From the NCBI GenBank assembly GCA_024642115.1, contig JAHEBU010000005.1, positions 1 to 64,000 of the forward strand: a stretch of DNA of 64,000 nt, read 5' to 3'. Source of the DNA: Marivivens sp. GTDB taxonomy: Bacteria > Pseudomonadota > Alphaproteobacteria > Rhodobacterales > Rhodobacteraceae. Positions 1-64,000 of this stretch are shown piece by piece. A program made the position numbers and the translations under genes. The stretch's first letter is position 1, and every line of letters begins with the position of its first letter. Under the pieces are notes generated by a model. That model was not told the DNA's origin, made no database searches, and saw only the letters and a program-made list of their open reading frames with translations.

Positions 1-47
1 CATTCGTAATGATGGGGTCGGGGGTTCGAGTCCCTTCAGCGGCACCA
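1..47 (+). tRNA. tRNA-Thr (anticodon CGU), 3' part only
   Basis: The window opens inside a tRNA gene. An anticodon loop TTCGTAA (3-9) gives anticodon CGT. It is followed by the 3' anticodon stem TGATG, a short variable region, a T-arm with loop TTCGAGT (25-31), the 3' acceptor strand CAGCGGC (37-43), a discriminator A and an encoded CCA end at 45-47. The 5' half lies outside the window, so D-arm and acceptor pairing cannot be checked. No integrase or att-like repeat is seen beside it. Confidence 0.85.
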
Positions 48-110
48 CTTCTTCCCGATCAGAGGCTGAAAATCCCCGATAATCCGGCTTCGGTCCCTTG
101 TCACCGCGAT

Positions 111-1199
111 CTACTGTAATTCCTTGATGATCGCCTGCATGACGGCCGCCGATGGCATTGGGGCCACCAACGAGATGGTTTCCGGCATCACCGCAGTCTC
201 GATTGCAGTGGGGTCGTTCTGAACACCGATCAGCCCGGTCCGAAACCCGTGATCCGCCCAGGCAATGGCCTGAATATCGGGGTCAACCAGGGCTTCTGCC
301 AATCGTGCGCATTTCGGGGTGAGCGAGATGAGCGGGTGCGAGGCAAAGATCGTGGGTTCCGGGTAGATCACCCTGATGCGCGATTTGATGAGGTCGGCAT
401 AGCTTGCATTGGCAGTCAAGAATTCGACCAGCTGGTTTTCGTATCCCACGATGATCGGGCGCGATCCGATCCCCTGCTTGAGAAAATTCTCGAAAATGTC
501 GCCGGACGAGGACTCCATGTATCCCATCTGCTCGAAATAGGCCCTTACCTTGGGCAACAGAACAGGCAGATCGGCGGGGATGGGTGTTTTGCCACCGTCG
601 AGCGACGTGGCGAGCAGAGCGGCCCAGATATTGCCCGAGTTGGACTTGGCCGGATCCGTCGACAGGATCTTGAACGTCCCATAGACGTTGACGCCCAGAT
701 CCTCTTTCCAGCGGGCACCGCTTTCGATCAGTTGGCCGATGGCGGCCACGTCGGCAGTCAGGATACCGTCATTTCCTTGCCGAACCGTGCCCTTGGCGAT
801 CAGGGCATCTGCGACTTCGGACCAGGCAAAGAACACGATGGGTGAATTGAAGATGGTCTCGTCGCCCAACACGGTCTTGCCTGACGACCGGGCCATTTCG
901 ACTGCGACCGCGTTCGACGGCCAAAGGCAGTCGCGCCCCGCGCTGCTGAGCGTCGTTGCCATCTCGATCGACCCGGCCTTGGTCGCCTGCAAGGTGATGC
1001 GATAGCGGTTGACGATAATGTCGGCCACCCTGGGATTGGCCAGCAGCGCCGCCTTTTCCCCACCATAATAGATCGACACCATGATAGGGTCGCGCCGTTC
1101 GACCTTGCGGGTCAGCGACCCAAGATCGACAAAGGTCGCGCCGACCGAAATGGCAGCAACGGCGCCAAGGATCAGCAGGCCAAGCAGGGTGCGGTTCAT
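111..1199 (-). CDS. membrane-anchored periplasmic binding-protein-like protein
   Basis: 362 residues. An N-terminal hydrophobic segment (about 4-24) looks like an uncleaved anchor or signal peptide, and the rest resembles a type II periplasmic solute-binding fold. A motif SNSGNIWAALLA in mid-protein resembles the SNSG loop of the binding domain in the VWA protein three genes upstream in transcription order, so the two probably share a fold. It is the last gene of a three-gene minus-strand operon, beginning 9 bases after the XpaC-like stop, with AAGGA before the ATG. No permease or ATPase gene is nearby, so a classical ABC import role is doubtful. The ligand is unknown. Confidence 0.7.
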   Translation of the reverse strand: MNRTLLGLLILGAVAAISVGATFVDLGSLTRKVERRDPIMVSIYYGGEKAALLANPRVADIIVNRYRITLQATKAGSIEMATTLSSAGRDCLWPSNAVAVEMARSSGKTVLGDETIFNSPIVFFAWSEVADALIAKGTVRQGNDGILTADVAAIGQLIESGARWKEDLGVNVYGTFKILSTDPAKSNSGNIWAALLATSLDGGKTPIPADLPVLLPKVRAYFEQMGYMESSSGDIFENFLKQGIGSRPIIVGYENQLVEFLTANASYADLIKSRIRVIYPEPTIFASHPLISLTPKCARLAEALVDPDIQAIAWADHGFRTGLIGVQNDPTAIETAVMPETISLVAPMPSAAVMQAIIKELQ

Positions 1200-1208
1200 G
1201 ATCGGTCC

Positions 1209-1805
1209 TTACGGTTTGTCGAATGTCTTGGATAACACGGCGACCTCGACCTCAAGAGCGGCCAGATCGTTTTCGATGCAGGCGGCGCGAATACGGTGAA
1301 TGGCGGGCGCGAAGCTCTGGATCTGGGTGCCCAGCGCCTGAACCCGCGCCGCTGCTGAGCCAGACGCGTTGCCTGCGACCTTTACATATGTCTCGACCGT
1401 CTGGATGACGGTGGGCAGGTAGACGTTGATAAACGACCGGGCGGCTCTGTAATCTTCGGGATCGTTCAGAATGCTTTGTCGGATCGACATGATATCGTCG
1501 GCCATCTCCGTCAGCGCGGGCTGATCCGATTTGGGAGCGGCAGCGGCCGATTTCTCGAGCCGATGTCCCGCATCTTCCAACGCGGCGGCAGCGGCAGCGA
1601 TATCGGCGGCAGATACCCGCGCAGAAACCTGGATTTCTTCCAACGGTCGTCGTCGTTCGATCACCAGCAGGGCCGCGCCATAGCAGGCCGCCCCCAGCCC
1701 AAGAGCCGCCCACCACACCAGAGTCAGTCCAAAGAACAGCGTCAGAAACACGCCCGAGGCCAACAGCGCCGCCACGATCTGGCGCGGCCCGTCATATAGT
1801 CGCAT
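1209..1805 (-). CDS. XpaC-like membrane protein (5-bromo-4-chloroindolyl phosphate hydrolysis family)
   Basis: 198 residues. Two closely spaced hydrophobic segments (about 10-50) are followed by an Ala-rich, predicted helical cytosolic domain (about 60-195). Length and layout match the XpaC family, which is commonly found beside TelA toxic-anion-resistance proteins; no telA is visible here. The ATG at 1805 is chosen because it overlaps the TGA of the upstream VWA gene by one base, implying translational coupling; a TTG one codon upstream is the alternative. The family name comes from an old phenotype and the molecular function is not established. Confidence 0.65.
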   Translation of the reverse strand: MRLYDGPRQIVAALLASGVFLTLFFGLTLVWWAALGLGAACYGAALLVIERRRPLEEIQVSARVSAADIAAAAAALEDAGHRLEKSAAAAPKSDQPALTEMADDIMSIRQSILNDPEDYRAARSFINVYLPTVIQTVETYVKVAGNASGSAAARVQALGTQIQSFAPAIHRIRAACIENDLAALEVEVAVLSKTFDKP

Positions 1806-3418
1806 CAATTGTATCCCTTGGCGCTGCGGAGGGCATCTGCCAGATCGCCGTGACCGTCGAACAGGCGCCCGATAGTTGCCGTATTGAGTTCTTTCAACTG
1901 CGCCTCATCGGCATCCCCGATGGAAATGGCGTGAATAGGCACGTCGCGGCCAAAGCTGAGACCCTGCATGTAGGACAGAAGGGCGGCGCGGTTGGTGGTG
2001 TCGGACGCGCCGTCTGTGAGGGCGATGATCGCCGGAAGATAATTATCTAATTCGCCGCTTTGCGCATAGGGTTCGATCTGATCCAGAGATGCCCCAATTG
2101 CGGCATAAAGGTCGGTCCCGCCCCCCGCCGACAGCGCGCGTACTTTCGCCAGCGCCTGCGATAGCGCGGCGGTCGTATCGCCTCTCACCGTCAGGGCCTG
2201 ACCCGGCCGATTATTGAATGGCAGAATGATGGTGATATCACGAGTCGATGGTTCCAACAGGTTGAGCGAGGCCGACTGCGGGTCCAGTAACAACGTCATC
2301 GCCTGCTTGAGGCGGTCCAAAGGCTCTCCATCCATCGACCCGGACACATCAAGCAGCCACACCGTCAACGATGGCTTGCGCAGGTCCGACTGATACAGGC
2401 GCAACGCCTCGCGGATGACATCGCCGCTGGGCGTTGGGACCGGGGCGATGGACCGGTTCAAATCGACTCCCCAATCGGCATTCCAGACTGACCCCGTTCC
2501 GGTCTGTCCGGCCAGCCCGATCAGCCCCGCCCGGCGCCCCGTTTCCAGAATCCGTGTCTGCACGTCGTTCGACAGCAGATATTGTTGCAATGACATGAAG
2601 CTGGCTTCTTTGGTCGCATCACCCTTGTCGATCAGGCCAAATGGGCTGTCAGCGACCGACAGGCCGTTGGCTGGATAGATTATATAAAGTGGCTCTTGCC
2701 CAGCTTCGGTCAGCGCCTGATCTGCCTCAAGCACGACAGCTTCATAGTTGAACATGGAATCGTACGCGGTGGGATTGGCGACCAATGCATCCTTGAGCCA
2801 TCCCGACGATCCCGATGACCGTTCCACCTGTGCCAGAAGGGTGCGTACGGCGTCTTGAACGACCGGATCGTGCAGATTGTCCATCGTCAGCACGTCCGGA
2901 TTGCCGGACAGCGCATAGAGGAACCCGATATAGGAAGACGCGCCCGAATTGGACTGCGTAGCCGATGACATCGCAAGCTGGAACTCGCCCGCCTCGGCCG
3001 CCTGGGCGATCATCTGGATCGTGATGTCGTCGCGGCCGATCCACCCCAGTCGCGTTGCGATGGATTTGCGCAATCCCAGAACCACGGGCGAACGCATAAT
3101 GGACTCACGGTTCTTGACGATCTTCTGGCTGTCGCCCAGTTCGATCCAGATCGTATGGGCAGGCCAGACGGCGTCAAAGGCAGTTTCTCTGCCCTTGCTG
3201 ATCTCGCGCGAAATATCGACTGACCCAAGATAGGTGATGGCCACATCCGCATTGTTGTCACGGGCCCAGTCCTGAATGATCGGCTCAAGCTGCTTGTTCT
3301 CCGACCCCGAGGCGATGGCCAAATGAACCCGACTTCCGCCCGCGCCCCCACCAAAGACAGCCAGAATGGCCAATCCAGCCAGAACCGCGGCGACAATCAG
3401 GATCAGTCTGGCTTTCAT
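1805..3418 (-). CDS. substrate-binding and von Willebrand factor A domain protein
   Basis: 537 residues. An N-terminal membrane segment (about 3-25) is followed by a type II solute-binding domain (about 30-320, containing SNSG near 157-160) and a C-terminal VWA domain (about 350-537). The metal-dependent adhesion site DVSGS at 357-361 and a later TDGASD loop are intact. The start at 3418 is preferred over upstream in-frame codons because the protein then begins MKARLILIVAAVLAG and GGAG lies about 10 bases upstream. It is the first gene of the operon with the XpaC-like and second binding-protein genes. A sensing or adhesion role at the outer face of the membrane is an inference; no transporter partners are present. 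Confidence 0.75.
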   Translation of the reverse strand: MKARLILIVAAVLAGLAILAVFGGGAGGSRVHLAIASGSENKQLEPIIQDWARDNNADVAITYLGSVDISREISKGRETAFDAVWPAHTIWIELGDSQKIVKNRESIMRSPVVLGLRKSIATRLGWIGRDDITIQMIAQAAEAGEFQLAMSSATQSNSGASSYIGFLYALSGNPDVLTMDNLHDPVVQDAVRTLLAQVERSSGSSGWLKDALVANPTAYDSMFNYEAVVLEADQALTEAGQEPLYIIYPANGLSVADSPFGLIDKGDATKEASFMSLQQYLLSNDVQTRILETGRRAGLIGLAGQTGTGSVWNADWGVDLNRSIAPVPTPSGDVIREALRLYQSDLRKPSLTVWLLDVSGSMDGEPLDRLKQAMTLLLDPQSASLNLLEPSTRDITIILPFNNRPGQALTVRGDTTAALSQALAKVRALSAGGGTDLYAAIGASLDQIEPYAQSGELDNYLPAIIALTDGASDTTNRAALLSYMQGLSFGRDVPIHAISIGDADEAQLKELNTATIGRLFDGHGDLADALRSAKGYN

Positions 3419-3608
3419 GTCCGAGACTCCGAAGAAATGTCCATCTGAAATCGGCAAGGAATATGTGCCGCAGTATGCCTTGGATTGAAAAGATAGCAAA
3501 CCATGACATTCACGTCTCGCGCGGGCGCACGACCAACCGCCGAAAGAAGAGGTCGGACGGAGTCAGGACCGGCTGACCGGCCGGTCGATATGGGGGGGCA
3601 TGGGCCTG

Positions 3609-5966
3609 TCAGGCGGCGGCGGGAATGGGCGTGACAGTCCCCTCGCGGCCCGTGAACTTGCCCTCCTCATACCACCGGATCAGTCCTGTCATCCCATCAA
3701 TGCTCGCCAGCGACAGCCAACCGTTGTCGAACAACGCCCGAACATCCGGTTGCCGCCGCAGGACGTCCAGGATCATCGCTTCCGGCGCCTCGACGGCGAC
3801 AACGAGTCTCTTGGGAACGTGGCGCAGCGCCGCTCCGTCTTGCAGGGACTGCATGGGCAGTCCTACCCTGAGCGCGCCACCGTTACCCTCCAGAATGCCG
3901 ATCCCGCCCACTACGTTGTGCAACAGCTTGTTGCCCGCGCCAAAGGTGTCGGGCGCGACGGCAGACCCATGATATTGCAGCGCGATCCAGCTTGCCACGA
4001 CGACGGGCGCCCTGAGGATCAGGTCCAACGTCGCGGCCTCCCGATCCTGACTCCAGTCATAATCATGCAGAAAGACCTGACCACCAAGGTCCCTGCCGGC
4101 GGTTCGGCTGCGGGGGGCCGCGATAAAAGCCCGGCACCCGGCGAGACCCCACTCGGGCCGCAGTTCGGACCAATCCTGTCCCCTCTTTGCCAGCTTTTCC
4201 GCCCGGCCCCGTGGCATCGTGACCGCCCGTTCGGTGCGAACAAGACCGGACGCCCGCCGCAAGGCAGCGACAAGACGGTCAAGGTCCCGGGCGGGCACCG
4301 CTGACAGCCAGTCCTCGAACAGTTGGACGTTATCGGACACGGTATCATGCAGTCCCGCGATAAAGTGGGTGTCGTCGGGGATGTCTATGCCCCGGTCCAC
4401 CAGCCCGATCCGGACGTCCCGATCGTTCAGCAACGCGGCGACAAGCCGGGCGTTCACATCACCCGCATGACCACCACAGGCACCACATTGAAGCGCGCTG
4501 GCGTGGGGGGCGTTGGTGACGGTTGCTCCGTGCCCACAAATCAGGACAAGCCGGGCAAAACCAGAGGTGAGCGACATCGCGTGCAGGATACCAGCCGCCG
4601 CGTCGATCCGCGCCCCAAGGGGCAGATCAAGACGCGGCGCCGATTCTGCCGCTGCCTTTGTTGTGTGACCCAGACCGTCGTGCAGCAACTTGGCAACGTA
4701 TAGAGGCCCCGCCGCCTCGACAAAGGCAAAGGCCGATACCGCTGCCCGCTTGAACCGACCCCACGCCCGGACAGCCCGCAACCGAATCCGATCCGACATC
4801 TCATCTCCCGGGGTTGTGGTCAGGACTTGCGGAGAGAGCAGGATCGGTGACCGCGCCTCGGCAATATCCGATGCATGCCCGTGATGCAGGACCGGCAGGC
4901 CAAAGAACCCGGCAAACCCGATCGTCCGAAGGGTCTGGTCCGACGCCTCCAAGGCACGGCGCAGACGTTCGGACCGCACATCTATGCAGAACGCGGCCTG
5001 TATGGCCGGCCGATCCAAAGAGGCTTTGGCGCTGTTACCGGCAAGATCGAGAGCCAATCGCCGCTCGCCGCTGCGGTCAACCGCCGCTTGCAGCGCCGCA
5101 TCAATCGTCGTCTCGATACTCGGTTTGACCGGGAGGGCATAGTCCGACCGGGCCCGCTCCCAAGCATGGACCCCCGCGTTGCCGCCAGCGTCCAGCAAGG
5201 CGACCTCCCAGACAAGACGGACTGTCAGCAGATCGAACAGTGTGCCGTCATGGGTCCCGTCCCTCTCGGCGACCCAGCCAAGGTGCCTTGCGTATTGGCC
5301 CCATCCTGACAATGTCGTCAGCAGCCGATGGAAATACAGCCCAGCCACCGCTGGCGTGATGCCCAATACCCGGCAGGCGTCGGCAAACGTGCCGTGGGCG
5401 TCAGTCGGCGTTGATACCACCCGCGCGGAAAAACCCGACAGACCGGCAATGTCCGGGGTCAGGTCCCGGCTGGCAAAGGCCCGCCAGGCTGTCCAGGCAC
5501 TTCCCCCTGGCGCAGGCCAGAACGCCTGACCCCGATCAAAATAGGCGGCAGCCCAAAGGCCGATCCGTTCCTCGATCAGGTCGGGCCAATTGATACCACT
5601 CGCTTTTTGCACCAGATCCGCCACCGTCGGAAGCGGGTCCGGGTCCGGACCGTTTTCCTGTGTGGCGCGTATCAGGGCATCGGGTGTCATCCCGTGCGCC
5701 GCCGCGGCTGCGGCCAGATCCTCAGGCAACACGTCCCCTGCGGCGATCATCGCAGCCGCCGTCTGGCGTGGCAGAAATATTCTGCCGCCTCCCACGCGGG
5801 CCAACCGGGCCGCAGCGATCAGTCGGTCCTCCTTGACTTGGCCGAGCCAGGGGTTGACCGCAACCGTCGCTTCAAGCGGAAACGCGGGCGGGATTTGCCG
5901 GATTGCCTGCTCGGCTACAGAGAAAAGTTCCAGGATCTGGCCCGGCCAACTCATGTGCGCGTTCAT
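3609..5966 (-). CDS. dabA: inorganic carbon transporter subunit DabA (DUF2309)
   Basis: 785 residues, normal for the family. DabA is a cytoplasmic, peripheral, beta-carbonic-anhydrase-like zinc protein that pairs with the membrane subunit DabB to hydrate CO2 vectorially and accumulate bicarbonate. The expected zinc and catalytic residues are visible: C327 and D329 in CIDVR, H479 in CGHG and C494 in the CGAC segment. The H-C spacing of 15 equals that of Halothiobacillus DabA2 as I recall it. Its ATG overlaps the dabB stop by four bases, so the two are co-translated. No Rubisco or carboxysome genes are in the window. Confidence 0.92.
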   Translation of the reverse strand: MNAHMSWPGQILELFSVAEQAIRQIPPAFPLEATVAVNPWLGQVKEDRLIAAARLARVGGGRIFLPRQTAAAMIAAGDVLPEDLAAAAAAHGMTPDALIRATQENGPDPDPLPTVADLVQKASGINWPDLIEERIGLWAAAYFDRGQAFWPAPGGSAWTAWRAFASRDLTPDIAGLSGFSARVVSTPTDAHGTFADACRVLGITPAVAGLYFHRLLTTLSGWGQYARHLGWVAERDGTHDGTLFDLLTVRLVWEVALLDAGGNAGVHAWERARSDYALPVKPSIETTIDAALQAAVDRSGERRLALDLAGNSAKASLDRPAIQAAFCIDVRSERLRRALEASDQTLRTIGFAGFFGLPVLHHGHASDIAEARSPILLSPQVLTTTPGDEMSDRIRLRAVRAWGRFKRAAVSAFAFVEAAGPLYVAKLLHDGLGHTTKAAAESAPRLDLPLGARIDAAAGILHAMSLTSGFARLVLICGHGATVTNAPHASALQCGACGGHAGDVNARLVAALLNDRDVRIGLVDRGIDIPDDTHFIAGLHDTVSDNVQLFEDWLSAVPARDLDRLVAALRRASGLVRTERAVTMPRGRAEKLAKRGQDWSELRPEWGLAGCRAFIAAPRSRTAGRDLGGQVFLHDYDWSQDREAATLDLILRAPVVVASWIALQYHGSAVAPDTFGAGNKLLHNVVGGIGILEGNGGALRVGLPMQSLQDGAALRHVPKRLVVAVEAPEAMILDVLRRQPDVRALFDNGWLSLASIDGMTGLIRWYEEGKFTGREGTVTPIPAAA

Positions 5967-7528
5967 AGGGTCTCTCCCGACTTGGGGGTCCAGCGGCCGG
6001 AAAGCCGGTCAAGGACCGAGTTAAGATACAGGCCGTTCATTAGATGCACCCGAAGCCCCGCCGCTGCCGGATGCCCGGCCCACAGCGGAAAGGTTGTCTG
6101 TGCAACCGCGGCGACCCCAAAACTTGCCAACGCAAGAGTGATCGTCGCCCAGATCAGGCCATCTGGCTGTGGTGGCGACGGCAAGGTGCCATAGGCTGCC
6201 CAACTTGTCCCAAGTTGCAGGGCGAAATAGCTCGCCGTGGCGACGACCGACATGAGCACAGTCCGCCAGGTAAGCGCGCGTGGCGCGGCATCGGCCAGTC
6301 CTTGGGCAATCAGGTAGACCACACCAAAGATCAGGATCGCGCCTAGCGCCACCTCTTGAGGTGATTTTGACGTGATCCCAAAGGCAAGGCCGATGAGGAC
6401 GTAGAGCGCCAACGCGACGCCAAAGGCACGCGTCACCGCGCCCAGATTTGGAACGGCGACCAGCCCCGGCCGACGGATCGACGCGACCTCGCGTACGGCC
6501 CCGCCCGAGGCAAGAAAGGCATGAGCCTTGTAAAGGGAGTGCGCCACGATATGGAGCAGCGCCAGCGGAAACAACGCCAGCCCGCATTGCAGGACCATGA
6601 AACCCATCTGGGCGCAGGTGGACCACGCAAGCGCTGTCTTGACCGCCGGTTGCGTCAGGGCCACAGCCGCGCCCAGAAGGGCACTGAACCCACCGACGAG
6701 CGCGAGTACCGCCAACACGCCCGGTGCGGCCAGCAGTACGTCCGCGAACCGGATCAAAAGAAAGCCTCCAGCGTTCACCACGCCCGCGTGCAGCAACGCC
6801 GACACGGGGGTTGGTGCCTCCATCACCTCGGTCAACCAGCTATGAGTCGGCACAAGCGCGGACTTTAGGATGGCCGCAACTGCGAGACAAAGCGCCGCCA
6901 GCCAAAGCGGTCCAACGCCCTCGCCGGATCGGACCGCAGCATTGATAGCTGCGATATCCGAGGTGCCGAAACGCACGACAAGAAGCGCGCAACCTGCAAC
7001 CAGCGCGACGCTGGCAACAAGGCTACTTGCCGCCTTCTTGCGGGCGGCACGCCGAGCCCGTGGACGATCAGGATAGAAGATCAGAAGTTGGTGCAGGGTG
7101 ACCCCCGTCGCGACCCAACCGATGGCAAGTTGCACAACGTTACCCGCCCCGACCAACAGAAGTACACTGGCGATCGTCGCCGCCATCCACCCCATGAACG
7201 CCGGTTGCCGCGCCTCCCCATCCAGCGCCACGCGCGAGAAACGCAAGACGATCCAACCCACGAAAGCGACAGTCAGGGTCATGGCGACACTGACAATGTC
7301 GAGCCTCGACGAAAAACCGACATGGTCAAGACCAAGCAACAGGCTGGTTGATGGGCCTGCCACAGCAAGGTCGATCGCGGCACCAAGGCCAAGCGCCAGC
7401 GCAATAAGCGCCGCCATTTCTGGCAGGCGCAGTTGCCAATCGGCACGACCGGGCGGATGCAGGGCCATCGCCAAGGCCCCAGAGGCAAGAAAAAGCGGAG
7501 CGAGAAGAAGCAGGGCACTCATCGACAA
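5963..7528 (-). CDS. dabB: DabB, NuoL/Mrp-type proton-conducting membrane subunit
   Basis: 521 residues, almost entirely hydrophobic with about 13-14 predicted helices, matching the proton-antiporter (NADH-quinone oxidoreductase subunit L/ND5) family. Motifs typical of the core such as SALLHAGVVNAGGFLLIRF and a lysine/histidine-containing helix (HSLYKAHAFLASG) are visible. Its overlap with dabA downstream identifies it as the cation-coupled DabB partner rather than a complex I subunit, since no other nuo genes are present. It is first in the operon and transcribed away from the LysR gene across a 92-base promoter region. Confidence 0.9.
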   Translation of the reverse strand: MSMSALLLLAPLFLASGALAMALHPPGRADWQLRLPEMAALIALALGLGAAIDLAVAGPSTSLLLGLDHVGFSSRLDIVSVAMTLTVAFVGWIVLRFSRVALDGEARQPAFMGWMAATIASVLLLVGAGNVVQLAIGWVATGVTLHQLLIFYPDRPRARRAARKKAASSLVASVALVAGCALLVVRFGTSDIAAINAAVRSGEGVGPLWLAALCLAVAAILKSALVPTHSWLTEVMEAPTPVSALLHAGVVNAGGFLLIRFADVLLAAPGVLAVLALVGGFSALLGAAVALTQPAVKTALAWSTCAQMGFMVLQCGLALFPLALLHIVAHSLYKAHAFLASGGAVREVASIRRPGLVAVPNLGAVTRAFGVALALYVLIGLAFGITSKSPQEVALGAILIFGVVYLIAQGLADAAPRALTWRTVLMSVVATASYFALQLGTSWAAYGTLPSPPQPDGLIWATITLALASFGVAAVAQTTFPLWAGHPAAAGLRVHLMNGLYLNSVLDRLSGRWTPKSGETL

Positions 7529-7598
7529 CCTCCAAAGCTGTGTCGCCGACCGACCTAAAAGCGAACTGGCCTAAAGAAAAATACATTGATTGAATGAT

Positions 7599-7621
7599 TG
7601 CGTTCTATTTAAGTGAACGCA
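7599..7621. promoter_or_regulatory. inverted-repeat operator between dabB and the LysR gene
   Basis: Perfect 7-base arms TGCGTTC and GAACGCA are separated by 9 bases (TATTTAAGT). Within them lies a T-N11-A core as expected for LysR binding sites. The right arm ends on the A of the LysR start codon, so occupancy should repress the regulator itself, while the site lies 71 bases upstream of dabB. Function is inferred from position and symmetry. Confidence 0.65.
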
Positions 7622-8502
7622 TGCGTCTGAACTATCACCACCTTCGATATTTTCAGGAGGTCGCGCGCGAGGGGAACCTGACCCATGCCGCGGCCCGCCT
7701 GAACCTGTCGCAATCGGCTTTGTCGACCCAGATCCGTCAGCTTGAACAGCGACTGGGCCATGCCCTGTTCAACCGGACCGGCCGGTCAATGACCCTGACC
7801 GAAGCCGGACGGATCGCTCTGGATCACGCAGAGCGGATCTTTGTTGTCGGTGACGACCTGATCTCATCGCTGACCGACAACAACCGCGCAAAGACGCCGT
7901 TGCGGGTCGGGGCCTTGTCCACGTTATCGCGAAATTTTCAACTGCGGTTCCTGCGGCCGGTTCTGTCTGACCCTGACACGGATCTGGTCCTGTCGTCTGG
8001 CAACAGTCAGACCCTGCTGCGCGCTTTGGAGGATCTCGCGCTCGACGTTGTGATCCTCACCGATCCGCCGCCAAGGGATGCCTATCCGGGTATCGTGGCG
8101 CACCGCATCGCAGAGCAACCGGTGGCCATTCACGGCACCGCCCGGCGGTTGACGCACCCGACGCTGGCCCAACTTCTCGCCTCCGAACCGATGATTCTGC
8201 CTAGCGAAAGTTCGATCCGAACCGGCTTTGACAGTCTTGTTGCCCGCCTTGGCGTCAGGCCACGTATTGCGGCGATCGTCGACGATATGGCGATGGTCCG
8301 TCTCCTCGCCCGCGAGGATGTTGGCCTTGCAATCACACCCGCTGTCGTTCTCGCCGACGAACTCGCACAAGGGATCCTGGCAAGCGCTCCGTTTCCACTC
8401 GACATCGTCGAAAGCTTCTATGCAGTCACTGCGCCCCGCACGTTTCCCCACCCGATGCTTGGACGGCTCATCGGATCCCTCACCGAACCAGACGCTGAGT
8501 GA
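7621..8502 (+). CDS. LysR-family transcriptional regulator of the dab operon
   Basis: 293 residues. It has an N-terminal winged helix-turn-helix (about 1-60, with the LysR signature AARLNLSQSALSTQIRQLE) and a substrate-binding domain (about 85-290). The ATG at 7621 gives MRLNYHHLRYFQEV, the usual LysR beginning; an in-frame ATG at 7594 would place the operator inside the gene. It is divergent from dabBA, the classic arrangement for a LysR regulator and its target, so control of carbon uptake in response to CO2 limitation or a metabolite is likely. The inducer is unknown. Confidence 0.88.
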   Translation: MRLNYHHLRYFQEVAREGNLTHAAARLNLSQSALSTQIRQLEQRLGHALFNRTGRSMTLTEAGRIALDHAERIFVVGDDLISSLTDNNRAKTPLRVGALSTLSRNFQLRFLRPVLSDPDTDLVLSSGNSQTLLRALEDLALDVVILTDPPPRDAYPGIVAHRIAEQPVAIHGTARRLTHPTLAQLLASEPMILPSESSIRTGFDSLVARLGVRPRIAAIVDDMAMVRLLAREDVGLAITPAVVLADELAQGILASAPFPLDIVESFYAVTAPRTFPHPMLGRLIGSLTEPDAE

Positions 8503-8879
8503 CACCGCGGACCTGCGCCGCCGTGCGCGAGTTGCGGGCAGATCACCGATCTTGAGATGCAGTGGGATCGGCACTTCTTTCGGACCTCTAGAATATATTT
8601 GGCCGTGTTAGGGTCTATTCTTCACGGCGCTGGGGCATGCGGAGTGACCTCGGCGGCTATCCCGGCAGCGTGTCGATCACGCCCCGCGTGGTCCAGCCGC
8701 AATACCCGGTCTTGCTCTGGTGCCAGGCGCGGTTAGGCGGATTAAATCTGTGTAACAATGGTCTCGTCTTTGTGGCTTCGATTGCAGGACTGTAATCCGG
8801 CTTCCACCGACCTCCCATCTGCATGCCCCATCTGTCGTTCAGGGGCGGCATACTGGCGCCCTCCCAAAAGGAGAAAGAC
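8503..8879. other. 377-base intergenic region, no convincing gene
   Basis: Open frames here are short or run antisense into the PepSY gene. A minus-strand frame ending at 8657 encodes a short Trp/Pro-rich peptide without recognisable family features and could be a remnant. The right end holds the promoter of the PepSY gene and its AAGGAG ribosome site just before 8880. No terminator with a T-run is evident after the LysR gene. Confidence 0.5.
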
Positions 8880-9278
8880 ATGGACTACCTTAACAACCGA
8901 AAACCTCTGCGGATCGTTGTTTTGGCAACGGCGCTGGCGACCGGGGGCGTCTTTGCCGTTTCGGCGCAGACGACTCCCGCCGATCAGCAGCAGGAAGCCC
9001 AGCAGTTCCTGTCTGCCCCGAAATCGCTGTCCGACGCGGTTGTCGCAGCGGAAGCAAGCACAGGAGGCAAGGCCATGAGCGCCACCTACGAAACCGCAAA
9101 CGGCGCGACCTCCTATGTGGTTGAACTGGTTGCCGCCGATGGTACGGAAAGCGCTGTGTCGGTCGATGCGACCAGCGGGGCGGTCATCGCGATGGCGGCG
9201 GACACTGAGGACGGTCAGGCTGGCGATCAGGAAAACGGATCGGGGTCCGATGGCGAAAGCCAGGACGACAACGGCTGA
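8880..9278 (+). CDS. secreted PepSY-domain protein
   Basis: 132 residues. It has a signal peptide (about 8-30, cleavage near VSAQ), a short PepSY-like domain (about 45-110: LSDAVVAAEASTGGKAMSATYE ... VDATSGAVI) and an acidic Gly/Asp/Ser-rich tail. PepSY proteins are small periplasmic domains often linked to protease inhibition or to two-component systems. The ATG at 8880 follows a strong AAGGAG; the 19-codon upstream extension lacks a signal peptide start. It precedes a response regulator and kinase, so it may be their ligand, modulator or target. Confidence 0.75.
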   Translation: MDYLNNRKPLRIVVLATALATGGVFAVSAQTTPADQQQEAQQFLSAPKSLSDAVVAAEASTGGKAMSATYETANGATSYVVELVAADGTESAVSVDATSGAVIAMAADTEDGQAGDQENGSGSDGESQDDNG

Positions 9279-9306
9279 CAACCGGACCGAATGACGTGAC
9301 ACTGGA

Positions 9307-9333
9307 CCGGGGGCGTGCGAGTCACGCCTCCGG
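9307..9333 (+). promoter_or_regulatory. strong hairpin between the PepSY gene and the response regulator
   Basis: An 11-base-pair stem with one G-T pair (left arm 9307-9317, right arm 9323-9333) encloses a 5-base loop. It is not followed by a T-run, so it is more likely a partial terminator, RNA processing site or stability element that separates PepSY from kinase/regulator expression than a full terminator. Confidence 0.45.
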
Positions 9334-9351
9334 CCGACGCACGAGGGACAG

Positions 9352-10026
9352 ATGAAGATACTTGTGATCGAAGACGACGTGACGACGGGGAACTACATCG
9401 CCGATGGCCTGCGGCAGGAAGGGCATAACGTGGACCTTCTGACCAATGGCTCAGAGGGTCTGATTCAAGCATCTGTTGCGGCCTACGATGTCCTTGTCAT
9501 CGACCGGATGTTGCCTGGGCTGGACGGCCTGTCGGTTGCCAAGACCTTGCGTGGGGCTAAGAACCGGACGCCGCTGTTGCTCCTGACGGCACTAGGTGGG
9601 GTCGAGGACCGGATCGAGGGGCTGAACGCCGGCGCCGATGACTACCTTGTCAAACCCTTTGCGTTTGGCGAACTGTCGGCGCGGATTGCCGCTCTTGGTC
9701 GCCGCCCGCAACTGACCGAGGCTCCCACTGTCCTCAAGGTGGCAGACCTTGAAATCGACCTGCTGACCCGTCGAGTCAGCCGCGCCGGCCGCACGATCGA
9801 CCTCTTGCCGCGTGAATTTGCCCTGCTTGAACATCTCATGCGACGCCGTGGAAGGGTGCAGACCCGGACCATGCTGCTCGAGGCGGTCTGGGACATTCAC
9901 TTCGACCCTCAGACCAACGTCGTGGAAACCCACGTCAGCCGATTGCGGGCCAAGGTGGACAAACCGTTCGACCGCGAGCTGATCGTGACCGTCCGGGGGG
10001 CGGGATACCGGATTGACACCGAATGA
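9352..10026 (+). CDS. OmpR/PhoB-family response regulator
   Basis: 224 residues. The receiver domain (about 1-115) has the acidic pair IEDD at 7-9, phosphoacceptor D51 in VIDRM and lysine in VKPF. The C-terminal winged-helix DNA-binding domain spans about 125-222 (LLPREFALLEHLMRRRGRVQTR ... VVETHVSRLRAKV). Its stop overlaps the kinase start by four bases (ATGA), so the pair is translated together. Likely targets are the flanking PepSY and ABC genes, by analogy with other regulator-transporter loci. Confidence 0.92.
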   Translation: MKILVIEDDVTTGNYIADGLRQEGHNVDLLTNGSEGLIQASVAAYDVLVIDRMLPGLDGLSVAKTLRGAKNRTPLLLLTALGGVEDRIEGLNAGADDYLVKPFAFGELSARIAALGRRPQLTEAPTVLKVADLEIDLLTRRVSRAGRTIDLLPREFALLEHLMRRRGRVQTRTMLLEAVWDIHFDPQTNVVETHVSRLRAKVDKPFDRELIVTVRGAGYRIDTE

Positions 10027-11390
10027 TCCTCTGGTCCGATCGCCTCCGCCAATCGACACCATTGCGGCTGACGTTCATCCTGATGGCGGTGTTTCTGGTG
10101 TCCATCCTGCTCAGCTTTGCGGTCGCCTTTGTCGTGCTGCGGAATTCGGTCGATGAATCGCTGCGAAACCAATTGGCCCAACAGTTTGCTTCGCTGCTGC
10201 TGATCGACGATCAGACCGACCTGACGGAACGGATTACACAGCAGGCGGCGACAGCCGATCCGGTCATGCAGATCGTCCGCTATGTGCCCGATGCGGGGCC
10301 CGACATCACCAACTTGCCGGGCTTTGTGGTGGCCCCCGATTTCGGCATCATCGACGGCACGTCTATCAATGCACCCGATGCCGCAACCAGTTACCTTGCG
10401 ACGACCACACGGGTCGGGGCTGGCCGTCTGACCCTTGCCTTCGCGCGCGACCAGATTAGCGAACTGCGTGAAGTGTTCTGGACCGTATTCATCCTCAGCC
10501 CCCTCATTACGCTGATCAGCGCCGGGGGCATCGGCCTCTGGATTGCGCGGACCGCCCGCGACCGTGTCGAGGCGATCCGGACCACGCTCAACACCCTGAC
10601 CGAAGGCGACCTGTCGGCCCGCGTACCGGCATCGGATCATCGGCCCGACGACCTGACCCAGATCGGGCTTGCCGTGAACCGCATGGCCGCCTCGCAAGAG
10701 GCGACGCTTGCCTCGCTGCAACAGGTGTCGGCAGATATCGCGCATGATCTAAAGACGCCGATCCAGCGGGTTTCAGTCCTTTTGGAGCGGCTTGATAACC
10801 AAGGTCCGCTGCTGGACACCCAGCGCGACACCGTCGCCGCGGCCCGGATGGAAACCGAGCAGATCGTGCGTACCTTTCATTCGCTCCTTCAGATCGCCCA
10901 AATCGAAGGGGGGGCAGCGCATGACATGTTTTCACCCGTCGATCTTGCTGCCATCGCCGCGACTCTGACCGAAGTTTACGAAGCAACAGCCGAGGACACA
11001 GGGCATGTCCTGACCTTTTCGTCCTCTGGTCCTGCGATCATACCGGGCGAAAAAAACCTGCTGGGGCAGGTTGTCGCCAACCTGATTGAAAACTCGCTAC
11101 GCCACTCGGCTCGCGGTAGCCGGATCGGGGTTGAGGTGCTCGGCACGCCCGGATCTGCCACACTCATCGTCCGTGACACGGGTCCCGGAATCCCCGAGGC
11201 CGAACGCGGCAATGTCCTACGCCGTCTTTACCGGCTAGAGCGCAGCCGCACGACCGAAGGGAACGGCCTCGGCCTTAGCCTTGTCGCCGCCATTGTGGAC
11301 TTGCACGGCGCAACCCTGACGCTTGGCGATAACAACCCCGGACTTCTGGTCGAGGTCACGTTCCCCCGCGCCGATCAGCCGGATAAATAA
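10023..11390 (+). CDS. sensor histidine kinase, HAMP-HisKA-HATPase
   Basis: 455 residues. Membrane helices at about 16-38 and 150-180 flank a periplasmic sensor of roughly 110 residues without a recognised fold. A HAMP segment follows (about 182-235), then a HisKA domain with phospho-acceptor H241 in DIAHDLKTP and an ATPase domain with N box NLIENSLRHS, G1 DTGPGIPEA and G2 GNGLGLSLV. It partners with the overlapping response regulator. The signal is unknown; the secreted neighbours suggest an envelope or peptide cue. Confidence 0.92.
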   Translation: MILWSDRLRQSTPLRLTFILMAVFLVSILLSFAVAFVVLRNSVDESLRNQLAQQFASLLLIDDQTDLTERITQQAATADPVMQIVRYVPDAGPDITNLPGFVVAPDFGIIDGTSINAPDAATSYLATTTRVGAGRLTLAFARDQISELREVFWTVFILSPLITLISAGGIGLWIARTARDRVEAIRTTLNTLTEGDLSARVPASDHRPDDLTQIGLAVNRMAASQEATLASLQQVSADIAHDLKTPIQRVSVLLERLDNQGPLLDTQRDTVAAARMETEQIVRTFHSLLQIAQIEGGAAHDMFSPVDLAAIAATLTEVYEATAEDTGHVLTFSSSGPAIIPGEKNLLGQVVANLIENSLRHSARGSRIGVEVLGTPGSATLIVRDTGPGIPEAERGNVLRRLYRLERSRTTEGNGLGLSLVAAIVDLHGATLTLGDNNPGLLVEVTFPRADQPDK

Positions 11391-11471
11391 ATATCTGTAT
11401 AAAACGGGCAACACCCTGCTCACTTGCGTCCTCCAAATTGAGAGTGACCCAGTAGAAGCAAGGAAAATGAT

Positions 11472-12065
11472 ATGACCCGGAACTCCACCTCCAAAATCCT
11501 GCTGATGGCCGCTATTGGCCTCGCGCTCTCCCCGGCTGCTGCCCTGGCGCAGACCACCGCGGCCACGCCCAGAGAGACCGCTGTGGCCCCTGAAATCAAC
11601 CCGCCGGGGGATATTCCCGACGATCAGGTGTTCATCAACTACGCGGCTGATGCGGGATTTTCGATGCCCGTCCCTGAAGGCTGGGCGCGCAGCACCATCG
11701 ACAACGGCGTGCGCTTTGCCGACAAATATGACGCGGTCGAGATCCAGTCGATGCCGGCAAACGGTCCCGTGACCGTCGATACTGTGACAGCCTCTCAGGC
11801 GGTCGCTCTTGTCGGTCAGGGCCACGCGGTCGAGATCACAAAGATTCATACCATGACTCTTCCCTCGGGCGACGCCATCGCCATCGACTACCTCTCCAAC
11901 TCTGACGTCAATCCGGTGACTCAGCGCAAGATCAGGCTTGAAAACCGTCGCATCTATCTGACCCATGGCGGGTCAGAAGCGGTCGTCACCCTGTCCGCCC
12001 CTGCCGGTGCCGACAACGTTGACCAATGGACAATGATGGCCAACGCGTTCCGGTGGACCCAATGA
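11472..12065 (+). CDS. secreted protein of unknown function linked to an ABC transporter
   Basis: 197 residues. A clear signal peptide (about 8-27, cleavage at ALA-QT) is followed by a Thr/Pro-rich linker and a compact domain (about 52-197) beginning FINYAADAGFSMPVPEGW. The pattern of aromatic and Gly/Trp positions recalls the Mog1/PsbP-like fold of several periplasmic proteins, but I cannot assign it firmly. The stop overlaps the start of the tandem ABC ATPase (ATGA), so it is probably a periplasmic partner of that transporter. It starts 81 bases after the kinase. Confidence 0.6.
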   Translation: MTRNSTSKILLMAAIGLALSPAAALAQTTAATPRETAVAPEINPPGDIPDDQVFINYAADAGFSMPVPEGWARSTIDNGVRFADKYDAVEIQSMPANGPVTVDTVTASQAVALVGQGHAVEITKIHTMTLPSGDAIAIDYLSNSDVNPVTQRKIRLENRRIYLTHGGSEAVVTLSAPAGADNVDQWTMMANAFRWTQ

Positions 12066-13450
12066 CCCTGCTTGTCGCCGAAGACCTTTTTCGGTTCTAT
12101 CATGTGGGCGACGAAGAGATCCGTGCGCTCAAAGGTGTCAGCCTGACAGTTGAGACGGGCGAGATCGTGGCCCTCGTCGGCCCCTCGGGCAGTGGCAAGT
12201 CCACGCTTCTGTCCTGTCTATCCGGACTGGATGATCCCGATGGTGGCACCGTCGAGGTCGATGGACGGCGGATGAGTCGCCGACCCGAGAGCGAAAAGGC
12301 CGCGATCCGCACCACCGGCCTTGGCCTGCTGGCCCAGCGCGACAATCTCTTCGAACATCTGACCGTCCGTCAGAATGTCGAATTCGCGCAAGCCCGGTCC
12401 GGTTCCGGATCCCAGATTGCAAGTATCCTCGACGCCGTCGGGCTGACCGACCGCGCAGATGCCATGCCTGCCACTCTTTCAGGGGGTGAAACATCGCGCG
12501 CCGGACTGGCGGTGGCTCTTGCCCTTGATCCACCACTACTCATCGCGGACGAACCCACCGCCGAGGTCGACGCCGCTACCGAGGAAAAGATCCTCGTCCT
12601 GTTTCGCGATCGGATGTTGCGGGGCAAGGGGACATTGATCGCCACGCACAGCGCCGCCGTCGCGGCTGTCGCCACCCGCGTTCTGCACCTGGCAGATGGG
12701 CTGCTTGCCGAAGGACCAGTGCTGGAAACGCGACGCCCGACGGGTTCCAAGGGTTACGCCAAGGCCAGGCCGCCCGGACCTTCACTGATCCACGCCATCG
12801 ACCTTGGGCGAACCTTTGGCCCGGCCGGACACCAAGTGCAGGCTGTCAAAGGGGCGAGCCTCACCCTCCATGTCCGCGACCGCATCGCCATCACCGGCGC
12901 GTCGGGGAGCGGCAAGTCAACGCTTCTTCGGATGCTCGCAGGGTTGGACCAGCCCAGTTCCGGACAAATTGACTGGTTCGGGCGCGATACTGCCATTGGC
13001 CTGCGGCCCGCACGGATCGGAGTGGTATTCCAGGAACCGAGCCTTATTCCGGTCCTGACCGTGCGCGAAAATGTCGGCCTCCCACTTCAGTTGCGCGCCT
13101 CAGGCGCGGCCAAGACACCCCTCACCGCGGACGCGGCTCTGGCTCTTCTTGGTCTGACGGACCTCGCGGACAAGATGCCTGACGAACTGTCGGGCGGGCA
13201 GATGCAGCGCGTGGCCTTTGCCCGCGCGCTCGTCACAATGCCCGATGTCATTCTGGCGGACGAACCGACCGGCCAACTTGATCAACCCACGGCACACACC
13301 GTGATTAATGCGGTCCTAAAGGCGCTTGACCAGACAGATACAGCGCTTCTCGTCACAACGCATGATCTGCACCTCGCCGCGGCGATGCAAACCCAGTTCC
13401 GCATGGATCACGGCCTGCTGGCCGCCGCGGACAAGGCCCAAGTGGCCTGA
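12062..13450 (+). CDS. tandem two-domain ABC ATPase (LolD/MacB type)
   Basis: 462 residues with two complete nucleotide-binding domains in one chain. Domain 1 (about 1-225): Walker [10 protein letters not shown] at 40-48, signature LSGGE near 139-143, Walker [14 protein letters not shown]-loop ATH. Domain 2 (about 240-462): Walker [10 protein letters not shown] near 279-287, signature LSGGQ near 376-380, Walker [14 protein letters not shown]-loop TTH. Each is of the LolD/MacB/FtsE class that drives FtsX-type permeases, which are normally served by a homodimer of single-domain ATPases. The ATG at 12062 overlaps the previous stop; the upstream in-frame start reads through that gene. Confidence 0.88.
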
Positions 13451-13463
13451 AAGGACCATTTCC

Positions 13464-16118
13464 ATGTTCAAACTCTGGAGTCTTGGCGTTTTGCGCCACC
13501 GGGCCTTGCGTATCGCGCTGGCCTACACAGGCGTGGCGATGGCCACCGCCCTCATCGCGCTGATCGGCATTTTCTCGGTCGTCAGCGCATCAAGCATGAC
13601 GGACCGGGCCATCAGCCAGGTCGTGGTCGATTGGCAGGTGCAGCCCGTGACGGGTGCCGATGCCGGAACCGTGCAGGCGGCACTCGCAGCGTTGCCAACG
13701 GTTCGGACGGTTCAGGTCGTTCACTACGCCGATGTCACGGCACTGAGTGCGCAAACCGGGGGAACTGTCCAGACAACCGGAGCCGCCAAGGTGCTTGGCC
13801 TCTCACAGGAATACCGCGCCGACTTTCCGGGCCAGATGCGCCTGCTTTTGGGAGATTACGGCGGTGTCCTGTTGGCCCAGCAGACAGCGGCAAACCTGCA
13901 CGCGGGGATCGGGGATACGGTCCAGATCGCGCGCGACGGGATGCCTGACAGCCCGGTCACAGTCACCGGAATTGTCGAGTTGCCTAACGCCGACTCCCTT
14001 TTCCAATCGGTGGGCGCACCCAAAGGCGCGGGCCCCGTGGCCCCACCCGACAACGTCGTCCTCCTGCCCGATAGTCAGTGGACGGCGCTCTTTTCGGGCG
14101 ACACCACCCACACTCTGACCCAGTTCCATACGTCCTTTGCGCATGCCACCTTGCCGTCCTACCCCGACGCCGCGTTCATTTCCGAGGCAGGACAGGTCCG
14201 CAATTTCGAGGCCGGGATCGCAGGTGCCGCCCAGGTGGGCGACAACCTTGGCGCGCGGCTGGATGCGGTGCGCAAGGATGCGATCTATGCCAAGGTCATC
14301 TTCCTCTTCCTTGGTCTGCCTGCGGCATTCCTCGCCATCCTGCTGACCATTTCCCTGCTCACGGCGGATACGGTGCGCAAACGCCGCAACGAAGCCCTTC
14401 TCAGGATGCGCGGACTGGATCGCCCGTCGATCCTGCGTTTGATCGTGGCCGAGGATGTCTTTGGCGCAGTCGGTGCGGTCCTGATCGGCGGTGTGGCTGC
14501 CGCTTGTCTGGCGATCGGCACGTTCGGCGCAGGCGCCCTCAGCGCACCCGCACTCCTCTGGCTGGTGGGTGCCATGATTGGCGGGGTCGTCACCGGCCTG
14601 CTCAGTAGTGTCCTTCCCGCCATCGGGCGATTGCGGACCCTGTCGGTCACCGCCAACCGGGCCGAATTCATGGCAAGCCAAATTCCGCTTTGGCAACGTC
14701 TTTGGCTCGACCTTGCCTGCCTTGGCGGGGCTGCGATCATCTTCTGGCGGTCAGCAAGTTCCAACTATCAGGTCGTTCTCGCGCCCGAAGGCGTGACCGC
14801 GACGGCTGTCGATTACACTGCCTTCCTCTCGCCACTTCTGTTCTGGGTAGGGGCCGTCCTTCTGACGGTGCGGATTGCCTCTCTTGCCATCCGGAACGCC
14901 CGCCCGGCTTTGACCATCGGCATCCGCAAGGTCGGCCTCGCCTCTGGGACTGCCCCGACCATCGCGGCCAGCCTCAGCCGGCAGGACCGTAGGATCGCGG
15001 GCGGGATCGCCCTTGTGGCACTGGCCTTTTCCTTTGCCTTCGCGACGGCGATATTCAACCTGACCTACGATGGACAGACCCGGGTCGATGCGATGCTTAC
15101 CAACGGGGCCGACGTAACCATCACCGGCACTACGGCCACCCCCGTCGATTCCCTTATTGCCTCGATACAGAAGACGCCTGGCGTTCAGGCAGCCGTGCCG
15201 ATGCAGCACCGGTTCGCCTATGTAGGTAACGACCTTCAGGACATTTACGGGATCGACGCCGCACGGATCACCGACGCCACCCGGATCGTTGACTCCTATT
15301 TTGCCGACAAGAATGCGGCAGCCACGCTGGCTGCCCTGCAAAGCCGACCAGATGCGGTGCTGCTCAGCCAGGAGACAGTAAATGACTTCCAATTGGCTCT
15401 TGGGGACACGGTCCAACTCCGCCTTCAGGACGCTGTCAGTCACCAATACATCGCGGTGCCTTTCACCTTTGTCGGGGTCGCGCTGGAATTTCCAACTGCA
15501 CCCAAGGACAGCTTTATCGTCGCCAACGCCGCCTACATCGGGGCGCAGACGGGGGCTGTGGGACATGAGGTGCTGCTGGTCAAGGCGTTTGGCAATCCGG
15601 TCTCGCTTGCCAAGCAGGTGCAGGCGGACATTGGCCCGGGCTGGCGCGTGAGCGACTTGCAATCCACCTTCACCGTGATCTCGTCAAGCTTGACGGCCGT
15701 AGATCTCGGGCGGTTGACGGGCGTGGAACTGACCTTCGCGGTCCTGCTGTTGATCGGGACGACAGGCATGATGATCGGGCTCGGGTTCGCCGAACGCGCC
15801 CGCACGGCCAACATACTGCGCGCCTTGGGGGCGTCGGTGTCCGAAGTCGCCGGGTTCCTGCGCGCAGAAGCGTTATTGATCCTGGTGCCTGGCGCAATCG
15901 TCGGGACTCTCATTGGCGTCACCGCGGCCCAGATGCTGGTTAAACTGCTCTCAGGTATCTTCGACCCGCCCCCCGACGCGCTGTCTTACCCTATAGCCAC
16001 CCTCGCGATCTTCGTATTCGTAGGGACCGCGGCGGGGCTGGGGGCAGTCTGGCTGGCTGGCAGGGGGCGGATCGTCCGGTCTACCGGCCTGCAAAGGGCC
16101 GAAGTCTCGCTGGGTTAA
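13464..16118 (+). CDS. FtsX-type ABC permease with two permease modules
   Basis: 884 residues. An N-terminal helix (about 15-43) is followed by a periplasmic domain, three helices (about 275-400), two more around 410-480, one near 515-540, a second periplasmic domain and three C-terminal helices (about 755-875). This is about ten in all, the layout of YbbP-like mechanotransducing (type VII) permeases. These usually do not transport across the inner membrane but extract lipids or lipoproteins or transmit force to periplasmic partners. The start at 13464 follows AAGGA at 13451. It pairs with the tandem ATPase and ends the operon before a hairpin terminator. Confidence 0.85.
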   Translation: MFKLWSLGVLRHRALRIALAYTGVAMATALIALIGIFSVVSASSMTDRAISQVVVDWQVQPVTGADAGTVQAALAALPTVRTVQVVHYADVTALSAQTGGTVQTTGAAKVLGLSQEYRADFPGQMRLLLGDYGGVLLAQQTAANLHAGIGDTVQIARDGMPDSPVTVTGIVELPNADSLFQSVGAPKGAGPVAPPDNVVLLPDSQWTALFSGDTTHTLTQFHTSFAHATLPSYPDAAFISEAGQVRNFEAGIAGAAQVGDNLGARLDAVRKDAIYAKVIFLFLGLPAAFLAILLTISLLTADTVRKRRNEALLRMRGLDRPSILRLIVAEDVFGAVGAVLIGGVAAACLAIGTFGAGALSAPALLWLVGAMIGGVVTGLLSSVLPAIGRLRTLSVTANRAEFMASQIPLWQRLWLDLACLGGAAIIFWRSASSNYQVVLAPEGVTATAVDYTAFLSPLLFWVGAVLLTVRIASLAIRNARPALTIGIRKVGLASGTAPTIAASLSRQDRRIAGGIALVALAFSFAFATAIFNLTYDGQTRVDAMLTNGADVTITGTTATPVDSLIASIQKTPGVQAAVPMQHRFAYVGNDLQDIYGIDAARITDATRIVDSYFADKNAAATLAALQSRPDAVLLSQETVNDFQLALGDTVQLRLQDAVSHQYIAVPFTFVGVALEFPTAPKDSFIVANAAYIGAQTGAVGHEVLLVKAFGNPVSLAKQVQADIGPGWRVSDLQSTFTVISSSLTAVDLGRLTGVELTFAVLLLIGTTGMMIGLGFAERARTANILRALGASVSEVAGFLRAEALLILVPGAIVGTLIGVTAAQMLVKLLSGIFDPPPDALSYPIATLAIFVFVGTAAGLGAVWLAGRGRIVRSTGLQRAEVSLG

Positions 16119-16152
16119 GCGGACCCAGCACCCCGAGGGTCCCAGAAAACGC

Positions 16153-16188
16153 AAAAGGCGACAAGCTGTGAAAGCGCGCCGCCTTTTT
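16153..16188 (+). terminator. hairpin terminator after the FtsX permease gene
   Basis: AAAAGGCG (16153-16160) pairs with CGCCTTTT (16180-16187) and the right arm runs into a T5 tract. The symmetry, with A-run on the left and T-run on the right, means it could also serve the convergent gyrB transcript. Confidence 0.7.
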
Positions 16189-16207
16189 CGATGATCCCTA
16201 CGCACCT

Positions 16208-18703
<2,496 letters not shown>

Positions 18704-19324
18704 TCATAGAAGGGGAATGATCAGGGCCACGCCGATCAGCAGGCAGCCCGCCGTCATGTTGACTCGCCGCAACGCCACAGGCGAGGTCAGAAACCTGCGC
18801 GCCTTGTGGATCATCGATGCCAGAACAAGGTTGCCAAACAGCGGCACCACCATCGACAACGCACAGATCGCGGCGATGTCCCACCACGTCAGTTTCGTCA
18901 GGTCAAAGAACCCCGGCAGCATCCCCATGTAGAACAGGATCGCCTTGGGATTGCCCAGGATCACGGCGACCCCCGCCAGAAACCCGGCCCATTTGCCGGG
19001 GGCGGTCAGGCGGCTGTCGGTGGCAATTGTCTTGTCCGCGTGGCGCAGGATCATGACACCCATGAACAGAAACGTGGCGCTGGCCACCCAGCGCAGGACG
19101 GTCATGAAGCCGCTGAACACGGACACGACCCAGGTGACCCCCAGAATGGCCAGGAACGGCCAGAGCATGTCGCCCACCACGACCCCCAGCGCCAGCGGCC
19201 AGGCCGCAGCAAACCCGCCTGACAGCGCGCGCGCTGTCAAGGCCACCCAGACCGGACCGGGCGTCAGGAACAGCACCAGCAGCGCGCCGGCATAGAGGGC
19301 AAGTTGAGAGGCGGTGATAGTCAT
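18704..19324 (-). CDS. LysE/RhtB-family amino acid exporter
   Basis: 206 residues with about six predicted helices and the family opening LALYAGALLVLFLTPGPVW plus ILGNPKAILFYMGMLPGF. The family exports amino acids or derivatives through the inner membrane; the substrate cannot be predicted. It sits between gyrB and the VOC gene on the same strand, a space that in the minimal recF-gyrB arrangement would be empty. Confidence 0.85.
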   Translation of the reverse strand: MTITASQLALYAGALLVLFLTPGPVWVALTARALSGGFAAAWPLALGVVVGDMLWPFLAILGVTWVVSVFSGFMTVLRWVASATFLFMGVMILRHADKTIATDSRLTAPGKWAGFLAGVAVILGNPKAILFYMGMLPGFFDLTKLTWWDIAAICALSMVVPLFGNLVLASMIHKARRFLTSPVALRRVNMTAGCLLIGVALIIPLL

Positions 19325-19371
19325 GAGGCAGGCTTAGTCCCGAAAATGGGTCTGGTCGAGCGAGGTTTTGC

Positions 19372-19426
19372 GCCCCGCCCTCCGGCCGGTCGCCCGGGGG
19401 CGGGGCTTCGGGGGCATCGAGCCCCC
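19372..19426. repeat. GC-rich double hairpin, possible intergenic repeat or terminator
   Basis: GCCCCGCCC (19372-19380) pairs with GGGCGGGGC (19398-19406), immediately followed by GGGGGC (19410-19415) and GCCCCC (19421-19426) with a 5-base loop. GGGGGC-N-GCCCCC elements of this type recur between genes in many Rhodobacterales as I recall, but recurrence cannot be tested within one window. It lies between the convergently read-through VOC and LysE genes and could end the recF-VOC transcript. Confidence 0.5.
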
Positions 19427-19487
19427 TGCACCCCGCTGTGCCTCCGGCGGGAGTTGTTATGGCAAGGTGAAGAGGCGATGAAGGGAT

Positions 19488-19922
19488 TTAGTCTGTGCCT
19501 GCGGGAAGGGTCAGAGAACCGTCCGTGGCCAAAGGCCAGAACGGGTTATGGGCGATTTCCCAAACATGCCTGTCCGGGTCGGCGAAGTATCCTGAATAGC
19601 CGCCCCAGAACACCTTTTCGGGTTGTTTCAGCGCGGCCGCCCCGGCGGAAAGGGCCAAGGCAAAGACTGCGTCAACTTCGGCCTCGGACGTCATGTTTTG
19701 TGCGAGGGTCACGGCCCCGGTCCCAAGTTTGGCACCCGGTCGCCCCTGATCCTTGGCCAGATCGGCCAGCCCGAAGAGCCCCAGAACCGCGCCGTGCATC
19801 TGGTAAAAGACCACCCCTTCCTGGCGGCGCGTGTCTGTCCATCCCAATGCCGAGTAGAACGCCTTGGACCGGTCGAGATCGGCGACGCCGAGGGTGATCA
19901 GAGTGACACGTTGGGGGGTCAT
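19488..19922 (-). CDS. VOC (glyoxalase/bleomycin-resistance fold) family protein
   Basis: 144 residues with two beta-alpha-beta-beta-beta modules: VTLITLGVADLDRSKAFYSALGW at the N-terminus and GGYSGYFADPDRHVWEIAHN at the C-terminus. The glutamate of VWEIAHN is a usual metal ligand position. Substrate is unknown; this subfamily is widespread as small cytosolic proteins. The start at 19922 follows AGGAG, and the 13-codon upstream extension is not supported. Confidence 0.85.
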   Translation of the reverse strand: MTPQRVTLITLGVADLDRSKAFYSALGWTDTRRQEGVVFYQMHGAVLGLFGLADLAKDQGRPGAKLGTGAVTLAQNMTSEAEVDAVFALALSAGAAALKQPEKVFWGGYSGYFADPDRHVWEIAHNPFWPLATDGSLTLPAGTD

Positions 19923-20000
19923 TGCCGTCTCCTGATCAAAATCGCCATTTCTGGATTTCATAATTAGTTCAATATATTAAAGTCTGTTTACGCATGAACG

Positions 20001-21107
20001 CTACTTTTTCGGGGCCAGAATCGACGTCCCAGACGCCTCGGTCACCTCCAGAATTTGCGCTCTTTCACCTAGGTCCGCAAACAGTTCCGGCCCCGTCCCG
20101 GTCATCCAGGCTTGCGCCCCCAAGGCGCAGATTTCATCGTATAGCGCGGCGCGGCGACCCGCATCCAGATGGGCCGCCACTTCGTCCAACAGAAGGATCG
20201 GCGGGGCCCCGAAATCCTGGGCCAATCCCCGCGCGTTCGCCAGGATAAGCGAGATCAGCAGCGCCTTCTGCTCGCCCGTCGAACAGTCCGCCGCAGGCAC
20301 TCCCTTGGCCGCGAAAACGGCGGACAGGTCGGACCTGTGTGGCCCAATCAGCGTCCGCCCGGCAGCCAGATCGCGGGGGCGACTTTCAGCAAAGGCAGCC
20401 TTCAGCGCCTCGGTCCCATCGGGCAGGTCTGCCTCGGGCTGGGTCAGTTCTAGCGTGGCCACCGGAAAGGTCGTCTCGCCCTCCGCCTGCGCCTGCATCA
20501 GGTGGCCAACCGTCGCCAGCCGATTTGCCTGAATTGCGGCCCCCGCGTCGGCCATCTGGGATTCCAGGGCGGCATACCAATGCGCATCGCGGACCATATC
20601 CTTGAGAAGGCGGTTCCGTTCCCGCATTGCCTTTTCATAGGTCAGGACAGCGTCGGCATGGCCGGGCTCAAAGCTGAGGGTGGCGCGATCCAGGAACCGC
20701 CGCCGGCCGTCCGCCCCTTCGATCCAGAGCCGGTCCATCGATGGTACCAGCCAGAGCACCCGTCCGATCCGGCCCAGCGCGGTCTGGGTGGCGGTTTTGC
20801 TGTCGATCCGGACCTGTCGAGCGGTCCCCGCTTCGGCCCAGGTTTCGACCTCGTGAACCTGATGAAGCGAGTGGAGGATGGCGGTGACCTTCCACCCCAC
20901 CCCCTCCGGTCGGCGGGTCAGATCGTCGGTCGCCGCGCGCCGCAGGCCGCGCCCGGGCGAGAGCAGTGATACGGCCTCGATCAGGTTGGTCTTGCCTGCC
21001 CCGTTGGGTCCATGAATCGCGACGGGACGGCCATCGAGATCCAGCTTGGCGCGCCGGTGGGACCGGAAATGTGACAGCGTGAGGGACTCAAGATAAAGGC
21101 CGCTCAT
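20001..21107 (-). CDS. recF: DNA replication/repair protein RecF
   Basis: 368 residues. RecF is an SMC-like ATPase that loads RecA at gaps with RecO and RecR. Walker A GPNGAGKTN near the N-terminus (about 33-41), signature STGEQKALL and Walker B PPILLLDEVAAHLD are present. The gene lies 37 bases downstream of dnaN on the same strand, in the conserved dnaA-dnaN-recF order. Confidence 0.95.
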   Translation of the reverse strand: MSGLYLESLTLSHFRSHRRAKLDLDGRPVAIHGPNGAGKTNLIEAVSLLSPGRGLRRAATDDLTRRPEGVGWKVTAILHSLHQVHEVETWAEAGTARQVRIDSKTATQTALGRIGRVLWLVPSMDRLWIEGADGRRRFLDRATLSFEPGHADAVLTYEKAMRERNRLLKDMVRDAHWYAALESQMADAGAAIQANRLATVGHLMQAQAEGETTFPVATLELTQPEADLPDGTEALKAAFAESRPRDLAAGRTLIGPHRSDLSAVFAAKGVPAADCSTGEQKALLISLILANARGLAQDFGAPPILLLDEVAAHLDAGRRAALYDEICALGAQAWMTGTGPELFADLGERAQILEVTEASGTSILAPKK

Positions 21108-21144
21108 CGGCGGCCTTTCCTCGTTCTGGTGTGGCCGGTCCCCA

Positions 21145-22263
21145 TCACACCCGCATCGGCATGACGACGTAGACGGCGCTGGTGTCGTTTCCTTCGCGCA
21201 TCAGGGTGGGATCGCCGGAGGAGTTGAACAGGAATACCGCGTTTTCGCGATCGACCTGGCTCGCGATTTCCAGAAGATATTTGGCGTTGAAGCCGATTTC
21301 GAGCCGCTCGTCGCCATAGGCCACGGCAAGCTCTTCCTCGGCGGCGCCGGAATCGGGGGCGTTGACGGACAGGATAAGCCGATCCTCGTCGAGCGACAGT
21401 TTGACTGCCCGCGACCGTTCAGACGACACCGTCGCAACGCGGTCCACGGCGCGGGCAAATTCGGCGGCGTCAACCTCCAGCCTGCGGGTGTTTCCGGTGG
21501 GGATGACACGAGTATAGTCGGGGAAGGTGCCATCGATCACCTTGGAGGTCAGGGTGATGTCGGGGGTTGCAAAGCGAATCTTTGTCTCGGACACGGAGAC
21601 GGCGATTTGCATGTCGTCGTCGTCCAGCAGCTTGCGCATCTCGCCGACGGTCTTGCGCGGCACGATGACGCCCGCCATGCCTTCGGCGCCCGAGGGCAGA
21701 TCGGCATCGATCCGGGCGAGGCGGTGTCCATCCGTGGCCACACAGCGGAGTTTCTTGCCCCCATCGCCGTCGGCCACATGCATGTAGACACCGTTGAGGT
21801 AATACCGGGTCTCTTCGGTCGAGATGGCGAATTTTGATTTGTCGAACAGGCGGCGCAGGACCGGGGCCGGGCACGAAAAATTGGTGGCGTAGTCGGACGA
21901 CGCCATCACCGGGAAATCTTCCTTGGGTAGGGTCGCCAGGCTGAAATTCGACCGCCCGGCCTCGATCGTCAGACGGCCCGTGGAGCCGTTTTCGGACAAA
22001 GTGACCAACGCCCCATCGGGCAGCTTGCGCACGATCTCATTCAGGGTGACGGCAGAGACCGTGGTGGCCCCGGCGCGTTCGACCTTGGCCGGGGCGCGAT
22101 CGACCACTTCGATGTCCAGATCGGTTGCCCGGAATTGGACGGTGTCACCTTCGGCCTCGATCAGGACGTTAGCCAAGATCGGGATCGTGTTGCGCCGTTC
22201 GACGACCGACTGGGCCTGCGCGACCGCCTTGAGCAATGCGCCGCGTTCGATACTGAATTTCAT
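21145..22263 (-). CDS. dnaN: DNA polymerase III subunit beta (sliding clamp)
   Basis: 372 residues, the standard length, with three repeated clamp folds and the typical opening MKFSIERGALLKAVAQAQSV and closing VYVVMPMRV. It forms the dimeric ring that tethers the replicase to DNA. It is 120 bases downstream of dnaA and precedes recF. Confidence 0.97.
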   Translation of the reverse strand: MKFSIERGALLKAVAQAQSVVERRNTIPILANVLIEAEGDTVQFRATDLDIEVVDRAPAKVERAGATTVSAVTLNEIVRKLPDGALVTLSENGSTGRLTIEAGRSNFSLATLPKEDFPVMASSDYATNFSCPAPVLRRLFDKSKFAISTEETRYYLNGVYMHVADGDGGKKLRCVATDGHRLARIDADLPSGAEGMAGVIVPRKTVGEMRKLLDDDDMQIAVSVSETKIRFATPDITLTSKVIDGTFPDYTRVIPTGNTRRLEVDAAEFARAVDRVATVSSERSRAVKLSLDEDRLILSVNAPDSGAAEEELAVAYGDERLEIGFNAKYLLEIASQVDRENAVFLFNSSGDPTLMREGNDTSAVYVVMPMRV

Positions 22264-22383
22264 GTCCCTCGCTCCGCTATTTCGGACCCACTCCGCCGGG
22301 AGGGAAAACCTACCGGTTTATCCCTGCGGCTCAAGTGGTTTTGTCAGACAGTTTGCGACTGTTGCTGCGCCGTCAATATGCGA

Positions 22384-23727
22384 TCAGGCCTCGAGTGCGC
22401 GGCGCAGCAGTTCAAGGTCGTCCGCGATTTGGCTGTCGGTAGTCCGAAGCTCTTGGATCTTCTTGACGCCGTGCATGATCGTCGTGTGATCGCGCCCGCC
22501 AAAGCGGCGGCCGATTTCGGGCAGGGATCGGGTGGTCATCTGCTTGCACAGATACATTGCCACCTGCCGGGGGCGGGCATAGGTGCGCACCCGCTTTGGC
22601 CCGATCATGTCGGACAGACGAATGTTATAGTGTTCGCTGACCTTGCGCTGGATTTCCTCGACCGTGATCTTGCGGTCGCTGGCGCGCAGGATGTCTGACA
22701 GGCAGTCTTGCGTCAGTTCGAGGGTGATTTCGCGACCAACGAGGCTGGCAAAGGCAAAGAGCCGGGTCAGCGCCCCTTCAAGCACGCGAACGTTGGTCGA
22801 GATACGGTGGGCCAGAAACTCCATGACCCCATCCGCAACTTCAAGCCCGCGATACTGCGATTTGTAGAATTCCGCCTTGGTTTGAAGGATGCCAAGTCGC
22901 AGTTCATAATCGGTCGGATGTAGGTCAACCACCAGGCCGCATTGCATCCGGGACCGGATCCGGTCCTCCATATCGCGGATTTCACCAGGGGCGCGGTCAG
23001 CGGAAATGATGATCTGCTTGTGGCTGTCAACGAGCGCGTTGAACGTGTGAAAGAATTCTTCTTGCGTGCTGTCCTTGCCCGCGATGAACTGGACATCGTC
23101 GACCATCAGAACATCAACCGACCGGAACAGTTGTTTGAAATCCATCATCCGCTTTTCCCGCAGGGCGGAGATGAAGCGATACATGAACTGTTCTGCTGAC
23201 AGGTAGAGGACGTTCAGGTGAGGCTGCCTGCGCCGCAATTCGTGCGCGATGGCGTGCATCAGGTGGGTCTTGCCCAGGCCCACGCCGCCATACAGGAACA
23301 GCGGGTTGAAGGTAACCGGGCCGCCTTCGGCCACGCGTCGGGCCGCGGCATGGGCAAGCTCGTTCGGTTTGCCCACGACAAAGGTGTCAAAGGTGAACCG
23401 TGTATCCAGCGGTGCGCCCACAACGTCGTCCGCGACCCCGGACGCAGCATCGTCGTTCGCCGCGATCGGCGTGGACGGACGCGATTGATCGGGCACCGAA
23501 AAGGTCAGCCGCTGGGCATCGGCACCGCCTCGGTTAAGGGTATAAAGGATATGGTCGCCAAAATTCTGCGAGACATAATTGCCCACAAAATTCGTCCGGA
23601 CCTGAAAGGTTGCGACGCCGTCGCGCAGGCCTGCCAAAACGAGAGGTTCAATCCAATTGGTAAAGTTGTTCTTGCCGACCGAACTTCTCAAACCTTCGCG
23701 AAGTTCAATCCACTTTTCATGCGTCAT
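22384..23727 (-). CDS. dnaA: chromosomal replication initiator protein DnaA
   Basis: 447 residues. N-terminal domain I begins WIELREGLRSSVGKNNFTNWIEPL. The AAA+ domain shows Walker A GGVGLGKTH and Walker B VLMVDDVQF. The C-terminal DNA-binding domain has the helix-turn-helix signature ending GGRDHTTIMHGVKKI. It unwinds the origin in its ATP form. The upstream region is 593 bases long, rich in GANTC sites, and separates it from rpsT; dnaN follows on the same strand. Confidence 0.97.
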   Translation of the reverse strand: MTHEKWIELREGLRSSVGKNNFTNWIEPLVLAGLRDGVATFQVRTNFVGNYVSQNFGDHILYTLNRGGADAQRLTFSVPDQSRPSTPIAANDDAASGVADDVVGAPLDTRFTFDTFVVGKPNELAHAAARRVAEGGPVTFNPLFLYGGVGLGKTHLMHAIAHELRRRQPHLNVLYLSAEQFMYRFISALREKRMMDFKQLFRSVDVLMVDDVQFIAGKDSTQEEFFHTFNALVDSHKQIIISADRAPGEIRDMEDRIRSRMQCGLVVDLHPTDYELRLGILQTKAEFYKSQYRGLEVADGVMEFLAHRISTNVRVLEGALTRLFAFASLVGREITLELTQDCLSDILRASDRKITVEEIQRKVSEHYNIRLSDMIGPKRVRTYARPRQVAMYLCKQMTTRSLPEIGRRFGGRDHTTIMHGVKKIQELRTTDSQIADDLELLRRALEA

Positions 23728-24245
23728 CAGTCACTGTCCCGTTTCAACCCTGAAACGACCAACCCGTTGATCGGGCATCTGGTCGCCTTCTATGCTAGCG
23801 TCACGTGGACAAATTCGGACTGACACGGGTCCCCACTACCCGCACCGATTCCGAACCGTCCCCACTCATCAATTGGGCCCGGCACGCCAATCGTGCGTCA
23901 GGGACCCGTACCACGGTCTGACCCAGAGAAAAGTCAAATGAACAGGCTCCCGAAATCGGAAGTTGCACAGACTTAAAGGACTGCAAGCCCGGCCGTTGGC
24001 CGGTGTCGTCCTCCCGACATGTCGGTAATAGCCTAATTCGGCCGACCGGCAGATGACCGGATTCGGTGAATTTCGTCTAGTTCTGACATGTTCCCCCAGG
24101 AACGATGTGAATCGCCTGACAACGCTAGCAAGGTCCGGGCCGGCCCGACAACATAACAACGCGCTTGACTCAGTCGCGGATGAAAAAGAATCCCCCCGCC
24201 TCGAAAAAACGCAATGAAACTTGGGGATTCTGTTGCCTGAATGAC
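23728..24245. promoter_or_regulatory. dnaA upstream region with a GANTC cluster
   Basis: No gene is evident between dnaA and the rpsT terminators. Six GANTC sites occur at 23847, 24060, 24109, 24167, 24188 and 24226, five of them within about 170 bases. GANTC is the CcrM methylation target in alphaproteobacteria, and methylation state controls dnaA transcription in Caulobacter, so this is the likely cell-cycle promoter region. Only one weak DnaA-box-like match (CGTGGACAA near 23804) is seen, so I do not call an origin. Confidence 0.55.
24187..24231 (-). terminator. second rpsT terminator or dnaA leader hairpin
   Basis: AGAATCCCC (24187-24195) pairs with GGGGATTCT (24223-24231) across a 27-base loop. 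Read on the minus strand, the distal arm runs directly into a T5 tract, as in intrinsic terminators. It lies just beyond the first rpsT hairpin and upstream of dnaA, so it would stop residual read-through into dnaA. Two of the GANTC sites fall inside its arms. Confidence 0.5.
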
Positions 24246-24275
24246 AAAGGGTGCGCTCTCGCGAACGCACCCTTT
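24246..24275 (-). terminator. rpsT terminator hairpin
   Basis: A perfect 10-base-pair stem, AAAGGGTGCG (24246-24255) with CGCACCCTTT (24266-24275), has a 10-base loop and lies 45 bases after the rpsT stop. The T-run after the distal arm on the minus strand is short. Confidence 0.75.
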
Positions 24276-24320
24276 CAAGCCATATTGACTATGGATCCGG
24301 GAGTGGTCCCGGCACCGGAA

Positions 24321-24584
24321 TCAGGCGATCGTTTTGACCCGGGCAGCCAGACGCGACATTTTGCGCGAAGCGGTGTTCTTGTGCAGGACGCCTTTGGTCA
24401 CGCCGCGCATCAGTTCGGGCTGGGCATCGCGCAGGGCAGCGACGGCAGCGTCCTTGTTCCCCGAGGCGATCGCCTCTTCGACTTTGCGCAGAAACGTGCG
24501 GATGCGCGAACGACGCGCCTTGTTCACGGCAAAACGGGCGTCGGCCTGCTTGGCGCGCTTGGCGGATTGAGAGGTATTGGCCAT
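24321..24584 (-). CDS. rpsT: 30S ribosomal protein S20
   Basis: 87 residues, the usual length. A basic, helical protein beginning [31 protein letters not shown] that binds 16S rRNA early in small-subunit assembly. Monocistronic, with its own upstream region (24585-24738) and two hairpins downstream; its place next to dnaA is conserved in related alphaproteobacteria. Confidence 0.95.
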
Positions 24585-24738
24585 GTGTATTTCCCATCTT
24601 TGGGGTCAGTTGAAACGATTGCGCAATGTGACCCACACCGGGTTTGGGAACCGGTCGATTCTTGCCTAGGCGGGCATCACGCGCATGTAATGGGTGCCTA
24701 TAGGGCAGAAGCCCGCCCAAGGAAACCCGCAAAATGAC

Positions 24739-25515
24739 TCAGCGGTCGCGGAACTGCGCCTCGCGCTTTTCAAGAAAGGCGGCCATGCCCTCTTTCTGGT
24801 CCTCGGTCGAGAACATGGCGTAAAACAGCCCCCGTTCCACAGCCAGACCAGCGGTCAACGGGGTTTCAAAGGCGGCGTTGACAGCCTCTTTGGCGGCCTG
24901 TGTGGCAATCGTCGATTTCTCAGCGATCTTGGCGGCGGCTGCCATCGCCTCTTCCTTCAGTTTCTTGACGGGAACGACGCGGCTGACAAGGCCGCACCGC
25001 TCGGCCTCGGGGGCATCCATGAACCGGCCGGTCAGATGCATGTCCATCGCCTTTGCCTTGCCCACATAGCGCGGCAGGCGCTGCGTGCCGCCAAGCCCGG
25101 CGATGACGCCCAGGTTGATCTCGGGCTGGCCGAATTTTGCGGTATCGGCAGCTATGATGAAATCGCACATCATGGCCAATTCGCACCCGCCGCCCAAGGC
25201 ATAGCCGCTGACGGCGGCAATGATCGGTTTGCGGGCGTTGTTGAACCGGGTCGCTTCGGCGGAAAAGATTTTGGCCACATACATGTCGACAAACGAGCGG
25301 TCGGACATTTCAGTAATGTCGGCACCCGCAGCAAAGGCCTTTTCCGAACCGGTGATGACCACGCAACGGACCTTGTCGTTGACGTCTGCATCCTCCAGCG
25401 CGGTGCACAGTTCCGACAGCATCTGCGTGTTGATTGCATTGAGCGCATCAGGACGATTGAGCGTGATCATCGCCACATAGTCCTGAACGTCCACGATGAT
25501 GGTTTCGTATGCCAT
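24739..25515 (-). CDS. enoyl-CoA hydratase
   Basis: 258 residues, a full-length crotonase-fold enzyme hydrating trans-2-enoyl-CoA to 3-hydroxyacyl-CoA in fatty acid oxidation. The oxyanion-hole segments GSEKAFAAGADI and GYALGGGCELAMMCDFI and the catalytic-glutamate region GVIAGLGGTQRLPR are all present. Best matched to short-chain hydratases. It is transcribed with the upstream mutM on the same strand at 65 bases spacing, though a functional link is not obvious. Confidence 0.92.
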   Translation of the reverse strand: MAYETIIVDVQDYVAMITLNRPDALNAINTQMLSELCTALEDADVNDKVRCVVITGSEKAFAAGADITEMSDRSFVDMYVAKIFSAEATRFNNARKPIIAAVSGYALGGGCELAMMCDFIIAADTAKFGQPEINLGVIAGLGGTQRLPRYVGKAKAMDMHLTGRFMDAPEAERCGLVSRVVPVKKLKEEAMAAAAKIAEKSTIATQAAKEAVNAAFETPLTAGLAVERGLFYAMFSTEDQKEGMAAFLEKREAQFRDR

Positions 25516-25580
25516 ACGCAGGGGCCCTTGTTTCCACTGTCCAAGCCCAAGTGCTTAGCAAAGCCTGCGCAGGGTTCAAG

Positions 25581-26432
25581 CTATCTTTGACAGGCCGGGC
25601 AGTAGAACGAAGATCGGCCCCCCTGCGCCACACGGCGAATGCTGCCTGTACACCCGGGCGTCACGCAAGGGAGATCCTCGCGGTCATAAACCCGGAAAAC
25701 ATGCTGGAAATAACCCAGTTCGCCGTCAGCCTGACGGTAGTCGCGCAGGGACGATCCACCGGCCTCGATCGCTTCGGTCAGGACCTGACGGATGATCGGA
25801 ACTAACGTTGCGACACGGGCTGCCGATAGCTGTCCGGCCTTCCGTTTGGGGTGGATCCCGGCGCGGTGCAGCACCTCGCATACGTAGATATTGCCAAGTC
25901 CGGACACGATTCCCTGATCCAGAAGGGCCGACTTTATAGGTGTGTTGCGGCCCCTGAGCCGCCCGATCAGGTAGGATTCGTCGAACGCGTTGCCCAGCGG
26001 CTCTGGCCCCAGATCGCGGATTAGCCAGTGCTGTTCTGCCGCGTCGGTGCGCATCAGGTCCATCGCCCCAAATCTGCGGGCGTCGTTAAAGGTGATCCGG
26101 GTCCCACCCTCCATGTCAAAGACAACGTGGTCGTGCTTGGCGGGGGCAGGGTGCGGGTGATGAAATTCGCCCAACACCTGACCGGAAATCAGCATCCGCC
26201 CAGACATGCCCAGATGAATAAGCAGGGTTTCCCCCCGGTCCAGATCGGCAAGGATATATTTCGACCGCCGCCGCAGCCCTGTCACCACCGCCCCGGTCAG
26301 CCGGCCAGCCATCTGTTCCGGAAAGGGCCAGCGCAGATCGGGCCGGTTGACGGTGGCCAATGTGATGCGCTGCCCCTCCATCACGGGGGCCAGCCCGCGA
26401 CGGACTGTCTCGACCTCTGGCAATTCGGGCAT
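25581..26432 (-). CDS. mutM: formamidopyrimidine-DNA glycosylase
   Basis: 283 residues. It removes 8-oxoguanine and formamidopyrimidines with associated AP-lyase activity. The N-terminal [13 protein letters not shown] supplies catalytic Pro2 and Glu3, HLGMSGRM is the conserved central motif, and a C-terminal zinc finger with four cysteines (CVTPGC and CPAC) is complete. It is divergent from ubiE with an 84-base shared promoter region. Confidence 0.96.
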
Positions 26433-26516
26433 GGCACGCTTCCTATGGAGGGGGCGCCGTTGTATGCCCCCAAAGGCACCCTATAACAAGGGGCAGCGCA
26501 AAGGACGGCCCGACCC

Positions 26517-27269
26517 ATGACAGACAATTCAGACAAGACCACGCATTTCGGGTTCGAAACCGTCCGCGAAGAGGACAAAGCCGGCCGCGTGCGCGGCGTG
26601 TTCACCTCGGTCGCATCGAAATACGATATCATGAACGACGTCATGTCGGGTGGCATCCACCGCATCTGGAAAGATGCCATGATGGATTGGCTGGCCCCCC
26701 GCCCGGGTCAAAAGCTGCTGGATGTGGCGGGGGGAACAGGTGACGTTTCGTTCCGCTTTCTCAAACGGGCCGGATCAGGCCACGCGACCGTGCTGGATCT
26801 GACCGAGGGCATGCTGGTCGAAGGCCGCAAGCGCGCCGAGGCAGAAAGCATGGCCGACAGTCTGGATTGGGTGGTGGGCGACGCGATGGCCCTGCCGTTC
26901 GAAGACAACACCTTTGACGTTTACACGATCAGCTTTGGCATCCGGAACGTGACCCGCCCGCAGGACGCCTTGAACGAAGCCTACCGCGTGCTGCGGCCGG
27001 GGGGCCGCCTGATGGTGCTGGAATTCAGCCAACTGCCCAATCCGATGATGCAAAAGGCTTATGACTTGTATTCGTTCAACGTCATCCCCCGCATGGGTCA
27101 GATCATCGCCGGAGACCGCGAAAGCTATCAATACCTGGTCGAATCGATCCGCAAATTCCCCGATCAGGAGACGTTTCTGGGCATGGTCCGCGCCGCCGGG
27201 TTCGGCAATGCCAAGTATCGCAATCTGACGATGGGCGTCGCCTGCCTGCATTCCGGGTGGAAGCTCTAG
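26517..27269 (+). CDS. ubiE: demethylmenaquinone/2-polyprenyl-6-methoxybenzoquinol methyltransferase UbiE
   Basis: 250 residues. This SAM-dependent C-methyltransferase of ubiquinone synthesis has motif [16 protein letters not shown], a central [19 protein letters not shown] and [20 protein letters not shown] at the C-terminus. The stop abuts the start of ubiB, so the two quinone genes form an operon, as in many proteobacteria. Confidence 0.96.
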
Positions 27270-28799
27270 GTGAGGGGCCCCCACAACATCATCCGATTGA
27301 TCCGGACCGGGGCCACCCTGGAGCGGACCGGGGCAATGAAGGTCGTCATGGACGCCTTTGATGCCGGGCCGTTGCTGCGCATCGTAGTGCGCGGTGTTGT
27401 CTGGCCGTTCCAGTGGCTAGGGTACAAGGGCGATGTCACCATGCCCCCGGCGACCCGCGCGCTCACCGCCCTTGGTCCTGCCTACATCAAGTTCGGGCAG
27501 GTCCTATCGACCCGTCCGGATGTGGTGGGCGATGATCTGGCCCGCCAATTGCGCGTCTTGCAGGACAAGCTGCCGCCGTTCCCGGTGCGCGTGGCCAAGG
27601 CCGAGGTCGCCAAGGAACTGGGGCTGCCGGTCGATCAGATGTTTTCGACCTTTTCCGAACCCGTCGCCGCAGCGTCGTTGGCGCAGGTTCACAAGGCGAC
27701 CTTGGCCGACACCGGCGAGGCTGTCGCCGTCAAGGTCCTGCGGCCAGGAATCGAACGGGCCTTTCGCAAGGATATCGACGCCTTCTATTTTGCCGCCCGG
27801 ATGATCGAGGTGCTGTCGCCTGCCTCCCGCCGCTTGCGTCCGATGGACGTCATCACCCATTTCGAAGGGGTGGTGATGGGCGAATTGGATCTGCGCCTGG
27901 AAAGCTCGGCTGCCGCCGAATTCGCTGCCAATACCGCCAAAGACCCCGGCTTTCAGGTGCCGCAGATCCGCTGGCATCTGTCCGCCCGGCGGGTGATGAC
28001 CCTGCAATGGGCCGAGGGGGTGAGCGCGGGCGACAATGCGGCAATTGATGCCGCTGGACATGACCGCCGCGCGTTGGCCGCCCGCGTGCTGCAACTGTTC
28101 CTGTCCCACGCCTTGCGCGACGGGTTCTTTCACGGCGACATGCACCAGGGAAACCTCAAGATCGCGGCAAACGGGGACATCATCGCGTATGACTTCGGGA
28201 TCATGGGCCGGATCGACGAATATACCCGGCGGGTCTATGCCGAAATCCTGTTCGGCTTTATCCGCAAGGACTACAAACGCGTGGCCGAGGTCCATTTCGA
28301 GGCGGGCTATGTCCCCGCTGACCGCGACGTCGATGAGTTTGCACGAGCCCTGCGCGCAGTCGGCGAGCCTATTTTTGGCATGGACGCGAGCCGCATTTCG
28401 ATGGCCCGACTGCTGTCTTACCTGTTCGAGGTGACCGAACGATTCGGGATGGAAACCCGCACCGAACTGATCCTGTTGCAGCGCACGATGGTCGTCGTCG
28501 AAGGTGTCGCCCGATCGCTGGACCCACATATGAACATCTGGCAGGTCGCCCAGCCAATCGTCGAGGACTACATCAAATACAGCATTGGTCCCAAGGCGCT
28601 CTTGCGGGATCTCGTCAAGACAGCACGCGTTCTTGCACGGTTCGGGCCGCGCCTGCCGGAATTGGCTGAGGCAGCGCTGATCCGGCAGACCAACCCGACC
28701 CCGCAACCCGAACCCGCCCGCCTTTTGCCACGGCTGGGCTGGGCGGCGTTGGGTTCTGCGGTGACCGGACTTGGCATCTGGCTGGCCAACGTCCTTTAG
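27270..28799 (+). CDS. ubiB: ubiquinone biosynthesis atypical kinase UbiB (ABC1 family)
   Basis: 509 residues. The ADCK/ABC1 atypical kinase features are visible: KxGQ-type AYIKFGQVLSTRPD, the A-rich loop AAASLAQVHKA, VAVKVLRPG with the ATP lysine, GFFHGDMHQGN and YDFGIMG. A C-terminal hydrophobic tail (about 488-509) anchors it to the membrane. Initiation is at GTG 27270, directly after the ubiE stop. Its 3' end overlaps the convergent flgD stop codon by four bases. Confidence 0.94.
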   Translation: MRGPHNIIRLIRTGATLERTGAMKVVMDAFDAGPLLRIVVRGVVWPFQWLGYKGDVTMPPATRALTALGPAYIKFGQVLSTRPDVVGDDLARQLRVLQDKLPPFPVRVAKAEVAKELGLPVDQMFSTFSEPVAAASLAQVHKATLADTGEAVAVKVLRPGIERAFRKDIDAFYFAARMIEVLSPASRRLRPMDVITHFEGVVMGELDLRLESSAAAEFAANTAKDPGFQVPQIRWHLSARRVMTLQWAEGVSAGDNAAIDAAGHDRRALAARVLQLFLSHALRDGFFHGDMHQGNLKIAANGDIIAYDFGIMGRIDEYTRRVYAEILFGFIRKDYKRVAEVHFEAGYVPADRDVDEFARALRAVGEPIFGMDASRISMARLLSYLFEVTERFGMETRTELILLQRTMVVVEGVARSLDPHMNIWQVAQPIVEDYIKYSIGPKALLRDLVKTARVLARFGPRLPELAEAALIRQTNPTPQPEPARLLPRLGWAALGSAVTGLGIWLANVL

Positions 28800-29470
28800 A
28801 AGTACGACGGATCGCGCAGCGCGGTCACATTTGAGGCAAGCACGCCGACGCCGCCGGGCAGCATCAGGATTTGCTGGCCTGCCTGCGATCTGACTTCTTG
28901 TACCGGGGCATAGATCTCGGCCTGATCTTGCGTGAGGATCGAATCTCCTGAAAATCCGACGATTTCGAACGAATACTTGCCTTGGGGAAAGTAACTTCCG
29001 TCGGGGCGCTGACCCGTCCACTGGACCGGTTCGGCGGACACAGGAAGGGCGATGCGCTCAACCTCGGTTCCGGCTTCATTGCGCACGATCATGTCGACCC
29101 TGTCCGCGATCACGGGCGGATTGGGCGAAACGGTGATGGCAGAGCCGTCAAAATAAGCGGGAGCCACAACCCGAGCCTCCATCCCGACCCACGCCGCGAT
29201 TTGCCCCATGCCCGACGTCGTCATCTGCGACGCCAGACCGGCCAAAAGGTCGTTCGTCCGGACCTGCTGTTCGACACCCGAGAATGTCGCCAGTTGGACG
29301 GCATAGTCCGAAGAATCGATGGGATTGAGCGGGTCCTGATTCTGCATCTGGACCGTCAGCATCTTCAAGAAAGTGTTGAAGTCAGAACTGATGACTGTCT
29401 TGCCCGTATCGGCCTGAGATGACGCAGCGGTTTGGGTCGGCTGGGATGTTGAAACACCGGTAATGTCCAT
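28796..29470 (-). CDS. flgD: flagellar hook capping protein FlgD
   Basis: 224 residues. The conserved N-terminal block SSDFNTFLKMLTVQMQNQDPLNPIDSSDYAVQLATFSGVEQQ is intact, followed by a FlgD Ig/tudor-like region with GQRPDGSYFPQGKYSFEI. FlgD caps the growing hook and is exported by the flagellar type III system. It lies 13 bases after fliK on the minus strand, a pair that controls hook assembly and length. Confidence 0.93.
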   Translation of the reverse strand: MDITGVSTSQPTQTAASSQADTGKTVISSDFNTFLKMLTVQMQNQDPLNPIDSSDYAVQLATFSGVEQQVRTNDLLAGLASQMTTSGMGQIAAWVGMEARVVAPAYFDGSAITVSPNPPVIADRVDMIVRNEAGTEVERIALPVSAEPVQWTGQRPDGSYFPQGKYSFEIVGFSGDSILTQDQAEIYAPVQEVRSQAGQQILMLPGGVGVLASNVTALRDPSYF

Positions 29471-29482
29471 GACTCGTTCCTT

Positions 29483-30868
29483 TCAAAGCCGCAGGTCGAC
29501 AGCGGATGATGTTGATCTGGATGATTGTTGTGGTCTGATGGGCGGCTCCGCAGGGGCCTCCTGACGATCGGGTTGATCGTCTCCCGGCACGGGGCCGGTC
29601 GCCGCCCGATGACTGTCTTGCTGTTGGGTCGAGCCGTCAGAGAAGGAAAAGGTCACATCGCGATATCCCATCGACCGAAACTCCTGAGCCAGAGTTTCAA
29701 GATGACGGCGCATCAGATCCGCAGTCTCGGAACGATCCGCAGTGATCAGCATGGATATGCCCGATCCCTGATGTTCGATCTGCATGCGGACGCGACCAAG
29801 TTCCTGTGGTTGCAAGATAATCTCTGTCTTGCCTTCCGAGGTTCGGCTGATTTCGGCGGCCATCTGTCGGGCGACATGTCGCGCCAGCTGCGGTCCCTGA
29901 TTCGACTGGGCCAAGAGGGCAGGCGAACCGGCCGAATGAAATGAACCGGGGGGGACGCCATTGATCAACGACGGGGATTGCTGCGAAACATCGGGCTGCC
30001 CCGCATCGACCCCGCCTGCGGAGGAGGACACTGTCAGCTCTTTGTCCTGAGCCTGTGGCCGCGGGGCGACCGTTTGCTGTGCGGTCCATCCGGATTGTGT
30101 AACGGGATATGCAGCCAACCCTACATTGTCGCGTGACGGGGCCGTTGATGTCTGCGGTGCACCCGCCGATTTCGACGCCTCATTCTGGTCCCATGAGATT
30201 TTGGCGGATGCCTTTGCGTCTATCGATCCTTGCGTGCGCTGGGTGACCAGGGGTGTTGCCGAAACCGCCTGCCACACCGAATTTGATATGACTTGCGCGT
30301 CAGTCAGCTTGGTCTGTGTGGTTGCCAATGTTTCAATGGCCGACTTTGCGTTGAAAAGAACTTCGGAAAGGCTGAGGAGTTTCTGCGCTGCGGCTGAACC
30401 GCGCAGGTCTGCCGACGTCGTTTGATCTGTATCTTGATCCGGTGCGGGCGCCGATTGGTTCAATGCAACCGGATCGCCCAGATCGGTCGCGGGCGCTGCA
30501 TCCTGATCAGGGCTGCGAAGCGGATTCCCCTTGGATGGAATGGTCGTGATGCCATCCGTGCCCAGCGAAGGGAGCCCATCCGCGATCAGGGAAGCGGTTT
30601 CGTGATCTGTGTCGATAAGCGCGCCTTTGGCTCGAGGTGGTCCGTCATCGGGTATTTCGGAGACTTCAGTTGCCTCCGGAGTCGCATCCGTTCGCTTGGC
30701 GACTACGGGCACTGTCTGAGGCGTGCTCGACGCCAATTGAAAAACGGCAGCAAATTGGTCGCCACCCGGTTCCGTGTCGTCGGTGTCGTCTTGCGGACTA
30801 ACCCGAGGGGCCGCAGTCGGCCCAAGCGGGGCGGAGCAGGTGTTCAGTAGTATTGCTGTATTGGTCAT
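29483..30868 (-). CDS. fliK: flagellar hook-length control protein FliK
   Basis: 461 residues. A long, low-complexity, secreted N-terminal ruler region (about 1-330) is followed by the conserved Flg_hook domain (about 335-415: GKTEIILQPQELGRVRMQIEHQG ... FRSMGYRDVTFSF) and a disordered Gln/Pro-rich tail. FliK measures hook length and switches export specificity through FlhB. Its N-terminus is divergent from the FlgJ-like gene across a 110-base promoter region. Confidence 0.88.
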   Translation of the reverse strand: MTNTAILLNTCSAPLGPTAAPRVSPQDDTDDTEPGGDQFAAVFQLASSTPQTVPVVAKRTDATPEATEVSEIPDDGPPRAKGALIDTDHETASLIADGLPSLGTDGITTIPSKGNPLRSPDQDAAPATDLGDPVALNQSAPAPDQDTDQTTSADLRGSAAAQKLLSLSEVLFNAKSAIETLATTQTKLTDAQVISNSVWQAVSATPLVTQRTQGSIDAKASAKISWDQNEASKSAGAPQTSTAPSRDNVGLAAYPVTQSGWTAQQTVAPRPQAQDKELTVSSSAGGVDAGQPDVSQQSPSLINGVPPGSFHSAGSPALLAQSNQGPQLARHVARQMAAEISRTSEGKTEIILQPQELGRVRMQIEHQGSGISMLITADRSETADLMRRHLETLAQEFRSMGYRDVTFSFSDGSTQQQDSHRAATGPVPGDDQPDRQEAPAEPPIRPQQSSRSTSSAVDLRL

Positions 30869-30917
30869 TCTGACTTTGCCATTTTTGGGCGACTCCCCGG
30901 AAAATGGCCCAATATAC

Positions 30918-30932
30918 TTACCCGATCTTTAC
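30918..30932 (+). promoter_or_regulatory. CtrA-like site between fliK and flgJ
   Basis: TTAC-N7-TTAC, with exactly the seven-base spacing of the Caulobacter CtrA consensus TTAA-N7-TTAA. It sits 47 bases before the FlgJ-like start and 50 bases before the divergent fliK start. Each half deviates by one base, so this is an inference supported by similar sites in the cluster. Confidence 0.4.
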
Positions 30933-30978
30933 CAGTGCCCCATCAATGTGAGAAAAATTCAACTGCTGGAGCCCAGCC

Positions 30979-31266
30979 ATGACAGAAATTGCCACCACAC
31001 AGGGTATCGCTTCTGCGCCCCGCCCCTCTGCCCCGTACCAAGACGAGCAGTTGCGACGGGCCTCGGAACAACTTGAAGCAAGTTTCTTGTCTGAAATGCT
31101 CAAGTCGGCTGGACTGGATGGAAGTGCGGGGGGATTTGGCGGCGGGATCGGAGAAGAGCAGTTTTCGTCCTATCTTCGTGATGAGCAGGCCAAGATGATG
31201 GTCAAGGCCGGGGGAATCGGTCTTGCCCAGACGCTGTTCGAAGCCATGAAGGGGCGCGAGGGATGA
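30979..31266 (+). CDS. flgJ: FlgJ-like rod-binding protein (no muramidase domain)
   Basis: 95 residues, matching only the N-terminal rod-scaffolding domain of FlgJ (QLRRASEQLEASFLSEMLKSAG ... YLRDEQAKMMVKAGGIGLAQTLFEAM). The C-terminal glucosaminidase of enteric FlgJ is absent, as usual in alphaproteobacteria; a separate lytic transglycosylase gene (45069-45767) may supply that activity. The stop overlaps the FlgN-like start (ATGA). Confidence 0.85.
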   Translation: MTEIATTQGIASAPRPSAPYQDEQLRRASEQLEASFLSEMLKSAGLDGSAGGFGGGIGEEQFSSYLRDEQAKMMVKAGGIGLAQTLFEAMKGREG

Positions 31267-31589
31267 GCGCTGCTGCCCTGTTTCACCACCTCGAGGAGGA
31301 GCGTCGCGCCGTCTTGTCAGGTGACTACCGCACTTTGGAAAAGATTGCGTCTGCCAAGGCCGATCTGTTGTCGGACTTGGCCCGCGACGATCCCGGCCTG
31401 TTGCAGAGCATTGCCAGCGCCATCGCCCGAAATCAGAGGTTGTTGGCTGCAGCGATCGAAGGCGTACAGACGGCGCAACAGCGGATTGCAGTTCTCAAGG
31501 ACGTGCGGGATACGCTTCGGACCTATGATGCCCAAGGTCACAAGGCCAACCTGTCCGAATCCAGGCCCACGATCGAGCGCAAGGCGTGA
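31263..31589 (+). CDS. FlgN-like flagellar export chaperone
   Basis: 108 residues, all-helical, with the heptad-like pattern of FlgN family proteins (LEEERRAVLSGDYRTLEKIASAKADLLSDL). FlgN binds hook-filament junction proteins FlgK and FlgL before export. Family assignment rests on size, helical pattern, the translational overlap with FlgJ and the flagellar context, since the family is divergent. Confidence 0.65.
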   Translation: MSAAALFHHLEEERRAVLSGDYRTLEKIASAKADLLSDLARDDPGLLQSIASAIARNQRLLAAAIEGVQTAQQRIAVLKDVRDTLRTYDAQGHKANLSESRPTIERKA

Positions 31590-31629
31590 CCGAGATTTCC
31601 TAAAATTGGAACAAGGTAACAGCAACGAG

Positions 31630-31644
31630 TTAGCGTTCTGTTAG
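31630..31644 (+). promoter_or_regulatory. CtrA-like site upstream of the flagellin gene
   Basis: TTAG-N7-TTAG, both halves preceded by G, at CtrA-type spacing and 161 bases before the flagellin start. One mismatch per half from TTAA-N7-TTAA. Consistent with a class of late flagellar promoter directly or indirectly under CtrA. Confidence 0.45.
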
Positions 31645-31737
31645 CCTCGGTCCGTCAAAGATCACTACACATCCAGACCGGATGCCGCGGACGCAAACAA
31701 AACAGCGGTCGCGATCGTCAGAACGACGTTTCCAGCT

Positions 31738-31782
31738 GCCGGAACCCCGGCGGCCCCTGAAAACCTCGGCGCAAAAAGCGCC
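31738..31782 (+). promoter_or_regulatory. two hairpins in the flagellin 5' leader
   Basis: GCCGG/CCGGC (31738-31742 and 31747-31751) and GGCGC/GCGCC (31768-31772 and 31778-31782) lie 24-68 bases before the flagellin ATG, followed by a purine-rich stretch and AAAAGGA. FlbT binds the flagellin leader and represses translation in Caulobacter, so these hairpins are candidate targets of the FlbT/FlaF pair encoded downstream. Confidence 0.45.
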
Positions 31783-31805
31783 AAACGCAAAAAAGGAAAA
31801 GGACA

Positions 31806-33017
31806 ATGTCCAGCATTCTGACCAACAACGGCGCAATGACTGCGCTGCAAACCCTCAAGTCGATCAACATGAACCTGGGTAAGACTCAGGCCCTCATCTC
31901 GACGGGCAAGAACGTCGCCTCTGCCAAGGATAACTCCTCGGTCTGGGCGATCTCCAAGGTGATGGAAGCCGACGTCAAGGGCTTCAAGGGCATCAAGGAC
32001 AGCCTGTCGCTGGGGTCTTCGACTGTCGCTGTGGCCCGTCAGGCCGCAGAAACGGTGACCGACCTGCTGACTGACATGAAGGGCAAGATCGTCGCGGCCC
32101 AGGAATCCAACGTTGACCGCGTCAAGATCCAGACTGACATCAGCGCACTGCGCGACCAGATCACGTCCGTGGTCGGCGCCGCTCAGTTCAACGGTCTGAA
32201 CCTCGTCAACGGCACCGAAAGCACCGTCAATATCCTGTCTTCGTTAGACCGGGCGTCTGACGGCACTGTCACGACCTCGTCTATCGCGGTCAATGCACAG
32301 GACCTTTCGACCGGCAATTACGTCGCATCCGATGTCTTTACCGCTGGTACGGCGTCGACCGTTTCGGCGGCTGGCGACACCTTCGTGATGAGCCTTGATG
32401 CCGGCGGCGGTGCCGACGACATTCAGATCGCAAACGGCGGGACATGGGCAGCCGGCGACAAGGTATCGATCCGCCTTGGTGACAAGACTGCAAGCTATAC
32501 GCTCAGCGCCGCCGATGTGGCGTCGACCACCCCTGACGATCTGGTGGCCGTCGGGCTTAAGAACGCGATCGAATCCCTGGGAATCGCTGATTTGACTGTC
32601 GACTACGACAGCGGCAGCCCGGGCGTTCTTTCGTTCACCAACAATGGCACTAATGACCTCGCGGTTTCGGGCCAGTTCAAGAACGCCGGTGCAGGTGGTC
32701 TGGGTGAAATCTCGACCATCGACGTGTCCACGGGTGCCGGCGCAACTGCGGCGTTGGCAAGTATCGAAGGGCTGTTGCAAACCTCGATCGACGCCGCGTC
32801 GGCCTTTGGTTCGGTTCAGGGCCGGATCGAAACCCAGGCAAGCTTTATCGGCAAACTGTCCGACTCGCTGACCTCGGGGATCGGTTCAATGGTCGATGCC
32901 GACATGGAAGAAGCCTCGGCTCGTCTGCAGGCCCTTCAGGTCCAGCAGCAGCTGGGCGTTCAGGCTCTGTCGATTGCCAACCAGGCACCGCAGTCGGTTC
33001 TGTCGCTGTTCCGCTAA
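31806..33017 (+). CDS. flagellin
   Basis: 403 residues. Conserved D0/D1 ends (MSSILTNNGAMTALQTLKSINMNLGKTQALISTGKNVASAKDNSS and ARLQALQVQQQLGVQALSIANQAPQSVLSLFR) flank a variable central region (about 140-310) rich in Thr, Ser, Ala and Gly, exposed on the filament and a plausible glycosylation target. It is the only flagellin in the window. A strong hairpin terminator follows, then flaF and flbT, its post-transcriptional regulators. Confidence 0.96.
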   Translation: MSSILTNNGAMTALQTLKSINMNLGKTQALISTGKNVASAKDNSSVWAISKVMEADVKGFKGIKDSLSLGSSTVAVARQAAETVTDLLTDMKGKIVAAQESNVDRVKIQTDISALRDQITSVVGAAQFNGLNLVNGTESTVNILSSLDRASDGTVTTSSIAVNAQDLSTGNYVASDVFTAGTASTVSAAGDTFVMSLDAGGGADDIQIANGGTWAAGDKVSIRLGDKTASYTLSAADVASTTPDDLVAVGLKNAIESLGIADLTVDYDSGSPGVLSFTNNGTNDLAVSGQFKNAGAGGLGEISTIDVSTGAGATAALASIEGLLQTSIDAASAFGSVQGRIETQASFIGKLSDSLTSGIGSMVDADMEEASARLQALQVQQQLGVQALSIANQAPQSVLSLFR

Positions 33018-33023
33018 GGGACA

Positions 33024-33052
33024 GGGTGAGGCGCGGATGCCGCGCCTCACCC
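33024..33052 (+). terminator. hairpin after the flagellin gene
   Basis: A perfect 13-base-pair stem (33024-33036 with 33040-33052) and 3-base loop begin six bases after the flagellin stop codon. A second small stem CGCGG/CCGCG (33058-33062, 33068-33072) follows. There is no T-run, so besides termination it may stabilise the abundant flagellin mRNA while allowing some read-through to flaF-flbT. Confidence 0.75.
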
Positions 33053-33104
33053 ATCTCCGCGGTAAAACCGCGCTAGGTTTCATTCCGTCCCGAAAGGACT
33101 CCCC

Positions 33105-33479
33105 GTGAACGCCATCGAACAAGCGCGCCAGGCCTATGCGCCGGCCCAAGCGCCATGTCGCACCGATCGGTCGACCGAACATCTTGTCTTCAGCCGGATA
33201 ACGTCGGCGCTCTTGAAGGCCGATCAGGCCTCGCCCCCCGATTTTCCGCGTCTCGTTGCAGCCCTTCATGAAAATCGGCGGCTCTGGACCATCCTAGCGG
33301 CTGACGTCGCCGACGACGGAAACTCGTTGCCTCGACAGTTGCGTGCCCAGATATTCTACCTCGCGGAATTCACGGATCTTCACACTGACCGCGTCTTACG
33401 CGGCGAAGCGACCGCTGCGGCTCTTATCGATATCAACACAGCCATGATGCGTGGCCTAAGTGGTCAGGGAGGACGCTGA
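33105..33479 (+). CDS. flaF: flagellar biosynthesis regulator FlaF
   Basis: 124 residues, beginning at GTG behind AAAGGA. Conserved FlaF features include RQAYAPAQ near the start, ERxVFSRITSAL-like EHLVFSRITSALLKA and AALHENRRLWTILAADVADDGNSLPRQLRAQIFYLAEF. FlaF promotes flagellin synthesis or secretion in alphaproteobacteria. Stop and flbT start overlap (TGATG). Confidence 0.9.
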   Translation: MNAIEQARQAYAPAQAPCRTDRSTEHLVFSRITSALLKADQASPPDFPRLVAALHENRRLWTILAADVADDGNSLPRQLRAQIFYLAEFTDLHTDRVLRGEATAAALIDINTAMMRGLSGQGGR

Positions 33480-33889
33480 TGTCCGGTCTTGTTCTCAAAC
33501 TCAGCCCAAAGGAGCGGGTTCTGGTTAACGGAGCGGTCATCGAAAACGGCGACCGCCGGTCCAGACTGGCCATCCTGACGCCCAACGCCAACATCCTGCG
33601 CCTGCGCGATGCCATTCGCCCTGACGAGGTCAACACACCGGTTCGCCGTGTCTGTTACATCGCCCAACTGGTTCTGTCCGGTGACGTCGACCCGGCCGAG
33701 GCCCGTCTGCAATTGCTGCGGGGGATCGAGCAACTCAGCCTTGCCCTGTGCGATCACGACAGCCGCACCCAGTTGACAGAAGCCACTCAAGGCGTGTTGG
33801 AGGGGGACTTTTATCGCGTGCTCAAACGCCTTCGTGCATTGTTGCCGCGGGAAGAGCGGCTTCTGGCCGGGATGCCGAGGGCGTCATGA
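33479..33889 (+). CDS. flbT: flagellar biosynthesis repressor FlbT
   Basis: 136 residues with the family pattern LVLKLSPKERVLVNGAVIENGDRRSRLAILT ... ANILRLRDAIRPDEVNTPVRRVCYIAQLVLSGD. In Caulobacter it represses flagellin mRNA translation when hook assembly is incomplete. It overlaps flaF upstream and the DUF1217 gene downstream by four bases, so three proteins are coupled. Confidence 0.92.
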   Translation: MSGLVLKLSPKERVLVNGAVIENGDRRSRLAILTPNANILRLRDAIRPDEVNTPVRRVCYIAQLVLSGDVDPAEARLQLLRGIEQLSLALCDHDSRTQLTEATQGVLEGDFYRVLKRLRALLPREERLLAGMPRAS

Positions 33890-34677
33890 CCTTCCAACCG
33901 GTCATTCCCTTTTCTGGTTACAGCGGGTGGCGATTCCTTCAGCGCACGCTCGACAACCAGAAGACGGCCTATGTCCAAAGCAACGAGGTAAAACGCGCGT
34001 CAGACTATTTCCGGGAAAACATCGGAAAGGTCCGCACCGCCGAAGACCTGGTCAACAACCGTCGGCTTCTCGAGGTCAGCCTCAAAGCGTTTGGGTTGGA
34101 GGCTGACATCAACAACAAGTACTTCATTCGCAAAGTGCTGGAAGATGGTGTGTTGAAGGACGATGCCCTGTCCAACAAGCTGTCCGACAAGAGGTATTCG
34201 GCCATGGCACTTGCCTTTGGCTTCGGGGACCTTGGGTCACGTACTGCGTTGGCCAGGTTCCCGGACGAAATCCTGAATAAATATAACGACCGCTCGTTCG
34301 AAGCGGCCGTGGGCGAACAGAACGACTCGATGCGTCTGGCGATGAACGTTGCTCCGGGCATTTCCGATATTATCGAAAAAACTACATCTGCCGACGCTCG
34401 CTGGTTCGCGATCATGGGTAACCCACCGCTGCGCAAGGTTTTTGAAGGCGCTTTCGGACTGCCCAAATCCTTTGGAACTCTTAACCTAGATCAGCAGCTG
34501 GGGATCTTCAAAAGTCGGGCCGAACAAATCCTCGGATCCAACGACGTCGGTACGTTTACTGAGCCGGACAAGCAGGAAAAGCTCATTCGCCTGTACTTGA
34601 TCCGCAGCGAGGCGTCGACCGCCGGTCTGTCATCGGGATCTGTCGCCCTGAGCCTTTTGCAGGCTTCTCAGGGTTGA
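33886..34677 (+). CDS. DUF1217 flagellar-associated protein
   Basis: 263 residues, with the pattern of the alphaproteobacterial DUF1217 family (VIPFSGYSGWRFLQRTLDNQKTAYVQSNEVKRASDYFRENIGKVRTAEDLVNNRRLLEVSLKAFGL). The ATG at 33886 overlaps the flbT stop. Members occur almost only inside flagellar clusters, but the molecular function is unknown; it is not a FlgF-type rod protein despite older annotations. Its coupling to flaF-flbT hints at a role in flagellin handling. Confidence 0.75.
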   Translation: MTFQPVIPFSGYSGWRFLQRTLDNQKTAYVQSNEVKRASDYFRENIGKVRTAEDLVNNRRLLEVSLKAFGLEADINNKYFIRKVLEDGVLKDDALSNKLSDKRYSAMALAFGFGDLGSRTALARFPDEILNKYNDRSFEAAVGEQNDSMRLAMNVAPGISDIIEKTTSADARWFAIMGNPPLRKVFEGAFGLPKSFGTLNLDQQLGIFKSRAEQILGSNDVGTFTEPDKQEKLIRLYLIRSEASTAGLSSGSVALSLLQASQG

Positions 34678-34690
34678 ACTTACGGCCGTG

Positions 34691-36028
34691 CTAGGACGGT
34701 CGGCGTCCGCCAGAAGCAGACCCTAGAACCTGTTTGAGAGCGGCGAAACTGGCTGGAATTCCTTTTCCTTCCTTTAGAGCCAGAAACTTTTCCAGGGCCG
34801 GCTTGACCGCGATAGCCTGATCCAGCTTTGGGTCAGATCCAGCAGTGTAAAGCCCGGATTGGATCATCAGTTCGGACCGGTCATGAGCCCCCAGATGGCC
34901 ACGCGCTTCAGCAATGGCTTGATTCTCAGCGTCAGTGGCAACACCGGGCAGGCAACGCGATACCGATCGCAACAGATCTATTGCCGGAAAGCGACCTCGC
35001 TCGGCAATGGTTCTGTCCAGGACTATATGTCCGTCCAGAACGCCGCGAAGCATGTCTGCCACTGGCTCTTCCATATCTGACCCTGCAACGAGAACCGTGT
35101 AGATCGCAGTGATGTCACCGGTGTCGGTCGTCCCCGGCCCCGCCCGCTCGCACAGGGCGGCGATCGTGGCGCCGGTGCTTGCCGGAAATCCACGCAGCCC
35201 TGCAACTTCTCCCGACGCTACAGCAAGTTCCCGGTGCGCCTCAGCGAAGCGGGTTACCGAATCGACCAGCAAGAGAACGTGTCGGCCAGTATCCCGAAAA
35301 TGCTCGGCGACGGCGGTCGCAGTCCAGGCGCATCGCCGACGCACTTGCGGTGCTCGGTCAGATGTCGCTGCGACGACAACCGACCGCTTCATCCCCTCGG
35401 GCCCCAATACGACGTCGATGAATTCCCGGACTTCGCGCCCCCGTTCACCGACCAGAGCGATGACGATCACGTCGGCCTCCACGGTCCGGGCCAAGTCGGC
35501 CAACAATGTTGATTTCCCGACGCCCGATCCGGCAAAAAGGCCCAACCTTTGACCACGAGCGATGGGCAGGAGGGTGTTGAGAACTGCAAAGCCAGTTCCG
35601 ATTCGGGCCCCCATCGGCCGCCTTTGATAGGGTGAAGGGGGATTGGCCCGCACGGGACGGGCGACCTTGCCCGGCAAAAGAGGCCGAATGTCGAGCGGTC
35701 GTCCGTCCGGGTCGATGACCCGACCGATCCAGTCATCATGCGGGCAAAGGGATTGTGGGGGGTCGAGCCGAACCCGATCCCCGATCGAAACACCGTCGGC
35801 GCCACCTTCGGGCAGGATTCGGACGCGCCCAGCGGACAAGTGGATTGCTTCGCCGCGAGTCTGCGCGCCGGTCGACAGGATTCGCACCCTGTCCCCCAGC
35901 CTCACGAAATCGGGAAATCCGGCCACATCGACCAGTCCCCCAGAGACAGCAACGACCTGACCCAAGGCATGAACTGCGGAAAGCCCTCCGATCATTCGGG
36001 TCGCCCGTTCGATCATATCATCAGTCAT
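34691..36028 (-). CDS. fliI: flagellar export ATPase FliI
   Basis: 445 residues. The F1-beta-like ATPase core has Walker A AGSGVGKS (about 166-173), followed by the DELSD-equivalent VLLLVDSVTRFAEAHRE and the RGFPAST region. It energises and orders type III export with FliH and FliJ. The start at 36028 follows a perfect AGGAGG; a frame reaching 36193 runs through the flgB promoter and is rejected. It is a single gene divergent from flgB. Confidence 0.95.
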   Translation of the reverse strand: MTDDMIERATRMIGGLSAVHALGQVVAVSGGLVDVAGFPDFVRLGDRVRILSTGAQTRGEAIHLSAGRVRILPEGGADGVSIGDRVRLDPPQSLCPHDDWIGRVIDPDGRPLDIRPLLPGKVARPVRANPPSPYQRRPMGARIGTGFAVLNTLLPIARGQRLGLFAGSGVGKSTLLADLARTVEADVIVIALVGERGREVREFIDVVLGPEGMKRSVVVAATSDRAPQVRRRCAWTATAVAEHFRDTGRHVLLLVDSVTRFAEAHRELAVASGEVAGLRGFPASTGATIAALCERAGPGTTDTGDITAIYTVLVAGSDMEEPVADMLRGVLDGHIVLDRTIAERGRFPAIDLLRSVSRCLPGVATDAENQAIAEARGHLGAHDRSELMIQSGLYTAGSDPKLDQAIAVKPALEKFLALKEGKGIPASFAALKQVLGSASGGRRPS

Positions 36029-36049
36029 CAACCAACCTCCTGTCCGGAA

Positions 36050-36064
36050 CAAACCATCTTTTAA
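36050..36064 (+). promoter_or_regulatory. CtrA-like site between fliI and flgB
   Basis: CAAA-CCATCTT-TTAA. The right half is perfect and the stretch AACCAT-N3-TTAA matches the extended CtrA half-site TTAACCAT except for its first two bases. An adjacent inverted repeat TTAAGG/CCTTAA (36061-36066, 36073-36078) overlaps it. It lies between the two divergent starts, 22 bases from fliI and 49 from flgB. Confidence 0.45.
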
Positions 36065-36112
36065 GGAATCACCCTTAAGGCTTGGTTGAAGCCAATCGAG
36101 GGAGAAGCCCCG

Positions 36113-36493
36113 ATGTACGAGAATCTGAATGTATTCCAAACTGCCAGTGCGCTTGCCAGCCACTCTGCCCGGCAACAGTCGACCATTGCGCAAAACATCG
36201 CAAATGCCGACACGCCTGGTTACCAGGCCCGCACGCTCGCCTCGTTCGAGGCCAGCTATCGCGACAAATCCGGCCTGCCTTTACGCGAAACCCGTGCGGG
36301 ACACATTGCGGGATCAAATGCGCCCGCGGTCGCCCGTGAAACGCTGGAAGCGACAGAACCGTCCCCCAACGGCAATTCTGTCTCTCTCGAAGAAGAGATG
36401 GTCAATGCCGTCGCCGCTCAACAGCGGCACGATCAGGCCTTGGCCGTGTACAAGCACGGGTTAAGCATCCTGCGCATGAGCCTTGGTCGATAG
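36113..36493 (+). CDS. flgB: flagellar basal-body rod protein FlgB
   Basis: 126 residues. The rod-protein N-terminal motif ARQQSTIAQNIANADTPGYQAR is present. The start at 36113 (MYENLNVFQTASALA) behind GGGAG matches family beginnings; a frame from 36086 is too long. First gene of a plus-strand rod operon flgB-flgC-fliE-fliQ-flgF-flgG-flgA-flgH-fliL-like. Confidence 0.93.
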   Translation: MYENLNVFQTASALASHSARQQSTIAQNIANADTPGYQARTLASFEASYRDKSGLPLRETRAGHIAGSNAPAVARETLEATEPSPNGNSVSLEEEMVNAVAAQQRHDQALAVYKHGLSILRMSLGR

Positions 36494-36502
36494 GAGGCGT
36501 GG

Positions 36503-36895
36503 ATGACTGATTTCACCAATGCAATGTCCGTCTCTGCCAGCGGGATGAAAGCACAGGCCACACGTCTTCGGCACGTTTCCGAGAATATCGCGAACACCGA
36601 CACGCCCGGATATCATCGCAAGATGGTCTCGTTCGAGGAAGAGTTGCGTGCAGGTACACGCAATGGCTCCGTGACCGTTGGCGATGTTGCGCTCGATCAG
36701 ACCGCGCCCGAAAAAATCTTCGACCCCTCCAATCCAATGGCAGATTCCAGCGGGTACTACGAAGGGTCCAATGTGGACCTCATGGTCGAAATTGCTGATG
36801 CCCGCGAGGCGCAGCGCAGTTACGAAGCCAACCTCAAGATGTTCGATCAGGTGCGCCAGATGTCGGCGAGCCTGTTGGATCTTCTTCGCAAATAA
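36503..36895 (+). CDS. flgC: flagellar basal-body rod protein FlgC
   Basis: 130 residues with the N-terminal ASGMKAQATRLRHVSENIANTDTPGYHRK and C-terminal EIADAREAQRSYEANLKMFDQVRQM motifs of proximal rod proteins. It starts nine bases after flgB behind a perfect AGGAGG. Confidence 0.95.
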   Translation: MTDFTNAMSVSASGMKAQATRLRHVSENIANTDTPGYHRKMVSFEEELRAGTRNGSVTVGDVALDQTAPEKIFDPSNPMADSSGYYEGSNVDLMVEIADAREAQRSYEANLKMFDQVRQMSASLLDLLRK

Positions 36896-36906
36896 GGATC
36901 CCCCAG

Positions 36907-37194
36907 ATGGAACTGACCACCTCTCTCGTCTCTCAAGCGTATGCCGCCAACAAATCGGCAACTGCGCCACAGCCCGGATCGGGCGACGGAAACGCCTTTT
37001 CGGCCTTTATGGCCGACTATGCGGCGACCCTGCAAAACGGCGAACGATCGGCGATGAACGCGATGACGACCGGGGCCGATCCCCACGCCATGGTCCAGGC
37101 GTTGGCCCAGACCGAGCTGGCGGTCGAGACAGCGGTAACCGTCAGGGACAAAGTCGTCGAGGCCTATCAGGAAATCCTGCGGATGCCGGTATGA
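36907..37194 (+). CDS. fliE: flagellar hook-basal body complex protein FliE
   Basis: 95 residues. Short helical protein joining the MS ring to the rod; the conserved C-terminal segment VQALAQTELAVETAVTVRDKVVEAYQEILRMPV is clear. Behind AAGGA, in the flgB-flgC-fliE order. Confidence 0.92.
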   Translation: MELTTSLVSQAYAANKSATAPQPGSGDGNAFSAFMADYAATLQNGERSAMNAMTTGADPHAMVQALAQTELAVETAVTVRDKVVEAYQEILRMPV

Positions 37195-37204
37195 GGCTGA
37201 TCCG

Positions 37205-37474
37205 ATGATGTCCGAGCCGATGTTCTACGACACGCTCCGCCAGAGTCTCTGGATTGCGGTGCTTACCTCTTTGCCGATCCTGTCGGTCGCTCTTGTAACG
37301 GGGTTGGTGATCGGTCTGTTTCAGGCTCTGACGTCGATCCAGGAAATGACGCTGACCTTCGTGCCCAAGATGATCGCAATTGTCGCCGTGTTCTGGATGA
37401 CCATGGGCTTCATGACCGAAACGCTGGTGGGGTTCTTTCAGACCACCCTGATTCCGATAATTGCAGGGGTTTGA
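37205..37474 (+). CDS. fliQ: flagellar export gate protein FliQ
   Basis: 89 residues with two hydrophobic helices (about 15-40 and 52-80) and the family pattern LWIAVLTSLPILSVALVTGLVIGLFQALTSIQEMTLTFVPKM. Part of the FliPQR export gate, whose other subunits are encoded at 42196-42975 (fliR) and 53077-53805 (fliP). Either ATG at 37205 or 37208 is possible. Confidence 0.95.
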   Translation: MMSEPMFYDTLRQSLWIAVLTSLPILSVALVTGLVIGLFQALTSIQEMTLTFVPKMIAIVAVFWMTMGFMTETLVGFFQTTLIPIIAGV

Positions 37475-37477
37475 ACC

Positions 37478-38194
37478 ATGGATAACGCCAATTACACCGC
37501 ACTGACCCGGCAATCTGGCCTGCTTTCAGAAATGCGGATCGTGGCCAACAACATCGCCAATGCAAACACGACCGGATTTCGAACCGAAGGGCTGATGTTT
37601 GCCGAACACATCGCCGCCCTCGGGCCGGATCACGATTCACTGTCCATGGCGACCTCGACCGTCCGCGATACGTCTCTCGCTCAGGGTGCGATCAGCAGCA
37701 CCGGCGGCACATTCGATCTTGCCATTGAGGGGGACGGGTTCTTTCTTGTCCAGACCCCGAACGGAGAGAGGCTGACCCGCGCGGGGTCATTCACGCCCAA
37801 TGGCGATGGCGACCTTGTGACGATGGAAGGGTACCCGGTTCTGGATTCGGGCGGCGCCCCGGTTTTTGTGCCACAGGGGGTCGGGTCCATCGGGATCGCT
37901 CCGGATGGCACGCTGTCCGCCGATGGTCAGCCAGTGGGCCAGATCGGCATCGTTGTCCCAAGCGACCCCAACGGCCTGATTCGCGAGGACGGCGTTCGGT
38001 TCGAGGCGCAGGGCGGTTACGAACCGGCCATCGATGGCAGAATGCTTCAGGGCTTTCTGGAGGAATCCAACGTCAACCCGATCCTTCAGGTCAGCCGGAT
38101 GATCGAAGTGCAGCGGGCCTATGAATTGGGCCAAAGCTTCATGGACAAAGAGGACGAGCGCATTCGCGGCGTCATTCAGGCCCTTGGCCGATAG
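37478..38194 (+). CDS. flgF: flagellar basal-body rod protein FlgF
   Basis: 238 residues, beginning MDNANYTALTRQSGLLSEMRIVANNIANANTTGFRTEG. The C-terminal LEESNVNPILQVSRMIEVQRAYELGQ motif is present. It lies three bases after fliQ and twelve before flgG and forms the proximal part of the rod with FlgB and FlgC. Confidence 0.93.
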   Translation: MDNANYTALTRQSGLLSEMRIVANNIANANTTGFRTEGLMFAEHIAALGPDHDSLSMATSTVRDTSLAQGAISSTGGTFDLAIEGDGFFLVQTPNGERLTRAGSFTPNGDGDLVTMEGYPVLDSGGAPVFVPQGVGSIGIAPDGTLSADGQPVGQIGIVVPSDPNGLIREDGVRFEAQGGYEPAIDGRMLQGFLEESNVNPILQVSRMIEVQRAYELGQSFMDKEDERIRGVIQALGR

Positions 38195-38206
38195 GAGAGA
38201 TCATAG

Positions 38207-38992
38207 ATGCGTGCCTTAGAAATCGCGGCCGCTGGCATGTCGGCCCAGCAGACCAGGGTCGAGGTTATTTCCAATAACCTCGCCAACATGAGCACCACTG
38301 GATACAACGCTCGACGGGCTGAATTTGCCGATCTGCACTATCAGCAAATGGCGCGGCCCGGAACAATCAACGCGGCCGACGGAACCGTCTTGCCCACCGG
38401 GGTCCAGCTGGGGCTGGGAGTCAGGCCGACCGCTGTTTCGGTGATGTTGTCCCAAGGCTCACTTGCGGCAACGGGTGGTGATCTCGATGTGGCGATCGAG
38501 GGAAAAGGCTACCTCGAAGTTACGCTGCCGAACGGAACCCCTGCATATACACGCGACGGAGCCCTTAAACGGTCCCCTGACGGACAGATTGTCACTTCGG
38601 ACGGCTATCCGGTGGTCCCAGGCATTACGATCCCGCCTGATGCCCGGTCGATTTCGATCAACGCAGAAGGCGAGGTTTACGCCTATTTTGCCAATCAGGT
38701 GCAACCATCGCTTCTCGGTCAGTTCACTCTGGCCGATTTCACGAACCCAAAGGGGCTGGAGGCCATTGGCTCCAACCTCTTTACCGAAACTCCCGCGTCG
38801 GGGCCTTCGTTGGTCTCGACCCCCGGCCAAAATGGCCTCGGAGTGCTGCGCCAAGGCTATCTCGAAGATAGTTCGGTCGATCCGGTGAAGGAAGTCACCG
38901 ATCTGATCGAGGCGCAGCGCGGGTACGAACTCAACTCCAAGGTCATCACGGCAGCCGACCAGATGCTGGGTGCCATGGTGCAGATCCGATGA
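38207..38992 (+). CDS. flgG: flagellar distal rod protein FlgG
   Basis: 261 residues, the standard length. The N-terminus MRALEIAAAGMSAQQTRVEVISNNLANMSTTGYNARRAEFADL and C-terminal YLEDSSVDPVKEVTDLIEAQRGYELNSKVI are diagnostic. It follows GGAGAG and its stop overlaps flgA. Confidence 0.96.
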   Translation: MRALEIAAAGMSAQQTRVEVISNNLANMSTTGYNARRAEFADLHYQQMARPGTINAADGTVLPTGVQLGLGVRPTAVSVMLSQGSLAATGGDLDVAIEGKGYLEVTLPNGTPAYTRDGALKRSPDGQIVTSDGYPVVPGITIPPDARSISINAEGEVYAYFANQVQPSLLGQFTLADFTNPKGLEAIGSNLFTETPASGPSLVSTPGQNGLGVLRQGYLEDSSVDPVKEVTDLIEAQRGYELNSKVITAADQMLGAMVQIR

Positions 38993-39405
38993 TCCGCTCT
39001 TGCCTTCTGGTATGCCTTCTGGCGGGGCCGGCGGCCGCCGAAAGCGTGGTCGCCGCACGGACGATTCCGCCTCATACAGTGATTGGGCCGGACGATCTGT
39101 TGCTGCGCGAGATTGTCGTTCCTGGCGCTGTCGAAAACATGGCGGAAATCGTCGGCCTGGAATCGCGAGTGGCCCTCTATGCCGGTCGGCCAATTCGTCC
39201 CGGCGACCTTGGTTATCCGGCCGTGGTCGACCGTAATCAGATTATCCCGCTGATTTACCAAGGCGTTGGCGTCGTGATCTCCACGGAAGGGCGCGCGATG
39301 GATCGTGCCGGACCGGGGGACCTGATCCGGGTCATGAACATGACGTCACGAGCCACCGTGACCGCGCGGATCGGCATCGATGGGGCTGCCTATGTCAATC
39401 AATGA
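38989..39405 (+). CDS. flgA: flagellar P-ring chaperone FlgA
   Basis: 138 residues, shorter than enteric FlgA but usual for this group. It has a signal peptide (about 1-15), then an SAF domain (VVAARTIPPHTVIGPDDLLLREIVV ... AGRPIRPGDLGYP) and a C-terminal chaperone region. It assists P-ring assembly from FlgI in the periplasm. Start overlaps the flgG stop (ATGA). Confidence 0.9.
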   Translation: MIRSCLLVCLLAGPAAAESVVAARTIPPHTVIGPDDLLLREIVVPGAVENMAEIVGLESRVALYAGRPIRPGDLGYPAVVDRNQIIPLIYQGVGVVISTEGRAMDRAGPGDLIRVMNMTSRATVTARIGIDGAAYVNQ

Positions 39406-39418
39406 AAGAGGATCGTCG

Positions 39419-40141
39419 ATGCGCGGAGTCGTCATGTTGATGGGGTGCCTTGCGATCAGCGGCTGCGCTCGGATCAAATCTATCGGCCAGGAACCCGAAT
39501 TCACCCCGCCGCAAACTAGCGTCGAGGCGATGGCGATGATGTCCCCGACCAACAGCCTTGATGCCTATGCGCCACAGCCGGCGACGGCCTCGCTGTGGGC
39601 GGGTGACCGCGAATCCCTGCTGGGCGACCGCAGAGCGATCCAGCGCGGGGATATCTTCACCGTTGTTATCGAAATCAACGACCGGGCCGAGATTTCAAAT
39701 TCGTCTGATCGCAATCGCAGCGGATCACAGCAAATGTCGGTCCCGTCGCTGTTTGGCGTTCCTCAGCGGATCAATGAAAACCTGCCCGCCGGGGCCAGCC
39801 TTGACCCCGCTGTCCAGCTCAACTCCAGCAGCAGTTCCAGCGGCGACGGATCGGTCAGGCGGAATGAAAAGCTGACCCTGCGTGTTGCGGCGACCATCGT
39901 GGACGTGCTGCCCAACGGCGTTCTGTCAATCCAGGGGACTCAGGAGGTGCGGGTCAATTTCGAACTGAGGGAGTTGCTTGTCTCGGGCTACGTCCGGCCG
40001 GAAGACATCACGCGCCAGAACGAAATCACCTATGACAAGATCGCCTCGGCCCGAATTTCCTATGGCGGTCGAGGTCAGATCACCGACATGCAACAGCCGC
40101 GCTATGGGCAGCAGGCTCTCGAAGCTGTTCTGCCGTTCTGA
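39419..40141 (+). CDS. flgH: flagellar L-ring lipoprotein FlgH
   Basis: 240 residues. The start at 39419 (MRGVVMLMGCLAISGC) follows GAGGAT and gives a lipoprotein signal with a lipobox cysteine at 16. Family motifs SLWAGDRESLLGDRRAIQRGDIFTVVIEINDRAEISNSSDRNRSGSQQM and VLSIQGTQEVRVNFELRELLVSGYVRPEDI are present. It builds the outer-membrane L ring. An upstream ATG at 39380 would overlap flgA and spoil the signal. Confidence 0.94.
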   Translation: MRGVVMLMGCLAISGCARIKSIGQEPEFTPPQTSVEAMAMMSPTNSLDAYAPQPATASLWAGDRESLLGDRRAIQRGDIFTVVIEINDRAEISNSSDRNRSGSQQMSVPSLFGVPQRINENLPAGASLDPAVQLNSSSSSSGDGSVRRNEKLTLRVAATIVDVLPNGVLSIQGTQEVRVNFELRELLVSGYVRPEDITRQNEITYDKIASARISYGGRGQITDMQQPRYGQQALEAVLPF

Positions 40142-40162
40142 ACCCGCCCGGAGGTCCACAAG

Positions 40163-40723
40163 ATGAAGAAACTGTTACTCCCCATCATTCTCGCGCTTGT
40201 CGGGGTTGGTGGCGGGATCGGCGCGGGAATTGCGCTGGGCGCTGGTGCCACTGCGGACACGATGGCGGGGGCCGACACCTGTTTGCCCGGTGATCCGTCC
40301 GCGCACGACACCGCAGAACCACCGCCGGTCGGCTCGCCCGAAGCTCATGCCGAAGCTTCGGCAGATCGCTCAACCGAGGCGGGTGCTGCGGAGGGGGCCA
40401 AATACGAATATGCCAAGTTGAACAATCAGTTTGTTGTTCCAGTTGTCCACGATGGCAAGGTTCAGTCGATGGTCGTCCTGTCGCTAAGCATCGAAGTTGC
40501 GACAGGCAAGACAACCGATATCTTTGCGGCCGAGCCAAAACTGCGGGATGTATTTCTGCAAGTCCTGTTCGATCACGCGAACATCGGCGGCTTCGACGGC
40601 GACTTTACCCGATCGGACAACATGAGGATCCTGCGGGGGGCGCTGAAAACGGCTGGGCAAAGGGCCATGGGCGATCTGGTGAATGACGTGCTGATCATGG
40701 ACATCCTGCGTCAGGACGTCTGA
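40163..40723 (+). CDS. second FliL-type flagellar protein
   Basis: 186 residues. An N-terminal membrane helix (about 4-30) is followed by an acidic Ala/Pro linker and a FliL-like domain (about 85-186) ending LVNDVLIMDILRQDV, very like the end of the other FliL at 50042 (RVNDLLIMEFVLD). FliL proteins form rings around MotAB and stabilise torque generation. Last gene of the flgB operon. Whether it replaces or complements the second copy is unknown. Confidence 0.7.
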   Translation: MKKLLLPIILALVGVGGGIGAGIALGAGATADTMAGADTCLPGDPSAHDTAEPPPVGSPEAHAEASADRSTEAGAAEGAKYEYAKLNNQFVVPVVHDGKVQSMVVLSLSIEVATGKTTDIFAAEPKLRDVFLQVLFDHANIGGFDGDFTRSDNMRILRGALKTAGQRAMGDLVNDVLIMDILRQDV

Positions 40724-40727
40724 CTTT

Positions 40728-41126
40728 TCATCGACCCATCTCTTCGCGCCGCGCCTGTTCTTTGGCGCGGCTTTCTTTTGCCAGTGCAATCAGGGCCTTG
40801 GTCGCCTCGACCCGACCAAAGGCAAGTGCGAGATCCCGTCGCACCCGATCTTGGTCCACCATGGTTCTGGCCAGTTCGGAATTGAGCTCGCGTTTGCGGC
40901 GGGCGATCCAGTTTTCCCACAGAGGGTCCGCCCCCCCGCGCCGTGCGGGATCGAGCAGGCCGTTTGGGTCGGCATGGCGCGACTTTACCCCGGCCTCCAG
41001 CTCTTCCAACATGGCGCGAAGACTGTTTTCGCGGGCCTTCAAGGTTGCCATGGCGGCCTGCCGGGAGGAAAAGGTCGCATTAATGACCCGGGCCAACCCC
41101 GCCAGTTGATGCGTTCTCTGGGTCAT
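40728..41126 (-). CDS. coiled-coil protein, FliJ-like
   Basis: 132 residues, charged and almost wholly helical (MATLKARENSLRAMLEELEAG ... RKRELNSELARTMVDQDRVRRDLALAFGRVEATKALIAL), with no membrane segment. Its stop lies four bases from the convergent FliL-like stop and its start overlaps the flhB stop. Size, coiled coil and linkage to flhB suggest the export chaperone FliJ, which is otherwise missing, but the sequence is too divergent to be certain. Confidence 0.5.
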   Translation of the reverse strand: MTQRTHQLAGLARVINATFSSRQAAMATLKARENSLRAMLEELEAGVKSRHADPNGLLDPARRGGADPLWENWIARRKRELNSELARTMVDQDRVRRDLALAFGRVEATKALIALAKESRAKEQARREEMGR

Positions 41127-42199
41127 CGGCGGGATACCTTCTTGCGCAGGGTTTCGGCAAAGCGGATGGCGGCCGCGACGGCACGATAGTGCTCCGGCCG
41201 AATCTCATCGCCGATCTCGACACTTGCGTGCAGCGCGCGCGCCGTCGGCGGATCAGAGTGAATCGGAATGGCATGTTGGGCGGCCAATTCGCGGATCTTG
41301 GCCGCAATGTCGTCCACGCCTTTGGCGATGCAGACCGGCGCCCGCCCTTTGGTCCGTTCCCATTTCAGGGCAACGGCGAAATGGGTGGGGTTAACGATAA
41401 TGACGTCGGCCTTTGGAACCTCGGCCAGCATCTGGTTCATCGCAATTTCGATCCCCTTCTGCCGCCTTTGTTGCTTGAGTTGCGGGTCGCCTTCGGACTC
41501 CTTGTGTTCGTCGATCATCTCTTGTCGGGTCATCCGGTTCTTTCGATTGTGTTCGGCGTGCTGCCAGATCAGATCGACGACGCCCAGAACCATGGCGATC
41601 CCCAGGACAATAGTCAGCAACCCGATGGCAAGCTCGGTCATCCGCGTCGCGATCTGCCCGGGCGACATCGACAGCGTCTCGATCAGGGATGGCAACTTGA
41701 AGGTGAGAAAGAACCCCAACACAATCGAAAACACGATGAGTTTGCCAAAGCTCTTGACGAACTCGAACAGACCGGCCCGGCCGAATTTGTTCTTAAGGCC
41801 GGATATCGGGGAAATCCGAGACAGCTTTGGCGCGACTTTGTCGCTGGCAAAGACCAGTCCTTGCTGCGCGATGATTGACAAAAGGGCGAGGACAGCGGGC
41901 AACGCAAACCAGGGACTCACCGCCGGCGCGACCTTGCCCATGATGCCGCCAGCCAAGGATCCGGCGTCTCCGGCAAAGGTCGTCCGCGCCAGTGAATCCG
42001 CCTGATCGAGCAGGACACTCAGCGACGAGCCCAAGCCCACAAACGCGACCGGTCCCATAGCCATACCGGCAAGGATGAAACCGCCATAGCTCGCCGCCGT
42101 CGTGATATCGGTGGATCGAGGGATGTCCCCTTTGCGCCGCGCCTCGTCCAGTTTTCGCTGAGACGGTTCGAATTGCTTGTCGTCGTCGTCCTCGCTCAC
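41123..42199 (-). CDS. flhB: flagellar export switch protein FlhB
   Basis: 358 residues from GTG 42199, which overlaps the fliR stop (GTGA). N-terminus MSEDDDDKQFEPSQRKLDEARRKGDIPRST is typical; four membrane helices follow, then the cytoplasmic domain with self-cleavage motif NPTH at 270-273. It sets substrate specificity of the export gate together with FliK. Confidence 0.95.
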   Translation of the reverse strand: MSEDDDDKQFEPSQRKLDEARRKGDIPRSTDITTAASYGGFILAGMAMGPVAFVGLGSSLSVLLDQADSLARTTFAGDAGSLAGGIMGKVAPAVSPWFALPAVLALLSIIAQQGLVFASDKVAPKLSRISPISGLKNKFGRAGLFEFVKSFGKLIVFSIVLGFFLTFKLPSLIETLSMSPGQIATRMTELAIGLLTIVLGIAMVLGVVDLIWQHAEHNRKNRMTRQEMIDEHKESEGDPQLKQQRRQKGIEIAMNQMLAEVPKADVIIVNPTHFAVALKWERTKGRAPVCIAKGVDDIAAKIRELAAQHAIPIHSDPPTARALHASVEIGDEIRPEHYRAVAAAIRFAETLRKKVSRR

Positions 42200-42975
42200 G
42201 GCAGATCCCCAAATGGGTTCGCCATGAAGCTGTTCAGCGACTGCGCCCAAACCGACAACAGGATGGGCGAGACGACCAAGAATAGCAAAAGACCACCGGC
42301 CGTAAGAGCCGGAGCGCCGACAAAAGTGACCATCAGCTGCGGCATGGCCCGATTGATCACGCCAAGAGCCACATTGTAGATCAGCGCGGCCAGGACGAAG
42401 GGAGCCGCAAGGGTAAAGGCCAGCGCAAAAGCCCCGCCTATTTCCCCCAATCCGATCTGAGATGCCGTCTGCGCGGAAATCATTTGCCCGGCAGGAACCA
42501 GATCGTAGCTGACGATCATGTAGGCGGCCAACCTGACATGCAGCCCCAGCAGGACAGCCAGCGCCAGCCCGGCAAAGATCAACACATGGCCCATTGCCGG
42601 TTGGGCGTCGACCCCGGCACTCCCACCGAAAATTTGCGAGAGCGAAGTGGATTGCGCAATAATGGTTCCCGCGGTTTCAAGGGCGATCACGAACAGGCGC
42701 AAGACCGCCCCAAAGATCAGGCCGGTCAGGACCTCCCCTCCGAAAATCCCAAGTCCGAGGATACTGTCAGGTGGTACTGGAAGGCTGGACCCGACGGCAG
42801 GAAGAACGATCAATGTGAACCCGATGGCGATCCCCAGTCTGACGCGGACCGGAATGGTTTGTTCCCCAAATGCAGGGGCAAGGGCAAGGATCGCCCCGAT
42901 TCTCACAAACACGATGAAGCCGGCCCAAAGGAAGGCGGTACTGAACGGCAATAGGTTTGCCAGTTCCTCGATCAT
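42196..42975 (-). CDS. fliR: flagellar export gate protein FliR
   Basis: 259 residues with about six helices and the family pattern LPFSTAFLWAGFIVFVRIGAILALAPAFGEQTIPVRVRLGIAIGFTLIVLPAV. It joins FliP and FliQ in the export gate. Its start overlaps the flhA stop and its stop overlaps flhB, giving a coupled flhA-fliR-flhB unit. Confidence 0.95.
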   Translation of the reverse strand: MIEELANLLPFSTAFLWAGFIVFVRIGAILALAPAFGEQTIPVRVRLGIAIGFTLIVLPAVGSSLPVPPDSILGLGIFGGEVLTGLIFGAVLRLFVIALETAGTIIAQSTSLSQIFGGSAGVDAQPAMGHVLIFAGLALAVLLGLHVRLAAYMIVSYDLVPAGQMISAQTASQIGLGEIGGAFALAFTLAAPFVLAALIYNVALGVINRAMPQLMVTFVGAPALTAGGLLLFLVVSPILLSVWAQSLNSFMANPFGDLP

Positions 42976-45065
42976 GCGGCGACCATCCCGACAAGTGACG
43001 GTCGTGCATCGACACCGATCTCTTCGAACGACAGGACAGGATTGGGGATTCCCTTGGCCAACATGACCGTGCGGATGAACCGTCTGCGCCGGGTCGAGGT
43101 CACCACCGCCGCGTAGGTCCCATTGTCGGCCGCCTTGCCCACCTTGTCCGCGATCGCGGTGGCAAGGCGATTGAAATCGTCAGGGGGCAGGGCGACGTCG
43201 CCACCGTTTCCTCGTTCGCCGTTGATCTGATAGGCGGCAAAGATGTCATCCCATTCGGGCGCCAACTGGACCAGTGGAATGGTACCGTCCGTTCGCCGCA
43301 GTTCCGCGACCAGTTGAAAGCCAAGCCTCTGACGGACATGTTCCGTGATCGCCTCGGCCGTCTGATAAACCTGTCTCCCCTCTGCCGTCGCCTCGAGGAT
43401 CAGCGGCAGATTTCGGATTGACACCCGCTCTTCCAGGAGCAGGCGCAACACCGACAGCAACAGATCCACTGGGACCTTTTCAGGGATAAGTTCGTCCAGC
43501 ATCTTGCGATTAGCAGCAGTTCGGGTCGCGTCTGTCAGGTTGACCATCTCGTCAAGAATGCGCCGGAGGGCCTTGAGCGTCAGCAATCGTGGAAAATTGC
43601 GTTTCATCACTTCCAAAAGATGCGTAGCCAACACCTCGGTTGGCAGTACGGTCGTCAGCCCGCTTAGGGCGGCGGTCTCCTGGTCGGCGGGATCAATCCA
43701 GCGGGCGGGGGCTCCATAGACGGGCTCCCTGACGTCTTCGCCAGAAAGATCCTGCGTCATTGGCCCCGAAATCAGCGTCAGGACCCGGCCCGGACGCAGA
43801 GTCTCGCGCACCTGCTCCACGCCCTGAACCTTAATCAGATATTGGCCGGGCAAAAGCGATGCGTTGTCGGTCAATCGGATCTCGGGCAGGACGACGCCAT
43901 AGGTCGTGGCCACATGAGTTCGCATGTTGGATATCCGCGCATCCAGCCCCGTCCCCGGATCAAGCACCATGTCCACGAGGTCGGGCGCAAATTCCAGATG
44001 CACATCGTCCAGATCCAATAGGTCACCCATAGAGGCGCGCACCGGAGCCTGATCTTTTGTCGCCTTGGGCGCGGCGGCCTTGTCAGCCGCTGCCTGATTC
44101 TTGCGTGCCACGAGGATCGCGCAGCCCCCCAAGACCAAAGCACCAACCACGAACGGTACGAATGGCAGTCCCGGGACAAGGGCGAACAATGCCATGAGAA
44201 CTGCGACCGTCGCCAATGCCGCCGGATGCCGCCCCAATTGCGCAACGATGGCCAGGTCAGTTGCGCCGGTCGCCCCGCCGCGCGCCAGCAAAAGGGCGGA
44301 TGCGATCGAGATGATGACCGCGGGGATCTGACTGACCAATCCGTCGCCGACGGTCAGAATGGCGTATGTTTCAAAGGCCTGCCCGATCGGCATGCCATGA
44401 AGAACCACCCCCATGACCAACCCCATGACAAGGTTCAGGCCAGTGATCAACAGGCCCGCCACAGCGTCGCCCTTGACGAACTTGGATGCCCCGTCCAGCG
44501 ATCCGAAAAACGTTGTCTCGGCCTGTTCGATTTCGCGCCGCCGCTTGGCTTCGGCGTGATCGATGGCTCCAGCGCTCATGTCTGCATCAATGGCAAGCTG
44601 CTTGCCGGGCATCCCGTCAAGCGCGAACCGCGCGCCCACTTCGGCCATTCGGGTCGCACCTTTGTTGATGACCACAAAGTTGACGATCAGCAGAACGCAG
44701 AATACGACGATCCCCAACAACACCGATCCGCCCATGACGAACATGGCGAACCCTTCGATGACGTCCCCGGCGGCGTTGGTGCCGGTGTGCCCCTGTCCGA
44801 TGATCAGTTTGGTCGAAGACACGTTTAGCGATAGTCGCAGCATCAGCGACGCAAGCAGGACCGTGGGAAAGGCCGAGAAATCCAGTGGACGTTCGATAAA
44901 GAGCGTGACCGTGAACATCAGGATCGCCAAAGCGAAAGATGCGGCCAGACCGATATCCAGGACCCAGGACGGCATGGGTAGTACCATCATGACGATCACC
45001 GCCATGAGAGCCAGAGCCAGCAGGATGGTCGGCTGAAAAATGGTCTGCAAAGTCATTTTCGGCAT
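42972..45065 (-). CDS. flhA: flagellar export gate protein FlhA
   Basis: 697 residues, full length. Eight helices in the first half include the FHIPEP-family signature region LLLARGGATGATDLAIVAQLG and the preceding AIDADMSAGAIDHAEAKRRREIEQAETTFFGSLDGASKFVKGDAVAG. The second half is the nonameric cytoplasmic substrate-docking domain (about 330-697). It channels proton motive force to export. A second ATG at codon 4 is possible. Confidence 0.96.
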   Translation of the reverse strand: MPKMTLQTIFQPTILLALALMAVIVMMVLPMPSWVLDIGLAASFALAILMFTVTLFIERPLDFSAFPTVLLASLMLRLSLNVSSTKLIIGQGHTGTNAAGDVIEGFAMFVMGGSVLLGIVVFCVLLIVNFVVINKGATRMAEVGARFALDGMPGKQLAIDADMSAGAIDHAEAKRRREIEQAETTFFGSLDGASKFVKGDAVAGLLITGLNLVMGLVMGVVLHGMPIGQAFETYAILTVGDGLVSQIPAVIISIASALLLARGGATGATDLAIVAQLGRHPAALATVAVLMALFALVPGLPFVPFVVGALVLGGCAILVARKNQAAADKAAAPKATKDQAPVRASMGDLLDLDDVHLEFAPDLVDMVLDPGTGLDARISNMRTHVATTYGVVLPEIRLTDNASLLPGQYLIKVQGVEQVRETLRPGRVLTLISGPMTQDLSGEDVREPVYGAPARWIDPADQETAALSGLTTVLPTEVLATHLLEVMKRNFPRLLTLKALRRILDEMVNLTDATRTAANRKMLDELIPEKVPVDLLLSVLRLLLEERVSIRNLPLILEATAEGRQVYQTAEAITEHVRQRLGFQLVAELRRTDGTIPLVQLAPEWDDIFAAYQINGERGNGGDVALPPDDFNRLATAIADKVGKAADNGTYAAVVTSTRRRRFIRTVMLAKGIPNPVLSFEEIGVDARPSLVGMVAA

Positions 45066-45068
45066 ATT

Positions 45069-45767
45069 TCAGCTCCCCCCGAGCGGAACGAGAGAACCAA
45101 GCTGCCGTCCGCCCGACGACTGTTGCAGCAGGGGAAAGCTGTTGACCCGCGGCGTTCGCGCTGTCGCGGGTTCACGATCTGCCGCCGCCACGATAACACC
45201 CTCATCGGCCCCGGCATTGACCGCTGCGGTTCGCAGGGTATCGAATCTGTCCCGGTACCGGCTGGCGAATTCTTCAGTCCGGGAGTGGTACGCGCCGGCG
45301 GCCAGCGTCCAGTCCCCCTTTTCACTGTAAAGTTCGTTGAGGAACCTTGCCGCGTAGAGAGCATTTGCCAGTGGGTCGAACATTTGGTCCAGCGACGCGA
45401 ACTGGTCGGAATGCCAGCGATAGTTGATTTGAAAACACCCCACGTCAAAGCTGACGGCATTGGCGTTCAGGCTAGTCTGAGCAAATTCCATCGCTTCTTG
45501 ACGGGTTTCGAACCAGTGTCCGGCACCTTCAAGATTGATTGTCCACGGCCATGGTTCCAATCGACCTCCACGCCCGCGTCCGGTTTCGGCCTGGGTGATC
45601 GCAATCATGACCGACGCCGGGACACCCGATTGTGCCGCCGCCTGTCGCGCTGCCGTCAGACACAGATCCGCAGGCAGCGACTGCGCGCCCGTAGCCAGCC
45701 AGATCACCCAGAGTCCTAGCGAGATGTGGCCAAGCCAAGAGGCCCCGGCGCGGTGCGTGCGGTTCAT
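45069..45767 (-). CDS. flagellum-linked lytic transglycosylase (SLT fold)
   Basis: 232 residues. A signal peptide or anchor (about 12-32) precedes an SLT-type domain with catalytic E61 in AITQAETGRG and the downstream FDVGCFQINYRWH and AARFLNELYSEKGDWTLAAGAYHS motifs. In Rhodobacter sphaeroides the flagellar muramidase SltF opens the cell wall for the rod and works with a FlgJ lacking its own muramidase; the same division appears here. Only three bases separate it from flhA. Confidence 0.82.
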   Translation of the reverse strand: MNRTHRAGASWLGHISLGLWVIWLATGAQSLPADLCLTAARQAAAQSGVPASVMIAITQAETGRGRGGRLEPWPWTINLEGAGHWFETRQEAMEFAQTSLNANAVSFDVGCFQINYRWHSDQFASLDQMFDPLANALYAARFLNELYSEKGDWTLAAGAYHSRTEEFASRYRDRFDTLRTAAVNAGADEGVIVAAADREPATARTPRVNSFPLLQQSSGGRQLGSLVPLGGS

Positions 45768-45847
45768 TCCAAGCGCTTTCTGCTGCTTTGTTGGATCAGA
45801 CTAGGTGGCGAATCTTGAGATTGAGTAACTTTGGCTCAGGATCCTGA

Positions 45848-48151
45848 TTACAGCCCCCCGGCTGTAGCGGTCGGATCAGGCGACACGACGAACCGGTTCA
45901 AAAGGTCATTGATCATGTTGGAACTGTTGTCCGCTGCAGCAAGTGCGGCTTCGCTTGCGCTCAGGCTTGGTTCGGCGGCGGGGGAGGAAGGGGCCGCAAT
46001 CATCGCATCTGCGACACTTCGCAACAGTGGATCTTCGGATGTCGCCAAGGTCGACCAGGACCCCTCACGCCAGGCCTGGTCGACCGATGCCCCAGCAGCG
46101 TCGGCGCTCGCAGCGGGCTGATCTGACAATCCCATCGTGGATGACGTAGCGGCACGCCGAAGCCTGTCGGCCCGAGGGTCGGTGAGTCCCGCAATCGCGG
46201 CCAGAGCGGCGTCGGGCTGGCCCGACGCCAAGGCGGCTTCCGCCCTCAGATAACGACGTTCACCCATGGCTTCGCCTTGCGCCTCACCCGATAGCAGACT
46301 TGCTGCCTGTTCGGGAAAACCGAGCCCAAGAAGCCGGGCCGCGACCAGATTTTCCTCTTCGGCAGGAAGGGAAAATGGAAACCCGCCCAGTGCATATCGA
46401 AGAAAGGTCGGATCGTCGCCGTTCCTGCGGATGTCACCGACGATGTCAGCGTGAAGCGTGGCCTGGGTTTCCGGCGCCAAGGCATTGGCTGGATTTTGGA
46501 CCAGTTCCAGCGCAGGAGCGAAATTGCCTGACTGCGACAAAAGCCGCGCCTCGGCGGCCGCCAGCCTGCCCTTTGCCGGATCATCGCGATATTCGAACCG
46601 CAGACTTTGCGACAGAAGCAGCAGGTCAGGCGTTATCGAGCGGTGTTCGTCGAGCGCCAGTTCAAAAAGTTTGGCTAGCGCCTCGGGGGTCATGCGTGGA
46701 TCGTCTTTGGCCATTCCTGCGAGCTCGGTGATTGCAGTTGCCTGATCACCCTGTTCGACCGCAACGTCGGCAATTGCCAGCTTTGCCTCTGGCGGGATTT
46801 CCGTCACCTTCGGATCGGAGGCACCGAGCACCTGCCGAGCGGCTTCGGGCTGGCCCGCTGCGATCAGGGATTGTGCGAGCATTGGACCAAGATAGGTCCG
46901 CAAATCGTCGGGAAGCGCAGAATAGGCTTGGCGAACCGCATCGGTGTTGATCGGGCGGCCACCGGTTTCGCCCCGTTCCGCCAGCAACGCCCAAAGGGCC
47001 ACTGCCCCATCGCACGACAGGTGATTGCGCAAGACATGAACCGGATCCGCGTCCCCTTCCATCACTGCGCCGATGACCGACAGGACATCGCGTTCCCTCG
47101 ACCGGCGGCCATCAAGTTCAAGCGCCTGTCGCGCTTCGCGCCCGAACCCGAAATATAGGTACGTCTTGGCCAGCTCTTCGATGGCCCCTTCTGGCATGAG
47201 GTCAAATTCGCCCGTCAGTCGTGCCCGACGATCTGCGATCTGGGTCGAGAAATCGCGGTCATCGCCCCAGGAGTTTATGGCAAAGTCGGTATCGGGAAGA
47301 CAGGCAAGCCCCTCCGGATTCACATTGCTTGGCGTTGCAACAGCGCGGGGTCGGTCGCGGTCGATACTGGTTTGAACTGTAAATCCTGTGACAGAACCCA
47401 ATGGATCCGCCTGAAGGGCAGTAGGAAGTGGAGAAGGAGCGGTCGGCTGCATCGCTTCGCCAGAATGGGCCTCGTTCGGCGTCGGGGATGGAACAGTCGT
47501 GCCAACGGCTGGCGCGGAGGACGGTTCTGTTGCAAGTTCCAGTAAACCCTGAGAGCCCGCACGGCCCAGACTCTCGATGATTCCGGCAGCGATTGCATCA
47601 ATCCGTTCTTGCCGTTCGGCGGCTTTGACTGTCGCGCTGGGGAGTTCGGCAGGGAGTGGTTGAGCTGTCTCGCCGTCGATCCGATCGGTTTGTCCGGTGG
47701 GCGGATCAAAGACGAGCGGCAGGACAGAACCGGCGGGCACGATCGGCGCCGCCGGTGTAGTGGGTTCGCTCAGCCTTGCTTCGAACCGGGGGGCGTCACC
47801 GGGGCCGTCCACGATGTCGATGACTAACCTGTCACGTTGAAACAGGAAGGCCTGAGCGTGACAATCGCATGTGACCGCCAGCATCAGGTCGGAGGGTGCA
47901 ATTTGCCGGATGGCCTGCAAACGATCCTTTGGAATCCTGTCGAACACTCCGGTCAGGTCGATGGGCGGCCAGACCGGATCAAGACGCAGGATATATCCCC
48001 CATCCGTGCGGCCAAGCGTCCAGTCCGTCGCGGGGGCGATCGGTATGACAAGTCGTGTAAAAGTGGGATGCTCGCCGCTGCGCACCGTCGATTGGGCTAT
48101 TGCCCCGGTTGACACAAAACACAGAACGGCCGCCAAGATCAGACGAGTCAT
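45848..48151 (-). CDS. large periplasmic helical-repeat protein of unknown function
   Basis: 767 residues. A signal peptide (1-19, ...GAIAQS) precedes a beta-rich N-terminal domain (about 20-115, HPTFTRLVIPIAPATDWTLGRTDGGYILRL) that recalls AMIN-type peptidoglycan-binding domains and includes a CDC pair. A long Pro/Ala/Thr-rich linker (about 115-285) leads to a helical repeat region (about 290-740) resembling degenerate TPRs. Its start overlaps the motA stop, and the muramidase and flhA follow, so it belongs to the motor/export operon. Rhizobial MotC is a periplasmic motor protein in a similar place, but no sequence relation is evident to me. Confidence 0.6.
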   Translation of the reverse strand: MTRLILAAVLCFVSTGAIAQSTVRSGEHPTFTRLVIPIAPATDWTLGRTDGGYILRLDPVWPPIDLTGVFDRIPKDRLQAIRQIAPSDLMLAVTCDCHAQAFLFQRDRLVIDIVDGPGDAPRFEARLSEPTTPAAPIVPAGSVLPLVFDPPTGQTDRIDGETAQPLPAELPSATVKAAERQERIDAIAAGIIESLGRAGSQGLLELATEPSSAPAVGTTVPSPTPNEAHSGEAMQPTAPSPLPTALQADPLGSVTGFTVQTSIDRDRPRAVATPSNVNPEGLACLPDTDFAINSWGDDRDFSTQIADRRARLTGEFDLMPEGAIEELAKTYLYFGFGREARQALELDGRRSRERDVLSVIGAVMEGDADPVHVLRNHLSCDGAVALWALLAERGETGGRPINTDAVRQAYSALPDDLRTYLGPMLAQSLIAAGQPEAARQVLGASDPKVTEIPPEAKLAIADVAVEQGDQATAITELAGMAKDDPRMTPEALAKLFELALDEHRSITPDLLLLSQSLRFEYRDDPAKGRLAAAEARLLSQSGNFAPALELVQNPANALAPETQATLHADIVGDIRRNGDDPTFLRYALGGFPFSLPAEEENLVAARLLGLGFPEQAASLLSGEAQGEAMGERRYLRAEAALASGQPDAALAAIAGLTDPRADRLRRAATSSTMGLSDQPAASADAAGASVDQAWREGSWSTLATSEDPLLRSVADAMIAAPSSPAAEPSLSASEAALAAADNSSNMINDLLNRFVVSPDPTATAGGL

Positions 48152-49017
48152 GCCGCCTCCTGCTTGAGCGCCTTGAGCGACTCTTCAAGCTCACTGAAAC
48201 TTGGCCGATTATGACCCGGCGTGTTCTGTCGACCGACCTCGATGCAGATGTTGGGGGAATGTTGGTACAGGCTGGCGACCAGCACTTCGCGGATCAGTTT
48301 GTAGAAATGCGAATCCTCGGTCAGCACGGCGGTCAGCTTTGCTGCGAACGGACCGACCAGCCCGTAGGCCATGAAAACCCCCATGAAAGTACCCACCAGT
48401 GCAGAGCCGATCATCGCCCCCAGAATTTCAGGTGGCTGGTCGATCGAGCCCATCGTCTTGATCACGCCCAGAACGGCGGCGACAATACCCAGTGCGGGCA
48501 GGCCGTCGGCGACAGACTGCAAGGCATGGGTGGAATGCATCGCATGGTGATGTGTCGCCTCGATCCGTTTTTCCAGAACCTCCTCGACCTGGTGAGGGTC
48601 GTCATAGTTCATGGAAGCGGACCGAAAGGTGTCGCAAATCAGCGCGACAGCTTCGGCATCTTTGGAGATCTTTGCATACTTGCCAAAGATCGACGAACTG
48701 TCAGGCGCCTCGATGTGTTCTTCGAGGGCGACTGGATTTGCCCGCGCTATTCGAATCAACTCATAGAGCAGGCACAACAGGTCCTTGTAGTCGGCGTGTT
48801 TCCATTTGGGGCCTTTGAATACCTTGCCAACGTCCTTGAGCGTATGCTTGACCGAGGCGAAGTCGTTGGACAACACAAAGGCCCCGGCGGCGGCGCCACC
48901 GATCATGATCATCTCGAAAGGGAGGGCCTCCAGGATGATCCCGATTTCGCCCCCGTGGATCATGTATCCACCAAAGACCATGACAAAGATCATCGCGATG
49001 CCGACAAAGCCGATCAT
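48148..49017 (-). CDS. motA: flagellar motor stator protein MotA
   Basis: 289 residues with four helices: FVGIAMIFVMVFGGYMIHGGEIGIILEALPFEMIMIGGAAAGAFVLSND at the N-terminus, a cytoplasmic loop with the conserved charged segment (EKRIEATHHHAMHS), then GLPALGIVAAVLGVIKTMGSIDQPPEILGAMIGSALVGTFMGVFMAYGLVGPF. It forms the proton-conducting stator with MotB, encoded 10 kb away at 59217-60077. Confidence 0.95.
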   Translation of the reverse strand: MIGFVGIAMIFVMVFGGYMIHGGEIGIILEALPFEMIMIGGAAAGAFVLSNDFASVKHTLKDVGKVFKGPKWKHADYKDLLCLLYELIRIARANPVALEEHIEAPDSSSIFGKYAKISKDAEAVALICDTFRSASMNYDDPHQVEEVLEKRIEATHHHAMHSTHALQSVADGLPALGIVAAVLGVIKTMGSIDQPPEILGAMIGSALVGTFMGVFMAYGLVGPFAAKLTAVLTEDSHFYKLIREVLVASLYQHSPNICIEVGRQNTPGHNRPSFSELEESLKALKQEAA

Positions 49018-49088
49018 GCTGTTCGTTCCTCGCTCTTGTGAGTCATCGGGCAGGGTCGCCCAAAAGGATTTAAAGACAGCTAATTGCC

Positions 49089-49682
49089 TTATTGATTTGG
49101 CACATTCGCGTTCCGGCCTGCGATCACGGCGCTGATCGAATAAGCAGTTTCAGGGGCAAGGCCGGCAAAGATGGCGGCTGCGGCATCCGGTCTCATCCGG
49201 CTTAGAAATCCGGCGGCAAAGTCTGGCTCCATCGTTTCAAACAGGGCCGCTGCATCCTTGGGTTTCATGTTTTCGTAGACGGTGGTCAGTTGGGCGATAT
49301 CGGATTCAGACGCAGTCTGAGCCACCGACAAGGTGGACGCGAGTTGATCGCGGGCTGTTTGCAGGGCCGCAATCCGTTCGGTGATCTGTGTCTCTGCCAC
49401 GCTGAGGGCCTGCATCCGGTCGGCGATCTGGGCCTCCTTTTCGGCGATGCGGGCCTCGCGCGCCTTGAAGGCGTCGAGCATGGCCGCAACCTCTGCGTTA
49501 TCAGGGCAGGCCGCCCCGGAAGCCCCGGTATCGGAGGTGGGGTCCGCCAGCCCGGTCGCAAAGGCCGGCGCAACTTCTCCACCCAGGCGCAGGACCCCGG
49601 ATGCAATCAACAACCCGGCCAGAACATACAGCACTCCCTTGGTCGGCGGCCTGCCAGACGCAGGTTTCTGGCCACGGCTCAT
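49089..49682 (-). CDS. MotE-like protein with MgtE N-terminal-type domain
   Basis: 197 residues. One membrane helix (about 17-35), a coiled coil (about 65-125, REARIAEKEAQIADRMQALSVAETQITERIAALQ) and a C-terminal domain (about 130-190) with the MgtE-N pattern YENMKPKDAAALFETMEPDFAAGFLSRMRPDAAAAIFAGLAPETAYSIS. In Rhizobium MotE is a periplasmic chaperone of MotC. Here it lies just upstream of motA and the 767-residue protein, matching that pairing in context though not in proven sequence. Confidence 0.7.
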   Translation of the reverse strand: MSRGQKPASGRPPTKGVLYVLAGLLIASGVLRLGGEVAPAFATGLADPTSDTGASGAACPDNAEVAAMLDAFKAREARIAEKEAQIADRMQALSVAETQITERIAALQTARDQLASTLSVAQTASESDIAQLTTVYENMKPKDAAALFETMEPDFAAGFLSRMRPDAAAAIFAGLAPETAYSISAVIAGRNANVPNQ

Positions 49683-50029
49683 GCCCGTCCTCCGCCGGTA
49701 TTGCGTGAAAAGAAGGGCGTGGCGGGTTCAGGCCGCGTCGGTTCGCCGGGCAGGTCATGCAAAGAAGCCACCAGCAATTCCAACCTGTTGGCCGCTGCCT
49801 CGGCCCGTTCACTGACCCCGGTCAGGGTAGTGACCGACGACTTTGCGCTGCTTTGGGCTAGCGTGAGGGTCTTGGTCAGGTCGTCAACCTGGGCCGACAG
49901 AACGGCGACCGCGCCGCCTACTCCTTTTTCAAGGTCAGTAAATCGCCGCAGCCTGTTGGACAGGACCAGGCAGTAGAATCCGGCGCCAATCGCGCCCGCG
50001 GCCATGAAGATGTTTGCGATGATATCCAT
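49679..50029 (-). CDS. small membrane-anchored coiled-coil protein, flagellar operon
   Basis: 116 residues. One N-terminal helix (about 3-25, IIANIFMAAGAIGAGFYCLVLSNRL) and a predicted coiled coil (about 35-95), with no family I can name. It sits between fliL and the MotE-like gene, its stop overlapping the latter (ATGA), so it is very likely made with them. Membrane anchoring and coiled coil suggest a motor-associated structural role; this is inference. Confidence 0.6.
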   Translation of the reverse strand: MDIIANIFMAAGAIGAGFYCLVLSNRLRRFTDLEKGVGGAVAVLSAQVDDLTKTLTLAQSSAKSSVTTLTGVSERAEAAANRLELLVASLHDLPGEPTRPEPATPFFSRNTGGGRA

Positions 50030-50041
50030 TTGGGGTCTCCT

Positions 50042-50533
50042 TTAGTCCAACACGAATTCCATGATGAGCAGGTCGTTCACGCGCCCTGCCCCTGTGACCA
50101 CCTGCACACGGCGGAGCATTTGCGATCGCAACCGGACAAGGGCGGTCGGATCTTCTAGGTCGCGGGTCTGTACCGCCCGCAGATAGCCATTGAGTACGTC
50201 GACGACCCGCGGCTTGATCGCCTCGACCTCGGCCGCGTATTCGGGCTGAACCTCGAGCTGGGCGGTAAATCGCAGATGCGTGCTCGAATCCGCGCCGGGC
50301 AATGAAATGATCAGGGGATCAAGCGGAACAAAGGCCACCGGAGGGAGTGATTCGACAGGATGCTCGTCGGTCGCATGTGCCTCTTCGGCGGGGTGGCTGC
50401 CACCGATCAGACCCATCTTGACCGCCATGAAACCGCCGCCACCGCCCAAGAGGGCAAGCACGAGGCCAAGGATCATGGGCAACTTTGAACTTTTCTTGGG
50501 CGGAATTTCCGTGGGGTCGACAGCGGCGGTCAT
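50042..50533 (-). CDS. fliL: flagellar basal body-associated protein FliL
   Basis: 163 residues from ATG 50533, which has GAGGAT eight bases upstream; ATG 50566 would add eleven residues and has poorer support. One membrane helix (about 18-38) is followed by the FliL domain (VAFVPLDPLIISLPG ... VVDVLNGYLRAVQTRDLEDPTALVRLRSQMLRRVQVVTGAGRVNDLLIMEFVLD), which is canonical. It surrounds the stator. It heads the minus-strand operon running to the FliJ-like gene. Confidence 0.88.
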   Translation of the reverse strand: MTAAVDPTEIPPKKSSKLPMILGLVLALLGGGGGFMAVKMGLIGGSHPAEEAHATDEHPVESLPPVAFVPLDPLIISLPGADSSTHLRFTAQLEVQPEYAAEVEAIKPRVVDVLNGYLRAVQTRDLEDPTALVRLRSQMLRRVQVVTGAGRVNDLLIMEFVLD

Positions 50534-50579
50534 GGGTCCATCCTCGATTTTGGATGATCCGGTCATAACCCCAGACCGA

Positions 50580-50594
50580 CTAACCGATTGTTAA
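50580..50594 (-). promoter_or_regulatory. CtrA-like site between fliL and fliF
   Basis: On the minus strand TTAA-N7-TTAG, one mismatch from TTAA-N7-TTAA, placed between the divergent fliL operon and fliF operon. It is the best of the five sites together with that before flgE, and could drive both early flagellar operons. Confidence 0.5.
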
Positions 50595-50653
50595 GCCTGA
50601 CGAGGCATTGAAGGGGAGCAGGCAGAACGCCCGCGACTTTCCGGAGGTGACCC

Positions 50654-52216
50654 TTGAACAGCCTGATGTCGGTCTGGTCCGCCCTAGATGCCCGTCGTCG
50701 GATCATTGTCGGTCTTGCGACGGTTGCTGTCTTTGCGGCCGTTCTGATGCTGGCCCGGGGGGCCGGATCTTCGGACATGGCCTTGCTTTACTCGGGTCTG
50801 GAAAGTGCGGCAGCGGGCGAGGTCATAACGGCGCTCGAACAACAAGGTGCCAAGTACGAGGTGCGGGGCACTGCGATTTATGTGGAATCGGCCAAGCGGG
50901 ACATGCTGCGGATGACCTTGGCGGGGCAGGGACTGCCCGCCGCATCGTCGCAGGGATACGAACTGCTTGATTCGATGTCCGGGTTCGGGACCACGTCGCA
51001 GATGTTCGACGCAGCCTATCTGCGGGCCAAGGAAGGTGAGCTTGCACGCACTATTTTGGCCAGCCCCTATGTAAAAGCCGCGCGTGTGCACATTTCGACC
51101 CCGGCGAACCGGCCTTTCGCGCGGGCAGACAAGGCGACGGCGGCAGTCACCGTCACGACCAGCGGCGGCACACTGTCGCCCGCCCATGCCAAGGCATTGC
51201 GGTATCTGGTCGCATCCGCCGTCTCGGGCATGTCACCAGAAGATGTCGCGGTCATCGACAGTCAGAGCGGATTGATTCCTGGCGATGATACGTCGGCTGT
51301 AGGCGGCAACGACCGGGCCGAAGAGCTGCGCGGTCGGGCCGAGCGGATGCTAGAGGCTCGGGTCGGTCCCGGCAACGCGGTGGTGGAAGTGACGGTTGAT
51401 ACCGTGACCGAGTCCGAACAGATTACCGAACGCACGATCCAGCCTGACAGCCGAATCGCCATCAGCACCGAGGTGGAAGAGCGGACGACCACCTCGCAGG
51501 ACAGCCGGGGCAACAACGTCACCGTGGCATCGAACCTGCCAACCGGGGCGGGGGCCAACGGCGGGAACGGTAATTCGACCAGCGACAATAACGAAACCCG
51601 ATCGACCACGAACTACGATGTGTCAGAAACCAAACGTGAAGTGTTGCGTGCCCCCGGGGCCGTGCGGCGGCTGACCGTCGCCGTTCTGGTCAACAATGTG
51701 ACTGCCACGGACGCCAACGGCGTCGTCACCTCGACACCGCGTACGCCCGAGGAATTGGCCGCGCTCAAATCGCTGGTGGCCTCGGCCGTCGGTCTGGACG
51801 AACAACGGGGGGACGTCATCACCCTTGAATCCATGTCGTTTGAACCGCTCCCGGCGCTGGGCACCGAAGCGGTTTCGACCGCGCAACCGCTCGACATGAT
51901 GTCGCTGATTCAGATCGGCGCCCTAGCCCTCGTCAGCCTGGTCCTTGGCCTCTTCGTGGTTCGGCCGATCCTGACAGCACGACGCCCCGAGGCCATTGGT
52001 CTGCCCGGGCCTCAGGATCAAGTGGGTGCTCAAGCCTTGTTGGCGGCTCAGGCTGGACCAACCCCCAAAGTCATTGACGGCGAAGTGGTCGACGCCGAGG
52101 CAAACCCTGACGATCCCGTGTCCCGCCTGCGTCGCATGATCGAAGATCGGCAGACAGAGGCCATCCAGATCCTGCAAAGCTGGATCGAAGACCCTGAAGA
52201 GGCGGAAAAGGTATGA
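50654..52216 (+). CDS. fliF: flagellar MS-ring protein FliF
   Basis: 520 residues. TTG start at 50654 behind an excellent GGAGG at 50643-50647 is preferred; the next ATG at 50666 would leave an 18-base spacer. A membrane helix at about 17-38, the YscJ-like periplasmic domain (LLYSGLESAAAGEVITALEQQGAKYEVRGTAIYV ... ARVHISTP), a second helix at about 416-438 and a C-terminal tail that would bind FliG. FliG itself is not in the window. The stop overlaps the fliH-like start. Confidence 0.94.
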   Translation: MNSLMSVWSALDARRRIIVGLATVAVFAAVLMLARGAGSSDMALLYSGLESAAAGEVITALEQQGAKYEVRGTAIYVESAKRDMLRMTLAGQGLPAASSQGYELLDSMSGFGTTSQMFDAAYLRAKEGELARTILASPYVKAARVHISTPANRPFARADKATAAVTVTTSGGTLSPAHAKALRYLVASAVSGMSPEDVAVIDSQSGLIPGDDTSAVGGNDRAEELRGRAERMLEARVGPGNAVVEVTVDTVTESEQITERTIQPDSRIAISTEVEERTTTSQDSRGNNVTVASNLPTGAGANGGNGNSTSDNNETRSTTNYDVSETKREVLRAPGAVRRLTVAVLVNNVTATDANGVVTSTPRTPEELAALKSLVASAVGLDEQRGDVITLESMSFEPLPALGTEAVSTAQPLDMMSLIQIGALALVSLVLGLFVVRPILTARRPEAIGLPGPQDQVGAQALLAAQAGPTPKVIDGEVVDAEANPDDPVSRLRRMIEDRQTEAIQILQSWIEDPEEAEKV

Positions 52217-52794
52217 CCGCCCGCCCCCTGCAATTCGAATTCCTCGATGTTCAGACCCAGACGAACGCGGACCCGACGGTTTCTGCCGACTTCAAGGCAG
52301 GCTACGCCGCCGGGATCGAGGCGGCCGGCCAAGAACATGCGGCCCAGCAATTGCGCAAGGTCGAAGAGGCGCTCCAGGTCCTGTCAGACATGGCCTTCAC
52401 CTATGCCGAGGCGCGCTCGTCCATCTTGTCGGCCTTGGGGCCGCTCTTTCGTGCGATGATCGACAAGCTGGTTCCGGCCATGGCACGCGACTCCCTCGCA
52501 CCGCAGGTTGTCGATGCTCTTCTGGCGCTTGCGACGCAGGGGGCAGATCACCCGATCGAACTGCGGATCCATCCGTCCCATCTGCCTGTGATTGACGATC
52601 TCGTTCGGGCCAGCCCATCGCTCAATTTGCGGGTCGTTGGGGATGAAAGCCTCGGACCGCTCATTGCCGAATGGCGGACCCCCGCCGCGGCGTCCCTCCT
52701 TGATCTGGCCGAATTGTCCGAGGCAATCCGCACCGGACTGGCAGCCCTGATCGACAGTCCCGAAAGGAAAAACCGACATGCAAGCCACGCCTGA
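52213..52794 (+). CDS. fliH: FliH-like flagellar assembly protein
   Basis: 193 residues. An N-terminal Ala-rich helix with GxxxA-type repeats (FKAGYAAGIEAAGQEHAAQQL) and a C-terminal domain resembling the FliH/V-ATPase E subunit stator (IELRIHPSHLPVIDDLVRASPSLNLRVVGDESLGPLIAEW). FliH regulates FliI and docks it to the C ring through FliN, which is encoded next and overlaps by 17 bases. Confidence 0.75.
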   Translation: MTARPLQFEFLDVQTQTNADPTVSADFKAGYAAGIEAAGQEHAAQQLRKVEEALQVLSDMAFTYAEARSSILSALGPLFRAMIDKLVPAMARDSLAPQVVDALLALATQGADHPIELRIHPSHLPVIDDLVRASPSLNLRVVGDESLGPLIAEWRTPAAASLLDLAELSEAIRTGLAALIDSPERKNRHASHA

Positions 52795-53080
52795 CCTCAA
52801 CCGGCCCCGACCGGCCGACGATCATCCGTTGCGCAACGTGCCGATCGAGGTGACCATTTCTGTCGGGCGTGCCCGGCCATTGGTCCGCGATCTGTTGGCG
52901 CTGGGCGAAAATGCCGTCCTGCCTTTGGACCGGCGGATCAACGACCCGGTCGAACTGTGGATTGGCGACCGACTGATCGGGCGGGGCGAATTGCAAGAGA
53001 TGGAAAATGGCGAACCGGGGCAACTTGCCGTGCGCCTGACCGAAGTGGTGGCACTTCCCGGCGATATGGTTCGTCCGTGA
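52778..53080 (+). CDS. fliN: flagellar motor switch protein FliN
   Basis: 100 residues, with the SPOA domain NVPIEVTISVGRARPLVRDLLALGENAVLPLDRRINDPVELWIGDRLIGRGELQEME. It forms the base of the C ring with FliM and FliG, neither of which is in this window. It overlaps both neighbours, fliH-like and fliP. Confidence 0.92.
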   Translation: MQATPDLNRPRPADDHPLRNVPIEVTISVGRARPLVRDLLALGENAVLPLDRRINDPVELWIGDRLIGRGELQEMENGEPGQLAVRLTEVVALPGDMVRP

Positions 53081-53805
53081 CGCGCCTGCTGTCAGTCGCA
53101 CTGGTTCTCCTGATGTTTTGGGCTGGCGGTGCCAGCGCCCAGGACTTGACCCAAGGGTTGGGCGGTGACGGATCGATCACGGCCCGCTCGATTCAGCTTT
53201 TTGTCCTGATCACCTTGCTTAGCATCGTCCCCGGGTTGGCGATCATGGTGACCTGCTTTCCATTCATGGTGACAACCCTGTCAATCCTGCGGCAGGCGAT
53301 CGGTCTGCAACAGTCGCCACCCAACATGCTGATCGTCACACTGGCGCTGTTCCTGACATATTTCGTGATGGAGCCGGTCTTTACAGCGGCTTGGACGAAC
53401 GGAGTCGATCCTCTTCTGAACGGCAGCATTGGCGTAGAGGAGGCCTTTGTACGAACCCTCGCCCCGTTCCGCGTGTTCATGGCCGGACGGATCACACCCG
53501 ATACGTTCGAGGCTTTGGCAGCTTTGCGACCCGATCTGGCCGGAGCGTCCCCTGTCCCCGACGCGCCACTGTCGATCCTTGTGCCATCCTTTCTGCTCAG
53601 CGAAATCTCTCGCGCGTTCCAGATCGGATTCATCATCTTCCTGCCATTTCTGATCATCGACCTCGTCGTTGCGGCAGTGCTGATGTCGATGGGAATGATG
53701 ATGGTGCCGCCCGCCATCGTGTCGCTGCCCTTCAAACTGGCCTTCTTTGTTGTAGCAAACGGCTGGACGTTGATCGCCGGGAGCTTGGTGCGCAGCTATT
53801 ATTGA
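53077..53805 (+). CDS. fliP: flagellar export gate protein FliP
   Basis: 242 residues from GTG 53077, which overlaps the fliN stop (GTGA). A cleavable signal peptide (about 1-20, ending ASAQ) and four helices carry the family motifs MVTTLSILRQAIGLQQSPPNMLIVTLALFLTYFVM and VPSFLLSEISRAFQIGFIIFLPFLIIDLVVAAVLMSMGMMMVPP. Frames that begin upstream lie within fliN. Last gene of the fliF-fliH-fliN-fliP operon. Confidence 0.95.
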   Translation: MTRLLSVALVLLMFWAGGASAQDLTQGLGGDGSITARSIQLFVLITLLSIVPGLAIMVTCFPFMVTTLSILRQAIGLQQSPPNMLIVTLALFLTYFVMEPVFTAAWTNGVDPLLNGSIGVEEAFVRTLAPFRVFMAGRITPDTFEALAALRPDLAGASPVPDAPLSILVPSFLLSEISRAFQIGFIIFLPFLIIDLVVAAVLMSMGMMMVPPAIVSLPFKLAFFVVANGWTLIAGSLVRSYY

Positions 53806-54233
53806 CCCTGGCTGACTCGGGGGGCCATGTCTGGTTCACGGTGGAACAGCGCCTTCCCAGGACTGTGAATTTGCCCCGATCGTGTGGGCAACTCCGGGTT
53901 CCGATCAGGCCCGACGGATCTCGGGGGCTACCTATACACGTTTCAACCCAGCCCCCCGATTCCGCGAGGGTCCAAAACATGAATGGACTCTGTGTTTGCG
54001 CAATTGACGTAAACAGGCAGAAACGTGAGTGGCCAGGGTCCCAGAGTGTATCCAACGACGTCCCGCAGGATCGTAACCAGCAAAGAACCGCAGAGATCAG
54101 GCGCTGAAGCCAGACGAGTCAGACGGTGCCGCTGACACATTGAACAGGCGACAAGTTATTCCCTGTTTGAAGGCGGCCAAAAAGATTGGCGCCCAGGGGC
54201 TCCGTGTCAAAGACAACGGCCACCGCTCCCGCC
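53806..54233. other. 428-base gap between convergent fliP and flgI
   Basis: Frames on either strand are under 110 codons, overlap one another and have no family features. Two weak stems are visible: AACAGG/CCTGTT around 54143-54170 and GCCAA/TTGGC (54176-54180, 54186-54190), either of which might act in termination. Nothing else recognisable. Confidence 0.5.
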
Positions 54234-55358
54234 TCAGCGCACGAGAAACTCCGCATGCAGGGCGCCGGCTGCCTTGATGCTCTTGAGAATGTCGATCATG
54301 TCGCGTGGAGCAACCCCGAGTGCGTTCAGCCCGGCAACAACTTCCGACAGGGAGGTGCCGTCGGGGATTTCGGCGAGCCCTATCCCGGGTTCGTTGGTGA
54401 TGCTTGCCGTGCTGCGGGGAACCACGACCGACTCGCCTTGCGAAAACGGGTTGGGCTGGATCACGGCAGGCTGCTCCTCGACCCGCAATGTCAGGTTGCC
54501 CTGACTCACGGCGACCCGGCTGATGCGAACATCCTCGCCCATGACGATCGTGCCAGACCTCTGGTCGACAACGACGGTGGCTCGTGTTTCAGGCTCAACC
54601 AGAACATTCTCGATCCGACCCATCACATGAGCAGGCGAAGACATACCCGTCCGGCCAATATCAAGCTCGACCGTGCCGGGGTCGGTCATGACAGCGACAG
54701 CGCGGCCGAATTCGCGATTGATGGCGTCCTCGATCCGGCCGGCTGTCGTGAAATCGGGGGTGCGCAGCGCCAGCCTGACCGATGTGAGCCCGGCAAAATC
54801 AAAGGCAACCTCGCGCTCGACGGTGGCCCCGGACGGGATGACCCCTGCCGTTGGGACCCCTTGGGTGACCGAGGCCGCTGCCCCCTGTGCGGTGGCCCCG
54901 CCAGCGATGATCGTTCCTTGGGCCACGGCATAAATGTCGCCGTCCGCCGCATTGAGCGGCGTCATGATCAAGGTCCCGCCCAATAGGCTTTTGGCGTCGC
55001 CAATGGCTGAAACGGTCACGTCAATCGGACTACCCGCGCGGGCAAAGGGCGGCAGGCTGGCCGTGACCAGGACGGCAGCGACATTCCTTGGGCGAAACTG
55101 CTCGCCGGTCACGTTCACCCCCAGTCGTTCAAGGATGTTTGACATGATTTCTTCGGTGAAGGGCGAATTTCTCAGGCCGTCGCCAGTTCCATTCAACCCG
55201 ACAACCAGGCCGTATCCGACCAGGTCGTTCGACCGGACGCCGTCGAACTCGACGAGGTCCTTGATCCGGATAGGTGACGCAGCCGCAGGCGATGGGGTCA
55301 TGCCAAATGCCACAGCGACACTCAGGGACAGCGATAGGGCAGTCGTCGTCAACCTCAC
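54234..55358 (-). CDS. flgI: flagellar P-ring protein FlgI
   Basis: 374 residues from GTG 55358, overlapping the flgL stop. It has a signal peptide (about 1-27, ...PAAASP), then the family pattern IRIKDLVEFDGVRSNDLVGYGLVVGLNGTGD. FlgI forms the periplasmic P ring around the rod, aided by FlgA. Last gene of flgE-flgK-flgL-flgI. Confidence 0.96.
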   Translation of the reverse strand: MRLTTTALSLSLSVAVAFGMTPSPAAASPIRIKDLVEFDGVRSNDLVGYGLVVGLNGTGDGLRNSPFTEEIMSNILERLGVNVTGEQFRPRNVAAVLVTASLPPFARAGSPIDVTVSAIGDAKSLLGGTLIMTPLNAADGDIYAVAQGTIIAGGATAQGAAASVTQGVPTAGVIPSGATVEREVAFDFAGLTSVRLALRTPDFTTAGRIEDAINREFGRAVAVMTDPGTVELDIGRTGMSSPAHVMGRIENVLVEPETRATVVVDQRSGTIVMGEDVRISRVAVSQGNLTLRVEEQPAVIQPNPFSQGESVVVPRSTASITNEPGIGLAEIPDGTSLSEVVAGLNALGVAPRDMIDILKSIKAAGALHAEFLVR

Positions 55359-56365
55359 CGCAGATACTCCGCCAATGTCAGGCGCGACAGACGTGCCGTC
55401 ACCGTATAATGCGTTTCCAGCTGAACTTGGACTTGTTGCAGGTGGGCAGCGGTGTCGAATGGATCGGCCTGCGCCAGATCGTTGCGTGCCGTCGTGAACA
55501 GGGTGCGCTGCGCCGCCTGATTGGCTTTGGCTGTTTCAATCGATTCCTCGACAGCACCAAGGCGAGCCTGAATCGACGTCAACGGTTGCGCCACCGAAAA
55601 CATGCGGTCTCTGGCGAGGGTGAGCAGTCTTACCTTGTCATTCAGGGCAAGCGGCGGGCCATCCTGCCCGGCAAGGGCGGCCATGGCGGCGGCCTTGAGC
55701 AAATCGCGTATGCCGGGATCATTTGCGGTCACATCAATCGTGGCTGACTGGCCCGGTCCGATGGGACGGACGATTGGTGTCCCAGACTGGCCAAGGAATC
55801 CTGACGTGGCAAACCCCCCAGCCGGATCGTCAAACCAGGCGTCCACCGCAGCGGCTACGTCCGAAGGCGAAAGTGCGCCGGCCACCGCAGCTTTGAGCGA
55901 TGTCAACATTTCGGCGGGCGATGCCACCGCGGCGCTCCCTGTTGCGGTGCCAGCAAACAGCGCCCGGTCCCCAAGTCGGGTATTAAGCGATTGGACAATT
56001 GTTTCGAACCCTTGTCGGGCGACTTGCGCGCCCTGATCGACCTGTAACCCGGTCGATCCTTCGCCGACAGCCACAAGGGCGCTGGACATGCTCGCGCGAG
56101 TGTCTTCCATCAGGCCCAGCGTCGTCTGCATCATCGAAAGAGTCTGTGCGGCATCCTGTCCCGCCTGGGCATACCTGTCGAGCAGCATGAGGCTTCGGTC
56201 GAGCGCCGCAAGTCGCGGCCGATCCGCGCCAAGGTGACGCGACATGTCTGTGGCAAGCCCCGTGCTGAGTTCTTGCGTCAGGGTGTTTAACCGCGACTTG
56301 ATGTCGGTGTTGTTCCGACGGGACACGAAATACTGGCTGGCATCGCCGATGGAGGTCATGGTCAT
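55355..56365 (-). CDS. flgL: flagellar hook-filament junction protein FlgL
   Basis: 336 residues. N-terminal flagellin-like coiled coil (ASQYFVSRRNNTDIKSRLNTLTQELSTGLATDMSRHLGADRPRLAALDRSL) and the C-terminal counterpart (RDRMFSVAQPLTSIQARLGAVEESIETAKANQAAQRTLFTTARNDLAQADPFDTAAHLQQVQVQLE). It starts directly after flgK. A second ATG at codon 3 is possible. Confidence 0.9.
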   Translation of the reverse strand: MTMTSIGDASQYFVSRRNNTDIKSRLNTLTQELSTGLATDMSRHLGADRPRLAALDRSLMLLDRYAQAGQDAAQTLSMMQTTLGLMEDTRASMSSALVAVGEGSTGLQVDQGAQVARQGFETIVQSLNTRLGDRALFAGTATGSAAVASPAEMLTSLKAAVAGALSPSDVAAAVDAWFDDPAGGFATSGFLGQSGTPIVRPIGPGQSATIDVTANDPGIRDLLKAAAMAALAGQDGPPLALNDKVRLLTLARDRMFSVAQPLTSIQARLGAVEESIETAKANQAAQRTLFTTARNDLAQADPFDTAAHLQQVQVQLETHYTVTARLSRLTLAEYLR

Positions 56366-56368
56366 CGC

Positions 56369-57814
56369 TTAAATCTCCATCAGGGTCTGCATCATGGACT
56401 GGACGGTCTGAACGACCTTGGCGTTGGCGGAATAGGCTTGTTCGATCCGCATGAGCATCTGCAATTCCTCGTCTGAATCCACGCCACCGGCCAATTCAGC
56501 CTCGCGCAGACTGCTCCATCGGGCACTGGCGAAACTCAGCTGTTCCTCTGCGGCGACCCGCGTTCCGCCGATGTCCGACGTGAAGCGTGCGGCCAAGCCT
56601 GCCGCCGTGGCGGCGGTGCGGCCCGATCCATCGCTCCGGTAAGTGGACAGGGCGGTATGCAGGCGCGCGATTTGCGCCCCCTCGCCGACCGGTCCGGGGG
56701 TGGTTGCGGTCAAACCATCGCGAATGCGAAATGCAGCGCCACCCAAGACAGGATCGACAGCGGCATTCAGAGTGATGCGCCCGGCCAGTCCGGGTAGGTC
56801 GGCAGGGTCAAGGGGGCCGCCATGATCGGTCAAAAGTCCCGGGTCGCCAATTGCAAGGCCGGGATCTGCGTCCGGGTCCTGAAACCGGGCGATCAAGTCG
56901 GCGGCCAAACCGTCCAGACCCGCCTGCGCATTGACCAAGGTCCGGTCCCGCAGCGCGAACGCAGCACCAAGTGATCCGCCGCCCAACCGACCAACACCAT
57001 CTGACCCAAGCGACTGGCCATTGAGCGTAAGCCCGGACAACCCGCCACCGGTCAAAGTCATGTCTGGCGTTATGGTAAAGTGTTGATCAAATCCGATTTC
57101 CGAAGCTGGCCCATCGACAAGTACCTGTCCGGACGGCGTCATCAGGGCAACCTGGCCGTTAGCGCGGTCGACTTCGCGAATGGGAACAATCTGTCCAATC
57201 GTGTCAATCGCCCGCTGGCGCGCGTCTTGCAGGGCTGATGGATCGCCGTTTGTGTTGATCGACCGGGTGATGTCGGCGTTCAGTTTTGCCACCTGGGCCA
57301 AGGACTCGTTCAGCGTCTTGACCTGATCGGCAATGCTTTGCTCGGCCTCCTGGCGCAGGGTACGGATCCCATCGGACCGTTCGTGCATGGCCCCCGTCAA
57401 TTCGGTCAGACGCGAGACGACCTGGGTCAACCGGCTATCTGACGACGGATCGCTGCCTGCCGAGACGAGGGCTGATTCCACGGCAGCGATCCGGTCGGAC
57501 AGGTTGGATCCGTCGCCGACCGTTCCGATCATTTGCTCCAGCCGGGTCAGCGATTTCGCCTGCTGATCGTAGCCCGACATTGCGGCATCAGCGAGCCGCC
57601 GTTCCCCCAGCGTTCCGCGATCGACAATCCGCCGGATCCCGTCGATACGCACGCCCGCGCCCGATCCGCCGATGCTTTGCGCCGATAGGTCCACGACCCG
57701 GCGTCCGTAGCCATCGGTGTTCACGTTGGACAGGTTTGAGGACACGACCTCGGCCATGCGCGACGCTGCGGTCAGCCCTGAAATCGCGTTGTTCAGTGTC
57801 TGGGAGATGCTCAT
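56369..57814 (-). CDS. flgK: flagellar hook-associated protein FlgK
   Basis: 481 residues. N-terminus MSISQTLNNAISGLTAASRMAEVVSSNLSNVNTDGYGRRVVDLS and C-terminal EELQMLMRIEQAYSANAKVVQTVQSMMQTLMEI are diagnostic, with a central coiled region. It joins hook to filament with FlgL. 31 bases after flgE. Confidence 0.94.
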   Translation of the reverse strand: MSISQTLNNAISGLTAASRMAEVVSSNLSNVNTDGYGRRVVDLSAQSIGGSGAGVRIDGIRRIVDRGTLGERRLADAAMSGYDQQAKSLTRLEQMIGTVGDGSNLSDRIAAVESALVSAGSDPSSDSRLTQVVSRLTELTGAMHERSDGIRTLRQEAEQSIADQVKTLNESLAQVAKLNADITRSINTNGDPSALQDARQRAIDTIGQIVPIREVDRANGQVALMTPSGQVLVDGPASEIGFDQHFTITPDMTLTGGGLSGLTLNGQSLGSDGVGRLGGGSLGAAFALRDRTLVNAQAGLDGLAADLIARFQDPDADPGLAIGDPGLLTDHGGPLDPADLPGLAGRITLNAAVDPVLGGAAFRIRDGLTATTPGPVGEGAQIARLHTALSTYRSDGSGRTAATAAGLAARFTSDIGGTRVAAEEQLSFASARWSSLREAELAGGVDSDEELQMLMRIEQAYSANAKVVQTVQSMMQTLMEI

Positions 57815-57845
57815 GTCTCAACCCTGCTCTGTTTGCTGACCGGGG

Positions 57846-59147
57846 TCAGCGTTTGATATTCGTGGTTTCCTGCAACATCTCGTCCACGGTCTGGATGACC
57901 TTGGCGTTGGACGAATAGGCACGTTGAGTCTGGATCAGAGCCGTCAGTTCACCCGCAACGTCGGTCGCGGATTCCTCACGCGCAAAGCCGACGATATCTC
58001 CGGTCGGCCCGTCACCGGCATCCCACAAGAAGAAGCTGCCGCTGTCTGGTGTGACTGCGTAGCTTTGGTAGTCCAACGTTTTCAGGCCATTGATGTTCGG
58101 GACGTCAACCAACGGGACCTGATAGATCACGCGGTTCACGCCCGTATCGAACGTTGCCCGAACAAAGCCGTTTGCATCAACCTCGACCGAGGTCATGTTG
58201 CCAACCGGCGTCCCGTTCTTTGAAATCGAAACCGGAGCGAACGCATCCGATAGTTGGGTCAGGCCTGACGAACTGCCCAGGGTTCCAATCTCGAAGTCCA
58301 GAGGGCCACCGGCGACCGACGACGCAATCACCCCGGTCGCCGGATCATAGGCGCCGCCTGAAACAGTGGTGACGGACAACAGTGTTCCGCCCGTGCCCCG
58401 CGTGTCATCGAATTGCAGTGTGTATTCCCCGACAATGGCGCCACCTGATGCACTGTCGCGCAGGACCATCGTCCAGGTATTGGATGCGCCGGTCGCCGGA
58501 ATCGTGGGGGTAAATTCCACTGAGAGGCTTTCAGATTTGCCCAGGTTGTCGAAATACTCGATCGATAATTGTTCCGGGCCGCTGACCGACGTCGCTTCGG
58601 TCGAGGTGGCAGGCAGGTTGACGGCCAGATGCATCGTTGTCGTCGGTTCGCCGGCAAACTGGTTGGAATTGATCCGGACCGGTTGCAAACCATCGGCGGT
58701 GTCGCGGGGAAAGGTCGCGATTGTTCCGTCAGCCTGTGCTGGCCATCCCATCAGGACAAGGCCGCTTGACGTCCGAAGATACCCTTGGTCATCCGTGCGG
58801 AACGATCCTGTCGTGGTCAGCAACATCGGAATGTCACCATTTTGCACACCGATCGAGGATTCGGTTGTGACAGGCAACATGCCGCGGCCACGAACGGCCA
58901 GATCCGTCGGATTGTTTGTCGAGACCAGCGAACCACGCTGATCGATCAGACGCATGTTTGTGGTCCGAACCCCGCCTGCCGAATAGCTGCCGCGCCCGTT
59001 CTCGACAACCATGGAGTGAAAATCCGTCTCGGCCCGCTTGTAGCCAAAGGTGGACGAGTTCGCGATGTTGTCTGAAATTGCGGCGAGCCGGGTTGCGTTG
59101 GCGGCAAGGCCGGCCACGCTTGCATTCAGCGAGGAAGAAATGGTCAT
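57846..59147 (-). CDS. flgE: flagellar hook protein FlgE
   Basis: 433 residues. The start at 59147 (MTISSSLNASVAGLAANATRLAAISDNIANSSTFGYKRAETDFHSMV) follows AAAGG; an upstream frame from 59174 is less likely. The C-terminal EESATDVAGELTALIQTQRAYSSNAKVIQTVDEMLQETTNIKR is typical. It heads the flgE-flgK-flgL-flgI operon and has a CtrA-like site about 60 bases upstream. Confidence 0.95.
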   Translation of the reverse strand: MTISSSLNASVAGLAANATRLAAISDNIANSSTFGYKRAETDFHSMVVENGRGSYSAGGVRTTNMRLIDQRGSLVSTNNPTDLAVRGRGMLPVTTESSIGVQNGDIPMLLTTTGSFRTDDQGYLRTSSGLVLMGWPAQADGTIATFPRDTADGLQPVRINSNQFAGEPTTTMHLAVNLPATSTEATSVSGPEQLSIEYFDNLGKSESLSVEFTPTIPATGASNTWTMVLRDSASGGAIVGEYTLQFDDTRGTGGTLLSVTTVSGGAYDPATGVIASSVAGGPLDFEIGTLGSSSGLTQLSDAFAPVSISKNGTPVGNMTSVEVDANGFVRATFDTGVNRVIYQVPLVDVPNINGLKTLDYQSYAVTPDSGSFFLWDAGDGPTGDIVGFAREESATDVAGELTALIQTQRAYSSNAKVIQTVDEMLQETTNIKR

Positions 59148-59205
59148 AAGTCGGCCTTTCTGCATTGGGGGCAAAAACTGTTGTCTTGTCCTACCGTGCG
59201 CACCC

Positions 59206-59220
59206 TTAATGTGGCCCTAA
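59206..59220 (-). promoter_or_regulatory. CtrA-like site upstream of flgE
   Basis: On the minus strand TTAG-N7-TTAA, one mismatch from TTAA-N7-TTAA, 59 bases before the flgE start. It overlaps the stop codon of motB. The placement suits a CtrA-activated promoter for the hook operon. Confidence 0.5.
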
Positions 59221-60077
59221 CGGCCGGGGGATTGTGGGCGAGGCTGGTCACTGCGCAGCAGCGTGATCTCGATTCGGTTGTTCCTAACGGCCATCGGGTT
59301 GGTGACGACCAGCTTGCGGTCGGCATATCCAACCACCCGGGCTGTCCGGACGGGGGAAAGGCCACCTGCCACCAGAAGACCACGAATCGCCAGTGCCCGT
59401 TGGGTGGACAAGGGCCAATTGGGATTGTCGCGCACGACCAGCGACCGCGACGCCGTGTGACCGGATACGGCCACCTCGTTCTTAACCACGCCAAATACCT
59501 GTGCCATGACGGCGCTAAGGTCAGTCATCAGCTCGGTCGGGGTCGCAGTGTCAGGCTCGAACAAGGGGGAATCGTCGGTGTCAAAGATTTCGATGATCAG
59601 GCCCTCGTCCGTCAGGCGGGTGATGACGTGGCGTAGCGCCTGGTCGGACAGGATGCTTTCGCCCCCTTTTCCCAGCAGCGTTTCCTCGATGTTCTGCAAG
59701 GCGGCTACTTCGGCGGCCTGGGCGGCCTGCGCCTCTGCCCCTTCGGTGCCAACGGGTTTGTCCAGCCCTTCGACGAGGCGGCTGACGCCTGTCCCGGTCT
59801 GGGTCTGTTCGTTCTGGGAAAAAATCGTGTCGCCGCCGAACATGCCATCACCGCCGCCAGAAACGCGGCTGATCGGCACTTTGGGCGAGAAATAGTCGGC
59901 GATCCCCTTGCGCTGCTGTTCGGTGGTCGCATTCAGCAACCACATGAGCATGAAGAACGCCATCATCGCCGTCACGAAATCGGCATAGGCCACCTTCCAC
60001 GCGCCGCCGTGATGGCCGCCACCTGCAATGATCTTCTTGCGCTTGATGATGATCGGCGCATTCGCATGCACAGCCAT
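59217..60077 (-). CDS. motB: flagellar motor stator protein MotB
   Basis: 286 residues. The single helix carries the essential proton-binding aspartate D33 in AYADFVTAMMAFFMLMWLL. A linker with the plug region leads to an OmpA-type peptidoglycan-binding domain (about 140-275, VAVSGHTAS ... NRIEITLL). It pairs with MotA encoded at 48148-49017. It lies between the glycan operon and flgE on the minus strand. Confidence 0.94.
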   Translation of the reverse strand: MAVHANAPIIIKRKKIIAGGGHHGGAWKVAYADFVTAMMAFFMLMWLLNATTEQQRKGIADYFSPKVPISRVSGGGDGMFGGDTIFSQNEQTQTGTGVSRLVEGLDKPVGTEGAEAQAAQAAEVAALQNIEETLLGKGGESILSDQALRHVITRLTDEGLIIEIFDTDDSPLFEPDTATPTELMTDLSAVMAQVFGVVKNEVAVSGHTASRSLVVRDNPNWPLSTQRALAIRGLLVAGGLSPVRTARVVGYADRKLVVTNPMAVRNNRIEITLLRSDQPRPQSPGR

Positions 60078-60167
60078 GACAATCCCCTCGTCTCACCCGA
60101 GAGGACGACCTAGCAGCGCAGGCGTAAAGCCACGCCTAACAGATCAAATTGCGCAAAAATTCGGTGT

Positions 60168-60929
60168 TCAGCGGCGGCGATAAATCTCGTCCGGGCCGCA
60201 GAATTCCACAAGATCATAGCCATTCTGGCGCAGGATTGCACCAATCTCGGGGGTGCCGGTGTTGTTCTCGATGGCCCAGAAACTGACCTTGTGGCGATCA
60301 AAGGGAAACGCCTTGAGGGTGGCGAGTTCGCCTCCTTCGATATCGAGGGAAATCAGGTCGGGATCGGGAAGACCAGCCTCGATCAGGATGGCGGACAGCG
60401 GGCGGGTGCGGACTGTCAGCTTTTCCTCGACATGGCGGGGGTCCTGCCGGACGCGGGCCAGAATGGCCGGGTCATAGGATTGGGCAAGGCCGCCCATCTG
60501 GGTATAGCCTTCGGTGACAGAGATAAAGTCGGCGGTGCCGTCGGTATCGGCCACAGCATACTCCAGACAGGGGCACCGGCGCACCGCGCGGGCCTTTTCG
60601 ATCTGGCTGGAAACCGGTTCGACCAGAACGCCGGTCCAGCCCCGCCAGACCTCGAAAAAGAACGTGTTCGACCCGGTTGTGCCGTCATAGCCGCCGACAT
60701 CCACGAACGTCCCGCCGCGCTTGGCCCCGATCATTCGGTCGATGACGGCATCCTGGCCGGCCTGCGACGAATAGGGGAAATGCGGGTCGAGCATCCGGCG
60801 CACTTCGGTCAGGTCCCGCATCAGAGCACCGCGGTGGCGGGTGCGGTCCTTGGCCAATGCATCGGTCAGCGCCTTTTGGGTCGTCAAAAGGATGGCGCGG
60901 CTTTGTGTGATCGCCTCGGACGGGGTCAT
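60168..60929 (-). CDS. FkbM-family SAM-dependent methyltransferase
   Basis: 253 residues. The FkbM fold is visible: FVDVGGYDGTTGSNTFFFE as the SAM-binding loop, GVLVEPV, CLEYAVADTDG, and SLDIEGGELATLKAFPFD with the conserved D-E-G. Such enzymes O-methylate sugars or glycan precursors. Its start overlaps the stop of the DUF6165-like gene, and it closes the glycan operon 90 bases before motB. Confidence 0.85.
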   Translation of the reverse strand: MTPSEAITQSRAILLTTQKALTDALAKDRTRHRGALMRDLTEVRRMLDPHFPYSSQAGQDAVIDRMIGAKRGGTFVDVGGYDGTTGSNTFFFEVWRGWTGVLVEPVSSQIEKARAVRRCPCLEYAVADTDGTADFISVTEGYTQMGGLAQSYDPAILARVRQDPRHVEEKLTVRTRPLSAILIEAGLPDPDLISLDIEGGELATLKAFPFDRHKVSFWAIENNTGTPEIGAILRQNGYDLVEFCGPDEIYRRR

Positions 60930-61324
60930 GCGCTGGCCCCATGCTCGGTATAGGATTTCTCTTCGACCAGGGACGATCCCAGCAACAGGTTGATCTGCTT
61001 CTTGATCGCTGCCCGCTTGTCATTGGTGACATAGACGGCGCGGGCCAATTCGATGAACCTGGGGCCGAAATCCTCGGCAGCTTCGCAGGCCCGGATATCA
61101 TCCTCGATCACCCACAGGGCGGCGTTGACCTGAAACAATTCCTCCCACAGATGCTCCAGCCCCGAACTGCGAGGCAGGACGCGGGCGGTCGCTGTCAGCA
61201 CGTCCATTTCGTGTCTGACATGGCCCAACTTGACCGGATCGGTCATCCGCTCGGCCTTGAGCCGAAGGATGGTCAGCTTGTCGATCAGCTCGCCGGGCGA
61301 GGTGGGAACCAGAAGAGTATCCAT
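60926..61324 (-). CDS. DUF6165-like small protein
   Basis: 132 residues, predicted helical, beginning MDTLLVPTSPGELIDKLTILRLKAERM, the pattern I associate with DUF6165 proteins found beside glycosyltransferases. The ATG at 61324 is one base from the preceding TGA; a TTG at 61345 is the alternative. Function unknown; the linkage to FkbM and TPR glycosyltransferase genes suggests glycan metabolism. Confidence 0.6.
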   Translation of the reverse strand: MDTLLVPTSPGELIDKLTILRLKAERMTDPVKLGHVRHEMDVLTATARVLPRSSGLEHLWEELFQVNAALWVIEDDIRACEAAEDFGPRFIELARAVYVTNDKRAAIKKQINLLLGSSLVEEKSYTEHGASA

Positions 61325-61325
61325 A

Positions 61326-62702
61326 TCAGGGCTTTCGTTGGGCAACCAGCGCGGTCAGTTCGGCGCGAACCTGGTCAAAGGGATAGGACCAATCTCGCGG
61401 GGTTTGCTGGCGAAACAGGCGCATGGTGGGATACCAGGGGGTCGTCTCACCGGTGTGACGGAACACCCAGAACGGGTCCCAATGCAACACGACCCAGACT
61501 GGCACACCCAGCGATCCGGCCAGATGGGCGGTGGCGGTGTCCGAGGTGATGACCAGATCCATCTGCTGCATCGTGGCCGCGCAATCGGCAAAATCGCGGT
61601 CGGTGCTGGCGGTGTCGATGATAAAGGCACTGCTGCCATCGGCATGGAAATCGGCCAGCGCCTCGCCTTTGTAGAGACTGAACAACTGGACCCCCGGCAC
61701 TTCGGTCAGGGGCAGGAATTCGCGGTGGCTGAACGACCGAAAGCTGTTGCCGCGATAGGTCATCGACCCGGTCCAGACCACACCAACCTTAAAGGCGTCC
61801 TTGTGCGGGGCGACGATGGATCGGGCGCGATCTACCGAATCCTGCGGGACGTTCAATTGCGTGGGCGGCGGAATATCGGCCACCGATTTGGTGCGGATCA
61901 GCGGCAGGTCCATGATATTGACCCAGGCGTGAACAAACTCTTTCAGCGGAATGACCGGGTCCGAAATATCGACCCCGGGGAGGCTGGCCATCAGGCGGGA
62001 CAGCGGCTTTTCCGTCTTGAACAGAACGCGGGCGCCCAGCGCCTTGAGGTGGGGCAGGAACCGGGCAAACAGGATCGCATCGCCAAAGCCCTGCTCGGGC
62101 ATCACCAGAATGGTCTTGCCGGTGGGGTCCTGACCATCCCATTCCTCATATGGCAGGTTGTGGGGGGTTAACTCGTCGCTTTGCCATCGGGCGCGGTAAT
62201 TGACAAAGGCGTTGGCATAGTCGCCGGCCCCCAGCTGGGCAAAGGCGATCTGGATCTTTGGCTCGGCCTCGTCGGGATGGGCGGCGATGAAGTCTGTCAG
62301 CCAGGCTATAGCCTCGTCATATCGACCCATCCCGCGCAGGCAGCGGCCGATCATCGACTTCTGGGCAATGTCGGTAGGTGAGTCGCGCAGGATCTCGCGA
62401 CGCAGCGCCATCGATTCCTCGTATTCGCCGATATCAGACAGGATGTTGGCCAGGTTGTTGCGCACGCCATCGGTCGGCTGACCCAAGGCACTGGCCTTTC
62501 TGTGGGCGCGCAGGGCTTGGTCATACTGGTTCGATGTGCGAAACAGCGCTCCCAGGTTGGACCACATGCCACCATCGCCCGGCGCAATGGCCAGATAACG
62601 GGCATAAAGGGCACGCGCCTCGTCCCGCCTGCCCGCCTTGTGGGCGTCGACGCAAAGGGCGCGCAATTTGGCCAGATCGGTCTCGACCGTCACCTCAGAC
62701 AT
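61326..62702 (-). CDS. TPR-containing GT-B glycosyltransferase, FlmG-like
   Basis: 458 residues. TPR repeats span about 10-175 (GRRDEARALYARYLAIAPGDGGMWSNLGALFRTSNQYDQALRAHRKA and following). A GT-B-like domain spans about 190-455 with LVMPEQGFGDAILFARFLPHLKALGA and the nucleotide-sugar site MDLVITSDTATAHLAGSLGVPVWVVL. Proteins of this build include Caulobacter FlmG, which uses its TPRs to bind flagellin and glycosylate it. Its place next to motB makes flagellin a plausible acceptor, but that is inference. It overlaps the upstream gene by eight bases. Confidence 0.78.
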   Translation of the reverse strand: MSEVTVETDLAKLRALCVDAHKAGRRDEARALYARYLAIAPGDGGMWSNLGALFRTSNQYDQALRAHRKASALGQPTDGVRNNLANILSDIGEYEESMALRREILRDSPTDIAQKSMIGRCLRGMGRYDEAIAWLTDFIAAHPDEAEPKIQIAFAQLGAGDYANAFVNYRARWQSDELTPHNLPYEEWDGQDPTGKTILVMPEQGFGDAILFARFLPHLKALGARVLFKTEKPLSRLMASLPGVDISDPVIPLKEFVHAWVNIMDLPLIRTKSVADIPPPTQLNVPQDSVDRARSIVAPHKDAFKVGVVWTGSMTYRGNSFRSFSHREFLPLTEVPGVQLFSLYKGEALADFHADGSSAFIIDTASTDRDFADCAATMQQMDLVITSDTATAHLAGSLGVPVWVVLHWDPFWVFRHTGETTPWYPTMRLFRQQTPRDWSYPFDQVRAELTALVAQRKP

Positions 62703-63483
62703 CGCCCCGCACGCGCTTGACAGGGGTGACCAACTGGGCCGGGCGGCGGGCCTCGGCGGCCTCGAACAGGCTGAAGGTCTGATTGACGTAGTTTACGGCC
62801 CCCGAGATCATCTCCATGTACTCTGTCAACTCGGGCGTGACTTCCGTCTCGGACACGACGACGCTGCGATCCTGCGGAAGGGTCTCGAACGTGGCATAAA
62901 ACAGTGGATCACCCCGTGCGACCCTCAGAGGCTTTTCCAAATCGCGCCATTCGAACGCCCACATCAGCGGGCGGGGCCAGACGTTGATCGGAAACCTTCC
63001 GCCAAAGATCGTGCCGGGAAAGGGGTCGCGCTGGTAATGCAGGAACGGGGCGACCTGGCTCATGTAGACCGGCTCGTCGGCGATGAACACATAGGGCAAT
63101 TCAAGCTGGATCGTCGGGACGCCGGGATAGCGCCATTCGTGTTCGGCGGTGATGTGGATCTTTTCGCGCAGCTTGTTTGACCGGACCGCACTCATGTCGC
63201 CAGACAGGTTGCGCAGGCCCGGCTTGCCGTCCTTGTCGCGGACAAAGGCGAGGTTGATGTCGAACGGACACCGGATCATGAAATACCGGCTTTCCAACCC
63301 GATTACCGCCGGACAGCGCGACGCTGATTTGGCGTGCTGCTTGTTCATGTCGGCGCTGCGGACACGTTCGGGGGGGAAATAGATGATGCTGCCCTTGGTC
63401 TGGTTCAGGAACCAGCCAACGGTGACAGGGCCGCTGCCCGGCTGACTGTCACGGGTGTTTTCAAAATTCACCGACAAACGCAT
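62695..63483 (-). CDS. conserved protein of unknown function in glycan operon
   Basis: 262 residues, no signal peptide or membrane helix. It is rich in aromatic and Pro residues (VGWFLNQTKGSIIYFPPERV, HITAEHEWRYPGVPTIQLELPYVFIADEP, PLMWAFEWRDLEKPLRVARGDPLFYATFETLP), resembling a beta-rich cytosolic fold. I do not recognise a named family with confidence. Overlap with the TPR glycosyltransferase downstream implies joint expression. Confidence 0.6.
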   Translation of the reverse strand: MRLSVNFENTRDSQPGSGPVTVGWFLNQTKGSIIYFPPERVRSADMNKQHAKSASRCPAVIGLESRYFMIRCPFDINLAFVRDKDGKPGLRNLSGDMSAVRSNKLREKIHITAEHEWRYPGVPTIQLELPYVFIADEPVYMSQVAPFLHYQRDPFPGTIFGGRFPINVWPRPLMWAFEWRDLEKPLRVARGDPLFYATFETLPQDRSVVVSETEVTPELTEYMEMISGAVNYVNQTFSLFEAAEARRPAQLVTPVKRVRGDV

Positions 63484-63565
63484 TCTGCGACCTCGTGCCT
63501 GACCGGACCTTTGCGGCCTCTATGCGGACTGAATCCTAAATGATCGTTGAAGTCAAAATGCGTCT

Positions 63566-64000
63566 TTATTTCGGCGACAGGGCGGGCAGGGCGACAAAAT
63601 CGTATTTTGCAAGGAACAGAACGACGGGTTCAATCAGGTTGATCGGCGCACGGGTCATTTCCGACAGCTCGGCCACTGTCATCGGCCCACGCGCCAAAAT
63701 GATGGAATGAGCCTTGATCAGGGTCTCATCTGGCACGATCTTGCGGCGGTACAGCAGTCGCCCGTTCACCTGATCCAGCGCCGCCAACCCCTCGGCTGTC
63801 AGGGGGCGAACGCCCTCGATCCGGGTGGTGGGATCAATGCTCGCGGTCGGATAATCGGAATACAGGTCGAACGGATCGACCTCGACCGGATTGACCGGAC
63901 CCGAGGCAAGGCGCGGGGACGTGGGCACCGCGCCCTTGCGGCTCTGGGCAAGATCGGCGGCCAGGTCCATGTATTGCGGGATGACGGCGGACCAGTCGAA
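63566..64000 (-). CDS. C-terminal part of a glycosyltransferase (cut by window end)
   Basis: The frame is open to the window edge: codons upstream of the ATG at 63970 continue as FDWSAVIPQY without a stop, so that ATG is internal. The segment FDWSAVIPQYMDLAADLA resembles the last helix of family-4 (GT1-type) glycosyltransferases. It is followed by about 115 further residues with a winged-helix-like end (LIKAHSIILARGPMTVAELSEMTRAPINLIEPVVLFLAKYDFV). Only about 145 residues are visible, so substrate and length are unknown. Confidence 0.6.
   Translation of the reverse strand, partial: FDWSAVIPQYMDLAADLAQSRKGAVPTSPRLASGPVNPVEVDPFDLYSDYPTASIDPTTRIEGVRPLTAEGLAALDQVNGRLLYRRKIVPDETLIKAHSIILARGPMTVAELSEMTRAPINLIEPVVLFLAKYDFVALPALSPK

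Follow-up and report, generated by a model that had tools for sequence, protein, structure and literature searches.

MotK was described in 2024 as a protein without which the Fla2 flagellum of Cereibacter sphaeroides does not rotate (PMC10954123). The accessible parts of that report depict a 652-residue protein made up of a signal peptide, an N-terminal domain of AMIN-like type and a helical, TPR-like region; its gene belongs to the order fliL2-pflI-motE-motA2-motK. Strains mutated in motK or motE make filaments and do not swim. The two proteins are both periplasmic; MotE forms a dimer through a cysteine and binds MotK as well as MotB2, while MotK binds MotB2 and depends on MotA2/MotB2 for its polar localization (PMC10954123).

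Comparable proteins have been reported from other motors. A 2026 review, in the portions available, assigns MotE, FlgY and FlbB to the E-ring and lists MotK, MotC, PflA and FlcB as the partners of these proteins; it adds that the motors of C. sphaeroides and Sinorhizobium meliloti have not yet been studied by cryo-tomography, and that the choice between MotE as a ring component and MotE as a chaperone is undecided (PMC13023049). In S. meliloti, the periplasmic TPR protein MotC is the partner of MotE and is required for the motor to work, and the AMIN domain is what MotK has beyond it (PMC13023049). PflA of Campylobacter combines an AMIN-like beta-sandwich, a flexible loop and a TPR solenoid (PMC11870540) and binds the E-ring protein FlgY (PMC13023049). 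In Caulobacter crescentus, CC_2058 is a large periplasmic AMIN-like, PflA-like protein encoded beside the MotE homologue CC_2059, and its mutant is Mot- (PMC10954123, PMC13023049, PMC11870540). According to the available text of the 2024 report, however, BLAST detected no similarity of CC_2058 to MotK, and no similarity to MotK was found for the Caulobacteraceae proteins encoded at the same place (PMC10954123).

Here we examine a gene lying in a 64,000-nucleotide stretch of Marivivens sp. DNA (contig JAHEBU010000005.1, positions 1 to 64,000), hereafter the window. A first-pass annotation made from the sequence had called its product an uncharacterised periplasmic repeat protein. Judged by homology and gene order, the protein is MotK, a member of the family already described in 2024, and neither the family nor its pairing with MotE is new.

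Identification of MotK in the window

The motK gene occupies positions 45848..48151 of the minus strand, a strand that the first-pass annotation had not given. It is a single open reading frame, uninterrupted from its ATG at 48151 to 45848, and specifies the 767 residues originally claimed; the plus frame over 45848-48151 is broken by stops. The frame is not a product of chance, since 274 of the 390 genomes searched in the order, its own included, contain a match at E 1e-3 or better. The minus-strand order in the window is fliL, a pflI-like gene, motE, motA, motK, an SLT-domain muramidase gene, flhA, fliR and flhB. The placement of motK between motA (48148..49017, minus strand; NCBIfam TIGR03818, E 3.8e-108; 73% identical to C. 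sphaeroides MotA2) and the muramidase gene (45069..45767, minus strand; Pfam SLT, 9e-7; 51% identical to the C. sphaeroides gene in the same place) is confirmed by the Pfam and NCBIfam matches of both neighbors. Its proposed coupling to motA is likewise upheld by a 4-base overlap of the two genes in the window and by the presence of motA beside motK in all 30 loci fetched from the order.

Upstream lie fliL (50042..50566, minus strand; Pfam FliL, 8.3e-12; 57% identical to its C. sphaeroides counterpart), the pflI-like gene (49679..50029, minus strand; 116 residues; 54% identical to the C. sphaeroides gene in the same place) and an E-ring candidate, motE (49089..49682, minus strand; Pfam MgtE_N, 7.7e-7). 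The product of the latter, previously noted as MotE-like, is MotE: it has 197 residues, is 42-43% identical to C. sphaeroides MotE (43% over 189 in the pairwise alignment), and carries a Cys-Pro in alignment with the cysteine through which that protein forms its dimer. Downstream, flhA (42972..45065, minus strand) is 70% identical to the C. sphaeroides gene. The expected stator partner, motB, stands apart at 59217..60077 on the minus strand (MotB_plug, 1.8e-19; OmpA, 7.1e-8).

MotK appeared uncharacterised because no curated family model covers it. Scans of the window protein with Pfam and NCBIfam gave nothing above the cut-offs, the nearest Pfam model being TPR_19 at 5.3e-5 and 23.9 bits (cut-off 25). 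Among 60 MotK members, no NCBIfam family matched more than 2 at E 0.01; in Pfam, TPR_19 matched 6 of the 60, and the AMIN-like PF24837 weakly matched 6. No model spanning the whole of MotK was found in either collection.

For a direct comparison, locus L178 of genome G093, an assembly of 4.6 Mb in 7 contigs, was used as a stand-in for C. sphaeroides. This genome was chosen because its cytochrome c1 is 100% identical, over 243 residues, to a PDB chain that we take to be from C. sphaeroides (next best, 83%; 394 family genomes searched). Genus g33 was considered as Cereibacter and rejected, its cytochrome c1 matching in two pieces at 60-76%. The MotE and MotK of L178 measure 185 and 652 residues, both equal to the published C. 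sphaeroides lengths. The order fliL-pflI-motE-motA-motK-SLT-flhA is identical in L178 and the window, with identities of 57% (FliL), 54% (PflI), 42% (MotE), 73% (MotA), 29% (MotK), 51% (SLT) and 70% (FlhA), and the frames that follow flhA in L178 stand where the window has fliR and flhB. The fliL-pflI-motE-motA-motK portion, made of overlapping or closely spaced genes, is as described for C. sphaeroides and the Paracoccaceae. In pairwise alignment, the two MotKs are 29% identical over 571 residues (E 2e-44); this similarity spans residues 1-566, and the last part aligns only in the family alignment. A profile of 27 window-like proteins, none of them from G093 (profile A1), finds the MotK of that genome at E 1.2e-116. 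The two proteins share their operon order and the partner MotE, and each has a signal peptide, an AMIN domain, a disordered linker and an alpha-solenoid; they differ in length (652 against 767 residues). Given direct homology and an identical operon, the label "uncharacterised" does not hold: the protein was published as MotK in 2024 (PMC10954123). A protein left unnamed by curated family models can thus be named with confidence, and so can its relatives across the order.

Structure and conserved residues

The whole-chain model of the window MotK has a mean pLDDT of 79.3 and a pTM of 0.53. It resolves, in answer to the structure prediction proposed at the outset, into an AMIN-type beta domain, a linker, a solenoid (~287-672) and a last helix (730-753). 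The claimed signal peptide (residues ~1-20; 48092..48151, minus strand) is borne out, by eye, in a hydrophobic N-terminal helix (2-16) that ends near AIAQ-S. Next comes the beta domain (residues ~21-117; 47801..48091, minus strand; 24-115 in the model), which bears the motif VRSGEHxxFTRLV. When residues 1-125 were folded alone with 60 sequences, pLDDT rose to 92.0 and pTM to 0.80. The best PDB match found by Foldseek was AmiC (4bin; E 8.4e-4; rmsd 3.0; TM-score 0.59, normalised by query length), the prototype of AMIN domains. PilQ held ranks 3 and 5 in the same list, and small heat-shock folds rank 2 and most of the weaker rows. Three residues of the domain, R33, R77 and D112, are invariant in all 60 MotKs. 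As modeled, the fold is in line with the published work on C. sphaeroides, where this domain is assigned to the AMIN type. Of the "possible wall-binding domain" of the first-pass annotation, then, the domain itself stands, by model and AmiC match; the binding to the wall would follow from the domain type.

The long linker proposed earlier is also apparent, with pLDDT below 50 over residues 128-172 and most of 204-273. Within it lies a conserved helix (residues 174-204, by column counts; 47540..47632, minus strand; helix 174-200 in the model) of the type ExxLxRAxxQGLL. The helical repeats that had been suspected prove to be a TPR-type alpha-solenoid (residues ~284-672; 46136..47302, minus strand; model, VIA-align and alignment) resembling TPR/PPR superhelices. 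VIA-align superimposed it on the TPR region of OGT (O-GlcNAc transferase; 1w3b) with a Z of 15.5 and an rmsd of 8.6 over 350 residues. Matches of the whole model by Foldseek and VIA-align were TPR/PPR superhelices, mostly eukaryotic or designed, and a PDB sequence-profile search gave five matches at E up to 1, all repeat proteins; we regard the structural resemblances as generic. PflA and PflB are missing from the whole-model lists, and nothing can be read from their absence.

Two cysteine pairs stand out. C284 and C380 are invariant in 60 of 60 MotKs, whereas 55 have C95 together with C97 and 5 have neither. From residue 23 onward, 55 of the proteins have four cysteines, four have two and one has three. 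Their location in the oxidising periplasm suggests that the pairs may form disulfides. Past a low-confidence tail, the chain ends in a conserved helix (residues 728-755; 45887..45970, minus strand; 730-753 in the model) with the pattern P-x-L...R-x-x-L...S...R...L-L. Its mean conservation is 1.45 bits, against 1.00 in the tail before it, 0.91 in the end after it, 1.26 in the solenoid and 1.85 in the AMIN domain. P728 is found in 56 of the 60 proteins; position 744 is R in 52 of them and position 740 is S in 45. At these last two positions the window MotK deviates from the family, having S at 744 and A at 740. Docking peptides typically look like this, a conserved helix at the C-terminus held by a flexible tether, and helix 728-755 is a candidate for this function. 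The available portions of the literature retrieved under the name MotK mention neither the cysteine pairs nor this helix.

Distribution of MotK among the Rhodobacterales

FlhA was found in 331 of the 390 genomes of the order. MotK, as detected by a single-sequence search at E 1e-3 or better, coincides with FlhA in 270 genomes and occurs alone in 4; FlhA occurs alone in 61, and 55 have neither (Fisher p 2.3e-29, kinship ignored). Three of the 4 genomes with MotK and no detected FlhA (G248, G376 and G081) carry motK beside motA. The match in the fourth, G317 (9.5e-4), had no profile match and was taken as chance. A profile re-scan covering the 61 FlhA-only genomes, and leaving aside the other 55 of the 116 MotK-less genomes (those also without FlhA), recovered MotK in six (G052, G109, G159, G172, G201 and G365). 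A seventh match, in G049 (2.4e-4), was taken as chance as well, no motA or motE being found at L050. After the re-scan, 55 of the 331 FlhA genomes remain without MotK; absences can be undercounted, as the largest searches scored at most two candidates per genome. In two of the recovered genomes the gene is damaged, motK being broken by stops in G159 and into two short frames in G365. Both genomes also match FlhA much less strongly than is typical (8.0e-98 and 1.2e-93).

The window gene is tied to one flagellar type. Thirty loci were fetched, including that of the window, and in every one both motA and flhA lie beside motK; motE was seen in 26 (the fetched flank ended first in the other 4) and the SLT gene in 10. 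Among 39 loci hand-picked from the 80 named loci listed, 28 genomes match and 11 do not. The matching ones include Rhodobacter capsulatus, R. viridis, Shimia marina and Celeribacter persicus, together with Aliiruegeria lutimaris, which has broken motK pieces only. The sole match in the plasmid collection is on pD4M1D of Paroceanicella profunda, which carries the cluster, the gene in the motK place being annotated as a hypothetical protein. A quick tree of MotK had many weak forks, and no conclusion is drawn from it.

Of the 55 flagellate genomes lacking MotK, 41 have a MotE match; so does, weakly, 1 of 25 with neither FlhA nor MotK. Some of the MotK-less clusters belong to a second type of flagellum in the Rhodobacterales; wherever the frame was recovered, its FlhA is 38-41% identical to that of the window. 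In 19 such clusters, hand-picked from the listed FlhA places and inspected over about 20 kb each, no MotK was detected; 8 have MotE and 15 an SLT gene, and 8 represent the second cluster of a genome with MotK elsewhere. A twentieth cluster inspected, L260, is of the window's flagellar type and lies on a 13.9-kb contig.

The other case is genus g7. All 25 of the FlhA-bearing genomes drawn from it have MotE and no MotK match, and neither motK nor the SLT gene was detected between motE-motA and flhA in any of 18 fetched loci, where fliL was detected in 15 and pflI in 16. A genus with MotE and no detected MotK is a new result of this study. The gap from motA to flhA, 253-325 bp in 16 of the 18 loci, holds a small open reading frame of about 85-105 codons, which in many loci starts on the stop of motA; its product looks signal-like at the N-terminus, as judged by eye, and has the consensus LPRDYRxxLMxMxPADRxxAxxYLRRxGLLT. 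A profile of 15 of these proteins matches all 18 loci (15 of them by construction; L298 is matched only as a fragment, and L290 has an unclear start) and nothing outside the genus among 309 sequences. Pfam gave no match for the three members scanned. Comparison by hhalign gave no support for reading the small protein as a reduced MotK or SLT protein (probability 0.9% and 0.2%). In genus g7 an unrelated, apparently secreted small protein occupies the place of motK.

A model for MotK in the flagellar motor

The reading that we favor, with a probability of about 80%, is that the window protein is an orthologue of C. sphaeroides MotK, with its AMIN domain on peptidoglycan, its solenoid on MotE and a contact with MotB, serving to recruit, hold or open the stators. 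By analogy, the protein would act like C. sphaeroides MotK. One could envision that MotK is exported to the periplasm, where its AMIN domain is predicted to rest on peptidoglycan. The TPR solenoid would bind dimeric MotE, which probably makes the E-ring surrounding the MS-ring, and MotK would also touch the periplasmic part of MotB. In this way MotA/MotB stators would be brought to the motor, kept there or opened. As to its form, MotK would be a spoke of the PflA kind, a wall-anchored strut reaching from the MotE ring to MotB. This picture is drawn from the C. sphaeroides experiments and from the layout of PflA and its grouping among the E-ring partners. By the model, the layout of the window MotK is like that of PflA; the likeness concerns layout only and is taken from published description, as is the likeness to CC_2058.

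The place of MotE in the scheme might be construed differently. If MotK were mainly a stabiliser or scaffold for MotE, the loss of rotation would follow from the loss of MotE and not from a direct action on stators. In the C. sphaeroides report, as far as its available text goes, MotE is indeed degraded in the absence of MotK, and not the reverse (PMC10954123), and motE lies just ahead of motA in 26 of the 30 fetched loci, the fetched flank ending first in the other 4. However, the same text describes a MotK-sfGFP fusion whose localization requires both MotA2 and MotB2, which goes against a role as stabiliser only, and a far-Western assay in which MotK binds MotB2, less strongly than MotE does (PMC10954123). 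Moreover, MotE is retained without detected MotK in all 25 flagellate genomes drawn from genus g7, and therefore MotE need not depend on MotK everywhere. A purely stabilising role thus strikes us as unlikely. The adjacent muramidase raises another thought, that MotK is an AMIN-type regulator of the SLT enzyme, opening the wall for insertion of the rod or the stators. The SLT gene directly follows motK in the window and in C. sphaeroides, and motK and SLT are both undetected between motA and flhA in the 18 g7 loci. Yet the SLT gene was detected next to motK in only 10 of 30 loci (elsewhere flhA comes next), and 15 of the 19 second-type clusters have an SLT gene but no detected MotK; both points weaken this proposal. 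In C. sphaeroides, cells mutated in motK go on producing filaments (PMC10954123, in its available text), so the wall is passed without MotK. We give regulation of the muramidase very little credence.

The first-pass annotation had suggested either a counterpart of the rhizobial MotC/MotE pair or a new scaffold of the motor periphery. What stands is a MotE-paired periplasmic TPR protein; the partner is MotK rather than MotC, and it is not new. That the window protein is a direct orthologue of MotC seems quite doubtful to us. Both MotC and MotK are periplasmic, rich in TPRs and paired with MotE, and the 2026 review, in the part available, argues from structure that they are distant homologues (PMC13023049). 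Against direct orthology, the available text of the 2024 report states that C. sphaeroides has no MotC homologue, and places the motE of Rhizobiaceae between flgI and flgH (PMC10954123). As described, MotC is set apart from the window protein by its gene place also.

One point counts against the preferred reading, in which MotK links MotE to the stators: MotK is not needed by every MotE motor, to judge by the gene content of genus g7 and of the second Rhodobacterales flagellar type. The family profile, the candidate docking helix, the cysteine pairs and a genus without detected MotK could all serve as handles on the question of whether MotE is a ring component or a chaperone.

Relatives beyond the Rhodobacterales

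The MotK family reaches past the Rhodobacterales, as the profile of 60 sequences (profile A2) matches proteins of other Alphaproteobacterial families. Matches at E 1e-3 or better occur in 148 of 385 genomes of the class, 4 of them from the window's own family; this profile similarity to other families is new here. It is tempting to speculate that a single Alphaproteobacterial MotK family provides a PflA-type spoke, with cysteine pairs and with a C-terminal helix that would dock on MotE or MotB. Such a spoke might be replaceable: in genus g7, the small secreted-like protein in the motK-SLT place would perhaps do its job. We hold this broader view tentatively, at somewhat less than even odds.

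Of 74 class genomes sampled systematically, 23 combine FlhA with a match, 17 have FlhA alone, 4 have a match alone and 30 lack both (Fisher p 7e-5, kinship ignored); 4 of the 27 matching genomes are thus without FlhA. We hand-picked 40 loci from outside the family, comprising 20 of the best 26 and 20 lower-ranked ones chosen mostly for long frames; short-frame matches, some of them perhaps AMIN amidases, fall outside this set, and the ORF caller sometimes picks long antisense frames. Thirty-three of the 40 lie in flagellar clusters, 5 do not, and in 2 the match was unconfirmed on the frame (L233, and L238, which is in a flagellar cluster). The first-pass annotation had asked whether homologues occur outside flagellar clusters or in non-motile species. 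With FlhA present in 270 of the 274 matching genomes of the order and 33 of the 40 class loci flagellar, the reading is not refuted, although some of the weakest distant matches are non-flagellar. The five loci in question (L229, L243, L244, L247 and L248) have no flagellar gene nearby, and all five genomes have FlhA. Of the lower-ranked 20, 13 sit in flagellar clusters and have a match that was confirmed for the frame itself. All 20 loci taken from the best 26 have flagellar genes within the fetched 14-20 kb, their frames specifying 750-1354 residues. In several of the large class proteins the AMIN part is matched twice in tandem, and in 11 of the 20 loci inspected first (2 of the 11 by weak matches; by Pfam in L213) the homologue directly follows a motB-like gene.

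Flagellar clusters and genomes with motK undetected, broken or on a plasmid

In genus g7, a flagellate Rhodobacterales genus in which MotE is present, neither MotK nor the SLT muramidase was detected in the interval between motA and flhA. The usual place of motK is taken there by an ORF of about 85-105 aa (L289-L304, L307, L308), with the consensus LPRDYRxxLMxMxPADRxxAxxYLRRxGLLT. Judging from its sequence, the product is apparently secreted and unrelated to MotK; the three members scanned against Pfam gave no match. A profile of this small protein matches all 18 g7 loci, L298 as a fragment only, 15 of these matches arising by construction from the 15 members used to build it. At L297, an additional stretch of more than 1 kb separates motA from the small gene.

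A second type of flagellar cluster occurs in Rhodobacterales (L249-L259, L261-L268), whose FlhA, where recovered, is 38-41% identical to that of the window. MotK was found in 0 of these 19 clusters, MotE in 8 and an SLT gene in 15. A plasmid, pD4M1D of Paroceanicella profunda (L309), carries a flagellar cluster; its genes run fliL, two hypothetical genes, motA and then, in motK's place, an overlapping 2.65-kb gene annotated as a hypothetical protein.

In two genomes, G159 and G365, motK is broken (L044, L057, L049, L058) and the match to FlhA falls far below its usual strength, a coincidence to be expected if MotK serves the flagellum only.

Matches in other Alphaproteobacteria and a putative CtrA site

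Five class-level matches to the MotK profile, in ORFs of 922-1020 aa (L229, L243, L244, L247, L248), had no flagellar genes found near them; all lie in genomes with FlhA, and their neighbours include genes for a tRNA synthetase, a deaminase, TolB and phosphofructokinase. At L213, from another Alphaproteobacterial family, the MotK-like gene is directly preceded by a tandem pair assigned by Pfam MotB_plug (11039-11812 and 10239-11039), the first gene giving a weak MotB_plug match and no OmpA match. By BLAST, comparable motB-like pairs occur at other loci too.

The divergent fliL/fliF promoter of the window contains a predicted CtrA-type double half-site with one mismatch, CTAACCGATTGTTAA (50580-50594). 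Six such one-mismatch sites were observed in the window against 2.52 expected, at least six being reached in 4 of 100 shuffles. A CtrA site is described upstream of fliL2 in C. sphaeroides (PMC10954123).
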